A DNA stretch of 64,000 nt from Anaeromyxobacter dehalogenans 2CP-C (GTDB lineage Bacteria; Myxococcota; Myxococcia; Myxococcales; Anaeromyxobacteraceae): assembly GCF_000013385.1 (NCBI RefSeq), contig NC_007760.1:2481001-2545000 (forward strand). The letters are read 5' to 3'. Made by a program: the position numbers and the translations under genes. The notes below the pieces were generated by a model. The model was not told the DNA's origin. It ran no database searches and saw only the letters and a list, made by a program, of their open reading frames with translations. Positions 1 to 64,000 of the stretch are shown piece after piece. Every line of letters starts with the position of its first letter. The stretch's first letter is position 1.

Positions 1-842
1 ACGAGGTGCCCGGTGCGCGGCATCCGCCGGAACGTGAAGGTGCGCTCGATGCCGTCCACCGCCACGCCGGAGTAGGTCGCGGACCGGTGGCCGTCGCGGA
101 GCAGCGCCTGCAGCTCGGGGGAGACGGTGCGGTCGCCGAGCGCGATGGACGCGCCGGAGCTCTGCCGGCGCACGACGACGCCGAGGTCGGGGTCGCGCAG
201 CACGATGACGCCCCGCGCGCCCACGTCGTAGCCGTCGAACGCGCGGGCGAGGTCCTCCAGCAGCACGCTCGCGACCGCCACGCCGGCGAAGGTCCCGTCG
301 GCGTGCCGGAGCGCGCGCGCCAGGACCAGCTGCGGCCGGTCGGTGAGCCGGCCGACGATGGGCCTCGAGACGACCACGCCGAGGCCGGGCTCGGCCCGCA
401 GCCGCCGGAAGTAGTCGCGGTCGGAGACGTCGGTCACGATGCCCGGGGGCGTGTCGCGGCCGTGCGCCAGCACGCCGTCCGCGTCGAACGTGTCGAGCGC
501 GTGGAGCTGCGGGATGCGGCCGCGCTGGCGGGCCAGGAAGTCGTCGAACGCGGGCCCGTCCACCCGGCCCCCGGCCGACTCGCGCTCGTACTCGTCCGCC
601 ACGGTGAGCAGCGTCAGCCCGACCTTCTCGAAGACGCCGTCGAGGTACTGCTCCAGCGCGGCGGCGAGGTTCTGCGTGGCCGCGGTGGCGCGCTCGCGGT
701 TGTGCAGGCGGCTCGCCTCCACGGACGAGCCGACCAGCAGGACGGCCAGCAGGTCGATGATCGCGACCGCCACCACCAGCGCCCCGGCTGCCCGGGACGA
801 TGACCAGGCCGGCACCGGGGACCGTCTTTCTCCGTCGCTCAC
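1..842 (-). CDS. Membrane sensor protein with dCache-like domain (5' part of gene)
   Basis: This is the N-terminal part of an extracytoplasmic sensor; the 3' part runs off the window. The GTG start at 842 has a GGAG about 8 nt upstream. A membrane helix (residues about 20-45, ALVVAVAIIDLLAVLLVG) is followed by a region typical of dCache sensors, with FDADGVLAHG, DVSDRDYFRRL and GVAVASVLLEDL. The DRDYF and repeated G-V-hydrophobic strands are hallmarks of double-Cache ligand-binding domains in kinases, chemoreceptors and GGDEF proteins. The output domain is outside the window, so the class cannot be named. No ATG start is available in this frame. The ligand is unknown. Confidence 0.8.
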   Translation of the reverse strand, partial: MSDGERRSPVPAWSSSRAAGALVVAVAIIDLLAVLLVGSSVEASRLHNRERATAATQNLAAALEQYLDGVFEKVGLTLLTVADEYERESAGGRVDGPAFDDFLARQRGRIPQLHALDTFDADGVLAHGRDTPPGIVTDVSDRDYFRRLRAEPGLGVVVSRPIVGRLTDRPQLVLARALRHADGTFAGVAVASVLLEDLARAFDGYDVGARGVIVLRDPDLGVVVRRQSSGASIALGDRTVSPELQALLRDGHRSATYSGVAVDGIERTFTFRRMPRTGHL

Positions 843-1005
843 GCGCGCGCTCCGGGGGACCGGGGCCACGAGCCGACGGTCGAGCGGCGAGAGTACCCTC
901 CGGACCGCGCGCTCGGAAGCGCCGGCCGGCTCCGGCGCGCCGCGGGCCGCCCCCGCGCTCACGGGACGGCCGGGCAGGTGCTCCCTCCTCCCACCCGGCG
1001 ACGCG

Positions 1006-1335
1006 CTACCCGGGGAGGAGCTCGCGGACCGCGTCCTCCAGGCGCGCCCGCGGCACCGCGCCGACGAGCTGCCGGGCCACCTTGCCGCCCATGAAGAAGA
1101 GCAGCGTCGGCATCGAGCGGATCCCGTACCGCTCGGCGGTGGCCGGGTGCCGCTCCACGTCGAGCGCGGCGACCTTCACGCGGCCGCGGTAGCCGCTCGC
1201 CAGCGCCTCCAGCGTGGGCGCGAGCGCCTTGCAGGGCGCGCACCACGCGGCGGTGAACTCCACCAGCACCGGCTCCGGCGCGGCCAGCACCTCGCGCTCG
1301 AACTCCGCGTCGCCGATCTCCATCACCGCCGCCAT
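1006..1335 (-). CDS. Thioredoxin
   Basis: A 109-residue cytoplasmic thioredoxin, the family's usual length. The dithiol motif WCAPCK has the redox cysteines at 32 and 35, preceded by the strand VLVEFTAA. The cis-proline segment SMPTLLFF is present. It should reduce protein disulfides using thioredoxin reductase, which is not in the window. The ATG at 1335 was chosen because GGAGG lies about 6 nt upstream; an internal ATG at 1323 would give 105 residues. It lies 55 nt downstream of a LysR gene on the same strand, so it could be the last gene of a transporter-LysR-thioredoxin unit. WCAPC rather than WCGPC may shift its redox potential; that is inference. Confidence 0.93.
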   Translation of the reverse strand: MAAVMEIGDAEFEREVLAAPEPVLVEFTAAWCAPCKALAPTLEALASGYRGRVKVAALDVERHPATAERYGIRSMPTLLFFMGGKVARQLVGAVPRARLEDAVRELLPG

Positions 1336-1390
1336 GGCCGCCTCCGCCGCGCCGCCGGGCGGAGTGCCCGGCCGCCGCGCGGGACCGGAT

Positions 1391-2404
1391 CTACCCGCGC
1401 CGGCGCGCCGGGGCGACCGCCCGCGCCGGAACGCTGCGTTCCACGGCGGCCCCCGGACCCTCGGCCGGCGCGCGCCCCGGCGGATCCCAGGGCAGCGCCG
1501 CGGCGCCGCCCGACACCAGCTCGAGGAAGGCGCGGACCTTGGGCGCGAGGTGCCGGCCGCTCGGGTACACCGCGTGGACCGGCATGCCGGGCGGCGTCTC
1601 CGCCTCGAGCACGGCCACGAGCCGCCCGGACCGGACGTCCTCCGCGACGAGCGCCGCGGGCAGGCGCACCACGCCCAGCCCGGCGCGGGCGGCGAGCTGC
1701 CCCGCGCGCACGCTGGGCACGCGCAGGCGGCCGGCGGGGCGCACGGTCCGCGCCGTCGCGCCCGCGCCGAAGAACCACACCTCGTCGGTGCCCGCCTCGG
1801 CGAGCAGGATGCAATCATGCGCGCCCGCGTCCCCCTCGCCGCGCAGCGCGTCCGCGGTCGCGGGCGTGCCGCGGCGGGCCAGGTAGGCGGGGCTGGCGTA
1901 GCAGCCGGTGCGCAGCGTCCCGAGGCGCCGCGCCACCAGCGAGGAGTCGGCGAGCGGGCCGGTGCGCAGCGCGAGGTCGTGCTCCTCCGCGAGCAGGTCC
2001 ACGTGCGGCGGCGCGAGCGCGACCTCGACGCTCAGGCGCGGGTGGCGGAGCAGCAGCTCGGCCACCGCCGGCGCGAGCAGCTCGCCGAGCAGGGCCGGGG
2101 TGGCGATGCGCAGCGTGCCCTGCGGCGCGCCGCGCGCCTCGGCGGTCTCGCGGTCCAGCGCGCGGGCCTCGGCCACCAGGCGGGCGGCGCGGGCGTGGTA
2201 CGCGCGGCCCGCCTCGGTGAGCCGCAGGCGGCGCGCGTTCCGCTCCAGCAGCCGCACGCCGAGCCGCTCCTCGAGCGCGGCGAGCCGGCGGCTCACGGTG
2301 GACTTGCGCAGGCCGAGGCGCGCCGCGGCCGCCGTGAGGCCGCCGGTGGCCACCACCTCGACGAGCAGCCGGAGGTCGTCCAGGCTCGCGTCCGCTGCGA
2401 TCAT
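1391..2404 (-). CDS. LysR-family transcriptional regulator
   Basis: A 337-residue LysR regulator. The N-terminal winged helix (residues 5-65) contains LTAAAARLGLRKSTVSRRLAAL and the linker start LTEAGRAYHARAARL. The C-terminal substrate-binding domain contains LRIATPALLGELLAPAV and a DLALRTG segment. It belongs to the AaeR/DmlR-like branch that typically acts on small aromatic or organic acids; that assignment is from overall similarity only. The ATG at 2404 follows the DMT-family transporter by 16 nt on the same strand, so it is probably cotranscribed with that exporter and may control it. No clear Shine-Dalgarno is visible. The proline/arginine-rich C-terminal tail (about 30 residues) looks unstructured. 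Confidence 0.9.
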   Translation of the reverse strand: MIAADASLDDLRLLVEVVATGGLTAAAARLGLRKSTVSRRLAALEERLGVRLLERNARRLRLTEAGRAYHARAARLVAEARALDRETAEARGAPQGTLRIATPALLGELLAPAVAELLLRHPRLSVEVALAPPHVDLLAEEHDLALRTGPLADSSLVARRLGTLRTGCYASPAYLARRGTPATADALRGEGDAGAHDCILLAEAGTDEVWFFGAGATARTVRPAGRLRVPSVRAGQLAARAGLGVVRLPAALVAEDVRSGRLVAVLEAETPPGMPVHAVYPSGRHLAPKVRAFLELVSGGAAALPWDPPGRAPAEGPGAAVERSVPARAVAPARRRG

Positions 2405-2420
2405 GGCGCGCGGCGCAAGC

Positions 2421-3356
2421 TCACCCCGCCCGCTCGGCGGCGGCCGGCGCCACCGCGCCCGGGGCGGCCGGGGCCGAGGCGGGGGCCGGGGTCCTGGCGC
2501 GGCCGGCGGCGCCGGACGTCGCCAGCCAGGAGCCGCCGAGGATCAGCGCGAACCCCACCGCGGTGCCGACGGTGAACGGCTCACCGAGCAGCGTCACGCC
2601 GGCCGCCACCGCCACCGCCGGGTTCACGTACGCCACCACGGTGGCGCGCACCGGGCCGACCTCGGCGATGAGCTGGAAGAACAGCGTGAACGCGAGCGCG
2701 GTGCAGAGGACGCCGAGGCCCGCCACCGCGCCGAGCGCCTCGGCGGGCGGCAGGGCGGCGGGGAGCTGCGCGATCCCGAACGGCGCGTAGGCGAGGGCGC
2801 ACATCGCGAGCGACACGGCCACCACGTCGAGGGCGGGGAGGTCGGAGAGGCGGCGCGCCACGATCCGGGGCGCGAGCGCGTAGCCGATCACGACCACCGC
2901 GAGCTCCGCCACCGCGCGCGCGTCGCCGCGGCCGAGGTCGAGCCCGAGCAGCGCCACCACGCCCGCGAGCCCGACGGCGAGGCCGGACATGCGGCGCGCG
3001 CCCAGCGGCTCGTGGCCGGCGCTCAGGCGCGAGGCGAGCGCGCCGACCAGCGGCGTGGCGGCGATGACGAGCCCCGCGAGCGAGCTCGTGACGTGGCGCT
3101 CGGCGTCGGCGAGCAGGAGCCAGGGGACCGCCATCTCGCCGAACGTGAACAGCGCGATGGGGCGCCAGCGCGCCAGCACCGGCCGCAGGTTGCCGCGGAC
3201 CAGCACGAACGGGAGCAGCAGCACCGCCCCGGTGGCGGTCCGGAGGAACACGAGGCTGGCGGGCGTGAGATCGCGCACCGCGACCTTGATGAGCAGGTAC
3301 GGGATGCCCCACAGCACGCACAGCGCGACGAACAGGATCCAGCCTCGGCGGGTCAC
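2421..3356 (-). CDS. EamA/DMT-family transporter (RhaT/YdcZ-like permease)
   Basis: A 311-residue inner-membrane protein with about ten hydrophobic helices arranged as two EamA repeats (residues about 5-140 and 150-285). The start, RGWILFVALCVLWGIPYLLIKVAV, and the repeat-end motif LGEPFTVGTAVGFALILGG are typical of drug/metabolite transporters. The family exports amino acids, nucleosides or small toxic metabolites; the substrate cannot be read from sequence. The C-terminus is an Ala/Pro-rich tail of about 25 residues. It is the first gene of a minus-strand run with LysR and thioredoxin. Confidence 0.9.
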   Translation of the reverse strand: MTRRGWILFVALCVLWGIPYLLIKVAVRDLTPASLVFLRTATGAVLLLPFVLVRGNLRPVLARWRPIALFTFGEMAVPWLLLADAERHVTSSLAGLVIAATPLVGALASRLSAGHEPLGARRMSGLAVGLAGVVALLGLDLGRGDARAVAELAVVVIGYALAPRIVARRLSDLPALDVVAVSLAMCALAYAPFGIAQLPAALPPAEALGAVAGLGVLCTALAFTLFFQLIAEVGPVRATVVAYVNPAVAVAAGVTLLGEPFTVGTAVGFALILGGSWLATSGAAGRARTPAPASAPAAPGAVAPAAAERAG

Positions 3357-3575
3357 CCGGGTCTCCTTGGCGCCGCACTGGTCCGGCGCGAGGACGCACG
3401 AATAGTCGGCGCGGCCCGCGGGGGCAAGCGCGCCGCCGCGCGCATCCGCGCGCCGGGGACGGGCGTTCTCGCGCCCCCCGGGCAGCCGCGGCCGGGTGCC
3501 GGGGCGGCGCTGGCGCTCGCCACCCCGGCGGCCTCTCGCCCGCCTCCGGGGCGGATCCGGGAGCCGTGGTGACGG

Positions 3576-5480
3576 TCAGTAGACGATCACCGCGTCCGGC
3601 GCGAGCAGGCCCGAGGTCGCGTCCACCTGCACCAGCGCGATGCGCCGGGTCGCGTCGGCGGAGAAGAACGCGAAGCGGCCGTGCGAGACGAAGCCCTTGC
3701 CGCCCACGCCGACGCGGGTCAGCGGGATCACCTCCTGGAGCGCCAGGTAGTCCTGGCCGAACAGCCGGAGCTCGGTGTCGGCGGCAGGGTTCGCCGGCCA
3801 GGACGGCAGGCCCGGCACGACCAGGATCTGCCCGGCGGCGAGCGAGTGGTCGGCCCACTTCACCTGCCCGGTGCCCTCCAGCGCGCCGGCGTAGGTCATG
3901 TCCGAGCCGGCGGTGGAGCCCTGCGTCGTGTTCGAGTGGAAGGTGTTGCCACAGGCGGTCACGATGCGCAGCCCGTCCTCGGTGATCCAGAGATCGCCGC
4001 ACATCGCGTAGTCGCCGTGGTACGGCGAGTCGTACAGGAACGACGCCGCCCCGCCGGAGATCGAGAACTTCCGGATGTCGGCGGGCGACACGAAGTTGTC
4101 GGCGCCGTAGAGCGCCGCGCCGCCCGGGTGCAGCTTCGCCTTCGTGCCGTCGAACGGGCTCCACCCGGTGCTCGGCGTGTCCACGCCGGTCGAGATCCGG
4201 ATGCCGTGGATCTGGTCCCACGCCGTCGGGAACACGTAGATCCAGCCGTTGCCCGCCAGCACCACGTCGGACGGGACCACGCTGGTGGCGAAGGTGCCGA
4301 CCACCGCCGGCGGCGCGTCCAGCTTCACGTAGGAGACCGCGGCGTCGTGGCCGACCGCGGCGTAGTGCCCGTCCGGCGACACGCTGACGGCGAGCGCCGC
4401 CTTCGGGAGCGTCACCGTCACCTCCGCGCCGGCGACGGGATCCGCCACGTAGAGCCGCGAGCCCCCCACCGCCACGATCCGGTCGAGCGCGCGCGAGTAC
4501 TCCGCGTCGGCGACGGCGTGGCCCAGCATCCACACCTTCTGGTGCACGGTGACCTGCACCGTGTCCGCCGCCGCGCTCGCGAGCTGGCCGTCGTGGACGG
4601 CCAGCGAGAACGCGTACACGCCCTCGAGGTCGTAGGTGACGGAGGGCGCGCACGCGCCCGGATCCGAGAGCGCGGCGGCGCTGCCGGCCGGCTTCGCCGT
4701 GAGCGCCCAGGCGCAGGTGATCGGGTCCTGGTCCGGATCGGTCGAGGCGGCGGCGCTGAGCGGGAGCGTCGCGCCGGCGTTGGACTCGAGATCCGGCCCC
4801 GCGTCCGCGATCGGGGCGTGGTTGCGGACGGTGACGGTCACGTCGTCCTCCGCGGAGAGCACGCCGTCGCTCACGGTGAGGCGGACCACGTAGGCGCCGT
4901 AGACGTCCGGCGTGAAGGACGCCTGGGCGAGCGCCGCGCCGGTGAGCGCCGCGGCGCTGCCGTCCGGGCGGGCCACCAGCGTCCACGCGTGGGTGATCGC
5001 GTCCCCGTCCGGATCCGAGCTGGCGCGGCCGTCGAGCGCGACCGCGATCCCCCGGCTCCCCTCCCGGTCGGCGCCGGCCGCGGCGACGGGCGCCAGGTTC
5101 TGGCTGGTGATGACCACGTCGTCGGACACCGGCGCGTTCAGCCCGTCGGACACCTGCAGGCGCACCACGTAGGCGCCCGGCAGGTCGGCGACGAAGGACG
5201 CCCGCTCGGAGGCGGCGAGCTGGATGACGGCCGCGCTGCCCGCGGGGCGAGAGACGAACGTCCACCCGTAGCTGAGCGGGAAGCCCTCCGGATCGCGGCT
5301 GGCCGAGCCGTCGAGCTGGACCAGCGCGCCCTTCGCGACGGCGCGGTCGAAGCCGGCCTGCGCGATGGGCGGGGCGTTGCCCGGGATCACCGGGACGGCG
5401 GGCCCGTCGCTCCCGCCGCTGCAGGCGAGCAGGGTGCAGAGCGCGAGGGCCGCGGGGACGCGGCGGCGAGCGGAGCGCAT
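3576..5480 (-). CDS. PKD-domain lipoprotein with C-terminal propeller-like domain
   Basis: A 634-residue secreted lipoprotein. The signal peptide RRRVPAALALCTLLAC gives a lipobox with Cys20 as the lipidated residue, followed by SGGSDG. Three consecutive PKD-type repeats follow (about residues 30-120, 120-215 and 215-310). Each starts with an N-x-A-P-x-A-x-A-G motif and contains L-x-G-x-x-S-x-D-P-(E/D)-G. The last 320 residues contain repeated short strands (LYVADP, VSVSPDGHYAAVG, WIYVFP) like a YVTN/WD-type propeller. The ATG at 5480 has GGAGG about 8 nt upstream and starts exactly at the signal peptide, so a longer upstream ATG was rejected. The role is probably surface binding or adhesion. 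No catalytic motif was seen. Confidence 0.88.
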   Translation of the reverse strand: MRSARRRVPAALALCTLLACSGGSDGPAVPVIPGNAPPIAQAGFDRAVAKGALVQLDGSASRDPEGFPLSYGWTFVSRPAGSAAVIQLAASERASFVADLPGAYVVRLQVSDGLNAPVSDDVVITSQNLAPVAAAGADREGSRGIAVALDGRASSDPDGDAITHAWTLVARPDGSAAALTGAALAQASFTPDVYGAYVVRLTVSDGVLSAEDDVTVTVRNHAPIADAGPDLESNAGATLPLSAAASTDPDQDPITCAWALTAKPAGSAAALSDPGACAPSVTYDLEGVYAFSLAVHDGQLASAAADTVQVTVHQKVWMLGHAVADAEYSRALDRIVAVGGSRLYVADPVAGAEVTVTLPKAALAVSVSPDGHYAAVGHDAAVSYVKLDAPPAVVGTFATSVVPSDVVLAGNGWIYVFPTAWDQIHGIRISTGVDTPSTGWSPFDGTKAKLHPGGAALYGADNFVSPADIRKFSISGGAASFLYDSPYHGDYAMCGDLWITEDGLRIVTACGNTFHSNTTQGSTAGSDMTYAGALEGTGQVKWADHSLAAGQILVVPGLPSWPANPAADTELRLFGQDYLALQEVIPLTRVGVGGKGFVSHGRFAFFSADATRRIALVQVDATSGLLAPDAVIVY

Positions 5481-5694
5481 GAGGGTCCTCCGGGAGCGCG
5501 GAGCCGGCGCGCCGTCATGGCGCCTGCGGTCCGCCCCGATCACGGAGCGTGCATGCTACGCGAACGCCCCCTTCGACCCTGCGCAAAAGCGCGGAGGCCG
5601 CGCCGGCGGATGGGCGCGCGCCGCACAGCGGCGGGCGCCTTCGCACACCGCACCACCGCGGCCGCGCCGGGCCGGCGGGCCGCGGCAGGCGGGC

Positions 5695-6555
5695 TCACGG
5701 CTTGATGAACGTCCCCGCGCGCAGCTCGTGCAGGGCCTGCTCGATCTCCTCCTCGGTGTTCATCACGAACGGCCCGTAGCGCGCGTACGGCTCGTTCAGC
5801 GGCTGCGCCGAGAGCAGCAGGAAGCGCGCCGGCGCGGCGCCGGCGTGCACCCGGACCACCTCGCCGTCGCGGAGGACGGCGAGCCGCGGGGCCCCGACCG
5901 CCTGCGCGGCGCGTCCGGCCTGCGCGCCGCCCACGGTCACCTCGCCCTCGAACACGTACAGGAGCGCCGTGTGGCCGCGCGGCACCGGCTGCTCGAACGT
6001 CTTCCCCGCGGGCAGCGCGACGTCGAGGTAGGTCGGGCCGGCGAAGATGTCCTTCACCGCGCCGGCCACCCCGTCCACCTCCCCGGCGACCACGCGCACG
6101 CGCGCGCCGCCGGGCCGGGCCACCTCGGGGATGCGCGCCGCCGGCACGTCCTGGTAGCGCGGCCGCGTCATCTTCAGCTTCGCGGGCAGGTTCACCCAGA
6201 TCTGGAAGCCGTCGAGCCGGCGCGGGCCGACCTTGGGCATCTCCTCGTGCAGGATGCCGCTCCCGGCGGTCATCCACTGCACGTCGCCCGCGCCGATCAC
6301 GCCCGAGTTCCCGATGCTGTCCCGGTGCGCCACGCTGCCGTCGAGCATGTAGGTGATGGTCTCGATGCCGCGGTGCGGGTGCATGGGGAAGCCGGCGATG
6401 TAGTCGTTCGCGTTCTCGGAGCCGAAGTGGTCGAACAGGAAGAACGGATCCAGGTGGTCGAGCGTCCGGGTGGCGATGCTGCGCTTCAGCCGCACGCCCG
6501 CGCCGTCGCTGGCGGCGATGGGGGTGACGACGGTCTCGAGTCCGCGTTCGGTCAT
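5695..6555 (-). CDS. Pirin-family bicupin protein
   Basis: A 286-residue pirin. The N-terminal cupin carries the family's iron ligands: His59 and His61 in HPHRGIETITYM, and His103 and Glu105 in GSGILHEEMP. The C-terminal pirin_C cupin (about residues 175-280) contains AGPTYLDVALPAG and VFEGEVTVGG. Some bacterial pirins oxidise quercetin with oxygen, others modulate central enzymes; the sequence does not decide. The ATG at 6555 follows an AGGAG with good spacing. It lies 107 nt after a FAD disulfide reductase on the same strand, which suggests a redox or stress-linked pair. Confidence 0.93.
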   Translation of the reverse strand: MTERGLETVVTPIAASDGAGVRLKRSIATRTLDHLDPFFLFDHFGSENANDYIAGFPMHPHRGIETITYMLDGSVAHRDSIGNSGVIGAGDVQWMTAGSGILHEEMPKVGPRRLDGFQIWVNLPAKLKMTRPRYQDVPAARIPEVARPGGARVRVVAGEVDGVAGAVKDIFAGPTYLDVALPAGKTFEQPVPRGHTALLYVFEGEVTVGGAQAGRAAQAVGAPRLAVLRDGEVVRVHAGAAPARFLLLSAQPLNEPYARYGPFVMNTEEEIEQALHELRAGTFIKP

Positions 6556-6662
6556 GGTGATCTCCTGCCCCGGGATGTGCCGGCGCGACCCGTCCGGCGC
6601 AATGTCCGGGGGCGCACCGGATCGTTGCGCGGCGCGGAACGCCCGCGGCCGGGGGGCTCCGG

Positions 6663-8042
6663 TCAGGGCCGGAGCGCGAAGCGCTCGAGCGTCATCACCG
6701 CCGACTGGAGCCCCTCGCAGAACGTCGGGTGGGCCACCTCCATGTCCACGAGCGCCCGCGCGCTCGCGCCCGCCTGCATCAGCGCGGCGAGGACGTGCAC
6801 GAGCTCCCCTCCCTCCGCCCCCACCACCGCCGCGCCCAGGATCCGCTCGTCGCGCGGGTCCACCAGCACGCGCACGACCCCGTCCGGCTCGTCCACCTCG
6901 ACGGCGCGCGCCACCGCCGAGTACGGCAGCGTGGCGAGCTCGAACGGGACGCCGCGCGCCCGCGCCTCCCGCTCGGTCAGCCCGACCACCCCGACCTGCG
7001 GATCGGTGAACACCACGTGCGGCACCAGCCGGTCGTCGCGCGTCCGCCGGCCGCGGCCGAGCAGGAGGTCGAACAGGATGCGGTGGTCGTCCCAGGCGCT
7101 GTGGGTGAACTGCGGGCCGCCGGCCGCGTCGCCCACCGCGTACACGCCCTCGGCGCTGGTGCGGTAGCGCGCGTCCACCTCGACGAACCCGCGCCGATCC
7201 AGCGCCACGCCGGCCGCGTCGCAGCCGAGGTCGTCGGTGTTCGGGCGCCGCCCGGTCGCGACGAGCAGGTGCGATCCCTCCACCACCCCGCCGCCGGCGA
7301 GCCGCACCCGCACGGCGCCCGCGCCGCCCTCGACCGCCTCGGCCGGCGCGCCCAGCGCGAGCCGGACGCCCTCGCGCCGGAACACCTCCTCCAGCGCCGC
7401 GCTCACCGCCTCGTCCTCGCGGGCGAGCAGGTGCGGCGAGGGGTCGATCACCGTCACGTCCGCGCCGAGCCGCCGGAACAGCTGCCCCAGCTCGCAGCCC
7501 ACGTAGCCGCCCCCGAGGACCACCAGGTGCGCCGGGAGCGCGCGCAGCGCGAGCGCGCTCGAGCTGGTGAGGAACGGGACGCGGTCCAGCCCGGGGACGG
7601 GCGGCACCGCCGGGCGCGCGCCCACGTTCACGACCACGACCGGCGCCGCGAGCCGCTCGCCGCCGGCCTCCACCTCGCGGGGCCCCACGAAGCGCGCGGC
7701 GCCCTGCACCACCCGCAGCCGCGGGGCGGCGCCCTCCAGCCGGCGGCGCACGCCGTCGCGCCAGCGCGCCACCACCGCGTCCTTCCGGTCCATCACCGCC
7801 CCGAGGTCCACCGCCACCTCGCCGGCGCGGATCCCGAGCCGCCCGGCCGTCCGCGCCACGTGGGCCGCGCGCGCGCTCGCGAGGAGCGTCTTCGTGGGCG
7901 TGCAGCCGGCGTTCACGCAGGTGCCCCCCAGCGCGCCGCGCTCGACCAGCGCGACCCGCCGCCCCGCGGCCGCGAGCCGCGCCGCGAGCGGCACGCCCGC
8001 CTGGCCGGAGCCGAGGACCAGCACGTCGAGATCCGATGCCAT
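6663..8042 (-). CDS. FAD-dependent pyridine nucleotide-disulfide oxidoreductase (dihydrolipoamide dehydrogenase/mercuric reductase-like)
   Basis: A 459-residue class I flavoprotein disulfide reductase. FAD binding is shown by VLGSGQAGVPLA near the N-terminus. The redox-active disulfide is in GGTCVNAGCTPTKTL (two Cys five residues apart). A second Rossmann motif, VVLGGGYVGCELGQLFRRLG, binds NAD(P)H, and VYAVGDAAGG contacts FAD. The dimerisation domain ends with MEVAHPTFCEGLQSAV, carrying the His-Pro of the active site. It lacks an N-terminal lipoyl or heavy-metal domain and no dehydrogenase-complex genes are near, so it may act on another disulfide or on quinones. The ATG at 8042 has GGGAGGTGG just upstream. 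It diverges from senA across 136 bp. Confidence 0.9.
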   Translation of the reverse strand: MASDLDVLVLGSGQAGVPLAARLAAAGRRVALVERGALGGTCVNAGCTPTKTLLASARAAHVARTAGRLGIRAGEVAVDLGAVMDRKDAVVARWRDGVRRRLEGAAPRLRVVQGAARFVGPREVEAGGERLAAPVVVVNVGARPAVPPVPGLDRVPFLTSSSALALRALPAHLVVLGGGYVGCELGQLFRRLGADVTVIDPSPHLLAREDEAVSAALEEVFRREGVRLALGAPAEAVEGGAGAVRVRLAGGGVVEGSHLLVATGRRPNTDDLGCDAAGVALDRRGFVEVDARYRTSAEGVYAVGDAAGGPQFTHSAWDDHRILFDLLLGRGRRTRDDRLVPHVVFTDPQVGVVGLTEREARARGVPFELATLPYSAVARAVEVDEPDGVVRVLVDPRDERILGAAVVGAEGGELVHVLAALMQAGASARALVDMEVAHPTFCEGLQSAVMTLERFALRP

Positions 8043-8178
8043 GCGCCACCTCCCCGCCCGCGCCGGGCGGTCCGGCGTATGTGCCGCCGGCGGGGCGCGC
8101 GCGCCAGGCCGCTCCCAGGTGTCGCGCGCCCGCGAAGACGCCTCGCCCGGGCCGGGCCCTTCCGCTACATAGAGGCGG

Positions 8179-9303
8179 ATGGACCGGATCCTCTCGTCCT
8201 GGGTGCGGGACGCGCGGGCGCGCACGCTCGGGCTGGCGGCGTCGCTGCCGGCGGACGGCCTGCTCGGCCCGCGGCTCGCGATCGTCAACCCGCCGCTCTG
8301 GGAGCTGGGGCACGTGGCCTGGTTCCAGGAGCGCTGGGTGCTGCGCCACGCCGCCGGCCGGCCGCCGCTCCGGGGCGGCGCCGACGCGCTCTACGACTCC
8401 ATCGCCATCCCGCACGACGTCCGCTGGGACCTGCCGCTCCCCTCGCTGGAGGAGACCGTCGGGTACCTGCGCGAGGTCGAGGCCGGCGTGCTCGCGCTGC
8501 TCGAGCGCGGCGAGGCGGATCCCTACTTCGTGCGGCTCTCGGTGTTCCACGAGGACATGCACTGGGAGGCGATGGCGTTCTCGCGCCAGACGCTGGGCTG
8601 GCCGGCGCCGCCCGGGCTCCCGCCCCGCACGGCCGGCGAGGCGCGCGAGGGCGACGCCGCGCTGCCGGGCGGGACGTTCCGGCTCGGCGCCGCGCCCGGC
8701 GGCGGGTTCGTGTTCGACAACGAGAAGTGGGCGCACCCGGTGGAGCTGGCGCCGTTCCGGATCGCCCGCGCCCCGGTGACCGAGGCGCGGTTCGCCGAGT
8801 TCGTGGACGACGGCGGCTACCGCCGGCGCGCGCTGTGGAGCGAGGCCGGCTGGCGCTGGCGAGAGGCCGCCGGGGCCGAGCGCCCGGCGTACTGGGAGCG
8901 CGCGGCGAACGGGTGGCGGCGGCGGGAGTTCGACCGCCCCGTGCCGCTCGCGGCGGGCCGCCCGGTGGCGCACGTGTGCGCGCACGAGGCGGACGCGTTC
9001 TGCCGCTGGGCCGGGCGGCGCCTGCCGACCGAGGCGGAGTGGGAGGCGGCGGCCACCGCGGAGGGCGCCCCGCTCGGCGGCGCCGGCCGCGTGTGGGAGT
9101 GGACCGCGAGCGACTTCCTCCCCTACCCCGGCTTCGCCCCCGATCCCTACCGCGAGTACTCGCAGCCCTGGTTCGGCACGCACCGGGTGCTGCGCGGCGG
9201 CAGCTTCGCCACGCCGGCGCGCCTGCTGCGCCCCACCTTCCGCAACTTCTACACGCCCGACCGCCGCGATCCCTGGGCGGGGTTCCGGACCTGCGCGGCG
9301 TGA
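8179..9303 (+). CDS. senA: Selenoneine synthase SenA-like nonheme iron enzyme (EgtB family)
   Basis: A 374-residue member of the EgtB/SenA family. An N-terminal DinB-like four-helix domain carries the three-histidine iron site: His45 in ELGHVAWFQERW, and His124 and His128 in FHEDMHWEA. The C-terminal formylglycine-enzyme (sulfatase-modifying) domain, residues about 160-374, contains RLPTEAEWEAAA, VWEWTASDF and HRVLRGGSFAT. SenA is known to couple a selenosugar to hercynine. I assign SenA rather than EgtB because the next gene, overlapping by 4 nt, is a SenB-type glycosyltransferase. ATG at 8179 with AGAGG upstream. Hercynine synthase EgtD and a SenC/SelD-like selenophosphate synthetase are not in the window. 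Confidence 0.82.
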   Translation: MDRILSSWVRDARARTLGLAASLPADGLLGPRLAIVNPPLWELGHVAWFQERWVLRHAAGRPPLRGGADALYDSIAIPHDVRWDLPLPSLEETVGYLREVEAGVLALLERGEADPYFVRLSVFHEDMHWEAMAFSRQTLGWPAPPGLPPRTAGEAREGDAALPGGTFRLGAAPGGGFVFDNEKWAHPVELAPFRIARAPVTEARFAEFVDDGGYRRRALWSEAGWRWREAAGAERPAYWERAANGWRRREFDRPVPLAAGRPVAHVCAHEADAFCRWAGRRLPTEAEWEAAATAEGAPLGGAGRVWEWTASDFLPYPGFAPDPYREYSQPWFGTHRVLRGGSFATPARLLRPTFRNFYTPDRRDPWAGFRTCAA

Positions 9304-10253
9304 GGATCGTCATCGCCACGCCGGCCGCCCGCGGCTCGCACAAGGGCAACCGCGTCACCGCGCTGCGCTGGGCCGGCCACCTGCGCGCGCTCGGCCACCG
9401 CGTCGCGCTGGCCGACGCCTGGGACGGCGCGCCGTGCGACCTGCTCGTGGCGCTGCACGCGACGAAGAGCCACGCCTCGGTGCTCCGCTGGCGCGAGGTC
9501 CGCCCGGAGGCGCCGCTGGTGGTGGGGATGGCAGGGACCGACCTGTACCAGGACCTGCCCGCGTCGCCGGAGGCGCGCCGCTCGCTCGCGCTCGCCACCC
9601 GCGTCACGGTGCTGCAGGCGCGCGGGCTCGAGGCGCTGCCCCCCGAGATCCGCCCCCGGGCCCGGGTCATCGAGCAGTCGGCGCAGGCGGCCCCGCCCAC
9701 GCCGCCGCCCCAGGGCGTGTTCCGCGCCTGCCTGCTCGCGCACGTGCGCGCGGTCAAGGACGCCTTCCTCGCCGCCGCGGCCGCGCGCCGCCTCCCCGCC
9801 GGCTCGCGCGTCCAGATCGCCCACCTCGGCGCCGCGCTCGACGCGGATGCCGCGCCCGCCGCGCGGGCCGAGATGGCGGCGAACCCGCGGTACCTCTGGA
9901 TGGGCGAGCACCGCCGGCGCGAGGCGCTCTCGGTCCTCGCCGGGAGCCAGCTGCTCGTCATCACCTCGCGCCTGGAGGGCGGCTCGAACGCGCTCTCCGA
10001 GGCGGTCGCGGCCGGGGTCCCGGTGCTCTCGACCCGCATCGACGGGACCGTCGGGCTCCTCGGTCCCGACCACCCCGGCTACTTCCCGGTGGGCGACGAT
10101 CGCGCCCTTGCCGGGCTCCTCCTCAGGGCGGAGCAGGAGCCCGCGTTCCTCGCCGGGCTGCGGCGCTCGACGGCGCGCGCGAGGCCGCTCGTCGAGCCCG
10201 CGCGCGAGCGGGAGGCCTGGCGCCGGCTCCTCGGCGAGCTGTTCCCCGCCTGA
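9300..10253 (+). CDS. senB: Selenosugar synthase SenB-like glycosyltransferase (TIGR04348 type)
   Basis: A 317-residue GT-B-fold glycosyltransferase. GTG start at 9300 overlaps the senA stop (GTGA). The N-terminal half holds KGNRVTALRWAGHLRALGH, DLLVALHATKSHASVLRW and PLVVGMAGTDLYQDL, which I recognise as conserved in the SenB/TIGR04348 family. The C-terminal half has the glycosyltransferase-4 type nucleotide-sugar site LLVITSRLEGGSNALSEAVAAGVPVLST. SenB is reported to join selenophosphate to a UDP-sugar, making the selenosugar used by SenA. The translational overlap supports joint function. A sulfur-sugar role cannot be excluded from sequence. Confidence 0.82.
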   Translation: MRIVIATPAARGSHKGNRVTALRWAGHLRALGHRVALADAWDGAPCDLLVALHATKSHASVLRWREVRPEAPLVVGMAGTDLYQDLPASPEARRSLALATRVTVLQARGLEALPPEIRPRARVIEQSAQAAPPTPPPQGVFRACLLAHVRAVKDAFLAAAAARRLPAGSRVQIAHLGAALDADAAPAARAEMAANPRYLWMGEHRRREALSVLAGSQLLVITSRLEGGSNALSEAVAAGVPVLSTRIDGTVGLLGPDHPGYFPVGDDRALAGLLLRAEQEPAFLAGLRRSTARARPLVEPAREREAWRRLLGELFPA

Positions 10254-10380
10254 CCTCCGGGTCGCGCCGCGCGGACGCGCCGGGGCCCCGGCGGCGGGAT
10301 GCCATGGGCGGCGGATCACCGCTCCTCCGGACCTCCGACGTGGTACACAGGCCGGGGCGGGGACCCGAGAAGAGGAGCGC

Positions 10381-11364
10381 GTGCGCGTCACCTCGCTGAT
10401 CGCTGCCTTGGCGCTGCTCGCGGCCTGCGGAGATCGCCGGCCGCCGCGGACCCGCCTGGTCCTCGCCTCGGTGCGGCAGCCCGCCACCGCGCTCCCCGCG
10501 CTCGCGGCCGCGAGCGGCTGCTTCGCGGCGGAGGGGCTGGACGTCGAGGAGCGGTCCTTCGACCTGGGGCGCGACGCGCTCGCGCTGCTCCGCTCGGGCG
10601 GCGCCGACGTGGCGGTCGCGTTCGAGACGCCGGTGCTGCAGGCTGCGCACGCGGACGGCCGGCTGCGCGCGCTGACGGCGCTGCACACCTCGACGCGCAA
10701 CACGCGCCTGGTGGTGCGCGCGCCGAGCGGGATCCGCGGCTTCTCCGACCTGGCCGGCCGCCGGATCGGCCTGGCGCCGGGGACGAACGCCGACTTCTTC
10801 GCCGACCTGGCGCTCCGGCTGGGCGGCGTCCCGCGCGACCAGGTCACCCTCGTGCACGGCGCGCCGGCCGAGTCGATCGAGGCGCTCGCCGCGGGCACGC
10901 TCGACGCGGCCGTGCTCTCCGACCCGGCCGCGCAGGAGGCCGAGCGCCGCCTCGGGCCCGACGCGCAGGTGTTCCAGACCGACCTCTACGTCGAGATCTC
11001 GCTCCTCGTGACGCGCGACGACGTGCTGGCGGCGCGGCCCGCCGCGCTCCGGGCGATGCTGCGTGGCCTGGCCTGCGGCGAGCGGCGCGCCCGGGCCGAT
11101 CGCGAGGAGGCGCGGGCGCGGATCCGCGACCGGTTCCCGGAGACCGGCGACGCCGCGCTCGCGGCGCAGCTGGAGCGGGTGCGCTGGGGGGTCGGGCTGG
11201 ACAACGTGCTCGTGGACGTGCTGCGCCGCGAGCGCGACGCGCTCACCGCCGCGGGCGCGCTGCGCGGCGAGGTGCCCGACCTCCACCAGCTGCTGGCGCC
11301 GGCCCTGCTCGAGCAGGTCGCGCCCGAGTCCGTCATGCTGCTCCCCGGGGACGCGCGATGGTGA
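10381..11364 (+). CDS. NMT1/THI5-like (SsuA/TauA-type) substrate-binding lipoprotein
   Basis: A 327-residue periplasmic binding protein of the NMT1/sulfonate-nitrate type. The signal peptide ends in LALLAAC, with Cys16 as the lipidation site. The mature part has the fold landmarks GCFAAEGLDVEERSF, GGADVAVAFETP, LAGRRIGLAPGTNADFFADLAL and AGTLDAAVLSDPA. GTG at 10381 is preceded by AGAGGAG. No ABC permease or ATPase is adjacent; instead the stop codon overlaps the start of a hybrid histidine kinase by 7 nt. I infer that it presents ligand to that kinase rather than, or as well as, to a transporter. The ligand is unknown. Confidence 0.87.
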   Translation: MRVTSLIAALALLAACGDRRPPRTRLVLASVRQPATALPALAAASGCFAAEGLDVEERSFDLGRDALALLRSGGADVAVAFETPVLQAAHADGRLRALTALHTSTRNTRLVVRAPSGIRGFSDLAGRRIGLAPGTNADFFADLALRLGGVPRDQVTLVHGAPAESIEALAAGTLDAAVLSDPAAQEAERRLGPDAQVFQTDLYVEISLLVTRDDVLAARPAALRAMLRGLACGERRARADREEARARIRDRFPETGDAALAAQLERVRWGVGLDNVLVDVLRRERDALTAAGALRGEVPDLHQLLAPALLEQVAPESVMLLPGDARW

Positions 11365-13259
11365 CCGTCGGCCGGCGCCTGCTCGTGCCGACCACCCTCC
11401 TCGCCGCGGTGGCCTGCGCGGCGCTGGCGTACGCGGCGTGGTCGTCCGCGCAGCAGGCGCGCACCCTGGAGCGCGACGCGCGGGCGGTGCGGACCGCCAT
11501 CTCCCTGGCGTTCGCGCTCGGCGACGCGACGCACGAGGAGGAGCGCTGGTTCCTGTCGCTGCCGCGCGCGCACGGCGGCGTGCAGGAGACCCGGCTCGAC
11601 GAGGCCGGCGCGCGCATCGCCGGGCTGATGCGCGACCTCGAGGCGCTCCCGCTCCCGGCGCGCGTCGCCGACGTCTGGCGCGAGTACGTCGAGGTCCGGG
11701 CCGCGCAGGACGCGCTCGGCGACGACATCCGCCGGGTCGCGCCGCAGGGCGGCGCCGCGCTCGAGCGCGCCCTGGATCGCTGGCGGCTCATGTCGTTCCG
11801 CAGCGAGGCGCTGCTGAAGGACGTGTCCGGCTACTACCTGCGCTTCCTCGACCGGATCGTGGTCGAGCTGCAGGCGCGCCGGGCCCGCGCGCTCTGGATC
11901 TCGGCGGCCGCGGTGGTGGTGGGCCTGCTGGCGGCCGCGGCGCTCTCGCTGCTGGCGGCGCGCGCGGTGGTGCGGCCGCTCGAGGCCATCGCCCGCACCG
12001 CCGAGCGGATCGCCGAGACCAGCCTCCCCGCCGAGGTGGCCGGGGCGGAGCGGCCCGACGAGATCGGCACCCTCTCCCGCGCGTTCAACCGGATGACCGG
12101 GCGGCTGGTCAGCGCCAACGCCCGCCTCACCGAGATCGACCGGCGCAAGGACGAGTTCCTGGGGATGCTCTCGCACGAGCTCCGCAACCCGCTCGCGCCC
12201 ATCCGCAGCGCGCTGCACCTGCTGTCGCACCCCGCGGCGCGCCCGGCGCAGACCCGCCGCGCCCTGGAGGTCATCGGCCGGCAGGTGGACCACCTGACCC
12301 GCATCGTGGACGACCTGCTCGACGTCACCCGCATCGCGCGCGGCAAGATCGAGCTGCGCCGGGAGCGCGTGGACCTCGCCGAGGTGGTCGCGCGCACGGC
12401 CGAGGACTACCGGGACCTGCTGGACGACCGCCGCATCGCGCTCGAGGTCGGGCTGCCCGGCGGGCCGCTCTGGGCGGACGCCGACCCCACCCGCGTGGCG
12501 CAGGTGATCGGCAACCTGCTCAGCAACGCGGGCAAGTTCACGCCGCCGGGCGGCCGCGTCACGGTGCGCGCGGACGCGCGCGGCGGGCGCGCGGTGATCC
12601 GGGTGATCGACACCGGCGTGGGCATGCCGCCCGAGCTGCTCGGGCGGATCTTCGAGCCGTTCGTGCAGGCGGATCGATCGCTGGCGCGGAGCGCCGGGGG
12701 GCTCGGCCTGGGGCTCTCGCTGGTGAAGGGGATCGTCGAGCTGCACGGCGGCGCGGTCGAGGCCCGCAGCGCCGGGCCCGGCGCCGGCAGCGAGCTGGTG
12801 CTCGAGCTGCCGCTGGCCGCCGGGGGCCCGGGGCAGCTGGCCGCGCCGTCGGCGGCGCCGGCCGGCGCGGCGGGGCCGCGGCGCGTGCTGATCGTGGACG
12901 ACAACGTGGACGCGGCCGAGACGCTCGCCGAGCTGCTCCGCCACGCCGGGCACGCGGTCGCGGTGGCGCACGACGGCCCGGGCGCGCTGGCGGCGGCGCG
13001 CGCCGACCCGCCCGAGGTGGTGCTCTGCGACATCGGCCTGCCCGGCATGAGCGGGTACGACGTGGCGCGGGCGCTCCGGCGGGAGCGCGGGCCGGGCCTG
13101 CTGCTGGTGGCGGTGAGCGGCTACGCCCAGCCGGAGGACGTGGACGCCGCCCACGAGGCCGGCTTCGACCGGCACCTGGCGAAGCCGCCGCGGCCGGACG
13201 AGGTGGAGCGCGCCGTGGTGGCGCCGCCCGCCGGGACCCGCGCCGGCGCGGGCAACTGA
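11358..13259 (+). CDS. Hybrid histidine kinase with HAMP and C-terminal receiver domain
   Basis: A 633-residue membrane sensor kinase. TM1 spans about residues 8-28 and TM2 about 178-202, enclosing a periplasmic helical region of about 150 residues. HAMP covers about 203-255. The HisKA domain has H273 in GMLSHELRNPLAPIRSAL. The ATPase domain shows the N box NLLSNAGKF, G1 DTGVGMPP and G2 GGLGLGLSLVKG. A receiver follows (about 507-620) with IVDDN, phosphoacceptor Asp558 in LCDIGLPGMSGYDV, and Lys609. The ATG at 11358 overlaps the preceding binding-protein gene (ATGGTGA). There is no DNA-binding output, so another regulator or phosphotransfer protein must act downstream; none is adjacent. Confidence 0.92.
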   Translation: MVTVGRRLLVPTTLLAAVACAALAYAAWSSAQQARTLERDARAVRTAISLAFALGDATHEEERWFLSLPRAHGGVQETRLDEAGARIAGLMRDLEALPLPARVADVWREYVEVRAAQDALGDDIRRVAPQGGAALERALDRWRLMSFRSEALLKDVSGYYLRFLDRIVVELQARRARALWISAAAVVVGLLAAAALSLLAARAVVRPLEAIARTAERIAETSLPAEVAGAERPDEIGTLSRAFNRMTGRLVSANARLTEIDRRKDEFLGMLSHELRNPLAPIRSALHLLSHPAARPAQTRRALEVIGRQVDHLTRIVDDLLDVTRIARGKIELRRERVDLAEVVARTAEDYRDLLDDRRIALEVGLPGGPLWADADPTRVAQVIGNLLSNAGKFTPPGGRVTVRADARGGRAVIRVIDTGVGMPPELLGRIFEPFVQADRSLARSAGGLGLGLSLVKGIVELHGGAVEARSAGPGAGSELVLELPLAAGGPGQLAAPSAAPAGAAGPRRVLIVDDNVDAAETLAELLRHAGHAVAVAHDGPGALAAARADPPEVVLCDIGLPGMSGYDVARALRRERGPGLLLVAVSGYAQPEDVDAAHEAGFDRHLAKPPRPDEVERAVVAPPAGTRAGAGN

Positions 13260-13297
13260 CGGCGCGCCGTGCTAGACACCTGGGCTCGGAGGAACCC

Positions 13298-13681
13298 ATG
13301 CCGCTCGTCCGGATCGACACCACCCTGCGCCTCGGCCCCGAGCAGCGGCGCGCCGCCGGCGACGCCGTGCACCGCGCGCTCGTGGACACGTTCAAGGTCC
13401 CCCCCGACGACCGCTTCCAGGTGATCGCGGGCCACGGCGACGAGGGGCTGAGCATCGCCCCGAGCTACCTCGGCATCGACCACGGCAAGGACGTGGTGGT
13501 GGTGCAGATCACCGCCAACGCCGGGCGGACCGTGGACATGAAGCGCGCGCTCTTCCGGCGCGTCGCCGACGACCTGCACGCAGCGGTCGGCGTCCGCCGC
13601 GAGGACGTCATCGTCAGCCTGGTCGAGGTGGCGAAGGAGAACTGGTCGTTCGGGAACGGCGAGGCGCAGTACGCGACCTGA
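13298..13681 (+). CDS. Tautomerase-superfamily protein
   Basis: A 127-residue protein beginning MPLVRIDTTLRL. After Met removal, Pro1 would be the catalytic base of the tautomerase (4-OT/MSAD) superfamily. The length and the conserved stretch YLGIDHGKDVVVVQITANAGRTVDMKRALFRRVADDL match the YusQ-like tautomerase branch; GVRREDVIVSLVEVAKENWSFGNGEAQY is the characteristic C-terminus. It probably acts on small enol or keto acids; the substrate is not known. ATG at 13298 with GGAGG upstream. It lies 38 nt after the hybrid kinase, which could place it at the end of that operon. Confidence 0.9.
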   Translation: MPLVRIDTTLRLGPEQRRAAGDAVHRALVDTFKVPPDDRFQVIAGHGDEGLSIAPSYLGIDHGKDVVVVQITANAGRTVDMKRALFRRVADDLHAAVGVRREDVIVSLVEVAKENWSFGNGEAQYAT

Positions 13682-13696
13682 CGCGGCGCCGCGGCG

Positions 13697-14587
13697 CTAG
13701 CCGCCGCGGCGGAGCACCTCGCGCACCACCGCCACGAAGCGCACCACCAGCGGCGACGGCTCGCCGGGGCGGCGCAGCGCGACCAGGCGCGTGCGCGCCC
13801 GCGGCGAGGCGATGGAGCGGTAGTCCACGCCGCTCCGGCGCAGGTCCTTCACCGACGCGGGCACCAGCGTCACGCCGAGCCCCGCCGCCACCAGCGCCAT
13901 GGCGGTGGCGAGCTCGGGCGCGTCCTCGGCGACCCGGGGCTGGAAGCCGGCCTCGCGGCACAGCCCCAGCACGAAGTCGTACCAGCCCGGCCTCCGGTCG
14001 CGCGGGAACAGCACGAACGGCTCGCGCGCCAGCGCCGCCAGGCGCAGCGCGCGGCGCGCGGCGAGCGGGTGGCCCGCCGGCAGCGCCACCACCACCGGCT
14101 CCTCCAGCACGGTCTCGGCCACCAGCGTCTCGTCGCCGAACGGCGTGCGCGCCAGCCCGAGGTCGAGCTGCCCGGCCCGGAGCGCCGCCACCTGCGCGCC
14201 GGTGCTCATCACCGCCACGCCGAGCGCGACGTCGGGGTGGCGGGCCCGGAACGTCCGGAACACGCGCGGCATGAGGCCGTAGGTGGCGGACGCCACCACG
14301 CCGACCGAGAGCGCCCCGGTCTCGCCCCGCGCCGCGCGCCGGACGTCCTCCGACGCCTGCGCGGCGCGCTGCAGGATGGCCCGGGCGTGCCCGAGCAGCA
14401 CCCTGCCCGGCTCGGTGAGCTCGACGCGCCGCCGGGCCCGCGCGAACAGCTCCACCCCGAGCTCGCGCTCGAGCTGGCGGATCTGCTGGCTGAGCGGCGG
14501 CTGCGCGATGCCGAGCCGCGCGGCGGCGCGGCCGAAGTGCAGCTCCTCCGCGACGGCCACGAAGTACCGCAGGTGCCGGAGCTCCAT
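13697..14587 (-). CDS. LysR-family transcriptional regulator (divergent from MFS exporter)
   Basis: A 296-residue LysR regulator starting MELRHLRYFVAVAEELHFGRAAARLGIAQPPLSQQI, the canonical helix-turn-helix of the BenM/CatM-like group. The effector-binding domain begins at about residue 90 (GALSVGVVASATYGLMPRVF) and includes LDLGLARTPFGDE. The ATG at 14587 is directly at the conserved N-terminus; longer in-frame ATGs were rejected because they would run through the divergent promoter. The intergenic region toward the MFS gene carries a T-N11-A palindrome and two direct repeats, so it most likely regulates that transporter and itself. Confidence 0.93.
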   Translation of the reverse strand: MELRHLRYFVAVAEELHFGRAAARLGIAQPPLSQQIRQLERELGVELFARARRRVELTEPGRVLLGHARAILQRAAQASEDVRRAARGETGALSVGVVASATYGLMPRVFRTFRARHPDVALGVAVMSTGAQVAALRAGQLDLGLARTPFGDETLVAETVLEEPVVVALPAGHPLAARRALRLAALAREPFVLFPRDRRPGWYDFVLGLCREAGFQPRVAEDAPELATAMALVAAGLGVTLVPASVKDLRRSGVDYRSIASPRARTRLVALRRPGEPSPLVVRFVAVVREVLRRGG

Positions 14588-14601
14588 GGCATCGAGATCT
14601 A

Positions 14602-14644
14602 GGACGTCTCGACACGAGAGCAAAGATATATTGGACGTCTCGAC
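14602..14644. promoter_or_regulatory. LysR-type operator and direct repeats between lysR and MFS gene
   Basis: The palindrome TCTCGACACGAGA (14607-14619) fits the T-N11-A LysR box. The 12-mer GGACGTCTCGAC occurs twice, at 14602-14613 and 14633-14644, spaced 31 bp apart (about three helical turns). An AT-rich TATATT at 14627-14632 lies between them and could be a -10 element for the plus-strand transporter. In this GC-rich sequence such a cluster is unlikely by chance. Binding by the adjacent LysR protein is inferred. Confidence 0.65.
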
Positions 14645-14669
14645 CTTCCCTCCCGCATGTTCCCGGCCC

Positions 14670-15914
14670 ATGCCCGAGGCCGCGCGCACCGTCCCCATCC
14701 CCCGCCTCGCCCCCGCCGACCCCGCCCCGGCCGCGCCGGTCGCCGAGGACGCACCGGAGGTGGCGCGGCCGGCGGCGGGGCTGTTCGCCATCGGGCTGGC
14801 CGGCTTCTGCGCGTTCGTGGGCTTCTACGCCACCCAGCCGCTGCTCCCCACGCTGGAGCGGGTGTTCGCGGTCTCCAAGGCCGGGGCGGCGCTCACCGTG
14901 AGCGCCCCGACCATCGCGGTCGCGCTGGCCTCGCCCTTCGCGGGCCGCGCCATCCGGCGCTGGGGGCACCGGCGCATCATCGTCGCCTCGCTGCTGTTCC
15001 TGCCCGTCCCCATGCTGCTGACGGCCGCCTCGCCCGGCGTCGCGATGCTGGTGGGCTGGCGCTTCGTGCAGGGGCTGGCGGTGCCGGGCATCTACGCGGT
15101 GGGCGTCGCCTTCCTGGCCGAGGAGTGGCCGCCGGCGGCGCTCGGCAGCGCCATGTCCGCGCTGGTGACGGGCAACGTGATCGGCGGCTACACCGGGCGG
15201 CTGCTCGCGGGGTTCGCCGCCGAGCGGTGGGGCTGGCGCGCCGCGTTCGTGGTGCTCGGCCTGGTCACGGCCGCCGCCGGGGTGGCCGCCGCGCGCCTCC
15301 TCCCGCGGGCGCGCCGGGCGCGCCCCGCCGGCCCGGCGCCGCGCGCGCGCCCCGGCGACCTGCTCCGCGCGCCGCGCCTGCTCGCGACGTTCGCGGTCGG
15401 CTTCAACGTGCTCTTCACGCAGGTGGCGGTGTTCACCTACGTGACCTTCCACCTCTCCGCGCCGCCGTACCGGCTCGGCACCGCCGCGCTGTCCTCGGTG
15501 TTCACCGTCTACCTGATCGGCGCCGTGGTGACCCCGTTCGCCGGGCGCTGGATCGACCGGGTCGGCTCGCGTCGCGCGGTCACGGTGGCGCTCGCGGTGG
15601 CGGCGGCCGGCGCGCTCGTGACGCTGGCGCCGTCGGTGGCGCTGGTGGTGGCGGGCCTGGCCGCGGTGTGCACCGCGGTGTTCGTGAGCCAGTCCGCCTC
15701 CACCGCGTTCCTGCGCACCGCCGCGCCGCCGCGGCTCCGGTCCTCCGCGTCCGGGCTGTACGTGTCGAGCTACTACCTCGGGGGCGCGGCCGGCGGCGTC
15801 GCGCCGGCGCTCGCCTGGCACGCGGGCGGCTGGGGCGCGTGCGTCGCCATGGTGGTGGCCGTCCAGCTCGGGACCGTGGCGCTCGCCCACCGCGCCTGGC
15901 GCCCGGCCGCCTGA
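14670..15914 (+). CDS. MFS transporter (AraJ/YnfM-like 12-TM exporter)
   Basis: A 414-residue major facilitator protein with about twelve hydrophobic segments. The first transmembrane motif, FCAFVGFYATQPLLPTLERVFAVSKAGA, the loop 2-3 motif GRAIRRWGHRRIIVASLLF, and GRWIDRVGSRRAVT in the C-half are typical of the YnfM/AraJ group, which exports sugars, arabinose-like compounds or drugs. The N-terminus has a Pro/Ala-rich cytoplasmic stretch of about 35 residues. ATG at 14670; Shine-Dalgarno is weak. The gene is divergent from a LysR regulator that probably controls it, and its stop lies 3 nt from the end of the convergent next gene. Confidence 0.9.
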   Translation: MPEAARTVPIPRLAPADPAPAAPVAEDAPEVARPAAGLFAIGLAGFCAFVGFYATQPLLPTLERVFAVSKAGAALTVSAPTIAVALASPFAGRAIRRWGHRRIIVASLLFLPVPMLLTAASPGVAMLVGWRFVQGLAVPGIYAVGVAFLAEEWPPAALGSAMSALVTGNVIGGYTGRLLAGFAAERWGWRAAFVVLGLVTAAAGVAAARLLPRARRARPAGPAPRARPGDLLRAPRLLATFAVGFNVLFTQVAVFTYVTFHLSAPPYRLGTAALSSVFTVYLIGAVVTPFAGRWIDRVGSRRAVTVALAVAAAGALVTLAPSVALVVAGLAAVCTAVFVSQSASTAFLRTAAPPRLRSSASGLYVSSYYLGGAAGGVAPALAWHAGGWGACVAMVVAVQLGTVALAHRAWRPAA

Positions 15915-15917
15915 CGC

Positions 15918-16820
15918 TCAGCCCTGCGCCTCGCCCGCGCCGGGCTCGCCGAGCGCGGCCACGATCGCGTCGCGGAAGCGCGCCACCGCCACCGGCTCGT
16001 AGCGCCGGCTGGGCCAGACCACGCTCACCGGGCCGCCGCGCCGGACGTACTGCGGAAGCACCCGCTCGAGGGCGCCCGTGCGCAGGTGGGCGGCCACCAT
16101 GCCGGTGGGCACCAGCGCGATCCCCGCGCCGGCCAGCAGCATGCCGCGCACGAACGCGAACTCGTCGGCGGCCGCGCGCCCGCGCACCGTCACCTGCTCC
16201 TCGCCGCGGCGGCCGGTGAGCCGCCACACCGCGGTCTCCCCGCCGGCGCGGTAGAGCAGGCAGTCGTGCCGGGCCAGATCGGCGAGGCGCCGCGGCCGCC
16301 CGCGAGCCTCGAGGTAGGACGGCGCCGCGAACAGCGCGAGGGCGCTGTCCGACAGCTTGCGCGCGAGCAGCGAGGAGTCGGCGAGGACGCCGGCGCGGAT
16401 GGCGAGGTCGAACCCCTCCTTCACCAGGTCCACGTACCGCGCCGTCAGCGACACCTCGACCCTCACCTGCGGGTGCGCGCGCAGGAACGCGTCGGTCAGG
16501 CGCGCCAGGTCGGGGGCCAGGTCCACCGGCGCGGTGACCCGCACCGTCCCCCGCGGCTCCGCGCCGAGCGCGGCCGCCTCCTCGCTCGCCTCGCGGAGCC
16601 CGGCGAGCGCGTCGCGGGTCCGCTCGTAGTAGGCGCGGCCCGCGTCGGTGAGGCTGAGCCGGCGGGTGGTCCGCTGCAGCAGGCGGATCCCCAGCTCGCC
16701 CTCGAGCGCCGCCACCGCGCGGCTCACCGACGACTTGCGGAGCCCCAGCGACGCCGCCGCGGCGGTGAAGCTGCCCGCCTCCACCACCTGCGCGAACACC
16801 GCGATCCGGTTCAGGTCCAT
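15918..16820 (-). CDS. LysR-family transcriptional regulator (divergent from nitroreductase)
   Basis: A 300-residue LysR regulator starting MDLNRIAVFAQVVEAGSFTAAAASLGLRKSSVSRAVAAL. The effector domain starts near residue 92 (GTVRVTAPVDLAPDL) and includes GFDLAIRAGVLADSSLLARKL. The overall pattern matches the DmlR/AaeR-like subgroup. ATG at 16820 has AGGAG about 7 nt upstream; a longer ATG at 16856 would extend into the shared promoter region. The 76-bp gap to the divergent nitroreductase contains a short palindrome, so the regulator probably controls that gene. Confidence 0.93.
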   Translation of the reverse strand: MDLNRIAVFAQVVEAGSFTAAAASLGLRKSSVSRAVAALEGELGIRLLQRTTRRLSLTDAGRAYYERTRDALAGLREASEEAAALGAEPRGTVRVTAPVDLAPDLARLTDAFLRAHPQVRVEVSLTARYVDLVKEGFDLAIRAGVLADSSLLARKLSDSALALFAAPSYLEARGRPRRLADLARHDCLLYRAGGETAVWRLTGRRGEEQVTVRGRAAADEFAFVRGMLLAGAGIALVPTGMVAAHLRTGALERVLPQYVRRGGPVSVVWPSRRYEPVAVARFRDAIVAALGEPGAGEAQG

Positions 16821-16854
16821 CGTTGCTCCTCGCGCATCGGTCTTTCCCTGCATC

Positions 16855-16864
16855 ACTATCTAGT
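16855..16864. promoter_or_regulatory. Short palindrome in lysR-nitroreductase divergent region
   Basis: ACTA-TC-TAGT lies in the only AT-rich part of the 76-bp divergent intergenic region (16821-16896). It lies within TCACTATCTAGTCCA and is a plausible LysR-regulator contact site or promoter overlap. It is short, so confidence is modest. Confidence 0.35.
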
Positions 16865-16896
16865 CCACTCTCCCGCAACGGCCTAGGCTGCGCAGC

Positions 16897-17526
16897 ATGA
16901 CCACCGTGACCGCCACCTCGACCGCCGCCGCGAACCCCCGCCACCCCGAGCACCCCATCGACGCGCCGTTCGTCGCCCGCTGGTCGCCGCGCGCGTTCAC
17001 CGACGAGGCGATCCCGCGCGACACGCTGCTCGGCCTGCTGGAGGCCGCGCGCTGGGCGCCCTCCGCCATGAACGCGCAGCCCTGGCGCTTCGCCTGGGCG
17101 CGCCGCGGCACGCCCGCGTTCGAGCGGTTCCTGTCCGCGCTCGCGCCCGCGAACCAGGCCTGGGCGCGGAACGCCGCGGCGCTCGTGGCGGTCGCGTCGC
17201 GCGAGGCCATGGAGCTGCCCGGCCGCCCGGGTCCGGTGCCGAACGCGAGCCACGCCTTCGACGCGGGCGCGGCCTGGGCGCAGCTCGCGCTCCAGGCGCA
17301 GCGCTGGGGCTGGGCCACCCACGCCATGGGCGGCTTCGACGCGGCCCGCGCGCGCGAGGCGCTGGCGTTGCCCGAGGGCCTCGCCCTGCACGCGTTCGTG
17401 GCGATCGGCCGCCGCGGCGACGCTGCGGCGCTCCCCGAGGCGCTGCGCGCCCGCGAGCGCCCCAGCGACCGGCTCCCGCTGTCGGCGCTCGCGCTCGAGG
17501 GCGGGTTCCAGGGCGCGGGCGCGTGA
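16897..17526 (+). CDS. Nitroreductase-family oxidoreductase
   Basis: A 209-residue FMN-dependent nitroreductase. FMN contacts are suggested by RWSPRAFTDEAIPRDTL at residues 28-44, AARWAPSAMNAQPWRFAWARR at about 48-68, and the C-terminal HAFVAIGRRGD. The internal segment AGAAWAQLALQAQRWGWATHAMGGFD is the standard dimer-interface helix with GxxxHxMGG. It would reduce nitro compounds or quinones with NAD(P)H in the cytoplasm; the physiological substrate is unknown. ATG at 16897. Its promoter is shared with the divergent LysR gene. Confidence 0.93.
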   Translation: MTTVTATSTAAANPRHPEHPIDAPFVARWSPRAFTDEAIPRDTLLGLLEAARWAPSAMNAQPWRFAWARRGTPAFERFLSALAPANQAWARNAAALVAVASREAMELPGRPGPVPNASHAFDAGAAWAQLALQAQRWGWATHAMGGFDAARAREALALPEGLALHAFVAIGRRGDAAALPEALRARERPSDRLPLSALALEGGFQGAGA

Positions 17527-17664
17527 ACGGCCGCTGACCAGCGCCCTCGCGCGGCGCTCCGCGCACGATTTGCCGCGCGACCGATCGCCGTGGGTCGAAA
17601 CTCCGCGATCGCGGCGGTCGCCTCCGACCCGGTGCGACACCGCGCCGCGAAAAGCGCGCCCGCG

Positions 17665-17717
17665 TTGACGCCCGTCAAGATCTCGCTGGCCCCAACGGGA
17701 CTATCAAGGCGATAGTC
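17665..17717 (+). promoter_or_regulatory. Candidate promoter/operator upstream of decaheme cytochrome gene
   Basis: TTGACGCCCGTCAA (17665-17678) combines a -35-like TTGACG with a small inverted repeat. GACTATC (17699-17705) and GATAGTC (17711-17717) form a perfect 7-bp inverted repeat with a 5-bp spacer, about 47 bp before the ATG. This is the least GC-rich part of the 237-bp gap. The palindrome looks like a dimeric repressor or redox-regulator operator; the protein is not identified. Confidence 0.55.
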
Positions 17718-17763
17718 AAACCTATGGGTGCGGTCGAATGCGCGCCCCAAGGAGCCAGACGCA

Positions 17764-20460
17764 ATGATCCGACGGACACTGCTGCTCGCGGCGCTCGGCC
17801 TCGTGGTCGTCGCCTGCGAGGGCGCGAAGGGCCCTGCCGGCGCACCCGGGCGCGACGGCACGAACGGGCAGGACGGCCAGGACGGTTCCAACGGCACCTC
17901 CTGCACCGTCACCGACAACCACGACGGCACCCACACCATCACCTGCACCGACGGCACCTCCGTGACCGTGTCGAACGGCGCGACCGGCGGGAACGTCGCG
18001 ATCACCGACTTCCACGGCGCCGCGTTCATGAAGTCGAGCGGCGAGTACGCCACCGGCAAGTTCGACGTGAAGGTGACCATCACCAGCGCGACCGCCGCGG
18101 CCGACGGCACGCTGGCGGTGGACTTCACCGCCGCCACCCCCGGTGCCGGCGGGCAGCCGGTCCCGGGCATCGCCGCCATCACCGCCGACGTGGCGAAGCT
18201 CGTCCCCGGCACCGCCACGGAGCGGGCCTCCCGCTTCGTGCCGTACATCACGCGCATCGAGACCGCCACCACCGGCGACTGGCCGAACCCGGCCGGCACC
18301 ACCGCGGTCCAGGGCAACACCGAGGGCAACGGCGCGCTCACCGACCACGGCGACGGCAGCTACACCTACGTGTTCGCCACCAACCTCGCGAACGCGACCA
18401 CGGAGGGCGCGCCGGTCGGCTACCAGCGCAACCTGCTGCACCGCGTGTCGGTGATGATCGGCGGCCACGACGGCCCCACCGGCGAGGCCACCTTCGACTT
18501 CGTGCCGGACGGCTCCGCGATCACCACCACCCGCAACATCGTCCAGACCGCCGCCTGCAAGGCGTGCCACGGCGAGGAGTTCCACGGGCACGGCGGCAAC
18601 CGCCTCTCGGTCGAGAACTGCGCCACCTGCCACGTGCCCGGCACCGCCGACGCGAACGGCGGCCAGAGCCTCGACCTCGCGGTCATGATCCACAAGATCC
18701 ACGCGGGCGGCGAGCTGGCCAGCCTGCCCGGCGCGGACGGCAAGATCTGGGACGACCCGAGCACGCCGGCGGACGAGTCCGCCGACAACGGCGAGTACGC
18801 GATCTGGGGCTACCGGAACACCAAGCACGAGTGGTGGAAGGCCGAGTTCCCGGCCGTGCTCGCGAACTGCCAGAAGTGCCACACCGGCACCGGCGCGCAG
18901 GTGGACAACTGGAAGACGAACCCCACCCGCCAGGCCTGCGGCTCCTGCCACGACACGGTGGACTTCGCCACCGGCGCGAACCACCTGGGCGGCGCCCAGG
19001 CGGACGACTCCGGGTGCGCGACCTGCCACGGCGCGACCACCGGCTGGGCGCCCATCGTGCCCGCGCACGACTGGACGACGAAGGATCCGCGCAACGTCCC
19101 CGAGTTCGACGCGGAGCTGTCGCTGTCCGCGCCCGCGAACGGCAAGTACTACGTGGCCGGCGAGGCGCCGGTCGTCACGGTGGTCCTGAAGGACAAGGCG
19201 ACGGGGACGCCCATCGACCACGACCTCGTCACCGGCGCGGCGCTCGGGTGCCTCCCCACCGGCTGCCCGGCCCCGACCAGCCCCACCACCTTCGCGAACA
19301 CCGCCTTCTTCATGAGCGGCCCGCGCGCCACGCGCAACCCGGTGCTCACCACCACCGCGCGCGCCAAGATCGAGGCCGCCGCGCCCGCCTCGTGGGACCT
19401 CTCCGGCGGCGCCGCGCTGGCGCTCAAGGTGGACAACGGCCGGGACGTCACCATGTACAACCAGACCGGCGGTGACTTCGTCGCGTCCGGGACCATCTCG
19501 GTGACCGTGCCGGCGGCGGCGTTCGCGAACCCGGCCGCGGCGACGCCCGCGGAGCTGGCGGCCGGCCTGAACGCCATCCCGGCCTTCAGCCGCCGCGCCA
19601 TCGCCTACGTCGAGGGCGGCCGCTTCGGCATCCGCAGCCGCAACCTGGGCCGCCTCTACGCGATCCAGCTCGATCCCAGCGCGGTGACGACCGCCGTGTT
19701 CGGGGGCGACACCGCCCTGAAGCTGCCGGGCGGCTACTACCCGTCCAACACCCTCGCGTTCAACGCCGCGCCCGGCGCGGCGAACGACCGGAAGGTGACC
19801 CGCACCGCCGGGTCGATCACGTACCAGCTCGATCCGGTGGACGACCTGCAGCCCGGCACCTACGTCGCGAGCGTCGAGATCTCGCGGCTCGGGCGCGTGA
19901 GCGAGACGAACTACCGCACGCCCACCGTGGCGAAGGTCGCGTTCCAGGTGAAGACCGCGGCGGTGGAGAAGCCGATCGCGAGCAACTGCAACTCCTGCCA
20001 CCAGAGCGCCGACGGCCGGGGCTTCGTCCTCGACTTCTCGCGCCACAACAAGATCTTCTCCGACGACGCCGTGGACCAGTGCGGCGCGTGCCACGACTAC
20101 CAGCCCGGCTCCGCCACCGGCGCCTGGCTGGGCGGCCACCCGATCTCGAAGCGCGTCCACGCCGTGCACTTCGGGTCGAGCCTGTTCACCCCGCTCGCCA
20201 CCGTCGCCTACTCCAACGGCGACCCGGTCGCCGGCCGGAACTGGGACATCACGTTCCCGCAGGACGTCCGGAACTGCCAGGCGTGCCACCCCGACGGCAC
20301 CTCGAGCGGCACCTGGGCCGCGCGCCCGAACCGGCTCGCGTGCTGGGGCTGCCACGACGGCGACGCGGCGAAGGCGCACATGGCGCTGCAGACGCTCGAC
20401 CCGACCCCGGCGAACCCGTGGAGCGGTGACGAGCAGGAGTCCTGCCAGGCCTGCCACTAG
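17764..20460 (+). CDS. OmcA/MtrC-family decaheme c-type cytochrome lipoprotein
   Basis: An 898-residue outer-surface multiheme cytochrome, probably in extracellular electron transfer to metal oxides. The signal peptide ends LGLVVVAC (Cys18 lipidated). A collagen-like run of nine Gly-x-y triplets follows (residues about 20-46). Ten CxxCH heme motifs lie in two pentaheme clusters: Cys265, 286, 369, 392 and 418, then Cys742, 773, 838, 860 and 894. The beta-rich stretches before each cluster match the MtrC/OmcA four-domain plan. The last motif, CQACH, is the very C-terminus, so the final heme-binding His is residue 898. ATG at 17764 with AGGAG. No MtrA/MtrB-like porin genes are adjacent. Confidence 0.93.
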   Translation: MIRRTLLLAALGLVVVACEGAKGPAGAPGRDGTNGQDGQDGSNGTSCTVTDNHDGTHTITCTDGTSVTVSNGATGGNVAITDFHGAAFMKSSGEYATGKFDVKVTITSATAAADGTLAVDFTAATPGAGGQPVPGIAAITADVAKLVPGTATERASRFVPYITRIETATTGDWPNPAGTTAVQGNTEGNGALTDHGDGSYTYVFATNLANATTEGAPVGYQRNLLHRVSVMIGGHDGPTGEATFDFVPDGSAITTTRNIVQTAACKACHGEEFHGHGGNRLSVENCATCHVPGTADANGGQSLDLAVMIHKIHAGGELASLPGADGKIWDDPSTPADESADNGEYAIWGYRNTKHEWWKAEFPAVLANCQKCHTGTGAQVDNWKTNPTRQACGSCHDTVDFATGANHLGGAQADDSGCATCHGATTGWAPIVPAHDWTTKDPRNVPEFDAELSLSAPANGKYYVAGEAPVVTVVLKDKATGTPIDHDLVTGAALGCLPTGCPAPTSPTTFANTAFFMSGPRATRNPVLTTTARAKIEAAAPASWDLSGGAALALKVDNGRDVTMYNQTGGDFVASGTISVTVPAAAFANPAAATPAELAAGLNAIPAFSRRAIAYVEGGRFGIRSRNLGRLYAIQLDPSAVTTAVFGGDTALKLPGGYYPSNTLAFNAAPGAANDRKVTRTAGSITYQLDPVDDLQPGTYVASVEISRLGRVSETNYRTPTVAKVAFQVKTAAVEKPIASNCNSCHQSADGRGFVLDFSRHNKIFSDDAVDQCGACHDYQPGSATGAWLGGHPISKRVHAVHFGSSLFTPLATVAYSNGDPVAGRNWDITFPQDVRNCQACHPDGTSSGTWAARPNRLACWGCHDGDAAKAHMALQTLDPTPANPWSGDEQESCQACH

Positions 20461-20481
20461 GCCCGGCAGCCGCTGAACCTC

Positions 20482-20527
20482 GGGCCCGGTGGGGCGGCTT
20501 CGGCCGCCCGCCGGGCCCTTCCCTTTT
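20482..20527 (+). terminator. Intrinsic terminator after decaheme cytochrome
   Basis: GGGCCCGG...GGCGGC, a TTCG tetraloop, GCCGCC...CCGGGCCC form a long GC-rich stem (20482-20518), followed by TTCCCTTTT (20519-20527). A stable tetraloop plus T-tract is a classical Rho-independent terminator, 21 nt after the stop codon. Confidence 0.88.
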
Positions 20528-20557
20528 CCGGCGCCGCGCGGGGCCGCGCCCGGCCCC

Positions 20558-20896
20558 CTAGAGCGCGTCCTCGCCCCGGTCGCCGGTGCGGATCCGGACC
20601 GCCTCGTCCACCGGCGTGACGAAGATCTTCCCGTCGCCGATCCGGCCGGTCCGCACCCACGCCTCGAGCTCGGCGACCATCCGCGGCACGAGCGGATCCG
20701 GGACCACCAGCTCGACCCGCAGCTTCGGCACCAGCTCGACGGCGTACTCGGCGCCCCGGTACAGCTCGACGTGCCCGCGCTGCCGCCCGAAGCCGCGCGC
20801 CTCCGACACCGTCATCCCCGAGAGCCACGGGTGGGCCAGCGCGGCGCGGACCTGCGCCATGCGCGACGGCCGGATGATCGCCTCGATCCGCTTCAT
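20558..20896 (-). CDS. glnK: Nitrogen regulatory PII protein (GlnK/GlnB)
   Basis: A 112-residue PII signal protein, full length. The T-loop RGHVELYRGAEYAVELVPK contains Tyr51, the uridylylation site. The nucleotide-binding region GRIGDGKIFVTPVDEAVRIRTG is conserved. PII trimers sense ATP/ADP, 2-oxoglutarate and glutamine state; GlnK forms block AmtB. The divergent ammonium transporter next door therefore favours GlnK over GlnB. ATG at 20896 with GGAGG about 7 nt upstream. A sigma-54-like element ends about 10 nt before the Shine-Dalgarno. Confidence 0.95.
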   Translation of the reverse strand: MKRIEAIIRPSRMAQVRAALAHPWLSGMTVSEARGFGRQRGHVELYRGAEYAVELVPKLRVELVVPDPLVPRMVAELEAWVRTGRIGDGKIFVTPVDEAVRIRTGDRGEDAL

Positions 20897-20919
20897 GGAC
20901 ACCTCCGCGCCGGCGCACG

Positions 20920-20935
20920 TGCAATCACCGTGCGT
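20920..20935 (-). promoter_or_regulatory. Candidate sigma-54 promoter of glnK
   Basis: Read on the minus strand the sequence is ACGCACGgtgaTTGCA. Against the consensus TGGCACG-N4-TTGCA only the first two positions differ. The -12 part is perfect, but the first G of the nearly invariant GG is a C. The predicted start near 20910 leaves a short leader that still includes the Shine-Dalgarno. NtrC-dependent activation under nitrogen limitation is inferred. Confidence 0.55.
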
Positions 20936-21087
20936 GCACCGCGGCCCGCGCCGCGGGCGCCGGGACCACGTCGCCGCGCCGTCGCCGCCGCATCCCCGTG
21001 CACGCCGCTGCCCGCCCTCCCGGCAGCAGCCCCCGCCGGAGCGCGCGCGCTCGCCGGAAACCGCCGCCAACGGGCCTCCGCGCGCGC

Positions 21088-21104
21088 CGGTACGCGCGCT
21101 GCAA
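21088..21104 (+). promoter_or_regulatory. Candidate sigma-54 promoter of amtB
   Basis: cGGtACGcgcgcTGCAA contains the invariant GG-N10-GC pair (GG at 21089-21090, GC at 21101-21102) and matches most of TGGCACG-N4-TTGCA. It lies 66 bp upstream of the amtB ATG. NtrC control of amtB is common in proteobacteria; here it is inferred from the motif. Confidence 0.6.
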
Positions 21105-21169
21105 AGGCGCCTCGCGTCCCATCCAACGCGACCGCGTCCGGCCGCCCACAGCACGGGAGAACTCGTCCG

Positions 21170-22690
21170 ATGAAGAAGCTCCGAGCCTTGCTCCTCCTCG
21201 CAGCGCTGGCCGCCCCGGCGGCCCTGCTCCTCCATGCGCCGGCCGCGCGCGCCGCCGACGCCGCCGCGGCGGCGCCGGTCGCGTTCACGCAGGGGATGGC
21301 CGACGCCATCGCCGCCCAGAAGGTCGGGCTCGACACGATCTGGGTGATGATCGCGGCGTTCCTGGTCTTCTTCATGAACCTCGGCTTCGCGCTGGTCGAG
21401 TCCGGCTTCTGCCGCGCGAAGAACACCGTGAACATCCTGTTCAAGAACTTCGTGGTGTTCGCGATCTCGTCGCTCGCGTTCCTGGTGATCGGGTACGGCC
21501 TGATGTTCGGGGACGGCAACCCGTTCTTCGGCACGAGCGGGCTCCTGTTCGCGTCCGGCGCGGACAACAGCCCCGCGCTCGGCGACGCGTACCAGGGCGT
21601 CTACCACGCGCTCAACTGGACCGGCGTGCCGCTGTGGGCGAAGTTCTTCTTCCAGCTCGTGTTCGCCGGCACCGCCGCCACCATCGTGTCCGGCGCGGTC
21701 GCCGAGCGGATCAAGTTCAAGTCGTTCATCGTCTTCACGCTGTTCCTGGTCGGCGTGGTCTACCCGGTTGGCGGCCACATGATCTGGGGCGGCGGCTGGC
21801 TCGCCGGCAAGGGCTTCCTCGACTTCGCCGGCTCGACGGTGGTGCACTCGATCGGCGGCTGGGCGGCGCTCGCCGGCATCCTCGTGCTCGGGCCGCGGCT
21901 CGGGAAGTACGGTCCCGGCAAGCAGATCAACGTCATCCCCGGCCACAACATGACCAGCGCCGCCATCGGCGTGTTCGTGCTGTGGTTCGGCTGGTTCGGC
22001 TTCAACCCCGGCTCGACCATGGCGGCGGACGGCGCGTCCATCGCGCACATCGCCACCACCACCAACGTGGCCGCCGCGGCGGGCACCGTCTCCTCCATGC
22101 TCGCCGCCTGGATCTTCCTGAAGAAGCCGGACTTCGGCATCACGCTGAACGGCTGCCTGGCGGGGCTCGTCGCCATCACCGCGGGCTGCGCGTTCGTGAG
22201 CGTGCTCAGCTCGCTCGTCATCGGCCTGGTCGCCGGCGTGCTGGTGGTCGCGGCGGTGGTGTTCTTCGACCGGATCCGCGTGGACGACCCGGTCGGCGCG
22301 ACGGCGGTGCACCTCGCGAACGGCGTCTTCGGCACCGTCGCGCTCGGGCTGTTCGCGGATCCCACCGTGGCGCCGTGCGCGGCGGTCGCGAAGCCCGGCC
22401 TGTTCCTGGGCGGCGGCATGGCGCAGCTCGGCCCGCAGCTCCTGGGCGTGGGCGTGGTGGCGGTGTCCGTCTTCACGCTCTCGCTGGCGGCCTGGTACGT
22501 GACGAAGCTCCTGTCCGGCGGGATCCGCGTGACGGCCGAGGAGGAGCTGGAGGGCCTGGACGTCGGCGAGCACGGCAACTCCGCGTACCCGGAGTTCCAG
22601 ATCCGCTCGGGCGGCGCGTTCGGCGGCACGGCGCCCCACGGCGCCGAGCCGGTCGCGGTCGCGGTCGGCAAGACGACCCCGGCCTACTGA
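21170..22690 (+). CDS. amtB: Ammonium transporter AmtB
   Basis: A 506-residue Amt-family channel. A signal peptide (residues 1-30, ending ARAADA) precedes about eleven membrane helices. The first pore histidine is in LDFAGSTVVHSIGGWAAL, the second in VGATAVHLANGVFGTVALG. The segment FVFFMNLGFALVESGFCRAKNTVNIL is the family signature near helix 1. The cytoplasmic tail EELEGLDVGEHGNSAYPEF is the usual GlnK-contacting C-terminus. The homotrimer passes ammonium/ammonia across the inner membrane and is blocked by deuridylylated GlnK, encoded divergently 273 bp away. ATG at 21170. Confidence 0.96.
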   Translation: MKKLRALLLLAALAAPAALLLHAPAARAADAAAAAPVAFTQGMADAIAAQKVGLDTIWVMIAAFLVFFMNLGFALVESGFCRAKNTVNILFKNFVVFAISSLAFLVIGYGLMFGDGNPFFGTSGLLFASGADNSPALGDAYQGVYHALNWTGVPLWAKFFFQLVFAGTAATIVSGAVAERIKFKSFIVFTLFLVGVVYPVGGHMIWGGGWLAGKGFLDFAGSTVVHSIGGWAALAGILVLGPRLGKYGPGKQINVIPGHNMTSAAIGVFVLWFGWFGFNPGSTMAADGASIAHIATTTNVAAAAGTVSSMLAAWIFLKKPDFGITLNGCLAGLVAITAGCAFVSVLSSLVIGLVAGVLVVAAVVFFDRIRVDDPVGATAVHLANGVFGTVALGLFADPTVAPCAAVAKPGLFLGGGMAQLGPQLLGVGVVAVSVFTLSLAAWYVTKLLSGGIRVTAEEELEGLDVGEHGNSAYPEFQIRSGGAFGGTAPHGAEPVAVAVGKTTPAY

Positions 22691-22713
22691 CCTGGGGCGG
22701 GGGGAACGACGCG

Positions 22714-22745
22714 AGGCGGGGCCCGTCGCACGGCGGGTCCCGCCT
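22714..22745. terminator. Hairpin between convergent amtB and downstream gene
   Basis: AGGCGGG (22714-22720) pairs with CCCGCCT (22739-22745), with additional CCCG/CGGG pairs inside. It lies 23 nt after amtB and 25 nt from the end of the convergent gene, so it could terminate both directions. There is no T-tract, as is frequent in high-GC genomes. Confidence 0.5.
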
Positions 22746-22770
22746 CCGCGCACCCGGGCCGCGCGGCGCG

Positions 22771-23205
22771 CTACCGCGGCGGCAGCGCGGCGCGCAGGGT
22801 CCGGGCGCGGGGCGAGAGCGCCTCCTCCGGCTCCGCCTCGACCGCCGCGCGCGCCTCGGCGTCCAGCGGCGCGCCACGGCCGGCCGCCTCCAGCCACAGC
22901 TCCGCCGCGCGCCGGCGCCAGCCCGCCTCCAGCGGATCGGCCTGCTCGCGCGCGATCTCCGCGCGCTCCTGGCACAGCCGCGCGAGCACCAGCAGCCGCT
23001 CCGGCTCCGCCACCAGCGCGGCCGCGGTGGCCGACTCCACCGAGGCGACCATGCGCAGGTCGATGCCGACCAGCCCGGTCGCGGTGGCCTCGAGCTGCTG
23101 GACCGCCTGCTCGTGCGCGCCGGCCCGCCGGAGCTTCAGCACGCCCGCCAGCGCCCAGCCGAGCTGCTCCAGCATCCGCTGGATGAAGTCGCGGCGGAGC
23201 GTCAT
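22771..23205 (-). CDS. Conserved hypothetical alpha-helical protein
   Basis: A 144-residue protein without signal peptide or membrane segment, predicted mostly helical. It begins [38 protein letters not shown]. The opening (DFIQRMxEQLxxALAxVL) is reminiscent of the DUF6483-type N-terminus, a weak and tentative resemblance. The middle part looks TPR-like ([33 protein letters not shown]). Its ATG overlaps the stop of the 5'-3' exonuclease gene by 4 nt (ATGA), so the two are translationally coupled. Function is unknown. Confidence 0.75.
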
Positions 23206-24161
23206 GCCCGCTCCCCGCCCGCCGCGTCGCCGGCCTCCCCCGGCCCGGCCGGCGGCGGCGGTGCGCCGCCCGCGCCCGCCCAGCGCGCCGGCCGCGCCTC
23301 GAGCCCCTGCACCAGCCGCTCCGCGCCGAGCGAGGCCGCCCAGGCGCCGAGCCGCTCGCGCGGGAGCCCGGGCCAGCGCAGGTCCTCGAGCCGCTCCGGC
23401 AGCGGCGCGTCGGTGACCAGCGTGGCGAGCCGCCGGTACAGCAGCGCCGCCTCGCGCCCGTCCTCCAGCGCCCGCCCCAGCTTCGCCGCGCCGCGCACGC
23501 CCGCCGGCCAGCGCGCCGGGTCGGCGGGGACGTCCTCGAGGTGCCCGTACACCGCGAGCAGCGCCGACGCGCTGCGCTCGCCGAACCCCGGCAGCCCCGG
23601 GATCCCGTCCGCCGCGTCGCCCACCAGCGCCAGCCAGTCCGGCACGCTCTGCGGCTGGATGCCCCGCCGCGCCAGCAGCGCCGCCTCGTCCACCTCGCGC
23701 CCGCGCATGCGGTCCACCTGGACCACCCGCCGCCCGCGGAGGCACTGCCCCAGGTCCTTGTCCGGCGTGAGGATGCGGACCTGCTCCACCTCGTCGCGGA
23801 AGCGAGCCGCCGCGGTGGCGAGCGCGTCGTCCGCCTCCAGCGCGTCCATCGACCACACCACCAGCCCGAGCGCCCGCGCGGCGTCCTCGGCGGCCTCGAG
23901 CTGCGCGAGCAGCTCGGGCGGCACGCCCTCCTCGCTCTTGTAGCCGGCCCACAGGTCGTTGCGGAACGAGCGGATGGGCCGGTCGAACGCGACCGCCACG
24001 TGCGTGACCGCCTCGCCCGCCTCGTGCAGCAGCGCCACGAGCGACGCGGCCATCCCGAGCGTCGCCTTCACCTCGCGGCCGTCGGGCGCCCGGTGCCCCG
24101 GCCGCCCGGAGAAGTGCGCGCGGAACAGCTCGTAGGTGCCGTCCACCAGGTGGAGCCTCAT
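23202..24161 (-). CDS. Stand-alone 5'-3' exonuclease (FEN/Pol I N-terminal family)
   Basis: A 319-residue nuclease of the PIN-like/FEN family, corresponding to the N-terminal 5'-3' exonuclease of DNA polymerase I without the polymerase. Metal-binding acidic residues appear in the expected blocks: [13 protein letters not shown] at the N-terminus, [25 protein letters not shown] and [25 protein letters not shown], the last being the helix-hairpin-helix DNA contact. It probably removes flaps or RNA primers. The last 30 residues are Ala/Gly/Pro-rich. ATG at 24161. Inverted repeat GCGGAG-N6-CTCCGC just upstream may be regulatory. Followed by a coupled small gene. Confidence 0.9.
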
Positions 24162-24356
24162 GCCGCGGAGTATACGCTCCGCGAACCCGCGCCCGGGGCG
24201 TGCGCGCCCGGCCGCGCCCCTGAGGGCACGTGGTCCGACGAGCCCCCTCCCGCCCGGGCCGCGCCCCGCGCGTGCGCCCCCGATGCGCGGTGGCCTCCCG
24301 GACCGTCCGGGTCCAGCCTGTCGGGACGCGCCGCCGACGGCGCCAGGAGACGACAC

Positions 24357-26606
24357 ATGGACTTCGAGCAGGAGGTCGCGGCGCTCCGCCGCTGGTTCGA
24401 GAGCCCACGGTTCGCGGGCATCCGGCGCATCCACACCGCCCGCGAGGTGATGGAGCAGCGCGGCACGATCCGCCAGGACTACCCGGTGGCGCGCGAGGCC
24501 GCCGAGGCGTTCCACGCGCGGCTGCGCGAGCTGTTCCAGCAGCGGCGCTGCATCACCACCTTCGGCCCCTACTCGCCCGGTCAGGCCGTGGCGATGAAGA
24601 AGATGGGCATCGAGGCGATCTACCTGGGCGGCTGGGCCACCTCGGCGAAGGGCTCCGTCCAGGAGGACCCCGGCCCCGACCTCGCCAGCTACCCGCTCAG
24701 CCAGGTGCCCGACGAGGCGGCGCCCATCGTGCGCGCGCTGCTCACCGCCGACCGGAACCAGCACCACGCCCGCTCGCGCATGACCGAGGAGCAGCGGCGC
24801 GCCACCCCGGCGGTGGACTTCCGGCCGTTCATCATCGCCGACGCCGACACCGGCCACGGCGGCGACGCGCAGGTGCGGAACCTCGTGCGCCGCTTCGTCG
24901 AGGTCGGGGTGCCCGGCTACCACATCGAGGACCAGAAGCCGGGCGTGAAGAAGTGCGGGCACCAGGGGGGCAAGGTGCTCGTCGCCGAGGACGAGCAGCT
25001 GAAGCGGCTCTCCGCGGCGCGGTTCCAGCTCGACCTCATGGGCGTGCCCGGCATCGTGGTGGCGCGCACCGACGCCGAGTCGGCCACGCTGCTCGACGGC
25101 CGCGGCGACGAGCGCGACCAGCCGTTCATCCTGGGCGCGAGCAACCTCGCGGTCCCGGCGTTCCGCGCGGCGTTCCTGGCCATCCTGCGGCGGTTCCGCC
25201 GCGCCGGCGTGGAGGAGCTGTCCGGCCACGAGCTGTACGCGGTGTGCGACGAGGAGTACGCGGCCGCCGACGCGTGGCTGGACCGGGCCGGCTTCGACAA
25301 GGCCATCGCCGCCGCCGCCGCCGAGCACCAGCGCGGCGCGCTCGCGGTGGACGCCGCGCTGGACCGGGTCTTCGATCGCTTCGTGGACGCGTGGCAGCAG
25401 GAGGCCGGCGTCTGCACCTACGCCGAGGCGGTGGGGCAGGCGATCGCGTTCCGCGAGCACGAGGGCGAGCGCCCGGCCATGCGCCGCGACGAGTGGATGG
25501 CGTTCGCCGCGCGCGCGCCGTTCTACCGGGCGCGCGAGAAGGCGCGCGCCATGGGGATCGACCCGCCCTGGGACTGCGAGCACGCCAAGACGCCCGACGG
25601 CTACTACCAGGTGCGCGGCGGGATCGACTACGCCATCCAGAAGTCGCTGGCGGCGGCGCCGTTCGCGGACCTGCTCTGGATGGAGACGAAGACCGCCGAC
25701 CTCGCCGACGCGCGGCGCTTCGCCGACGCCATCCACGCCGTCCACCCGGACAAGATGCTCGCCTACAACCTGTCGCCGTCCTTCAACTGGGACACGACCG
25801 GCATGGACGACGACCAGATGCGCCGCTTCCCCGAGGAGCTCGGGAAGCTCGGGTTCGTCTTCGACTTCATCACCTACGGCGGCCACCAGATCGACGGGCT
25901 CGCCGCGGAGGAGTTCGCGACCGCGCTGCGCGAGGACGGGATGCTCGCGCTGGCGCGGCTGCAGCGGAAGTTCCGGCTGCTCGAGTCCGGCTACCGGACG
26001 CCGCAGACGCTGGTGGGCGGGCCGCGGCTCGACGCGGCGCTCATGGCCGTCTCCGGCCGGACCGCCACCACCAAGGCCATGGGCCAGGGCTCGACCCAGC
26101 ACCAGCACCTCGTCCAGACCGAGGTGCCGCCCCGGCTGCTGGACGACTGGCTCGACCTGTGGCGCGACCAGCACGGCGTGCCGGGCAGGCTCCACGCCAC
26201 GCTCAGGCCGGTCACCGCCGGCTCCGACCTGCTCGAGCTGGTGGTCACGTCCGCCGACGGCGAGCGGAAGCTCGACGTCACCTTCGCGAGCATCACCGAC
26301 CGCCGCGGGCGCAGCATCCTCTCGGTGCGCGACCAGAACACGCACGACCTGTCGCTCCGGCGCAAGCGGCTCATGACGCTCGCGCAGCTGTTCCTGTTCC
26401 ACCGCTACCGGGTGGACTCGGCGCACTACGTCACGCCCACCGAGGACAACCAGCGGCAGGCGGAGGGCATGAAGGCGCTCGGCCTGTTCCGCTCGGTGGC
26501 GCAGGAGGTGGGCGAGATCATCGTCGCGGACGTGGACCGGGCCCGGGTGAAGGCGCTCGCCGCGCGCGACCACGCCGCGCTGAAGGCGCTCATCGCCCGC
26601 GCCTGA
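24357..26606 (+). CDS. aceA: Isocitrate lyase (large, ICL2-like)
   Basis: A 749-residue isocitrate lyase, which cleaves isocitrate to glyoxylate and succinate as the first step of the glyoxylate shunt. The catalytic loop reads [10 protein letters not shown], with Cys200 as acid catalyst. The metal/substrate region [32 protein letters not shown] precedes it. The C-half has [14 protein letters not shown] and [19 protein letters not shown]. The length exceeds classical 430-550 residue enzymes and matches the ICL2 type with a C-terminal domain (about residues 600-749, [20 protein letters not shown] onward) that in mycobacteria is acetyl-CoA responsive. Regulation here is untested. ATG at 24357 with CAGGAG upstream. 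Malate synthase is not in the window. Confidence 0.95.
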
Positions 26607-26692
26607 CGCGCCCTGCGCGAGGCGCCCCGACCGGCGCGTTGCGGCGGGCGGTCACGTCCACCATGCGTGAGCCTCGTTTCCCCGAGGCCCGC

Positions 26693-26962
26693 ATGCCGCT
26701 CGTGACCTTCACCGCGACGCTCCGGCGCCACCTCGACGCGCCGCCCGCCGAGGTGCCGGGCGCGACCGTGCGCGAGGCGCTCGAGGCCGCGTTCCGCGGC
26801 AACCCGCGCCTGCGCGGCTACGTGCTCGACGACCAGGGGCGGCTGCGCAAGCACGTGGCCGTGTTCGTGGACGGCGCGCTCGTGCTCGACCGCGACGGCC
26901 TCGCCGACCCGGTGCGCCCCGGGAGCGGCATCCACGTCATGCAGGCGCTCTCGGGAGGGTGA
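26693..26962 (+). CDS. MoaD/ThiS-family ubiquitin-like protein
   Basis: An 89-residue beta-grasp protein ending in SGG, the C-terminal Gly-Gly that MoaD/ThiS carriers use for thiocarboxylation. The sequence MPLVTFTATLRRHLDAPPAEVPGATVREALEAAFRGNPRL and GSGIHVMQALSGG match the family. ATG at 26693 has GAGG about 6 nt upstream; an in-frame ATG at 26663 would add ten residues. It lies only 4 nt before a BNR-repeat propeller gene, a pairing that argues for a dedicated function rather than molybdopterin or thiamine synthesis. The partner activating enzyme is not nearby. Confidence 0.85.
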   Translation: MPLVTFTATLRRHLDAPPAEVPGATVREALEAAFRGNPRLRGYVLDDQGRLRKHVAVFVDGALVLDRDGLADPVRPGSGIHVMQALSGG

Positions 26963-26966
26963 GGCC

Positions 26967-28112
26967 ATGGGCTCGAGCGATCGGCTGAGCGTCGCCACGC
27001 GCAAGGGGCTGTTCCTGCTGGAGCGGCGCGCGGGCGGCTGGGAGATCGAGCGCTGCGCGTTCCTGGGCGACCCGGTCAGCCTGGTGCTCGACGACCCGCG
27101 CGACGGCGCGATCTACGCGGCGCTGGCGCTCGGGCACTTCGGCGTGAAGCTGCACCGCTCCGACGATCGCGGCCGGACCTGGACCGAGGTGGCCGCGCCC
27201 GCGTTCCCGCCCGCGTCCGGGGGCGCCGGCGAGGCGCCCAGCGTGCAGCAGCTCTGGGCGCTCGAGCCCGCCGGCCCGGATCGGCCCGGCGCCCTGTGGG
27301 CGGGGACCATCCCGGCGGCGCTGTTCCGCTCCACCGACCGCGGCGAGTCCTGGACGCTGATGCGCGGCCTGTGGGACCGCCCCGAGCGCAAGGACTGGGG
27401 CGGCGGCGGCTACGACCAGCCCGGCCTGCACTCGATCGCGGTGGACCCGCGCGACCCGCGGCGGCTGCTGTGCGCCATCTCCACCGGCGGCGTCTGGGGC
27501 ACGGCGGACGCCGGCGAGACCTGGGCGCTGCGCGCCACCGGCATGTACGCGGAGTACATGCCGCCCGAGCGCCGCGGGGATCCCAACGCGCAGGACGTCC
27601 ACCGCCTCGCCCAGGCGCCCACCGCGCCCGAGCGCCTGTACGCGCAGCACCACAACGGCGTGTTCCGCAGCGTGGACGGCGGCGAGCGGTGGACCGAGAT
27701 CACCGCCGTCCAGCCGTCCAAGTTCGGCTTCGCGGTGGCGGTGCACCCGCGCGATCCGCTCACGGCCTGGTTCGTGCCCGCCGTGAAGGACGAGCGGCGC
27801 GTGCCGGTGGACGGGAAGCTGGTGGTGGCGCGCACGCGCGACGGCGGCGACACGTTCGAGGTGCTGCGCGAGGGGCTCCCGCAGGCGCACGCGTACGACC
27901 TCGTGTACCGGCACGGGCTCGCGGTGGACGCCGGCGGGGACCGGCTGGCGATGGGCTCGACGACGGGCGGGCTGTGGCTCTCCGAGGACGGCGGGGATCG
28001 CTGGGTGCAGCACCCGGCGCGGCTGCCGCCGATCTATCAGGTCGCCTTCGGGCAGGTCGCCTTCGGGCAGGTCGCCTCCGGGCAGGCGGCGTCCGGCGGG
28101 GCCTCCCGGTAG
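26967..28112 (+). CDS. BNR/sialidase-like beta-propeller protein
   Basis: A 381-residue protein with BNR (Asp-box) repeats: S-x-D-x-G-x-x-W appears as SDDRGRTWTEV, STDRGESWTLM, TADAGETWALR, SVDGGERWTEI and SEDGGDRWVQH, spaced as blades of a six- or seven-bladed propeller. No signal peptide was seen, so it is probably cytoplasmic. The usual sialidase arginine triad cannot be confirmed, so enzymatic activity is doubtful. The start lies 4 nt after a MoaD/ThiS-like gene, indicating one operon. The C-terminus carries a repetitive QVAFG sequence from a 15-bp tandem repeat. Confidence 0.88.
   Translation: MGSSDRLSVATRKGLFLLERRAGGWEIERCAFLGDPVSLVLDDPRDGAIYAALALGHFGVKLHRSDDRGRTWTEVAAPAFPPASGGAGEAPSVQQLWALEPAGPDRPGALWAGTIPAALFRSTDRGESWTLMRGLWDRPERKDWGGGGYDQPGLHSIAVDPRDPRRLLCAISTGGVWGTADAGETWALRATGMYAEYMPPERRGDPNAQDVHRLAQAPTAPERLYAQHHNGVFRSVDGGERWTEITAVQPSKFGFAVAVHPRDPLTAWFVPAVKDERRVPVDGKLVVARTRDGGDTFEVLREGLPQAHAYDLVYRHGLAVDAGGDRLAMGSTTGGLWLSEDGGDRWVQHPARLPPIYQVAFGQVAFGQVASGQAASGGASR
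28041..28085 (+). repeat. 15-bp tandem repeat, three copies
   Basis: Three direct copies of a 15-bp unit (GTCGCCTTCGGGCAG, the third with one change) encode VAFGQ-VAFGQ-VASGQ near the C-terminus of the BNR protein. Being in-frame, copy-number change would only lengthen or shorten the tail. Confidence 0.9.
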
Positions 28113-28224
28113 GGCGCCCTCCCGCCGGCCAGCCCGGCCGGACAGGCGCCGGACGGCCAGGCGTGCCCTAGCGTGAGGCGCCTCGCGGCGTCCGCCGCGA
28201 CGCCCACGCCCACCCGGAGGCCCC

Positions 28225-29148
28225 ATGCTGCCCGCCCGCCGCCCGCGGCCGTTCCCGCTCGCGATCCTGCTCGCCCTCGGCCTCGCCGCCCCCGCCGGCG
28301 TGGCCGCCGCGCAGCCGCAGGACGTGCGGGTCCTGCAGTGCGGCACCGGCGTCCACCAGGACGAGGCGTTCGGGGTGGTGTGGCTCCCGCAGGGCGAGGT
28401 CTTCTGCCCGCTCGTCGCCGACCCGAAGGCGGTGCGCTCCTTCGTCTCGTACCTGTACGGCAAGTTCCCGACCAGCCGCGGCTCGCTCCACCTCGGCTCG
28501 GTGGGCATCGGCGACGGCCTGCCGCTGCTGCGCGTCGGCGGCCCGCGCGCCGCGGACGGGCTGCAGGTCGGCCTGGAGGCGGCGGTGTTCGCGCAGTTCG
28601 ACCTCGACTCGCGGAGCGACGACCTCCTCAACGCCGACTACACCGTGGGGATCCCGGTGACGTTCCGGCGGGCGGGCTTCTCCGTCCGGCTGCGGCCGTA
28701 CCACCAGAGCTCCCACCTCGGGGACGAGCTGCTCCTGCGCGCCGACGGCGAGATCGTGCGGCAGAACCTGTCGTTCGAGTCGGTGGAGCTGATCCTGTCG
28801 CAGGAGCTCGGGCCGCTGCGCGTCTACGCCGGCGGCGAGCACCTCCTCCGCCGCAGCCCGGGCGCGCTGGATCCGCGCGTCGCGCACGCGGGCGCAGAGC
28901 TGCGCGCCGGGCCGGACCGCGGCGCCCGGCTGGTCGTCGCCGGGGACGTGAAGTCGAGCGAGCAGCAGCAGTGGAAGCCGGCCTGGAGCGGCCGCGCCGG
29001 CGTCGAGGTCGCCTGGTGGCGCTCGCCGGGCCACCCGCCGCGCGTGTGGAGCCTGCTCGCGGAGTACTACGACGGCCCCTCGCCGTACGGGCAGTTCTTC
29101 CTCGAGTCCACGCGCTACGCGGGGCTGGGGCTGCACCTCCAGCTGTAG
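28225..29148 (+). CDS. DUF1207-family outer-membrane protein
   Basis: A 307-residue exported protein. A cleavable signal peptide (PLAILLALGLAAPAGVAAAQP) is followed by a beta-rich protein ending in LEYYDG-like and phenylalanine-rich strands (SLLAEYYDGPSPYGQFF...GLGLHLQL). The ending resembles a beta-barrel C-terminus and the DUF1207 family, which I recognise from LLAEYYDGPSPYGQF and from RPYHQSSHLGDE. The function of the family is not established. ATG at 28225 with CGGAGG upstream. It is separated by 112 bp from the BNR gene and has its own likely promoter. Confidence 0.85.
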   Translation: MLPARRPRPFPLAILLALGLAAPAGVAAAQPQDVRVLQCGTGVHQDEAFGVVWLPQGEVFCPLVADPKAVRSFVSYLYGKFPTSRGSLHLGSVGIGDGLPLLRVGGPRAADGLQVGLEAAVFAQFDLDSRSDDLLNADYTVGIPVTFRRAGFSVRLRPYHQSSHLGDELLLRADGEIVRQNLSFESVELILSQELGPLRVYAGGEHLLRRSPGALDPRVAHAGAELRAGPDRGARLVVAGDVKSSEQQQWKPAWSGRAGVEVAWWRSPGHPPRVWSLLAEYYDGPSPYGQFFLESTRYAGLGLHLQL

Positions 29149-29311
29149 CGCCGGCGGCGGCCGGGCGTCCGGGCGCTCGCCGGCCCGGCGCGCGCAGCGC
29201 CACGCTTTCGCCCCTCGCGGCCGTTTCGACGCGGCGCCCGCTCGCGCATGCACCGGCGCGACGCCGGCCGGGCGCGCCGGGTGTGCGCCGAGCGGGCCGG
29301 GGGAGGCAGCC

Positions 29312-30538
29312 ATGGCGTTCGACGTGATCGTGGTGGGCGGCGGGATCGGCGGCGCTGCGCTGGCGGGCGCGCTCGCCCGCGGCGGGCGCGAGGTGCTGGT
29401 GCTCGAGCGCGAGACCCGGTTCCGCGACCGGGTCCGCGGGGAGAACCTGCTGCCGTGGGGTGTCGCGGCGGCGCGCCGCCTGGGGATCCTGGACGACCTG
29501 GTCGGCGCGGGCGGGATCCTCATCCCCTGGTTCACGAACTACGCGGGCGGTCAGGTGGCCCGGCGGCGGCACCTGCCGTCCACCACGCCCGGCGCGGACC
29601 CGGCGCTGAACGTCTACCACCCGGCCATGCAGGAGGCGCTGCTGGCGCGCGCCGCGGCGCGAGGCGCGACGGTCCGGCGCGGCGCCACCGTGGTGGCGCT
29701 GGCGTGCGTGGACGGCCGGCCGCCCGAGGTCACCTGGGTCGAGGGCGGCGACCGCCGGACCGAGGTGGCGCCGGTGGTGGTGGCCGCCGACGGGCGCGAG
29801 TCCCGGGCCCGGGCGTGGGCCGGGTTCGAGGTCCGCCGCGAGCCCGAGCTGCTCGACATCGCCGGCGTGCTCGTCGAGGAGGCGGCCGCCCCGGAGGACT
29901 CGATCCACCTCGCGTTCGGGGACGGGGTCGCCATGCTGCTCGGGCCGCTCGGCGGCGGCCGTGCGCGCCTGTACTTCGTCTGCCCGGCCGCCGCGCGCCG
30001 GCCGGCCCTGACCGGGGACCGCCGCTTCGCGGCGTTCGCCGAGGCCTGCCGCGCCACCGGCGTGCCCGCGGCGTGGCTGGCGCGGGTCCGGCAGGCGGGG
30101 CCGCTGGCGCAGTTCTCCGGCGCGGAGCGCTGGGTGGACCACCCCTGCCGCGACGGCGTGGCGCTGATCGGCGACGCGGCCGCGTCCTCGGACCCGAGCT
30201 GGGGCTGCGGCCTCGCGCTCACGCTGGTGGACGTGGAGCGGCTGGCGGCCGCGCTCGGCGCGTGCGGCTCCGACGCCGAGGCGCTCGAGCGCTGGGCCGG
30301 CGAGCACGACGCGTACGCCGGCGCGCTCCGGCGCGTCCTCGACGGCATGGACCGGCTGGTGTGGACGCCCGGGCCCGAGGCGGCGGCGCGGCGCGCGCGG
30401 GTCATGCCGCGCCTGCTCGCCGGCGACCCCGCCCTTCCGGATCCGGTGGGGCTCGGACCCTTCGGCCCGTGCGACGACGCGGCGCTCGGGGCGCTGCTCG
30501 GGGACGGCGAGCCCGCCGCCCAGCTCGGGCTCGCCTGA
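29312..30538 (+). CDS. FAD-dependent monooxygenase (PHBH fold)
   Basis: A 408-residue flavoprotein of the p-hydroxybenzoate hydroxylase fold. FAD is bound by VIVVGGGIGGAALAGALARGG (GxGxxG at about residues 9-14) and the GDA motif in VALIGDAAASSDPSWGCGLALTL. ADGRESRARAWAG matches the DG motif that contacts both cofactors. The RGENLLPWG segment and the unusual SDPSWGCG active-site loop separate it from housekeeping ubiquinone hydroxylases, so the substrate is not predictable. ATG at 29312 with GGGGAGG. It is a single gene that converges on the mdh/icd operon across a hairpin. Confidence 0.88.
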   Translation: MAFDVIVVGGGIGGAALAGALARGGREVLVLERETRFRDRVRGENLLPWGVAAARRLGILDDLVGAGGILIPWFTNYAGGQVARRRHLPSTTPGADPALNVYHPAMQEALLARAAARGATVRRGATVVALACVDGRPPEVTWVEGGDRRTEVAPVVVAADGRESRARAWAGFEVRREPELLDIAGVLVEEAAAPEDSIHLAFGDGVAMLLGPLGGGRARLYFVCPAAARRPALTGDRRFAAFAEACRATGVPAAWLARVRQAGPLAQFSGAERWVDHPCRDGVALIGDAAASSDPSWGCGLALTLVDVERLAAALGACGSDAEALERWAGEHDAYAGALRRVLDGMDRLVWTPGPEAAARRARVMPRLLAGDPALPDPVGLGPFGPCDDAALGALLGDGEPAAQLGLA

Positions 30539-30550
30539 GCCCGCAACGGC

Positions 30551-30584
30551 GGGGCCCCGACCGCCTGGCGGCGATCGGGGCCCC
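30551..30584. terminator. Hairpin between convergent monooxygenase and mdh
   Basis: GGGGCCCCGA (30551-30560) pairs perfectly with TCGGGGCCCC (30575-30584), with CCGCC/GGCGG pairing inside the loop. It sits in the 79-bp gap between two convergent stops and could terminate both. No T-tract. Confidence 0.6.
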
Positions 30585-30617
30585 GGATCCTGCTCCGCGG
30601 CGAGGCCGCGGCGGCCG

Positions 30618-33945
<3,328 letters not shown>

Positions 33946-34076
33946 TCAATGATGGAAGTCACGGATCTTCGGCCGGAAAGTGGACTGCCAACGTCTACGA
34001 ACAGACCCGCCGCGCGATGGATTCCGGGGGCCGTCCGGAAGCGTGCGCGCCGGCCGCCGCGAGGCGCCGCGGGCGC

Positions 34077-35387
34077 TCAGGCGCCGGCTCGCGCCGGCCG
34101 CTCGGCCGCCTGCTCCACGCACCACCCGGCGCGGCTGCGCGGGGTGCCGGCGGCCCGGCCCGCGGCGTCGGGGCGGGCGAGCAGGAGCTGGAACACGCTG
34201 ATCCGCCCGAGCCGGAAGCCGGCGGCGGAGGCGGCGAGGTAGAGCCGGTACAGCCGGGCCCGCCGCTCGCCCACCAGCCCGACCGCCTCGCCGTACCGCG
34301 CCTCCAGCCGCTCCAGCCAGGCGGCGAGCGTCTCGGCGTAGTGCTCCCGCAGGCACTCCAGGTCGCGCACCTCGAACCCAGCCCGCGCCGCGCGGGCGAT
34401 CACCTCGGCGATGGGGATGAGCTCGCCGTCCGGGAACACGTAGCGCCAGATGAACCCGCCGCCGCGCTGGCCGGCCCAGGGCAGCGTCGGCCCCCGCCCG
34501 TCCACCGCGGCGATGGCGTGGTTGAGGAACAGGCCCCCCGGCCGGAGCAGGCGGTGGACCGCCGCGAAGTACGCGTCGAGGCGCGCCCGCCCGACGTGCT
34601 CCATCATGCCGACGCTCGCCACCTTGTCGAACGGGGCCTCGGGGCGGAGCGTCCGGTAGTCCTCCGGGCGCACGGCGATCTCCGCGCGCCCGCGCAGCCG
34701 CTCCGCGCGCGCCTCGGCGGCGCGGAGCTGGTGCTGGCTGAGCGTGATGCCGGTGGCGCGCGCGCCGTGGTGGAGCGCGGCGTGCTCCACCAGCGCCCCC
34801 CACCCGCAGCCCACGTCGAGGAACCGCTCGCCCGGCGCGAGCGCGAGCTTGCGGCACACCAGCTCGAGCTTGGCGCGCTGCGCCTCCTCCAGCGACTCCC
34901 GGCCGGTCGGGAAGTACGCGCACGAGTAGACGAGGTCGTCGCCGAGGAACAGCCGGTAGAACGCGTCGGAGACGTCGTAGTGGTGGCGCACCGCGTCGCG
35001 GTCGCGCCGGACGCTGTGCCGTCCGCCGTGCAGCCGCGCCTCGAGCGGCGCGGGGCCGAGCGCGTGCAGCGCCCGCCGGGCGAGCGCGCCGGCGATGGCG
35101 GCCGCGAGCGCGGGGTGCGGGCGGGGGCCGGCCCACCGGGCCGCCGCCTCCACCAGCGCGATCGCGTCCCCCTCCAGCTCGATCCGGCCGTCGAGGTACG
35201 CCTCCGCGAGGCGCCGCTCCGCGGCCGGCGGCACGAGCGCGTCGAGCGCGGCGGGATCGCGCAGGACCACCGCCCCGCGGACGCCGGCGTCGCGCGCGGG
35301 CGGGAGCAGCGTCCCGTCCCAGAGCCGCACCGGGAACGTGCGCGACTCGGACTCGAACATCGCCGCGGCGACCCTGGCCGGGTCCAT
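34077..35387 (-). CDS. Cyclopropane-fatty-acyl-phospholipid synthase-like methyltransferase
   Basis: A 436-residue SAM-dependent methyltransferase of the CFA/mycolic acid synthase family. An N-terminal lipid-binding domain (residues 1-125) precedes HHYDVSDAFYRLFLGDDLVYSCAYF, the family hallmark. The SAM site is FLDVGCGWGALVEHAA at about residues 189-204, followed by GITLSQHQLRAAEARA. VGMMEHVG contains the conserved Glu of the bicarbonate site. It probably methylenates unsaturated acyl chains in membrane phospholipids. The C-terminal 30 residues are low complexity. ATG at 35387 was preferred over longer in-frame starts because it begins the conserved region. Confidence 0.92.
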   Translation of the reverse strand: MDPARVAAAMFESESRTFPVRLWDGTLLPPARDAGVRGAVVLRDPAALDALVPPAAERRLAEAYLDGRIELEGDAIALVEAAARWAGPRPHPALAAAIAGALARRALHALGPAPLEARLHGGRHSVRRDRDAVRHHYDVSDAFYRLFLGDDLVYSCAYFPTGRESLEEAQRAKLELVCRKLALAPGERFLDVGCGWGALVEHAALHHGARATGITLSQHQLRAAEARAERLRGRAEIAVRPEDYRTLRPEAPFDKVASVGMMEHVGRARLDAYFAAVHRLLRPGGLFLNHAIAAVDGRGPTLPWAGQRGGGFIWRYVFPDGELIPIAEVIARAARAGFEVRDLECLREHYAETLAAWLERLEARYGEAVGLVGERRARLYRLYLAASAAGFRLGRISVFQLLLARPDAAGRAAGTPRSRAGWCVEQAAERPARAGA

Positions 35388-35495
35388 GCGCACAGGATAT
35401 CCGGCCGCGCGCCCCCGCGCCGATGCGCCGGCCGGGGTGCCGCGGGAGCGCCTGCCGCGGTGCGGCACGCAGCGGTGGCCGCGCGGCGGCGCGGC

Positions 35496-35843
35496 TCAGG
35501 GCGCCGGCGCCGGGTCGCGCAGCATGACGAGCAGCATGCGGGCCCGCGCGCCCGCGTCCACCGCGTGCGGAACGTTCGCCGGCATCCGCGTGATGCTTCC
35601 GGTCGGGGCCTCGACCGGCTTCCCGCCGATCGTGAGCGTCAGCGCGCCCTCCAGCACCACCACCAGGGCGTCGAACGGCGAGGTGTGCTCGGTGAGCCCC
35701 TGCCCCGCGTCGAACGCGAACAGCGTGACGTTGCTCGTCCCCTTCTTCGCCAGGATGCGGCTGGCGATGCCGTGCTCGGCGTAGCCGAGCAGCTCGACGA
35801 AGCGGTGCGCCTCGGCGGGCGGCAGCAGGTCGTCCTTGGCCAT
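35496..35843 (-). CDS. Cupin-domain protein
   Basis: A 115-residue single-domain cupin. Motif 1 appears as GLTEHTSPFDALVVVLEG with one His and a Glu, motif 2 as MPANVPHAVDAG with the second metal-binding His. The N-terminal portion SRILAKKGTSNVTLFAFDAG is typical of small cupins that act as metal-dependent sensors or isomerases. Function unknown. ATG at 35843 has AGGAGC upstream. It lies 108 nt upstream of the CFA-like gene in the same direction. Confidence 0.88.
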   Translation of the reverse strand: MAKDDLLPPAEAHRFVELLGYAEHGIASRILAKKGTSNVTLFAFDAGQGLTEHTSPFDALVVVLEGALTLTIGGKPVEAPTGSITRMPANVPHAVDAGARARMLLVMLRDPAPAP

Positions 35844-36041
35844 CGGGGCTCCTCGTCGCCCCTGGCGCGGCACCGCGCGCGGCAGCCGGGGGCGTCATCG
35901 ATCGTTTGCGTACCAACGCTTTGCGTCACGGCGCGCGCCGCGCGACGCTCCGTGCATGGTACGCCCCCGCCGGCCCGTTGCCACCTCCGCGGCGGAGCGG
36001 ACAGGAGAGCGCCTTCCCGTTTCCGTTCCCCCGGAGGCTGC

Positions 36042-39000
36042 ATGCCGCTCACCCGCCGTTCCCGGATCGCCGCCGTCACACTCGCCACCGTCGCCGCCGC
36101 GTCGCTCGGCGCCGCCTCGCTCCAGGGCGGCAGCCGCGCCGCGGTGCGCGACATCACGGTCCACGAAGGGACCAACGTCGCCGTGACCGCCTCGCCGGAC
36201 GGGCGCGACCTCGTCATGGATCTCCAGGGCGTGCTCTGGTCCCTGCCGCGCGGCGGCGGCGAGGCGCGCCGCCTCACCGACGGGCTCCTCGAGCCCGCCC
36301 GCCCCGACTTCTCGCCGCGCGGCGACCGGGTGGCGTTCCAGGCCTACGCGGGCGGGACGTTCCACATCTGGACCATGCGGCCCGACGGCACCGACGTGCG
36401 CCAGCTCACCTCCGGCCACGGCGACGACCGCGAGCCGCGCTTCTCGCCCGACGGGACGCGCATCGCGTTCTCCTCCGACCGCGCGTTCGAGGGCAGCTAC
36501 GACGTGTGGGTGGTGGACGTCGCGAGCGGCGCGCTGACGCGCTGGACCGAGGCGCCGGCGGACGAGTTCGAGCCCGCCTGGACGCCCGACGGCGGCGAGA
36601 TCGCGTTCGTCAGCGGCGCCGGATCCACCGGCACCGCCATCGAGGCGGTGGACTCGACCGGCGCCCGCCGCACGCTCGCGACCGCGCCCGCCGGCGCGCG
36701 GCTGAACTCGCCGTCGATCTCCCCCGACGGCGCGCACCTCGCCTGGATCCAGTTCGCCGCGAACCGCAGCCGGCTCGTGGTGGACGGCGCGCCCGCCTCG
36801 CCGTTCGAGGACGTGTTCCCGTTCCCGGCGCACTGGCTCTCCGCGCGGACGCTCCTCTACTCCGCCGACGGCGGCATCCGCGTGACCGATCTCGACGCCG
36901 GCACCAGCGAGCAGGTCGCGTTCCAGGCGACGTTCCGCCTGGTGCGGCCGGCGTGGGACCGCAAGCGCTTCGACTTCGACCGCACCGCGCCGCGCCAGGC
37001 GCTCGGCATCGTCGCGCCGGCGCTGTCGCCCGACGGCACGCGCGTGGTGTTCCAGGCGCTGAACCGGCTCTGGCTGATGGACGTGGGCGGCGCGCCCCGC
37101 CCGCTCACCGACGGCCCGTACTACGCGCAGGACCCGGCCTGGTCGCGCGACGGCACGCGCATCGCGTACGCCTCGGACAAGGCAGGCACCGCCGACCTGT
37201 ACGTGCTCGACGTGGCCACCGGCGCGGAGCAGCGCGTGACCTCGCTGCCCGGCGCCGAGGTGGCGCCGGCGTGGTCGCCGGACGGCGGGCGGCTCGCGTT
37301 CCAGGACCAGGCCGGCGCGACGCACGTGCTCGACCTCGCCAGCGGCGCCGTGCGCCAGATCGTGGCGCCGCTGTTCGCGCCGGGGCGCCCGACCTGGTCC
37401 GCGGACGGGCGCACCGTCGCGCTCGCCGCGCTGAAGCCCTACACGCGCCGCTTCCGCGAGGGCACCAGCCAGATCCTCACCGTGGACGTGGAGTCCGGCG
37501 CCACGCGCTACCAGGAGGCGGCGCCGTTCGAGTCGCTGAGCACGCGCGGCGACGACGGTCCGGTGTGGTCGCCGGACGGGACCGCGCTCGCGTTCGTGAT
37601 GCAGAGCACGCTGTGGGTCATGCCGGTGGACGCGGCCGGCCGCGCCGCCGGGTCGCCGGTGCGGATCACCTCCGAGCCCACCGACGCGCCCACCTGGAGC
37701 GGCGACTCCCGGCGCCTGCTGTACCTGTCGAGCGGCACGCTGCGGATGGTGGCGCGCGAGGGCGGCGCGCCCTCGACCGTGCCGGTCGAGCTGCGCTGGC
37801 GCCCCGAGCGTCCGGAGGGCTCCGTGCTCGTCCACGCCGGGCGGCTCTGGGACGGCCGCGGGCCCGCGGTCCAGCACGACGTGGACCTCGTCGTCGCCGG
37901 CAACCGCATCCGCGCCATCCTCCCGCACCGCGCCGACGCCCACGCGCGCGCCGCCGCGCAGGGGCAGCGCGTGGTGGACGCGTCGGGGCTCACCGCCATC
38001 CCGGGCCTGTGGGAGTCGCACACGCACGAGTGGATCAGCGGGAAGTTCTACGGCGCCCGGCTCGGCCGGCTTTGGCTGTCCTACGGCGTGACCTCGGCCC
38101 ACTCGCTCGGCGATCCGGACTACCGCGCGGTGGAGACGCGCGAGGCGTACGCCTCGGGCGCCCGCGTCGGCCCGCGCTTCTTCGCGAGCGGCGAGGCCAT
38201 CGACGGCGAGCGCGTCTACTACAACTTCATGCGCCCGACCACGACCGACGCGCAGCTCGACCTCGAGCTCGCCCGCGCCAGGGCCCTCGACTACGACATG
38301 GTGAAGACCTACGTGCGCATGAAGCACGAGTGGCAGGCGAAGGCCGTGCGCTTCGCGCACGAGGAGATGGGCGTGTGGGTCGGCTCGCACTACATGCTGC
38401 CCGGCATGTCGTACGGGATGGACGGCCAGACGCACGTGAGCGCCACCACCCGCCTCGGCTTCGCCTACACCCGCTCGTCGGGCGGGGTGAGCTACGGCGA
38501 CGTGCGCACGCTGTTCGCCCGCTCCGGCATGTTCGACATCTCCACCACCTTCAACTCGTCGCTGTACGCCGAGGACCCGGCCATGGTGGACGACCCGCGC
38601 CTGATCGCGCTCAACACGCCGTGGGACCAGGTGCTGCTGCGCGGGAAGCGCGACCGCGCGCTCACCACCGACCAGACCGTCAGCCTGGAGAGCCTGCGGC
38701 GGGAGGAGGAGACGCTCGCGGCGGTGCTGCGCGCCGGCGGCACCATGCTCGCCGGGACGGACTCGCCCATCGACAACGTCGCGACCGCGCTGCACCTCAA
38801 CCTGCGCGCGCAGGTGAAGCTGGGCGGCCTGGCGCCGTGGGAGGCGCTGCGCACCGCCACCGCCCTGCCCGCCCGCGCCTTCGGGGTGGACGCGGACCTC
38901 GGGACGATCGAGGCGGGCAAGCTCGCCGACGTCGTGTTCGTGCGCGGCGATCCGCTCGCGGACGTCGCCGACGCGGCCAACGTGGAGCTGGTCATGAAGA

Positions 39001-39170
39001 ACGGCCGCCTCCACACGGTCGCGGAGCTGATGGCGCCGTTCACCGGCGGCGGCGCGACGGCCACGTCCGGCCCCGCGCACCGGCGGCTGCCCGCGGCGCC
39101 CGGGGTGGCGGTGACGCCGGCGCGGTGGTGGCACGATCCGGAGGCGATGGTCGAGGAGGACCACCGGTAG
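36042..39170 (+). CDS. Periplasmic TolB-like (PD40) propeller-amidohydrolase fusion
   Basis: A 1042-residue exported protein. A signal peptide (residues 1-30, VTLATVAAASLGAAS) is followed by two stretches of TolB/PD40 propeller repeats (about 40-300 and 320-600; FSPDGTRIAFSSD, WSRDGTRIAYASD, WSPDGGRLAFQD). The amidohydrolase domain spans about 610-1000. Metal ligands fit: His660 and His662 in SHTHEW, Lys in MVKTYVRM, His in GSHYMLPG and QTHVSA, and Asp in LAGTDSPIDN. Imidazolonepropionase/prolidase-type hydrolases in this arrangement are thought to cleave small amide or peptide substrates. ATG at 36042 with CGGAGG. Confidence 0.92.
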   Translation: MPLTRRSRIAAVTLATVAAASLGAASLQGGSRAAVRDITVHEGTNVAVTASPDGRDLVMDLQGVLWSLPRGGGEARRLTDGLLEPARPDFSPRGDRVAFQAYAGGTFHIWTMRPDGTDVRQLTSGHGDDREPRFSPDGTRIAFSSDRAFEGSYDVWVVDVASGALTRWTEAPADEFEPAWTPDGGEIAFVSGAGSTGTAIEAVDSTGARRTLATAPAGARLNSPSISPDGAHLAWIQFAANRSRLVVDGAPASPFEDVFPFPAHWLSARTLLYSADGGIRVTDLDAGTSEQVAFQATFRLVRPAWDRKRFDFDRTAPRQALGIVAPALSPDGTRVVFQALNRLWLMDVGGAPRPLTDGPYYAQDPAWSRDGTRIAYASDKAGTADLYVLDVATGAEQRVTSLPGAEVAPAWSPDGGRLAFQDQAGATHVLDLASGAVRQIVAPLFAPGRPTWSADGRTVALAALKPYTRRFREGTSQILTVDVESGATRYQEAAPFESLSTRGDDGPVWSPDGTALAFVMQSTLWVMPVDAAGRAAGSPVRITSEPTDAPTWSGDSRRLLYLSSGTLRMVAREGGAPSTVPVELRWRPERPEGSVLVHAGRLWDGRGPAVQHDVDLVVAGNRIRAILPHRADAHARAAAQGQRVVDASGLTAIPGLWESHTHEWISGKFYGARLGRLWLSYGVTSAHSLGDPDYRAVETREAYASGARVGPRFFASGEAIDGERVYYNFMRPTTTDAQLDLELARARALDYDMVKTYVRMKHEWQAKAVRFAHEEMGVWVGSHYMLPGMSYGMDGQTHVSATTRLGFAYTRSSGGVSYGDVRTLFARSGMFDISTTFNSSLYAEDPAMVDDPRLIALNTPWDQVLLRGKRDRALTTDQTVSLESLRREEETLAAVLRAGGTMLAGTDSPIDNVATALHLNLRAQVKLGGLAPWEALRTATALPARAFGVDADLGTIEAGKLADVVFVRGDPLADVADAANVELVMKNGRLHTVAELMAPFTGGGATATSGPAHRRLPAAPGVAVTPARWWHDPEAMVEEDHR

Positions 39171-39197
39171 CCCCGGCGGATGGCGCCCGCCCCGGCC

Positions 39198-39644
39198 TCA
39201 CGGGCCGGCGGCGGGCTCCGCCCCGGCGGTCCCGGCCCGGCGCGCCTCGCGGCGCGCCGGGGCCGGCGCGGCCAGCGCCAGCAGGAGCGCGGCGGCGGAC
39301 GCGGAGAACACCGAGTAGTCGAGCGGCGACTTCGGGCCGAACGAGACGCCCATGGCGGCGCCGAACACCGCCAGCAGGCCGGCGCTGGCGAGCGCCACCC
39401 AGCGCAGCCGCACGCCGGCGAGGAGCGCGAGGCCGAGCGTGGTCTCGGCCACGGTCGCGGCGCGCGCCAGGAACGGCGCCAGCGACGCGGGCAGGAACGC
39501 GTTCACCTCGGCGGTGTAGCGCACGAACGCGTCGAAGTCGTTGTGCCCCCAGAGCCCGAGCCGGCTGCCGACCGCCGACAGGAACGCCGCCGCCAGCGCC
39601 AGGCGCGCGTACAGGACGGCCCAGCGGAGCGCGCCGCCGCTCAC
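39198..39644 (-). CDS. DoxX-like membrane protein
   Basis: A 148-residue inner-membrane protein with about four hydrophobic segments. The pattern WAVLYARLALAAAFLSAVGSRLGLWG followed by LARAATVAETTLGLALLAGVRLRWVALASAGLLAVF is typical of the DoxX/MauE superfamily. The GTG at 39644 overlaps the stop of the upstream cupin (GTGA), so the two are translationally coupled. The C-terminal 25 residues are Ala/Arg-rich. Biochemical role is unknown; relatives sit in thiol/redox-stress systems. Confidence 0.85.
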   Translation of the reverse strand: MSGGALRWAVLYARLALAAAFLSAVGSRLGLWGHNDFDAFVRYTAEVNAFLPASLAPFLARAATVAETTLGLALLAGVRLRWVALASAGLLAVFGAAMGVSFGPKSPLDYSVFSASAAALLLALAAPAPARREARRAGTAGAEPAAGP

Positions 39645-40072
39645 CGCGCCGCCCCGTGCCGCGCGAGCACGCCGCGGTAGAAGGCCGCGATGCCGGCGGT
39701 GGTGCTCCGCTCGGCCACCCCGCCCTGCGGGTCGAGCGTCTCCATCGCGCCGCGCACGGTCACGAACACCACCACCGGCTCGTCGCCCACCGCCATCCAG
39801 CTGTCCTCGTTCCCGGCCGGCTCGTGCACGTAGCCCCCCGGGCCGACGATCTCGCCGGTGTCGAGCAGCTTCCGGTGGCCGGCGAGGTTGAGCGCGTGCA
39901 CCTCGCCCTCGTGGCGGTGCCGCGGGACGAGGGTGCCGGGCTCGAGGCGGAGCAGCAGCGCCCGCGTGTCGCCGTCCGCGGCGCCGTGGAGGAGCTTCAG
40001 GGAGAAGCCGGGCGACACCTCGGCCCAGGGCAGGTGATCGGTTCCATCCGGGTGGTTCGGTTCGTGGGTCAT
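39641..40072 (-). CDS. Cupin protein (ChrR/dioxygenase-like)
   Basis: A 143-residue cupin. The metal motif is GTLVPRHRHEGEVHALNLAGHRKLL, with HxH and a Glu. The C-terminal cupin motif is GGYVHEPAGNEDSWMAVGDEPVVVFVTVRGAM. It resembles the 2,4'-dihydroxyacetophenone dioxygenase-like/ChrR-type cupins. ATG at 40072. It overlaps a DoxX gene by 4 nt and diverges from a MocR-type regulator across 56 bp, which suggests the regulator controls the cupin-DoxX pair. Confidence 0.88.
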   Translation of the reverse strand: MTHEPNHPDGTDHLPWAEVSPGFSLKLLHGAADGDTRALLLRLEPGTLVPRHRHEGEVHALNLAGHRKLLDTGEIVGPGGYVHEPAGNEDSWMAVGDEPVVVFVTVRGAMETLDPQGGVAERSTTAGIAAFYRGVLARHGAAR

Positions 40073-40128
40073 GCCACCCGGATAGCGGCCGGAGTGGCTC
40101 CCTCACAGGTCCACCCTGGCGAAATTCG

Positions 40129-41595
40129 ATGGATCCATTAACGTCCCCGACCGTGGACCTGCACGTCTCGCTGGACCGCCGCGGCCGGCTCGCCGCCGAC
40201 GCCTACCGCCAGCTCCGGGAGGCCATCCTGGACGGCCGCCTGCGCGCCGGCGAGCGGCTCCCCGCCACCCGCGAGCTGGCCCGCCGCCTCGACGTCTCGC
40301 GCAACACCGTGCTGCACGCCTACCAGCGGCTCGCGGCGGAGGGGTTCCTCAAAGGCCGGGCCGGCGCGGGCACGTACGTGGCCGAGGGCGTCCGCGCCGA
40401 CGCCCGCGGCCGCCGCGCGCCCGCCGGCGCGGCGCTGCGACCGAGGCCGTCGTGGCGGTCGCTGCCCGCGCCGCCGGCCCCGCCCGCTGCGCTGCCCTAC
40501 GACTTCCAGGTCGGCGCGCCGGACCCGGCGCTCTTCCCGTGGGACGCCTGGCGCTGGCGGGTGTCGCGCCAGCTCCGCGGCCGGCGCGCGCGCGCGGGCT
40601 ACCCGCCGCCGGAGGGCGATCCGGGCGCGCGCGCGGCGATGGCGCGCCACCTGGGCGTGGCCCGCTCGGTGCGCGCCGGCGCGGACGACGTGATCCTCAC
40701 CTCGGGCGCGCAGCAGGCGCTCGATCTGGTCGGCCGGGTGCTGCTCGCGCCGGGCGATCGCGTGGCGGTGGAGGACCCGGGCTATCCGCCGGCCCGCGCC
40801 GCGTTCGAGGCGCTCGGCGCGCGCGCGGTGCCGGTGCCGGTGGACGCGGAGGGGCTGGTGGTGGACGCGCTCCCCGCCGACGTGCGGCTCGTCCACGTCA
40901 CGCCGTCGCACCAGTTCCCGCTGGGCATGCCCATGTCGCTGCGCCGCCGCCAGGCGCTGCTCGCCTGGAGCGAGCGGACCGGCGCGGCGATCGTCGAGGA
41001 CGACTACGACAGCGAGTTCCGCTTCGACGGCCGGCCGCTCGAGCCGCTGCAGGCGCTGGATCGGCAGGGGCGCGTCGTCTACGTGGGCTCGCTGTCGAAG
41101 GTGCTGCTCCCGACGCTGCGGCTCGGGCTCCTGGTCGCGCCCGCCTCGCTCGTCCCCGCGCTGCGCGCCGCCAAGGCGCTCTCCGACTCCCACGGGCCGC
41201 TCGAGCTGCAGCGCGCGCTCGCGGAGCTGGTGGACGACGGGCTGCTCGCGCGCCACGTCCGCCGCGTGCTGCGCGTCTATCGGGAGCGCCGCGACCGGCT
41301 CGCCGCCGCGGTGGCGCGTCACCTCGGCGACCGGGTGATCGCGCTCCCCGCCTCCGCCGGCCTGCACCGGAGCTTCCACCTCGCCGGCGGGTGCGCGGAC
41401 GAGGCGGAGGTGGTCCGGCGCGCGCAGGCGCTGGGCGTGGCCGTCCAGCCGCTCGCGCCGTATCACGCGCGGCCCGGCCGGCCCGGGTTCGCGCTCGGCT
41501 ACGGGGTCATCCCCGCCGACCGGATCGACGAGGGCATCCGCCGGCTGGCGGCGGCGCTGGAGCCGCCGCCCGCCGTGCGCCGCCCTCGGCGCTGA
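40129..41595 (+). CDS. MocR/PdxR-type regulator (GntR HTH fused to aminotransferase domain)
   Basis: A 488-residue fusion. The GntR winged helix (residues about 15-85) includes YRQLREAILDGRLRAGERLPATRELARRLDVSRNTVLHAYQRL. The fold-type I aminotransferase domain (about 120-480) has the PLP lysine in YVGSLSKVLLPTLRLGLLV, the DDYDSEFRF aspartate, and GAQQALDLVGRVLLAPGDRVAVEDPGYP. MocR proteins use PLP or PLP-adducts as effector. The ATG at 40129 lies inside a perfect 10-bp palindrome (ATGGATCCAT, 40129-40138). The 56-bp gap to the divergent cupin gene is probably its operator region. Confidence 0.92.
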   Translation: MDPLTSPTVDLHVSLDRRGRLAADAYRQLREAILDGRLRAGERLPATRELARRLDVSRNTVLHAYQRLAAEGFLKGRAGAGTYVAEGVRADARGRRAPAGAALRPRPSWRSLPAPPAPPAALPYDFQVGAPDPALFPWDAWRWRVSRQLRGRRARAGYPPPEGDPGARAAMARHLGVARSVRAGADDVILTSGAQQALDLVGRVLLAPGDRVAVEDPGYPPARAAFEALGARAVPVPVDAEGLVVDALPADVRLVHVTPSHQFPLGMPMSLRRRQALLAWSERTGAAIVEDDYDSEFRFDGRPLEPLQALDRQGRVVYVGSLSKVLLPTLRLGLLVAPASLVPALRAAKALSDSHGPLELQRALAELVDDGLLARHVRRVLRVYRERRDRLAAAVARHLGDRVIALPASAGLHRSFHLAGGCADEAEVVRRAQALGVAVQPLAPYHARPGRPGFALGYGVIPADRIDEGIRRLAAALEPPPAVRRPRR

Positions 41596-41604
41596 CGGGG
41601 CGCG

Positions 41605-42555
41605 CTACCCGCGCTCCGGCCCGCCGCGGTCGTGCCCGCGGCCGCCGCGATCGCCGCCGCGCTCGGGACCGCGGTCGCCGCCGCGGTCGCCGCCGCGCTG
41701 CGGCGCGGGGCCGGCGTCGCGCCCGGGCCCGCCGCGGTCGTACTGCGGGGCCGCGGCGCCGCCGCGCTCCTGCGGGCGACCGCCCTGGCCGCCGCGATCC
41801 TGCCAGCCGCCGCGGTCCTGCCGCTGCTCCGGCTGCTGCCGCTGCCACCCGTCGCCACGGCCACCTGGACCGCCGGGGCCGCGCGCGGGCTGCGGCTCGC
41901 CGCGGCTCCAGCCCTGCGAGTCGTGGGGCCGCGCGGCGGGGCCGCCGCGGTAGCCCGGGCCAGGACCCGGGTCGTGGCGCCGGGAGAAGTCCTCGCGCGG
42001 GCGATACCCGTAGCTCGTGCTCCGGATCGAGCGCTGCTGCTCGACCGCGCGCGGGTAGCGGTCGCCGGCGTAGCCGCGCTGGTACCTCGGCAGCGGGGCC
42101 GGGCGCGGCACGGCGCGGCGATCCCACCGGTCCCAGCCGGCGCGGCGGTGCTCCCAGTCGTGGCCGTAGTGGTGGCCCCAGCGCGGCGGCGCGGCGGCGC
42201 GCCAGCCGCGGAAGTACGGCGGGGGCGCGCGGTAGTAGCGCACCGGGACGCGGAGCACGTACGCGGGCACGTAGTACGGGTCCACCGCGTCCCACGGGCC
42301 GTCGTACCAGCTGCTCGCGTACCAGGTGTCGTTCGCGTAGACCCAGTACAGGCCGTCGTAGAAGAAGTAGTTCGCCGGGAGGCGCGGGGCGTAATAGACC
42401 GGGTAGCCCGGCACCGCGACGAGCTCCGGGTACGCCGGCACGTTGATGCCGATGGAGACGCCCGGCGCCGTGATCCCGATCCCCACGCTGATCTGGGCGC
42501 GGGCGGGGGCCAGCGGGGCGAGCAGCAGCGCGAACGCGACGGGCAACCAGCGCAT
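41605..42555 (-). CDS. Secreted tyrosine-rich protein with RGG-type disordered tail
   Basis: A 316-residue exported protein. A signal peptide (WLPVAFALLLAPLAPARAQ) precedes a segment with ISVGIGITAPGVSIGINVPAYPELVAVPGYPVYYAP and the repeated FYDGLYWVYANDTWYASSWYDGPW, typical of YXWV-type exported proteins of gram-negatives. From about residue 130 the protein is Arg/Gly/Asp/Gln-rich, ending in repeated DRGG units. ATG at 42555 has AGGAGG upstream, and longer in-frame ATGs were rejected. Function unknown; the tail suggests polyanion binding. It lies downstream of the efflux cluster but is separated by a hairpin and its own Shine-Dalgarno. Confidence 0.85.
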   Translation of the reverse strand: MRWLPVAFALLLAPLAPARAQISVGIGITAPGVSIGINVPAYPELVAVPGYPVYYAPRLPANYFFYDGLYWVYANDTWYASSWYDGPWDAVDPYYVPAYVLRVPVRYYRAPPPYFRGWRAAAPPRWGHHYGHDWEHRRAGWDRWDRRAVPRPAPLPRYQRGYAGDRYPRAVEQQRSIRSTSYGYRPREDFSRRHDPGPGPGYRGGPAARPHDSQGWSRGEPQPARGPGGPGGRGDGWQRQQPEQRQDRGGWQDRGGQGGRPQERGGAAAPQYDRGGPGRDAGPAPQRGGDRGGDRGPERGGDRGGRGHDRGGPERG

Positions 42556-42667
42556 CTCGACCTCCTGTCGGAGCCGCGGCCCTCCAGCGGGCCGGGCGAG
42601 CACCGATGGAGGGACGAACCGGCGAACCCGGGGATTCATGCCCCGCCGCGCGATCCCCGAGTTTCCG

Positions 42668-42694
42668 CCGGCGCCGGCCCCACACCGGCGCCGG
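42668..42694 (-). terminator. Hairpin downstream of efflux operon
   Basis: Two copies of the self-complementary CCGGCGCCGG (42668-42677 and 42685-42694), separated by CCCCACA, can form a 10-bp stem. The stem lies 28 nt after the stop of the last gene of the efflux operon. No T-tract is present, so terminator status is uncertain. Confidence 0.38.
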
Positions 42695-42721
42695 GCGGCG
42701 CCGATGTGGTCCGGTCCGGCG

Positions 42722-43297
42722 TCAGGCGCCGCCCTCCTGCGCGCCCTTGCCGCGCGCGGCGGCGAGCGGCCCCGCCGCCCACGCCAGCCCGAGGGCCATC
42801 GAGGCCACGAGGAGGATGGCCGCGGCCGGCCCGCCGGTCGGCTTCATCGCCATGAGCGCGAGCACGCCCACGCCGAGCGCGGCGCGGAGGCGGAGCGAGG
42901 CGTCGAGCACGGGGCTCGAGAGCCGCGCGCGCAGCTCCGGCGTCAGCGCCGGCCCGCGCTCCTGCTGCACCGCCGGGCCGACCCGCTTCAGCCACCGCCC
43001 GGTCACGCCGCCGCCGAGCGCGCCCATCAGCACCATGCCGGCGAAGCCGCTCGCGATCCAGGGCGCGTGCCCCCAGACCGACACCGTCATCCAGATGCCG
43101 GACGCGAGGATGGCGAGCATGGCGAGCCCGCCGAGGCGCCCGGGCAGCGCGAGCTGCCCGACCCAGCTCCGCGCCTCGTCCGGCGTGGCGGCGCGCCGGA
43201 GCCGCGCGAGCGCCACCGCCTCGATCCCGCCCGCCACGCCGAGCGTCACCGCGCCGGCGACGTGGGCGAACACCGCGATCGGATAGACCCCGTCCAT
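42722..43297 (-). CDS. DUF2269-like integral membrane protein
   Basis: A 191-residue protein with about four or five hydrophobic segments: YPIAVFAHVAGAVTLGVAGGIEAV, LGGLAMLAILASGIWMTV, WIASGFAGMVLMGALGGG and ILLVASMALGLAWAAG. His12 in the first helix and the layout recall DUF2269 and related small heme- or copper-associated membrane proteins; the match is tentative. It starts 19 nt after the RND pump stop, so it is probably the last gene of the efflux operon. Function in the pump complex is unknown. Confidence 0.75.
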   Translation of the reverse strand: MDGVYPIAVFAHVAGAVTLGVAGGIEAVALARLRRAATPDEARSWVGQLALPGRLGGLAMLAILASGIWMTVSVWGHAPWIASGFAGMVLMGALGGGVTGRWLKRVGPAVQQERGPALTPELRARLSSPVLDASLRLRAALGVGVLALMAMKPTGGPAAAILLVASMALGLAWAAGPLAAARGKGAQEGGA

Positions 43298-43316
43298 GTT
43301 GGTCTCCTTCCGCCCC

Positions 43317-46300
43317 TCAGGGCTCGGTGCCCGAGGGGAGCTGCGGGTGGAGCGGCACGTTCACCGCCGGCTCGAGCACCGCCGGGCGCGCCGCGAGCGC
43401 CTCCTTCCGGTGGTCGCGCGCGATCAGCACGTAGATCGACGGGAGGAAGAGCAGCGTGAACGCGGTGCCCACCGTCATCCCGGCCACCAGCACCAGGCCG
43501 ATGCTGTTGCGGGCCTCGGCGCCCGGGCCGGTCACGTAGGTGAGCGGCAGGTGCCCGAAGACGGTCGCGAAGGTGGTCATGAGGATGGGCCGCAGGCGCG
43601 TGACCGCCGCCTGCCGCACCGCCTCCACCTTGGACAGCCCCTGCTCCTGGAGCTTGTTCGCGAACTCGACGATGAGGATGCCGTTCTTCGCGACCAGGCC
43701 CACCAGCGTCACCAGGCCCACCTGCGAGTAGACGTTGAGCGTGGTGGTCCAGCCGTCGGTGAAGAACGGCATCTGCGGGTTGGGCATCTTCAGGAACACC
43801 AGCGCGAGCGCGCCGAACATGCCGAGCGGCACCGAGCCGGCCAGGATCACGAGCGGGTCCCGGAAGCTGTTGAACTGGGCGGCGAGCACCAGGAAGATGA
43901 GCACGATGGCCAGCAGGAACGCCGGGAGGAACTTGTTCCCCTCGGTGCGGAGCTGGCGCGACTCGCCGGTGTAGTCGATGACGTACCCGGCCGGCAGGAT
44001 CTTCCCCGCCTCGTCCTCCAGGTACGACAGCGCCTCGTCGAGCGGGCGGATGGCGACGCCGCTCAGCTTCACCGCGTTGAGCTGCTGGAAGCGGTTGAGC
44101 GAGCGCGGCGTCACCTGGTCGCGGATCCGGGCGATGGAGGCGAGCGGGATGAGGCGCCCGTCCGGCCCGGTCACGTGGATGTCCTCGAGCTGCTCGGGGT
44201 TGAGCCGCTCGGTGCGCAGCAGCTGGGGGATCACCTTGTAGCTGCGGCCGCCCACGTTGAAGCGGTTCACGTAGTTCCCGCCCACCGCCGAGCCGAGATC
44301 CTGGCCGACGGTGCGCAGGTCGAGGCCGAGCTCGGCCACCTTCTCGCGGTCGATCTCGATCTCCGAGGACGGCTGGTCGATCTTGACGTCGATGAGCGGC
44401 GGGAACGCGAAGATGCCGCTCTTGGCCGCCTTCTCCTGGAGCTGCTGCGCGAACCCGAGGATCTCCTGGGTCTCCGCGGTGGAGGCGAGGACGATCTCCA
44501 CCGGGAAGTTGCCGCCGCCGGGCAGGGCCGGGGGCAGGATCGCGAACGTCTGGATGCCGGGGATGACCGCGAGGCGCCCCTGCACCTCGTGCAGCACCTC
44601 CGCCGCGGTGCGATCGCGCTCGGTCCAGGGCTTCAGGCCGACGCCCCAGAAGCCGCCGGTCGGCTGGGTGATCTGGAACGTGAACCCGGCCTCCGGCATC
44701 TCCATGAGCGAGCGGTTCACCGCCTTGGTGTTCGGCACGAGCTGCTCGAGCGTGGAGTTGGACGGCGTGTTCACGATCCCCATCACCACGCCCTGGTCCT
44801 CGGTGGGCGCGAGCTCGCGGGGCGCCATGGCGAACATGGCCCCGACCAGCACGATGATGGCGACCCACGCCGCGTAGATGGCGCCGCGCGCCTGGAGCGA
44901 CTTCTCCAGGTGGCGCGCGTAGACGTCGCGCACCCGCTCGAAGCCGCGCTCCAGCAGGCGGGCCAGGCCCTTCGCCTCCCCGCCCTCGCGGAGCAGGTGC
45001 GCGGACATCATGGGCGAGAGCGTGAGCGCGACCACGCCGGAGATGGTCACCGCGCCGGCGAGCGTGAGCGCGAACTCGCGGAACAGCGAGCCGGTCAGGC
45101 CGCCCTGGAACGCGATGGGCGTGTAGACCGCCGCGAGCGTGATGGTCATGGCGATCACCGGGCCGACCAGCTCCCGGACGCCGGCGAGCGCCGCCTCCAT
45201 CCGCGTCTTCCCCTCGCGCAGGTGGCGCTCCACGTTCTCGACCACCACGATGGCGTCGTCCACCACCAGACCGACCGAGAGCACGATGGCGAGCAGCGTG
45301 AGCAGGTTCAGGGTGAACCCGAACGCCTGCATCAGGAACACCGCGCCGATGAGCGACACCGGGATGGCCACCACCGGCACCAGCACCGACCGGAGCGAGC
45401 CGAGGAACAGGAAGATGACGATCACCACGATGACCAGCGTCTCGGCCAGCGTGTGCTCGACGTCCTTGATGGCGTCCTGGATGTAGGCGGTCGCGTCGTA
45501 CGCCACCACCGCCTTGATCTGCTCGGGGATCTGCGTCTGCATCGCGCCCATCTCGGTGCGCACGCGCTTGATCACGTCGAGCGAGTTGGCGTCGGGCAGC
45601 GCCCAGATGCCGACGAACACCGCGGTCTCCCCGGTGAAGTTCACCTCGGCGTCGTAGTCCTCCGCCCCCAGCGCCACGTCGGCCACGTCGCCCAGGCGGA
45701 CGGTGGCCCCGTCGTGCTCGCGCACGACCAGCTGCTGGAACTCGCGCACCGAGCGGAGGTCGGTGTTGGCGGTGAGGTTCACCTGGACCAGCGAGCCCTT
45801 CGTCTGCCCGACCGCGGCCTGGTAGTTGTTGCGGGCGAGCGCCTCGCGCACCTGCGCCGGGCTGACGTTGAGCGCGGCCATCCGGTCCGGCCGCAGCCAG
45901 ACGCGCATCGCGAAGGTGCGGGCGCCCAGGATGTCGGCCCGCTGCACGCCCTCGATCGACGAGAGGCGCGGCTGGACGACGCGGACCAGGTAGTCGGTGA
46001 TCTCGTTCTGCTTCAGGAACTTGGACGAGAAGCTCAGGTACGCCGAGGCGAACTGGCTGTCGGCGGTTTCGATGCCGACCACCGGGACCTCCGCCTCGGG
46101 CGGCAGGTCGCCGCGCACCTGGTCGATCTTGGAGCCGATCTCGGCCAGGGCGCGGTTCGAGTCGTAGTTGAGCCGCAGGCGCGCCCGGATGATCGAGACG
46201 TTCTGCTTGCTCTCGGACTCCAGGTAGTCGATGCCGTCCGCGGAGGCGATGACGCGCTCGAGCGGCGTGGTGATGAACCCGCGCACCAGCTCGGCGTTCG

Positions 46301-46460
46301 CGCCCACGTAGGTGGTGGTGACGGTGATCTGCGCGTTCTCGCTGCGCGGGTACTGCCGCACGTTCAGCGTGCGGATGGCCTGCAGGCCCGCGATGACGAT
46401 GACGAGGTTGACGACGACCGCGATGACCGGGCGCCGGACGAACAGGTCGGTGAGCTTCAT
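43317..46460 (-). CDS. RND multidrug efflux transporter, inner-membrane subunit (HAE1 family)
   Basis: A 1047-residue proton-driven efflux pump. Twelve transmembrane helices and two large periplasmic loops are expected. MKLTDLFVRRPVIAVVVNLVIVIAGL is the canonical start. The proton-relay aspartates are in SVGLVVDDAIVVVENVERHLREGKTRMEAAL, with the lysine partner in the second repeat at LVGLVAKNGILIVEFANKLQ. FALTLAGAVTISGVVALTLSPMM is also family-typical. It pairs with the membrane fusion protein (1 nt between genes) and the TolC-like channel upstream. Substrates are unknown. Hydrophobe/amphiphile type (MexF/AcrB-like) is favoured over metal-exporting CzcA. Confidence 0.95.
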   Translation of the reverse strand: MKLTDLFVRRPVIAVVVNLVIVIAGLQAIRTLNVRQYPRSENAQITVTTTYVGANAELVRGFITTPLERVIASADGIDYLESESKQNVSIIRARLRLNYDSNRALAEIGSKIDQVRGDLPPEAEVPVVGIETADSQFASAYLSFSSKFLKQNEITDYLVRVVQPRLSSIEGVQRADILGARTFAMRVWLRPDRMAALNVSPAQVREALARNNYQAAVGQTKGSLVQVNLTANTDLRSVREFQQLVVREHDGATVRLGDVADVALGAEDYDAEVNFTGETAVFVGIWALPDANSLDVIKRVRTEMGAMQTQIPEQIKAVVAYDATAYIQDAIKDVEHTLAETLVIVVIVIFLFLGSLRSVLVPVVAIPVSLIGAVFLMQAFGFTLNLLTLLAIVLSVGLVVDDAIVVVENVERHLREGKTRMEAALAGVRELVGPVIAMTITLAAVYTPIAFQGGLTGSLFREFALTLAGAVTISGVVALTLSPMMSAHLLREGGEAKGLARLLERGFERVRDVYARHLEKSLQARGAIYAAWVAIIVLVGAMFAMAPRELAPTEDQGVVMGIVNTPSNSTLEQLVPNTKAVNRSLMEMPEAGFTFQITQPTGGFWGVGLKPWTERDRTAAEVLHEVQGRLAVIPGIQTFAILPPALPGGGNFPVEIVLASTAETQEILGFAQQLQEKAAKSGIFAFPPLIDVKIDQPSSEIEIDREKVAELGLDLRTVGQDLGSAVGGNYVNRFNVGGRSYKVIPQLLRTERLNPEQLEDIHVTGPDGRLIPLASIARIRDQVTPRSLNRFQQLNAVKLSGVAIRPLDEALSYLEDEAGKILPAGYVIDYTGESRQLRTEGNKFLPAFLLAIVLIFLVLAAQFNSFRDPLVILAGSVPLGMFGALALVFLKMPNPQMPFFTDGWTTTLNVYSQVGLVTLVGLVAKNGILIVEFANKLQEQGLSKVEAVRQAAVTRLRPILMTTFATVFGHLPLTYVTGPGAEARNSIGLVLVAGMTVGTAFTLLFLPSIYVLIARDHRKEALAARPAVLEPAVNVPLHPQLPSGTEP

Positions 46461-46461
46461 C

Positions 46462-47595
46462 TCAGTTCTCCGTCGGCTTCGGCGCGAGCTGCGCGCGCGG
46501 CGCCAGCGAGTCGTTCACCGCCACGGCGGCGCCGTTCCGCAGCTTGAACACGCCGCTGCTGACCACGGTCTCGCCGCCCTTCAGCCCGTCCAGCACGGCC
46601 ACCAGGTCGCCGCGGCGCTCCCCGGTGCGGACGAACTGCTGGCGGGCCACCAGCGAGGGCTTCCCGTTGGCGTCCTTCTTCTGCTCGATCACGTAGACCG
46701 AGTCGCCGTAGGGGGCGAACATCACCGCGGTCGCGGGGATGGCGAGGACCTTGTGCTTCTCGGCCGACAGCACCGCCACGTTCACGAACATGCCGGGGCG
46801 GAGCCGCCCGTCCTTGTTCGGGAAGGTGGCGCGCACCCGCACGTTGCGGGTGACCGGATCCACCTCGGGGTTCACCGTGGTGATCTCGCCGGTCCAGTCG
46901 GCGCGCGGGAACGTGTCCGTCCGCAGCCGCACCTTCTGCCCCGCCGCGAGGTCCACCAGCGCCTGCTGCGGCAGCCAGAAGTCCGCGTGGATGGGCGTCA
47001 CCGACTGCAGCGAGGCGATGGGGCTGCCCGGCGACACCACCTGGCCGAGCTCCACCTGCCGGATCGAGATCCGCCCGTCGAACGGCGCGCGGACGGTCTT
47101 CTTGGCGATGATCGCCTGGAGGTTGCGCACGGCCGCGTCGGCCTGCTTCGCCTTCGCCTCGGCCGCGTCGAGGTCGGCCTGCGCGTTCGCCTCGCCCTGC
47201 CGCAGCCGCTGCGCGCGCTCCAGGTTGACCTTCGCCAGGGCGGCGTCGGCGGTGGCGGCGGCGAGCTGCGCCTCCTCGGCGGAGGTGTCGAACCGGACCA
47301 GCAGCTGGCCGCGGCGCACGTTGCTGCCGGACTCGAACGCGATCTGCCGCACCGTGCCGGGCAGCTCGGCCGCGAGCGTCACGCCCTGCACCGCCACCAG
47401 CGAGCCGACCGCCGCCCGGGTGGCCTCCCACTCGGCCGCCTCGACCTTCGCCGAGGTGATCGACTCCGGCGGCGGCACGAACGCCTCGCCGGCCCGCACC
47501 ATGGTGACGATCTGCCCGGCCTTCACCCCGACCAGGACGGCGAGCACCACCACCAGGCCCACCACGAACACTGCCCACTGCTTCTTGCTCTTCAT
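46462..47595 (-). CDS. RND efflux periplasmic adaptor (membrane fusion protein)
   Basis: A 377-residue adaptor with an N-terminal membrane anchor (AVFVVGLVVVLAVLVGV, residues 8-24). The lipoyl-like half-motifs are LPGTVRQIAFESGSNVRRGQLLVRFDTS and APFDGRISIRQVELGQVVSPGSPIASL, separated by an alpha-helical hairpin (about 110-165) rich in Ala, Gln and Lys. The beta-barrel region follows, with PEVDPVTRNVRVRATFPNKDGRLRPGMFVNVAV. It links the RND pump to the outer-membrane channel. ATG at 47595. The gene ends 1 nt before the pump start codon. Confidence 0.95.
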   Translation of the reverse strand: MKSKKQWAVFVVGLVVVLAVLVGVKAGQIVTMVRAGEAFVPPPESITSAKVEAAEWEATRAAVGSLVAVQGVTLAAELPGTVRQIAFESGSNVRRGQLLVRFDTSAEEAQLAAATADAALAKVNLERAQRLRQGEANAQADLDAAEAKAKQADAAVRNLQAIIAKKTVRAPFDGRISIRQVELGQVVSPGSPIASLQSVTPIHADFWLPQQALVDLAAGQKVRLRTDTFPRADWTGEITTVNPEVDPVTRNVRVRATFPNKDGRLRPGMFVNVAVLSAEKHKVLAIPATAVMFAPYGDSVYVIEQKKDANGKPSLVARQQFVRTGERRGDLVAVLDGLKGGETVVSSGVFKLRNGAAVAVNDSLAPRAQLAPKPTEN

Positions 47596-47644
47596 GTGCG
47601 CTCCTGCTGGAAGACGTGTTTGAAGGCTCCGGCGTGACGTCCGG

Positions 47645-48967
47645 TCACCGGGAAAGCTGCGGGGAAGCCTGCGGGCCAGCCCGCGCGTCGAGGAGGTTGC
47701 GGCCGGCGGCGAGCCGGAGCTGCGCCCGGGCGTCGGACACCTCGGCGTCCGCCTGGATGCGCGCGGCGTCGGCGTTGAAGGCGTCGCGCTGCGCCTGGAG
47801 CAGGTCGAGCTGGTCGGCCGCGCCCGCCTGGTAGCGCTCCAGCGCCAGGCCCGCGGCGCGCTGGCTCACCTCCGCCTGGACCCGCGCCGAGCGGCTGCGT
47901 GCGATGTCGGTGCGGACCGTCATCCAGGCGGTGTGGACGTCGTCGTGCGCCGCGAGCCGCGCCCGCTCCTCGCGCGCCCGCGCGCCGTCCGCGACCGCGT
48001 CCTGCGCCCGGATGTTCGCGAGCGTGGTGAGGTCGAACGACCAGGTCAGCGACACCACCGCCTGCCAGGTGCGCTCGTGGCCGGCCAGGCCGGTGTAGTC
48101 GGTGACGTGCTCGGTGGCGCTCGCCGAGAGGCTGGGCACGAGCACCAGCCGCCGCGCCCAGGCCTCGCGCTCCTCGGCCACCCGCGCGCGCATCGCCGAG
48201 GCGATGGCCGGGACCTCGTCGTCCTTCGCCTGGAAGGACTCGATGGGCGGCTCCTCGTGCAGGTCGTCGCCGAGCGCGACCTCCCCCTCGAGCTCGGGCT
48301 CGAGGCCGCTCAGGGAGCGGAGCGCGCGCGCGGCGAGCGACACCTGCAGCTCCGCCGTCGCGAGCTGCTGGACGTTGCGCTCCACCTCGGCGCGGGCCCG
48401 GTCCACGTCGAGCAGCGCGGTGGAGCCCGCCCCGTGGCGCGCCTCCGCGATCCGCAGGCCGGCCCGGGAGACGTCGAGCGCGCGCCGGGAGGCCTCGACC
48501 AGCGCCTTGCTGGCCACGAGCTGGTGGTACTCGCGCGACACGAGCGACTGGACGCGCAGCTCGGTGGCGTCCTGCTGCTCGGCCGCGGCGCCGGAGGCGG
48601 CCCTGGCCGCGCCGATGCGCGCGAACGTCGAGAGGTCCACGAGCGGCACGTGGACGGTCGCGTACCCGTCGAGCTGGTCGCGGGGCGTGATGACCACCGG
48701 CCCGCTCGCGCTCGGGATGCGGGTCTCGTACTGGTTGCGGGTGTACGTCCCGAGCAGCGAGACGCCGGGCAGCGCCCGGCCCAAAGCCGCCTGCGTGCCC
48801 GCCGACGCCTGCGCGCGCGCCGCGCGCGCCTCGGCGTTGTCGGGGCTGGCGTCGCGCGCGCCGCGCAGGAAGGACTCGAGCGGCTGCAGCGCGCTCGCCC
48901 GGCCGGCGAGCGCGAGGACCGCCGCCGCGAGGCCGTACTTGAGGATTCGAAGGTGGATGCTCGGCAT
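47645..48967 (-). CDS. TolC-family outer-membrane efflux channel
   Basis: A 440-residue outer-membrane factor. A signal peptide (LRILKYGLAAAVLALAGRASA) precedes two OEP repeats (about residues 40-225 and 245-430) of long helices and beta strands: ARAQASAGTQAALGRALPGVSLLGTYTRNQYET near the first, AEVSQRAAGLALERYQAGAADQLDLLQAQRDAFNADAARIQADAEVSDARAQLRLAAG at the second. It is the first gene of the pump operon. ATG at 48967 was chosen because the alternative ATG at 48988 falls inside the predicted sigma-54 promoter. No clear Shine-Dalgarno is seen. Confidence 0.9.
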   Translation of the reverse strand: MPSIHLRILKYGLAAAVLALAGRASALQPLESFLRGARDASPDNAEARAARAQASAGTQAALGRALPGVSLLGTYTRNQYETRIPSASGPVVITPRDQLDGYATVHVPLVDLSTFARIGAARAASGAAAEQQDATELRVQSLVSREYHQLVASKALVEASRRALDVSRAGLRIAEARHGAGSTALLDVDRARAEVERNVQQLATAELQVSLAARALRSLSGLEPELEGEVALGDDLHEEPPIESFQAKDDEVPAIASAMRARVAEEREAWARRLVLVPSLSASATEHVTDYTGLAGHERTWQAVVSLTWSFDLTTLANIRAQDAVADGARAREERARLAAHDDVHTAWMTVRTDIARSRSARVQAEVSQRAAGLALERYQAGAADQLDLLQAQRDAFNADAARIQADAEVSDARAQLRLAAGRNLLDARAGPQASPQLSR

Positions 48968-48982
48968 GGTTCGCCGGCGACG

Positions 48983-48999
48983 TTGCACCGGACGCGCCA
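48983..48999 (-). promoter_or_regulatory. Candidate sigma-54 promoter of the tolC-MFP-RND operon
   Basis: Read on the minus strand: TGGCGCGtccggTGCAA. The invariant GG-N10-GC is intact and the match to TGGCACG-N4-TTGCA is interrupted at only two positions. The predicted transcription start lies about 7 nt before the ATG at 48967. The adjacent NtrC-type regulator carries the sigma-54 contact loop GAFTGA, and a palindromic binding-site candidate lies about 100 bp upstream, the usual enhancer distance. Confidence 0.68.
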
Positions 49000-49095
49000 G
49001 CGCTCACACCGCCTGCGAAACCGAAGGACTGCGCGGGATCCTCGCGTGCGCCGGGCCGCACGCCACCCCGGCGCCGTACCGAGGTCCGACGGGAT

Positions 49096-49112
49096 CGCTC
49101 AAGCGCTGAGCA
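49096..49112. promoter_or_regulatory. Palindromic enhancer-type site upstream of tolC
   Basis: CGCTCA-AGCGC-TGAGCA is a 17-bp near-perfect palindrome with inner half-sites GCTCA/TGAGC. The same layout recurs at 52002-52018 (TGCTCA-AATCT-TGAGCA) upstream of the adjacent kinase gene. It sits about 100 bp upstream of the sigma-54-like element. Binding by the NtrC-type regulator encoded next door is inferred. Confidence 0.6.
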
Positions 49113-49145
49113 CCGCGATCGGGTATGGCGGCCGGAAGCCGGCGC

Positions 49146-50546
49146 TCAGCGGGCGGCGCCGGCGGTCGCCGCCGCGCCCTCGCCCGCGTCGGTGACGAGC
49201 TCGTAACGTCGCAGCCGCTCCGTGAGCGTGTTCCGGCTGATCCCCAGCCGCCGCGCCGCCTCGGACTGGTTCCCGCGGACGGCGACCATGGTGCGCGCGA
49301 TGACGGCGCGCTCCAGCTCGTCGAGCTGCGCGCGGAGCGTGCGCGTCCCCTCGCCCTCGCTCGGCGGGGCCGCCGGCCGCCCCGCCCCGCCGGCGGGGGC
49401 GCCGGTGGCCTCGAACGCGTCCGGGCCGATCTCGCCCCCGCCGCTCAGGGCCACCATCCGCGCCACCACGTTCTCGAGCTGCCGCACGTTGCCGGGCCAG
49501 TCGGCCTTCACCAGCCGCTCGACCAGCGCCGGCGCGAGCCGCACGTCCTCCGACCCGAAGCGCTCGGCGTAGCGCAGCGCGAACTCGTGGGCCAGCGCCG
49601 GGATGTCCTCGCGGCGGTCCCGCAGCGGCGGGACGGTCAGCTCCACCACCGCGAGCCGGTAGTACAGGTCCTCGCGGAACCGCCCCTCCTGCACGTCGGC
49701 GCGCAGGTCGCGGTGCGTGCACGCCACGATGCGCACGTCCACCCGCTCCACCCGGCCCGACCCGACCGGCTGGATCTCGCCCTCCTGCAGCGTCCGGAGC
49801 AGCTTCGCCTGGATCCCGAGCGGCAGCTCGCCGACCTCGTCGAGCACCAGCGTCCCGCCGTCGGCCTGCGCGAAGAACCCGGGGCGCGCCTGGACCGCGC
49901 CGGTGAACGCCCCGCGCACGTGCCCGAACAGCTCCGCCTCGGCCAGCTCGGCCGGGATGGCGCTGCAGTTGAACCGGACGAGCGGCCCGGCCGCGCGCTT
50001 GCTGAGCGCGTGGAGCAGCGTGCCGATGAGCTCCTTGCCGGTGCCGGTCTCGCCCCGCACCAGCACCGTGATCTCGCGCGCCGCCACCCGCGCCGTGGCC
50101 GCCAGCACCTGGCGCATGTTGGCGGACTCGAACACCAGCCGCCGCCCGATGGCGTGCTCCACCGTGAGCTGGCGGTTGCGCTGCCGCAGCAGCCGCGCCT
50201 CCAGCGCCCGGCCGATGGCCAGCGCCAGCTCGTCCACGTCGAACGGCTTCGGCACGTACTCGTACGCGCCCGCCTTCATGGCCCGCACCGCCAGGCGCTC
50301 CGAGCCGTGCGCGGTCAGCAGGATCACCGGGAGCCACTCGTCGCGCTCGCGCACCGCCTGGAGCAGCGCGAGGCCGTCCATCTCCGGCATGGAGAAGTCG
50401 GTCACCAGCACGTCGGCGCGCTCGAGCTGCTCGAGCGCCTCGGACGCGGAGCACGCCAGCACCGGCTCCCAGCCCCGGCCCTGCACCAGCTCCTTCAGCG
50501 CGGCGCGGACCGACGGCTCGTCATCCACCAGCAGCACGCGCGACAT
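49146..50546 (-). CDS. NtrC-family sigma-54-dependent response regulator
   Basis: A 466-residue response regulator. The receiver domain (residues 1-120) has VDDE, phosphoacceptor Asp50 in VLVTDFSMPEMDG, and Lys100. The AAA+ domain (about 135-370) has Walker A GETGTGKE (165-172), the sigma-54-contacting GAFTGA loop (212-217) and Walker B GTLVLDEVGE. The Fis-type helix-turn-helix at the C-terminus reads GNQSEAARRLGISRNTLTERLRRYEL. ATG at 50546 has AGAGGAG upstream and overlaps the end of the kinase gene by 26 nt. It most likely activates the downstream efflux operon. Confidence 0.96.
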   Translation of the reverse strand: MSRVLLVDDEPSVRAALKELVQGRGWEPVLACSASEALEQLERADVLVTDFSMPEMDGLALLQAVRERDEWLPVILLTAHGSERLAVRAMKAGAYEYVPKPFDVDELALAIGRALEARLLRQRNRQLTVEHAIGRRLVFESANMRQVLAATARVAAREITVLVRGETGTGKELIGTLLHALSKRAAGPLVRFNCSAIPAELAEAELFGHVRGAFTGAVQARPGFFAQADGGTLVLDEVGELPLGIQAKLLRTLQEGEIQPVGSGRVERVDVRIVACTHRDLRADVQEGRFREDLYYRLAVVELTVPPLRDRREDIPALAHEFALRYAERFGSEDVRLAPALVERLVKADWPGNVRQLENVVARMVALSGGGEIGPDAFEATGAPAGGAGRPAAPPSEGEGTRTLRAQLDELERAVIARTMVAVRGNQSEAARRLGISRNTLTERLRRYELVTDAGEGAAATAGAAR

Positions 50547-51906
50547 CCCCGCTCCTCTTCGCGGCGCGCGGCAACGTGACGAGCACCTTCGTCCCGCTCC
50601 CCGGCTCGCTCTCGTAGCGCAGGGTACCACCGTGCTGCACGATCACCGCCCGCGCCAGCACCACGCCGAGCCCGGTGCCGTCGTCGCGGGTGGTGAAGAA
50701 CGGGGTGCCGATGCGCCGGAGCGTCTCCGGCGGCATGCCGCGCCCGGTGTCCCGCACCACCAGCTCGACCTCGTCCCCCGACAGCTCGCGCGCCTCCACC
50801 ACCACCTCGCCGCCCGCCGGCGTCGCCTCGATGGCGTTCGCGACCAGGTTCAGCAGCGCCTCCTTGAGGCGGCGCGGGTCCGCCTCGAGCGACGCGTCGC
50901 CGCGCGCGTAGAGCCGGACGCGGGCCTCGTCGGCGCGGGCGGAGAGGACCAGCATCGTGTCGGAGACGAGCGGCCCGAGCGCCACCTGCCGCGGGTTGAC
51001 CGACTGGAGCGGCCGGTTGAACGAGAGGTAGTTCTGGATGATCTCCTGCATCCGCGTCACCTCGCGGTCCACCACCTCGAGCCGCTCGTGCGACGCCGCC
51101 TCCGCCGGGTTGCGCAGGCCGAGCTGGACGAGCGCCTTCACCCCGGTGAGCGGGTTCTTCAGCTCGTGGGCGACCTTGGCGCCGACCTGCTCCAGCCCCT
51201 GCGCCCGGCTGAGCGCGTCGGACACCATCTCGGAGCGGGCCCGGGCCACCTGATCGCGCTTGCGCCGCGTCTCGGCGTGCGCCGGCGCGAGCAGCGCGCC
51301 GACGCCGAGCACGCTCACCACCGTGAGCACGCCGCGCTGGAGCGCGGGCAGCGCCGGGCCGGCGACCGCGTCGGGCAGCAGCGCCAGCACGGCGGCGCCG
51401 AACGCCGTCGCCGCGAGCAGCCCGCGGGTGGCGACGCGGTCCCCCACCACCGACACCGCCACGAAGTACGACCCGAGGAACGGGAGGATGAGCGGGCTCT
51501 GCTCGCCGCCGGTCACCGCCGCCGCGAGGGCGGTCGTCAGGAAGAAGGACGCCTGCCCCAGCACCACGTAGAGCGCGATGCGGTCGAAGGTCGCGTTGAC
51601 GCACCGGCTGGCGTCGCGCTGCCGGCAGCTCCGCACGCCGACCTGCTGCAAGGCGCCGCCCGCCAGCACCACGCCGATCCGCCAGGCCGCGTAGCCCGCC
51701 CACGCGAGCACCGCCGCCGCCGCGAGGTAGTAGGCGATCGCGAACAGGTCCTCCCGCCGCGGCCATCGATCGGCGCGCTCCCGCGGCGCCGCCGCCGTCA
51801 TCGGGCAGGACGGCGCGGCGGCGACCAGCGGGTGCGTGCGTGCGGGGGCGACCACGTCGCCGGAGCGAAAGGCAAGTTCCGGGCCGGCGGAGAGGACTCT
51901 GACCAT
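50521..51906 (-). CDS. Membrane-bound sensor histidine kinase
   Basis: A 461-residue sensor kinase. Around five transmembrane segments lie between residues 52 and 208. The first loop contains two cysteines, Cys94 and Cys102 (GVRSCRQRDASRCVNATF), which may form a disulfide or bind metal. HisKA has His247 in VGAKVAHELKNPLTGVKAL; the ATPase domain shows NLVANAIEATPAGG, DTGRGMPP and GTGLGVVLARA. It pairs with the NtrC-type regulator, whose start it overlaps. ATG at 51906 has GAGG upstream; an alternative ATG at 51801 would drop 35 residues without losing a membrane segment. Confidence 0.93.
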   Translation of the reverse strand: MVRVLSAGPELAFRSGDVVAPARTHPLVAAAPSCPMTAAAPRERADRWPRREDLFAIAYYLAAAAVLAWAGYAAWRIGVVLAGGALQQVGVRSCRQRDASRCVNATFDRIALYVVLGQASFFLTTALAAAVTGGEQSPLILPFLGSYFVAVSVVGDRVATRGLLAATAFGAAVLALLPDAVAGPALPALQRGVLTVVSVLGVGALLAPAHAETRRKRDQVARARSEMVSDALSRAQGLEQVGAKVAHELKNPLTGVKALVQLGLRNPAEAASHERLEVVDREVTRMQEIIQNYLSFNRPLQSVNPRQVALGPLVSDTMLVLSARADEARVRLYARGDASLEADPRRLKEALLNLVANAIEATPAGGEVVVEARELSGDEVELVVRDTGRGMPPETLRRIGTPFFTTRDDGTGLGVVLARAVIVQHGGTLRYESEPGSGTKVLVTLPRAAKRSGDVARAAGG

Positions 51907-52001
51907 GGCCCGCCTCGATTAACGCGGCCCTGAAGGCACGCGCTCGCCCCGGAACGTGACCAACGGCCTTTTCCACCTCGCCGCGCAGAACTCCAACAGC
52001 C

Positions 52002-52018
52002 TGCTCAAATCTTGAGCA
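52002..52018. promoter_or_regulatory. Palindrome upstream of the kinase-regulator operon
   Basis: TGCTCA-AATCT-TGAGCA is a perfect inverted repeat, extended by one C/G and one further base pair at each side. It shares half-site, spacing and orientation with the site upstream of tolC (49096-49112). Autoregulation by the NtrC-type response regulator is the simplest reading. No convincing sigma-54 element lies between it and the kinase ATG (96 bp), so it might act as an operator at another promoter type. Confidence 0.55.
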
Positions 52019-52076
52019 GGTCACGTCGCCCCGGCGACGCCCGGCGGATCGCACGCACGGTCGCCCGGCGGCGAGG

Positions 52077-52928
52077 TCAGGGCGGCGCCGGCGCGAGCCC
52101 GCGCAGCCCGTCCGCCAGCGCGCGACAGAGGTTCTCGACGAGGTCCTCCTTCGCGCTCGCGACGTAGAGGTGCGGGCCGAGAGCCCAGGTGTCGCGGACC
52201 AGCCGCCGCGGCTCGGGCGCGGCCCCGCCGGCCCGGGCCAGCGCGCGGCCGAGCAGCGGCAGGACCTTGTCGCCGAGGCGGAGCGCGGTGTCGATGGCGA
52301 ACAGGGCGAGGTCGGGCCGGAGCGCACGCAGCCGCCGCACGAACGCGTCGGCCTCGGCGTCCATGAGGTGCTTGGGCGGCCCGGACTTCAGCTCGAGGTA
52401 GATGAGCTTGCCCTCCGCGGCCGCGACGACGTCGAGGTCGCCGCCCACGCCCGGCGCGCCGCTGCGCACGCCGGTCGCCACCTGGAGCCCCAGCCGCGAG
52501 GCCAGCTCGCGCGCCACCCACCACTCCAGCGTCCCGCCGAACGACCGCGCCCGCCGCAGGAGGCGGTAGCGCCCGCGCGGGCGCCGCTCGGCCAGGCCGA
52601 GCGCGACGCAGTCCTCGGCCATGGCGCGGGCGCGGGGCGCGTCCAGGTACCGGGTGGCCTCCGACGGCAGGAAGCCGGCGGGCGCGAGGATGGCGCCCCG
52701 CAGGAACAGCCGGAACGCGTAGTGCCCGAGCCGCTCGGCGATGGCGCCGAGCGCGGGCGCCGGCAGGTCGGGGTCGAACGGCAGGTCGGGGCGGGAGGGC
52801 CGCGGCTCGAGCCCGCGGCGCACCAGCATGGCGAGCGGCTCCGAGGCGGGGACGGGCCGGCGGCCCGGCGGCGGGGGCCGGGCCGCGGCGGCCGCCTCCA
52901 GGTCCCGGGCGCCAGGGCGCTCGCGCAT
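52077..52928 (-). CDS. Putative PD-(D/E)XK nuclease-fold protein with winged-helix-like region
   Basis: A 283-residue cytoplasmic protein, no signal peptide. The C-terminal half has the arrangement of PD-(D/E)XK nucleases: Glu135 in GTLEWWVARELASRLGL, Asp164 in VGGDLDVVAA, and Glu179-x-Lys181 in KLIYLELKSG. The region before it (about 55-125) with ALGAIAERLGHYAFRLFLRGAIL and ALGLAERRPRGRYRLL resembles a winged helix. The nuclease region recalls Mrr or CARF-effector (Card1/Can2) endonucleases, but no CARF domain or CRISPR array is present. Function unknown. ATG at 52928. Confidence 0.75.
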   Translation of the reverse strand: MRERPGARDLEAAAAARPPPPGRRPVPASEPLAMLVRRGLEPRPSRPDLPFDPDLPAPALGAIAERLGHYAFRLFLRGAILAPAGFLPSEATRYLDAPRARAMAEDCVALGLAERRPRGRYRLLRRARSFGGTLEWWVARELASRLGLQVATGVRSGAPGVGGDLDVVAAAEGKLIYLELKSGPPKHLMDAEADAFVRRLRALRPDLALFAIDTALRLGDKVLPLLGRALARAGGAAPEPRRLVRDTWALGPHLYVASAKEDLVENLCRALADGLRGLAPAPP

Positions 52929-53036
52929 GCGCCGATTCTATCCCCGCCGCGCCGCGTGCGGCGGCCGCGCCCTCCCGCTCGAGCAGGATCAGCTCCCAGC
53001 GGTCGGCCGGCTCGTCGTGCCGCACCCCTCCCCGCC

Positions 53037-53942
53037 TCACCGGCCGGCGCCGCCGGCGAAGAGCGCCCTCGCCTCGGTGAAGAGCCCGGTGAGCGCCGCC
53101 GCGACCGCGCCGATGGCCGGGTCGGCGCGCGAGCTGGCGCGGCGCAGCAACCAGACCGGCCGCGGCGGCGGGACCGGCCCCTCGACGCGGCGCAGCGCAG
53201 CGTCGGGGTCCCCCATGTAGCAGGGCAGGAGCGCGAGCCCCAGGCCGGCGCGCGCCGCGAGCTGCTGCGAGCCGAACCCGTTCGCGCGGAAGGACGGCCG
53301 CTCCTCCGGGTGCGCCTCGGCCAGCCACACCGCCTCCGGCAGGTGCGCGCTCGCCTCGTCGAAGCCGATCCAGCGCGCCCGCGCGCCGCCGGCGATGGCC
53401 CGCGCCACCGCCGGCGCGGCGTAGAGCCCGTAGGCGAACGTGGCGATGCGGCGGCCCACCAGGTCCTCTCCGCGCGGGGAGCCGAGCCGGATGGCGAGGT
53501 CGGCCTCGTGGCGCGCGAGGCTGAGCGCGCGCGACTCGCCGATGAGCTCCAGCTCGCAGCCGCGCAGGCGCCCCTGCACGCGGGCGAGCCGCGGCAGCAG
53601 GAACGCGTCCACCACCGGCCGGGTGGCGGTGACGCGGACCAGCGCGGCCGGCTCCGCCGCGCCGCCGGCGGCGAGCGACGCGGCGGCCCGCTCCATGTCC
53701 CGGGCGCGCTCCAGCGCGGCCGCGCCGGCGGCGGTCGGGCGGACGCCGTCCGGCCGGCGCTCCAGCAGCCGCCGCCCGAGGGCCCGCTCCAGCGCGGCCA
53801 CCCGGCGCGCCACCGTGGCGTGGTTCACGCCCAGCGCGCGCCCCGCGCCGGAGAGGCTGCCCGCCCGCGCCAGCGCCGCGAAGCAGCGGACGTCCTCCCA
53901 GTCGAGCGCGCCTGTGCGATGTCGATCGGCGATCGTGCGCAT
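53037..53942 (-). CDS. LysR-family transcriptional regulator (divergent from MBL-fold gene)
   Basis: A 301-residue LysR regulator. The DNA-binding domain is DWEDVRCFAALARAGSLSGAGRALGVNHATVARRVAALERALG (about residues 13-55), and the linker is RRPDGVRPTAAGAAALERARDME. The C-terminal effector domain includes RVTATRPVVDAFLLPRLARVQ and HEADLAIRLGSPRGEDLVGRRI. NHATVARR instead of the more common PSVSRR helix is typical of a subgroup close to MBL/DoxX gene pairs. ATG at 53942 with the divergent promoter between. A 9-bp inverted repeat flanks the start codon. Confidence 0.92.
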   Translation of the reverse strand: MRTIADRHRTGALDWEDVRCFAALARAGSLSGAGRALGVNHATVARRVAALERALGRRLLERRPDGVRPTAAGAAALERARDMERAAASLAAGGAAEPAALVRVTATRPVVDAFLLPRLARVQGRLRGCELELIGESRALSLARHEADLAIRLGSPRGEDLVGRRIATFAYGLYAAPAVARAIAGGARARWIGFDEASAHLPEAVWLAEAHPEERPSFRANGFGSQQLAARAGLGLALLPCYMGDPDAALRRVEGPVPPPRPVWLLRRASSRADPAIGAVAAALTGLFTEARALFAGGAGR

Positions 53943-53961
53943 CTGCGCATTGTCGCACAGG
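53911..53961. promoter_or_regulatory. Inverted repeat spanning the lysR start codon
   Basis: CCTGTGCGA (53911-53919) and TCGCACAGG (53953-53961) are perfect inverted 9-mers 42 bp apart, centre to centre, on either side of the lysR ATG. TGCGCA-TC-TGCGCA lies between them. Two half-sites four helical turns apart are compatible with a LysR tetramer autoregulating the divergent region. Confidence 0.5.
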
Positions 53962-54033
53962 AGGCGGCGCGGCAGGTTCCGGCGTGCGGCGCGGCCCCTC
54001 CGAACCCCCGGAGCCCCGCCCCGGAGGTCCCTC

Positions 54034-54822
54034 ATGGCCCGGACGGCTCGCATCACCCTCATCGGCGGCCCCACCGTGCTCCTCGAGCTGGGCGGCCTGC
54101 GCCTGCTCACCGATCCCACCTTCGACGCGCCCGGCAGCTACCCGTCCTCGGGCGGCGCCGTCACGCTCACCAAGCGCACCGGCCCTGCGCTCGCGGCCGC
54201 GGAGGTGGGCGCGGTGGACGCGGTGCTGCTCAGCCACGACCAGCACGCCGACAACCTCGATCCGGCCGGGCGCGCGTTCCTGCGCGGCGCCCGGCGCGTC
54301 CTCACCACCCGCGAGGGCGCGGGCCGGCTGCCGGGCGCGGAGGGGCTCGCCCCGTGGGAGCGCCGCGTCCTCGCCGCCGGGGCCGGCTCGCTGCTCGTCA
54401 CCGCCACGCCGGCGCGCCACGGTCCGCCGGGCATCGAGCCGCTCTCCGGCGAGGTGACCGGCTTCGTGGTGAGCGAGCCGGAGGGGCGCGACCTCGTCTA
54501 CGTCACCGGCGACACCGTGTTCTACGAGGGCGTGGCGGAGGTGGCGCGGCGCTTCCGGCCGGCGGTGGTGCTCATGTTCACCGGCGCCGCCCGCACCCGC
54601 GGCCCGTTCCACCTCACCATGAGCGTCAACGACGCGCTCGAGACCGCCCGCGCGTTCCCGGGCGCGGCGCTGGTGGCGGTGCACAACGAGGGCTGGGCGC
54701 ACTTCACCGAGACCGCGTCCGACCTGGAGCGCTCCTTCGCGGCGCTGGGGCAGCAGGCCCGCCTCGTGCCGCTGGCGCGCGGGCAGACGGCCGAGATCGC
54801 GGTGCCGGCGCCCGGGGCCTGA
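54034..54822 (+). CDS. MBL-fold metal-dependent hydrolase (UlaG-like)
   Basis: A 262-residue metallo-beta-lactamase-fold protein. The metal motif reads LLSHDQHADNLD in place of HxHxDH, a variant seen in related families. Further ligands may be His in TPARHGPPG and Asp in VTGDTVFYEG. The start MARTARITLIGGPTVLLELGGLRLLTDPTFD is typical of UlaG-like proteins. ATG at 54034 with GGAGG upstream. It diverges from a LysR regulator and is followed after 68 nt by a DoxX gene, forming a regulator-MBL-DoxX locus. The substrate is unknown; catalytic activity is not proven given the altered motif. Confidence 0.87.
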   Translation: MARTARITLIGGPTVLLELGGLRLLTDPTFDAPGSYPSSGGAVTLTKRTGPALAAAEVGAVDAVLLSHDQHADNLDPAGRAFLRGARRVLTTREGAGRLPGAEGLAPWERRVLAAGAGSLLVTATPARHGPPGIEPLSGEVTGFVVSEPEGRDLVYVTGDTVFYEGVAEVARRFRPAVVLMFTGAARTRGPFHLTMSVNDALETARAFPGAALVAVHNEGWAHFTETASDLERSFAALGQQARLVPLARGQTAEIAVPAPGA

Positions 54823-54890
54823 CCGCGCCCGGCGGATTCCACGGAACGGCGCGCGCGCCGCGGCTACCTCTCCCGGCGGAGGAGGCAGCC

Positions 54891-55313
54891 ATGGACTACC
54901 CCGACCTCGCGCCCCGGGCTCGCTCCTGGGCCCCGCACCTGCTCGGCGTGCTCAGGATCGTCGCCGCGTTCCTGTTCCTGCAGTTCGGGACCGCGAAGCT
55001 GTTCGCGTTCCCCGGCCCCGTCATGCCCGGCGGCGGCACCGCGCCGCTCGCGTCGCTCGCCGGGATCGCCGGCGCCATCGAGGCGTTCGGGGGCGCGCTC
55101 CTGCTGGTGGGGCTGTTCAGCCGGCCGGTCGCGTTCCTGCTCTCCGGCGAGATGGCGGTCGCCTACTTCTACGGGCACGCGCCGCAGGGCTTCTGGCCGG
55201 TGCTGAACCAGGGCACGCCCGCGGCGCTGTTCGCGTTCGTGTTCCTCTACCTCGCCGCCGCCGGGCCGGGCCGTTTCAGCCTGGACGGGCTGCGCGGGAA
55301 GGACGCGCCCTGA
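54891..55313 (+). CDS. DoxX-family membrane protein
   Basis: A 140-residue inner-membrane protein with four hydrophobic segments. VLRIVAAFLFLQFGTAKLFAFPGP is the conserved first helix of DoxX proteins (F-x-x-G-x-x-K-L-F), followed by GIAGAIEAFGGALLLVGLFSRPVAFLLSGEMAVAYF and GPGRFSLD at the end. ATG at 54891 with a GGAGGAGG. It probably shares a transcript with the MBL-fold gene and converges on the methylmalonate-semialdehyde dehydrogenase gene, 17 nt away. Confidence 0.92.
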   Translation: MDYPDLAPRARSWAPHLLGVLRIVAAFLFLQFGTAKLFAFPGPVMPGGGTAPLASLAGIAGAIEAFGGALLLVGLFSRPVAFLLSGEMAVAYFYGHAPQGFWPVLNQGTPAALFAFVFLYLAAAGPGRFSLDGLRGKDAP

Positions 55314-55330
55314 GGTGCACGCGGCCGCGG

Positions 55331-56833
<1,503 letters not shown>

Positions 56834-56963
56834 GGGAGGTCCCTCCGAGGGCGGCGGGTCGAGCGGCACGTCGAGCCGCATGCCACCCCGGTAATGATGC
56901 CCGCTCCCGCGCTCGACGTCGTCCCGACCCCGGCCGCCGGATGGGGCGCCGCCGCCCGCGGCC

Positions 56964-57926
56964 GTGCGCCCGGGGTCTCCGCGGCCCACGTTTGGCGCAG
57001 GCGCCCCGGCGCCGGCCGTGGCCTCCCGACGCGCCAGATCCCGACCGAGCGACGCCGCCGCGAGGCCCGACCCGCGCGTCCGCGCGCTGTTCGCCGCGCC
57101 GCCCGCCGAGTTCGTGGCCCGCCGGGACGCGCTGGCGCGCGAGCTCGCCCCCGACCGCAGCGCGGAGGCCGCCCGCGTCCGCCGGCTGCGGCGCCCGCCG
57201 CTCGCGGCCTGGCTCCTGAACGCGCTCGCCCGCGAGCGGCCGGAGGCGCTCGCGGCGGTGCTCGAGGCGGGCGACCGGCTCCGGCAGGCGCAGGCGCGCG
57301 CGGTGCGCGGCGAGGGCGGCGCGCTGCGCGAGGCGGCCGCCGCGCTGCACGACGCGATCGCCGAGGCGCTCGGGGCGGTCCGGGCGATCGCTGGCGCCGC
57401 GGGACCCGGCGCGGCGGCCGCGCAGCTCGGGACGGTGGAGCGCGGGCTCCGGGCGGCCGCGACCGCCGCGCCGGACGAGCGCGAGGCCCTCCGCGCCGGC
57501 GTGCTGGAGCGGCTGCCGGAGGCGGGTGGGCTGGAGCTGCTGGGCGGGCTCGCGCCGCAGCCGGGCGCCGGGCCGGAGGCCGCACCCCCTGGACGATCCC
57601 GGGCCGGGCGCCAGGCGGAGCGCGCCGGGCGGCGGGCGCGCGCCGAGGCTGCGGAGCGCGAGCGCGAGCGGCGGCGGATCCGGGCCGAGGCGGAGCGGCT
57701 GGAGCGGGAGCGCCAGCGGGCGGCCGAGCGCCTGCGCCGCGCTGCCCGGGCGGTGGAGCGCGCGCAGGGCGCCCTGCAGGCGGCGCGGGCCGCGGCCGAG
57801 GCCGCGGGCGCCGCCGCGGAGGCCGCCCGGGCGAGGGCGCAGGCGGCCGGACCGGCGGGAGGGTCCCCCGCCCTCCCCGCACGCCCGCGCAGGGGTGCTG
57901 GCCGCGCCCGCGGCCCCGCCCTATGA
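56964..57926 (+). CDS. Hypothetical coiled-coil protein
   Basis: A 320-residue Ala/Arg/Glu-rich protein of unknown function. Its opening is recognisable in other high-GC genomes: [30 protein letters not shown] followed by [22 protein letters not shown]. The C-terminal part (about 200-290) has long heptad-like charged and alanine repeats ([27 protein letters not shown]) predicted as coiled coil. There is no signal peptide. The start is uncertain: ATG at 56964 adds a low-complexity prefix, and GTG at 57018 is possible. Next gene starts 7 nt later. Confidence 0.65.
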
Positions 57927-57933
57927 CCGCGGC

Positions 57934-58206
57934 ATGTGCCGCAACATCCGCGTCCTCCACAACTTCGACCCGCCCACCACCGACGGCGAGGTCCGCGACG
58001 CCGCGCTCCAGTTCGTGCGCAAGGTGAGCGGGCTGCGCGAGCCCTCGGCCGCCGACGCGGAGGCGTTCGCACGGGCCGTGGACGAGGTGGCGGCGTCCAC
58101 CCGCCGGCTGCTCGGCGCCCTGCGCGCGCGCACCGCCGTCCGCACGCGCGAGGGCGAGCGCGAGAAGGCGCGCGCCCGCGCCGCGCGGCGCTTCCACGCA
58201 CCGTGA
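57934..58206 (+). CDS. DUF2277-family protein
   Basis: A 90-residue protein. [63 protein letters not shown] matches the DUF2277 family over almost its length. The C-terminus is Arg-rich ([17 protein letters not shown]). No function has been established for the family. ATG at 57934 sits 7 nt after the preceding hypothetical gene, so they may form one operon. Confidence 0.9.
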
Positions 58207-58290
58207 TCGGCGCCCCGCGGGGTCGCCCACTCCGGGCGCGTTCCCGTGCCGCGCCGCCCGGCGCGCTGCACGCCGGCGAACGGTGCTCTG

Positions 58291-59538
58291 ATGGTGCGGA
58301 GGCCCGCCGTGGTCCCGCGCCCACCGCCCGCGTTCCTCTTGCCGCTCGCCGTCGCGGCCGCGCTCCTCGCGCCGGCCGGCGCGCCCGCCGGCGAGGAGTC
58401 CGGCGCGCCCGCGTGCGCGCCCGATGCCTCCGCCGAGCCCTGCCCGCCCGTCTCGGCGGCGCCGCCCGCCGCAGCCCCCACGCCCGCCGCCGGGCCCGCG
58501 CTGGTGGTCTACTGGGGCGTCGGCTGCCCGCATTGCGAGGAGGCGCTGCCGTACCTCGACGCGCTCGCCCGCGCCCACCCCGCGCTGGTCGTCGCCCGGT
58601 ACGAGGTCCGCCAGGACGCGGCCGGGCGCGCGCGCTTCCGCGCCGAGGTCGAGCGGCTCGGGATCTCGCCGCCCGGGATCCCGCTCTTCGTCGCCGGGGA
58701 TCGCCACGTCCTCGGGTTCGCGCGGGGGCGGAGCGAGGCGGAGGTGGAGGCGCTCGCGCTGGGCGCGCTCGCCCGCGGCGCCGAGCCGGCTGCGGCGGTG
58801 GTGGACCTCCCGCTGCTCGGGCCGCGCGAGGCGCGGCGCATCCCGCTCGCGGCGCTCACGGCGGTGGTCGGCCTGCTCGACGGCCTCAACCCGTGCGCGA
58901 TGTGGGTGCTGGTGGTGCTGCTCGGCCTGCTCGCGAACGTCCGCTCGCGCCGGCGCGCGCTCGCGTTCGGCGGCGCGTTCGTGCTCGTGTCCGGCGTGGT
59001 GTACTTCGCGTTCATGACCGCCTGGTCCGGCCTGTTCGCCGCGCTCGGTGGCTCACGGTCCGTGACGGTGGTGCTCGGGGTGGCGCTCGTCGCGATGGGG
59101 CTCGTCAACGTGAAGGAGCTGTTCCTGTTCCGCCGCGGCCCGACGCTCACCATCCCGGACCGCGCCAAGCCGGCGCTCTACCGGCGCATGCGCCGGATCG
59201 CCGGCGCGACGCGGCTCCCGGCCGCGCTGCTGGGCGTGGTGGCGCTGGCGCTGCTCGCGAACCTGGTCGAGCTGGGCTGCACGGTGGGGCTGCCGGCCCT
59301 GTACACCCGGATCCTCTCGCTGCGCCCCGAGCTCGCGCCCTGGCAGCGCCTCGGCTGGATCGCCGCGTACAACGCCTTCTACGTGATCCCGCTCGGCGCC
59401 ATCGTGGCGGGGTGGGCCGCGTTCGCCCCGCGGGCCCGGCTCGGCGAGCGGGGGGCGCGGGCGCTGAAGGCGGCGAGCGGGATCCTCCTGGTCGCCTTCG
59501 GCGTGGCCCTGCTCGCCGCCCCCGGCCTGCTGATCTGA
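58291..59538 (+). CDS. Thioredoxin-fold - CcdA-like membrane fusion protein
   Basis: A 415-residue envelope protein. A signal peptide ([19 protein letters not shown]) precedes a thioredoxin-fold domain with the redox motif [15 protein letters not shown] (Cys79, Cys82) and the cis-Pro segment [11 protein letters not shown]. The C-terminal half (about 185-415) has six hydrophobic helices with Cys202 in [15 protein letters not shown] and Cys330 in [13 protein letters not shown], the pattern of CcdA/DsbD thiol-disulfide carriers. It would move reducing equivalents across the membrane to the periplasmic thioredoxin domain. ATG at 58291 was chosen over 58246. Confidence 0.87.
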
Positions 59539-59698
59539 CCGGGACCCAGGCGCGATGACCCGCTGCGTCGCGCGCATCGCGGGCGACGGGACCCACGCGG
59601 GACGGCGCGCCCGGCCGCGGCGTTCAGCATCATCGAACCATCCGTTTACCCCCTGCCCGCCGTCCGGCCCCCCCCGGGCCCGCGGCACCGGAGGCCGC

Positions 59699-60199
59699 TT
59701 GGAAGAGGACACGGGGCACCTCGCTCCCCCCCGCCGAGGGCCGCGCGTCCGCGCGCCGCGCGATCTCGCGGCCGGCGTGCTCGTCGCCGGGATCGCGGCG
59801 GTGGCCCTGCTCGCCACCGGCGACCTGGACCCGGGCCGGCTCCGGGCCATGGGCCCCGGGATGCTCCCCCGCGCCATCGCGGCCATCCTGGGCCTCGCCG
59901 GGCTGGCGCTGATCGCGGCCGCGTTCCTGAAGGACGGCGAGCCGATCGGCCGGTGGCCCCTGCGCGGCCCGGTGTTCATCTCGCTCGCGGTGATCGCGTT
60001 CGCGCTCACCATCCGGACGGTCGGGCTCGCGCTGGCGGGCCCGCTGGTGATGCTGCTCGGCGGCGCGGCGTCGCCGGAGGTGCGCTGGAAGGAGCTGGCG
60101 ATCTTCGCGGTGGTGACGACCGTCGCCTGCGCCGGGCTGTTCCGCTTCGCCCTCGGCCTGCCCATCCCGGTGCTCATCCTCCCCGGGTTCCGCCTCTAG
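59699..60199 (+). CDS. tctB: Tripartite tricarboxylate transporter small membrane subunit TctB
   Basis: A 166-residue membrane protein with four hydrophobic helices (DLAAGVLVAGIAAVALLA, MLPRAIAAILGLAGLALIAAAF, GPVFISLAVIAFALTIRTVGLALAGPLVMLLG and a C-terminal segment), typical of TctB. TTG at 59699 is preceded by GGAGG with a 6-nt spacer. The ATG at 59555 would add 48 residues of uncharacteristic sequence that runs through the likely promoter, so it was rejected. It is followed 9 nt later by TctA. Confidence 0.85.
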   Translation: MEEDTGHLAPPRRGPRVRAPRDLAAGVLVAGIAAVALLATGDLDPGRLRAMGPGMLPRAIAAILGLAGLALIAAAFLKDGEPIGRWPLRGPVFISLAVIAFALTIRTVGLALAGPLVMLLGGAASPEVRWKELAIFAVVTTVACAGLFRFALGLPIPVLILPGFRL

Positions 60200-60208
60200 C
60201 CCGCCGCC

Positions 60209-61711
60209 ATGAGCGACCTGCTCTCGCACCTCGCGCTCGGCTTCTCGGTCGCGTTCACGCTCCAGAACCTCGGGCTGGCGCTGGTGGGCTGCCTCATCGG
60301 CACGCTCGTGGGCGTCCTCCCCGGCGTCGGCCCCATCGCCACCATCACCATGCTCCTGCCCATCACCTACGGTGTGGAGCCCACCGGCGCGATCATCCTG
60401 CTCGCCGGCATCTACTACGGCGCGCAGTACGGCGGTTCCACCACCGCCATCCTCGTGAACATCCCCGGCGAGGTGACGGCGGTGGTCACGACGCTCGACG
60501 GGCACGAGATGGCGAAGCAGGGGCGCGCCGGGGCCGCGCTCGGCATCGCCGCCATCGGCTCGTTCTTCGCCGGGTGCGTGGCGACGCTGGTGGTGGCCGC
60601 GCTCGCCGCGCCGCTCACGCGCGTGGCGCTCCTGTTCGGGCCGGCCGAGTACTTCTCGCTGATGCTGGCGGGGCTGGCGTTCGCCGTGGTGCTGGCGCGG
60701 GGCTCGGTGCCGCGCGCGCTGGTGATGATCCTGCTCGGCCTGCTGCTCTCCACGGTCGGGACCGACCTCGAGACCGGCGCCGAGCGCATGGCGTTCGGCT
60801 GGGCGCCCCTCGCCGACGGGATCGACTTCGCGGTGCTGGCCATGGGCGTGTTCGGGTTCGCCGAGGTGCTGCGCAACCTCGACCTCACCGAGCAGCGCGA
60901 CGTGGTGCGGCGGCCCATCGGCCGGCTGCTGCCGACCGGCGAGGACCTGCGCCGCTCGGCCCTGCCCATCGTCCGCGGCAGCCTCCTCGGCGCGATCCTC
61001 GGCATCCTGCCCGGCAACGGCGCGGTGCTCGGGCCGTTCGCGTCCTACACGGTGGAGAAGCGGCTCGCCCGCGACCCGCGCCGCTTCGGCCGCGGCGCCA
61101 TCGAGGGGGTGGCCGGCCCGGAGTCCGCCAACAACGCCGGCGCGCAGACCTCCTTCATCCCGCTGCTCTCGCTGGGCATCCCGCCCAACGCGGTGATGGC
61201 GCTCATGGTCGGCGCCATGACCATCCACGGCATCGTGCCCGGCCCGCTCGTGATGACGCGCAGCCCGCAGCTGTTCTGGGGCGTCATCGCCAGCATGTGG
61301 ATCGGGAACCTGATGCTGCTCGTCATCAACCTGCCGCTGGTCGGCGTGTGGGTCCGGTTCCTGAAGGTCCCCTACCGGCTCATGTTCCCCGCGATCCTGG
61401 TCTTCTCCTGCATCGGGATCTACTCGGTGAACAACTCCGCCGCCGACGTGCTCCTCACCGCCGGCTTCGCGCTCGCCGGCTACGCGTTCGTGCGGCTCGA
61501 CCTCGAGACCGCGCCGCTCCTGCTCGGCTTCGTGCTCGGCCGGCTCATGGAGGAGAACCTGCGGCGCGCGCTCGCCATCTCGCGCGGCAGCGCCGCGTCG
61601 TTCGTGCAGCGTCCCATCAGCGCGGCCTTCCTCGCGCTCGCCGTCGTCGTGCTGGTCCTCGCAGTGCTGCCCGCGGTGCGCACGCGCCGCAAGGAGGTGT
61701 TCGTCGAATGA
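60209..61711 (+). CDS. tctA: Tripartite tricarboxylate transporter large membrane subunit TctA
   Basis: A 500-residue permease with about twelve hydrophobic segments. The conserved start LALVGCLIGTLVGVLPGVGPIATITMLLPITYG, GIYYGAQYGGSTTAILVNIPGE, EGVAGPESANNAGAQTSFIPLLSLGIPPN and GPLVMTRSPQLFWGVIASMWIGN are TctA signatures. With TctB and a periplasmic TctC protein it imports tricarboxylates or related acids with sodium or protons. Its stop overlaps the tctC ATG by 4 nt. Confidence 0.96.
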   Translation: MSDLLSHLALGFSVAFTLQNLGLALVGCLIGTLVGVLPGVGPIATITMLLPITYGVEPTGAIILLAGIYYGAQYGGSTTAILVNIPGEVTAVVTTLDGHEMAKQGRAGAALGIAAIGSFFAGCVATLVVAALAAPLTRVALLFGPAEYFSLMLAGLAFAVVLARGSVPRALVMILLGLLLSTVGTDLETGAERMAFGWAPLADGIDFAVLAMGVFGFAEVLRNLDLTEQRDVVRRPIGRLLPTGEDLRRSALPIVRGSLLGAILGILPGNGAVLGPFASYTVEKRLARDPRRFGRGAIEGVAGPESANNAGAQTSFIPLLSLGIPPNAVMALMVGAMTIHGIVPGPLVMTRSPQLFWGVIASMWIGNLMLLVINLPLVGVWVRFLKVPYRLMFPAILVFSCIGIYSVNNSAADVLLTAGFALAGYAFVRLDLETAPLLLGFVLGRLMEENLRRALAISRGSAASFVQRPISAAFLALAVVVLVLAVLPAVRTRRKEVFVE

Positions 61712-62703
61712 GTACGCATCGGATGACCCGAACCGCCGCCCGGCTCGCCGTCCCGGTCCTCGCGGCCCTCGCGCTCGCGGCGGCCCCGGCCCGCGCCGCC
61801 TACCCCGAGCGCCCCATCACCATGATCGTCCCGTTCGCCGCGGGCGGCCCCACCGACGTGGTGGCGCGCATCGTGGCCGAGCACATGTCGCGCACGCTCG
61901 GCCAGCAGGTGGTGATCGAGAACGTGGCCGGCGCCGGCGGCACCACCGGCATCCTGCGCGCCTCCCAGGCCGCGCCGGACGGCTACACCATCATGATGGG
62001 CCACATGGGCACGCACGGCGCCGCGCCGGCCGTGTACCCGGACCTGAAGTACGATCCGCGCAAGGACTTCGCGCCCATCGGCCTCGCCGCCGGCACGCCC
62101 ATCGTGGTGGTCGCGCGCAAGGACTTCCCGGCCAAGGACTTCAAGGAGTTCGTCGCGAAGGTGAAGGCGGACTCGGAGAAGCTGAACGAGGCGCACGCCG
62201 GCGTCGGCTCCGTCTCGTTCACCACCTGCTCGCTGTTCAACTCGCTGCTCGGCGCGAAGCCGACGCGCGTGGTGTACCGCGGCACCGGGCCCGCGCTGAA
62301 CGACCTGGTGGCCGGCCAGGTGGACTACATGTGCGACCAGATCGTGAACCTGGTGCCGCAGATCCAGGCCGGCACCATCAAGGCGTACGCGGTGGCGCTG
62401 CCCGAGCGCTCGCCGGCGCTGCCCGACGTGCCCACCACCAAGGAAGGCGGGCTGCCCGAGTTCCAGGTGACCGCCTGGAACGCCGTGTTCGCGCCCAAGG
62501 GGACGCCGCCGGCGGTGGTGAAGCGGCTCTCGCAGGCGCTGCTCGCGGCGCTCGACGACGCGGCCACGCGCAAGCGGCTGCTCGACCTGGGCGGCGACCT
62601 CTCCAACACCGCCGCGCGCACGCCGGAGGGGCTGCAGAAGCTGGTCGAGAGCGAGGTGGCGCGCTGGAACAAGGTGCTGAAGGCCACCGGCGCCGCGAAG
62701 TGA
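61708..62703 (+). CDS. tctC: Tripartite tricarboxylate transporter substrate-binding protein TctC (Bug family)
   Basis: A 331-residue periplasmic Bug-family protein. A signal peptide (RLAVPVLAALALAAAPARAA) precedes YPERPITMIVPFAAGGPTDVVARIVAEHM, the standard family start. VIENVAGAGGTTGILRASQAAPDGYTIMMGHMGTH and YRGTGPALNDLVAGQVDYMCDQI form the ligand pocket. The substrate is probably a dicarboxylate or tricarboxylate; the exact ligand is not predictable. ATG at 61708 has AAGGAGG upstream and overlaps the tctA stop (ATGA). Usually tctC precedes the membrane genes; here the order is B-A-C. Confidence 0.95.
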   Translation: MSTHRMTRTAARLAVPVLAALALAAAPARAAYPERPITMIVPFAAGGPTDVVARIVAEHMSRTLGQQVVIENVAGAGGTTGILRASQAAPDGYTIMMGHMGTHGAAPAVYPDLKYDPRKDFAPIGLAAGTPIVVVARKDFPAKDFKEFVAKVKADSEKLNEAHAGVGSVSFTTCSLFNSLLGAKPTRVVYRGTGPALNDLVAGQVDYMCDQIVNLVPQIQAGTIKAYAVALPERSPALPDVPTTKEGGLPEFQVTAWNAVFAPKGTPPAVVKRLSQALLAALDDAATRKRLLDLGGDLSNTAARTPEGLQKLVESEVARWNKVLKATGAAK

Positions 62704-62712
62704 GCCGTGCCG

Positions 62713-62751
62713 GCGCACCGCCCGCGCGCCCTCCCGGCGCGGGCGGTGCGC
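62713..62751 (+). terminator. Strong hairpin after tctC
   Basis: GCGCACCGCCCGCGC (62713-62727) pairs over 15 bp without mismatch with GCGCGGGCGGTGCGC (62737-62751), leaving a 9-nt loop. It lies 9 nt after the tctC stop. No T-tract, which is common for terminators in such GC-rich DNA. Confidence 0.65.
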
Positions 62752-62863
62752 GGCGCGCCCCGCGGCTCGCCGGCGTGGGCGCGCCTCGATCCCCGGTTGG
62801 AGCGCTCGCGGCGTTCCGGCGTGCCGCCCGTATCCCGCGGCGGCATCCATCCGTCTCCACCGC

Positions 62864-63847
62864 ATGACCACGCCCCCAGAGCCGACCCCTCCCCTCGCCG
62901 GCGCCGTCCAGGCGTCCTGGCACCGCTTCCTCGACACCTACGAGCCGCTGCGGCCGGAGCTCTACCGGTACTGCCGCAGCCTGGCGCGCAGCCCGTGGGA
63001 CGCGGACGACCTGGTGCAGGACGCGATGGCGCGGGCGTTCGTGACGCTCGGCTGCATGGACGGCCCGCCGGACAACCCGCGCGCCTGGCTGTTCCGGGTG
63101 GCGTCGAACCTGTGGATCGACCGGCTCCGGCGCACGCGCGAGGACGCGGGGGACGTGCCGGAGGGCGCGGCCGCGCCCGAGCCGAGGGCGTCGCGCGAGG
63201 CGGCCGGCACGCTCATCGGCCGGCTGTCGCCGCAGGAGCGCGCCGCGGTGGTGCTGAAGGAGGCGTTCGACCTGTCGCTGGAGGAGATCGCCGAGGCGCT
63301 CTCCACCAGCGTCGGGGCGGTGAAGGCGGCGCTCCACCGCGGCCGAGGGAAGCTGGCCGAGCCGGACGAGGCGCTCACCGCGGCCCCGAGCGCGCCGGTG
63401 CTCGACGCGTTCTGCGCGGCGTTCAACGCCGGGGACCTCGAGCGGCTGGTGGCGCTCCTGCTCGACACCGCCAGCGTGGAGGTGGTGCGCGTGCACGCCG
63501 AGTACGGCCGCGACGCCGCGCGCAAGGGCGTGTTCCAGGGGATGATGTACGGCAGCCGGCGGCTGGCCGGCGTGGACGGCCAGACCACCGGCATCGACCC
63601 GCGCTACCGCCTCGGCGCCCTCCCCGATCGCCCGCGCTGCGAGGTGCGGCTGCACCGGGGCGAGCCGGTCATCGTGCACTGGTACGCGCACGCCGACGGC
63701 GAGGCGGTCCGCGCGCTCACCCGCGTCGAGACCTCCGGCGATCGGCTCTCGCGCGTGCGCAACTACTTCTACACGCCCGACGTCATCGCCGAGGTGTGCG
63801 GCGAGCTCGGCCTCCCGTACCGCATCAACGGCTACCGCTACTGGTGA
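62864..63847 (+). CDS. ECF sigma factor with SnoaL-like C-terminal domain
   Basis: A 327-residue sigma-70-like factor. Region 2 (about residues 27-95) includes RSPWDADDLVQDAMARAFVTLG and NPRAWLFRVASNLWIDRLRR. Region 4 (about 118-165) has LSPQERAAVVLKEAFDLSLEEIAEALSTSVGAVKAALHRGRGKL. The last 150 residues form a SnoaL/NTF2-like domain (VLDAFCAAFNAGDLERLVALL), as in extended ECF groups such as ECF41 or ECF56 that need no separate anti-sigma. I could not find an ECF41 DGGGK motif, so the group is not assigned. ATG at 62864. An alpha/beta hydrolase gene follows after 13 nt. Confidence 0.9.
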   Translation: MTTPPEPTPPLAGAVQASWHRFLDTYEPLRPELYRYCRSLARSPWDADDLVQDAMARAFVTLGCMDGPPDNPRAWLFRVASNLWIDRLRRTREDAGDVPEGAAAPEPRASREAAGTLIGRLSPQERAAVVLKEAFDLSLEEIAEALSTSVGAVKAALHRGRGKLAEPDEALTAAPSAPVLDAFCAAFNAGDLERLVALLLDTASVEVVRVHAEYGRDAARKGVFQGMMYGSRRLAGVDGQTTGIDPRYRLGALPDRPRCEVRLHRGEPVIVHWYAHADGEAVRALTRVETSGDRLSRVRNYFYTPDVIAEVCGELGLPYRINGYRYW

Positions 63848-63860
63848 CGGGGACCCGCAC

Positions 63861-64000
63861 ATGACCGCCTCCCTCCTCCCTGCCCTCGCCGCCGCGCTGC
63901 TCGCGGCCGCGCCCGCCCCCGCGAGCGCCCCGGCCCGCGCCCCCGCCGACGCCGTCCAGCGCGGCTACGCGCCGGTGAACGGCCTGCGCGTGTACTACGA
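63861..64000 (+). CDS. Alpha/beta hydrolase-fold protein (N-terminal fragment)
   Basis: The start of an exported protein, cut by the window edge. The first 30 residues form a signal peptide (SLLPALAAALLAAAPAPASAPARA), followed by GYAPVNGLRVYYE. The V-N-G-x-x-x-Y-Y-E opening strand is typical of alpha/beta hydrolases of the epoxide hydrolase/haloperoxidase type. ATG at 63861 lies 13 nt after an ECF sigma factor gene, so it may be in the same operon. The catalytic triad is beyond the window. Confidence 0.7.
   Translation, partial: MTASLLPALAAALLAAAPAPASAPARAPADAVQRGYAPVNGLRVYY

Follow-up and report, generated by a model that had tools for sequence, protein, structure and literature searches.

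A solute-binding lipoprotein paired with a hybrid histidine kinase in Anaeromyxobacter dehalogenans 2CP-C: a probable two-component ligand co-receptor

In the soil bacterium Anaeromyxobacter dehalogenans 2CP-C, a gene for a solute-binding lipoprotein runs directly into the gene of a hybrid sensor histidine kinase. The lipoprotein belongs to the NMT1 proteins, which usually serve ABC importers and whose normal annotation is transport of sulfonate, taurine or nitrate, and the question is what such a protein does in front of a kinase. The pair lies in a window of 64,000 nucleotides (the whole stretch of DNA analysed, NC_007760.1, 2,481,001 to 2,545,000) of the complete genome (5,013,479 bases); the positions below are those of the window.

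10372-10377, + strand: GAGGAG, ribosome-binding site-like, 5' of the lipoprotein gene (read from the sequence)
10381-11364, + strand: NMT1/SsuA-fold solute-binding lipoprotein, 327 aa (translation; Pfam NMT1; AlphaFold; PDB fold matches)
10381-10428, + strand: signal peptide and lipobox LAAC with lipidated Cys16, nt 10426-10428 (motif)
11221-11346, + strand: C-terminal segment of the binding protein (...LLAPALLEQVAPESVMLL), kept in signalling-linked relatives (alignments and tail comparison)
11358-11364, + strand: ATGGTGA, 7-nt stop/start overlap of the lipoprotein and kinase genes (sequence)
11358-13259, + strand: hybrid sensor histidine kinase, 633 aa (translation; Pfam domains)
11448-11888, + strand: periplasmic sensor domain, four-helix bundle, about residues 31-177 (hydropathy; AlphaFold; PDB matches)
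11955-12110, + strand: HAMP domain, residues 200-251 (Pfam E 2e-13)
12147-12338, + strand: HisKA dimerisation/phosphoacceptor domain, residues 264-327, His273 (Pfam E 9e-17; SHELRNPL)
12483-12818, + strand: HATPase_c catalytic domain, residues 376-487 (Pfam E 1e-27)
12885-13217, + strand: C-terminal receiver (REC) domain, residues 510-620, Asp558 (Pfam E 4e-21)

The gene pair and its products

The lipoprotein reading frame starts with GTG at 10381 and ends with TGA at 11362-11364, and the kinase starts with ATG at 11358; the 7-nt overlap described by the sequence-only reading is confirmed. The overlap likely reflects translational coupling and suggests matched expression. Taken alone it is unremarkable, and it is the conserved pairing, not the overlap itself, that raises the association above chance. 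As that reading had also stated, ABC genes are missing nearby: none of the genes around the pair, between 6.6 and 17.5 kb, is called as a permease or ATPase. No response regulator adjoins the pair. The genome's two other NMT1-like genes adjoin transporter genes of their own.

Two further loci of the window were recorded. The selenoneine biosynthesis genes senA and senB (8179-10253; NCBIfam SenA 517 bits against a cut-off of 420, SenB 413 against 300) end 127 bp upstream of the pair. An OmcA/MtrC-family decaheme cytochrome (17764-20460; TIGR03507, 320 bits against a cut-off of 209) has, close to its N-terminus, a glycine-rich stretch resembling collagen.

The NMT1 assignment of the lipoprotein is supported by Pfam (PF09084, E 3e-19, 70.2 bits against a gathering cut-off of 20.5), with Phosphonate-bd as a weaker match (E 1.5e-7). 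The NCBIfam models SsuA_fam (89.8 against 163.5) and taurine_ABC_bnd (TauA; 42.6 against 304) score below their cut-offs, so the protein does not qualify as a curated SsuA or TauA. The AlphaFold model is two-lobed (pLDDT 90), and its closest solved structures are TauA and SsuA, both ligand-bound, and a pyrimidine-binding relative; TM scores to TauA and SsuA are 0.70-0.76 at 16-19% identity. Gly126, Arg128, Gly130 and Pro182 are among the positions invariant across orthologues. Assignment of a ligand through the family models was ruled out, every such model scoring below its cut-off. The earlier suggestion of a sulfonate, pyrimidine or nitrogen compound accordingly finds no support beyond the generic fold, and no ligand class is proposed here beyond the usual NMT1-fold ligands.

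The lipobox is also present in the orthologues L034-L037 and L039. The residue that follows the lipidated cysteine is a glycine, which by the E. coli sorting rule directs a lipoprotein to the outer membrane. The linker after the cysteine comprises fewer than 10 residues and may not span to a sensor in the inner membrane; retention in the inner membrane therefore seems more likely, as judged from sequence, and the sorting rules of this group may differ.

Two hydrophobic segments of the kinase (about residues 8-28 and 176-208) flank about 147 periplasmic residues by hydropathy, in agreement with the helical region of about 150 residues expected from the sequence, and this region is modelled as a four-helix bundle (AlphaFold, pLDDT 85). 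The kinase retains intact catalytic motifs (His273 in SHELRNPL; the N, G1, F and G2 boxes; Asp558 and Lys609 of the receiver). The PDB matches of the sensor model include chemoreceptor and kinase sensors, among them LytS of XylFII-LytS and Adeh_2942 (Z about 16 to both, and 14 to NarQ); since bundles of this kind match a wide range of structures with fairly high Z, these values reflect the fold and neither family nor function. Membership of the TorS or LuxQ families is ruled out by scores under the equivalog cut-offs (197 against 676 for TorS, 171 against 1200 for LuxQ).

The pairing in Myxococcota and Pseudomonadota

A profile of the binding protein, run over 195 Myxococcota genomes, separates its members (E ≤ 1e-79) from the next matches (E ≥ 1e-27). 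A kinase follows the lipoprotein in 9/9 orthologues, a transporter in 0/9. The kinase is directly downstream in eight of the nine; in the ninth (G025) the lipoprotein gene is split over two contig ends, and the kinase lies downstream of the second part. In this genome (L039, L040) a kinase gene is also found upstream of the first part, and a stand-alone receiver-like gene accompanies the kinase behind the second. The three closest strains have a start/stop overlap of 7 nt, and L034-L038 one of 4 nt. Of the named relatives of the binding protein, the nearest comes from Anaeromyxobacter sp. PSR-1 (93% identity), and the pairing is retained in orthologues down to about 35% identity. The genes around it differ between Myxococcota groups, which indicates that the pair is conserved independently of its surroundings. 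Upstream, senA and senB recur in L032 and L033 and are absent from that position in L034-L036. The tautomerase gene downstream (13298-13681) was rejected as a conserved target: L032 and L033, the two closest strains, have it behind the pair and L034-L038 do not, so it suggests no regulon. The receiver domain is likewise confined to the closest strains. The description as a hybrid kinase holds for the window kinase and those of these strains and fails for L034-L038, whose kinases are plain HAMP-HisKA-HATPase proteins without REC (by Pfam for L034, L036 and L037; by length and sequence for the others).

A scan of named genomes revealed full-length relatives adjoining kinases in Rhizobacter and Janthinobacterium. 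With these and the Myxococcota proteins combined into one profile, a search of 398 Pseudomonadota genomes gave matches in 44 of them, and 48 new loci were retrieved for neighbour analysis. A membrane signal transducer (28 histidine kinases and nine GGDEF diguanylate cyclases) lies directly downstream on the same strand in 37/48, ABC genes occur in 7/48 and neither in 4/48, while 20 control NMT1 proteins, mostly weaker matches of the same profile, show ABC genes in 15/20, signalling genes in 2/20 and neither in 3/20; these fractions are rough because sampling was non-random and neighbour calls mainly BLAST-based. Within Burkholderiales, the binding protein is followed by a chemoreceptor (MCP) in L091 and by a diguanylate cyclase in L108. 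The output domain varies between kinase, GGDEF and MCP, and the binding protein with a HAMP-linked helical sensor is constant. A plasmid search returned partial matches only, to annotated transport proteins, and the one inspected adjoins ABC genes.

The sequence-only reading had proposed that the two proteins form a two-part receptor, with co-occurrence of the gene pair in other genomes as a check. The pair does recur across both phyla. The opposite arrangement, a binding protein apart from the kinase and among ABC genes, is found in none of the nine Myxococcota orthologues and in the minority of Pseudomonadota loci. Both counts support the two-part receptor, in which physical interaction of the partners is presumed.

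Some Pseudomonadota loci show elaborations of their own. In L131, L135 and L137 the binding protein gene lies between two histidine kinase genes that are followed by a receiver protein, with a GGDEF protein also present in two of the three; this arrangement suggests a branched pathway. In L146, the sensor of the kinase partner (3384-5051, - strand) is a CHASE3 domain (Pfam E 1e-29) and not the unnamed helical bundle, which hints that CHASE3 domains may take binding proteins too.

In a tree of 94 proteins (residues 22-262 of the window protein, C-terminal segment left out), the window protein falls in a group of 65 (SH-aLRT 90), with several deeper branches of the tree weakly supported. The group contains 56 signalling-linked proteins, four ABC-linked proteins in one subclade and five others, and the signalling label needs five changes on the tree against 28 when shuffled. 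Outside the main group, the signalling-linked NMT1 lines L120/L121 and L042 indicate that the association of NMT1 proteins with signalling arose more than once; for L120, L121 and L042 the partners are a hybrid kinase, a GGDEF protein and a chemoreceptor. Another NMT1 subclade (L103, L169, L172, L176) has neither ABC nor signalling neighbours and lacks the C-terminal motif. That segment was rejected as a strict marker of signalling members, as the ABC-linked subclade (L097, L141, L147, L151) has a similar one.

Divergence of the binding protein is tied to the sensor. Across 55 pairs of binding protein and transducer, the similarities of binding protein and sensor correlate at 0.81. For the 37 pairs with a recognisable kinase core, the correlation is 0.88 with the sensor and 0.63 with the core; the partial correlations are 0.79 with the sensor when the core is held fixed and 0.13 with the core when the sensor is held fixed. 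The divergence follows the sensor domain specifically, far more closely than the kinase core, with shared descent explaining part of it. Although their outputs differ, the chemoreceptor L091 and the kinase L080 share 58% identity in the binding proteins and 44% in the sensors. The sensors of most GGDEF partners are too diverged for this comparison (11-16% identity, close to the background of 13%).

Known systems and competing explanations

At least 13 families of solute-binding proteins are known to activate kinases, chemoreceptors or diguanylate cyclases (PMC9602780, PMC11113362), so the mechanism of a binding-protein-activated kinase is already known. Genes are adjacent in 10/11 characterised couples of solute-binding protein and kinase (PMC11113362), and the window pair shares two features of this class: adjacent genes and a periplasmic sensor between two transmembrane segments.

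The precedents resemble the window pair to different degrees. XylFII is a sugar-binding protein and belongs to a solute-binding family other than NMT1. The XylFII-LytS pair nevertheless comes closest structurally, as its solved complex (PDB IDs: 5xsj and 5xsd) shows a binding protein held by the four-helix-bundle extracytoplasmic sensor of a histidine kinase, the fold predicted for the window sensor. The LytS sensor and the window model superpose with Z 16.2 and an rmsd of 1.6 Å over 120 residues, yet share only about 5% sequence identity. The parallels LuxP-LuxQ and TorT-TorS drawn earlier hold in so far as each joins a periplasmic binding protein to a hybrid kinase, and the window kinase domains do score to both models; they fail as the closest structural precedent, and the kinase stays far under both cut-offs. 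TorT and LuxP are also structurally and phylogenetically distinct from the class II binding proteins of the AioX kind (PMC5908839). The latter act with their own kinases in arsenic oxyanion sensing (AioX-AioS, ArxX, ArrX), and the AioX-type protein has relatives that work as parts of ABC systems (PMC5908839). AioX itself is a PhnD-type protein, whereas the window protein scores lower for Phosphonate-bd than for NMT1, and XSR clusters include a response regulator, in contrast to the window pair. TauA and SsuA share the fold of the lipoprotein as its best PDB matches, but are only remotely identical to it and have ABC partners, of which none is called nearby or at the orthologous loci. The sensor of Adeh_2942 (PDB ID: 4k0d), also from A. 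dehalogenans 2CP-C, has the same four-helix-bundle fold at 12-13% identity, and the parts of its description that were available mention no binding-protein partner (PMC3831638).

From the gene structure, the domains, the conserved pairing, the predicted folds and the sensor-specific co-variation, we infer, with a probability of roughly four in five, that lipoprotein and kinase form a two-component ligand co-receptor like XylFII-LytS, AioX-AioS or TorT-TorS. The conjectural parts of this reading are that a ligand binds, that the partners touch directly, in which direction activity changes and how the signal is relayed downstream. The lipoprotein would be a periplasmic, membrane-anchored binding protein holding a small molecule between its two lobes. 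In one state, ligand-bound or ligand-free, it would dock on the membrane-distal part of the four-helix-bundle sensor and alter helix packing; through TM2 and HAMP, this would set autophosphorylation of His273. The phosphate might then pass to Asp558 in the receiver that the kinase itself carries, and on to an Hpt protein or response regulator encoded elsewhere, since none adjoins the pair. Several points count against a co-receptor: adjacent genes for binding protein and kinase are not always functionally linked, one ABC-linked subclade nests in the signalling group, common ancestry accounts for part of the co-variation, and the fold of the sensor is one that finds matches easily.

QseG is a lipoprotein that acts on the kinase QseE, and the solved QseG-QseE complex is among the fold matches of the sensor. 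Together with the lipid anchor and the overlapping genes, which suggest matched expression, it could point to a lipoprotein that uses its fold as a scaffold, stabilising or inhibiting the kinase or reporting the envelope state to it, with no small-molecule sensing. This is unlikely in view of the high-confidence two-lobed NMT1 model, whose best matches are ligand-bound, and of invariant positions such as Gly126, Arg128, Gly130 and Pro182. It is still less probable that the lipoprotein feeds an ABC importer encoded elsewhere and precedes the kinase by accident. Such a role would fit the usual function of NMT1 proteins and the small ABC-linked subclade, but the pairing persists in every Myxococcota orthologue in differing surroundings; this conserved context and the transporter genes beside the other NMT1-like genes led to the rejection of an orphan ABC component. 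Least probable of all is that the two proteins are adjacent and co-expressed with no physical link, the kinase itself sensing, for instance, the same compound. The four-helix bundles of NarQ, Tar and MCP2201 do bind ligands directly, and AgtS and AruS of Pseudomonas aeruginosa show no binding to their neighbouring solute-binding proteins (PMC11113362). Against this stand the co-variation of the binding protein with the sensor rather than the core and the persistence of the pairing where the output domain differs.

A wider group of NMT1 proteins in signalling

Beyond the co-receptor itself, the data favour, with less assurance, a widespread unnamed NMT1 clade used mainly for signalling. Together with the helical-bundle sensor, its members would constitute a portable two-piece receptor front end, mounted on histidine kinases, diguanylate cyclases or chemoreceptors; the window pair would represent its Myxococcota branch, and the C-terminal segment may join the docking surface. 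A search of the open-licence literature found no paper on NMT1 proteins in a signalling role or on a widespread NMT1 signalling clade.

What most sensor kinases respond to is not known, in part because some of them sense it through a separate binding protein. If the clade does serve signalling, many NMT1 transport annotations would be wrong. For dozens of kinases, diguanylate cyclases and chemoreceptors there would also be a ligand-binding partner open to testing, and screens of the soluble binding proteins would show what the NMT1-paired receptors sense.
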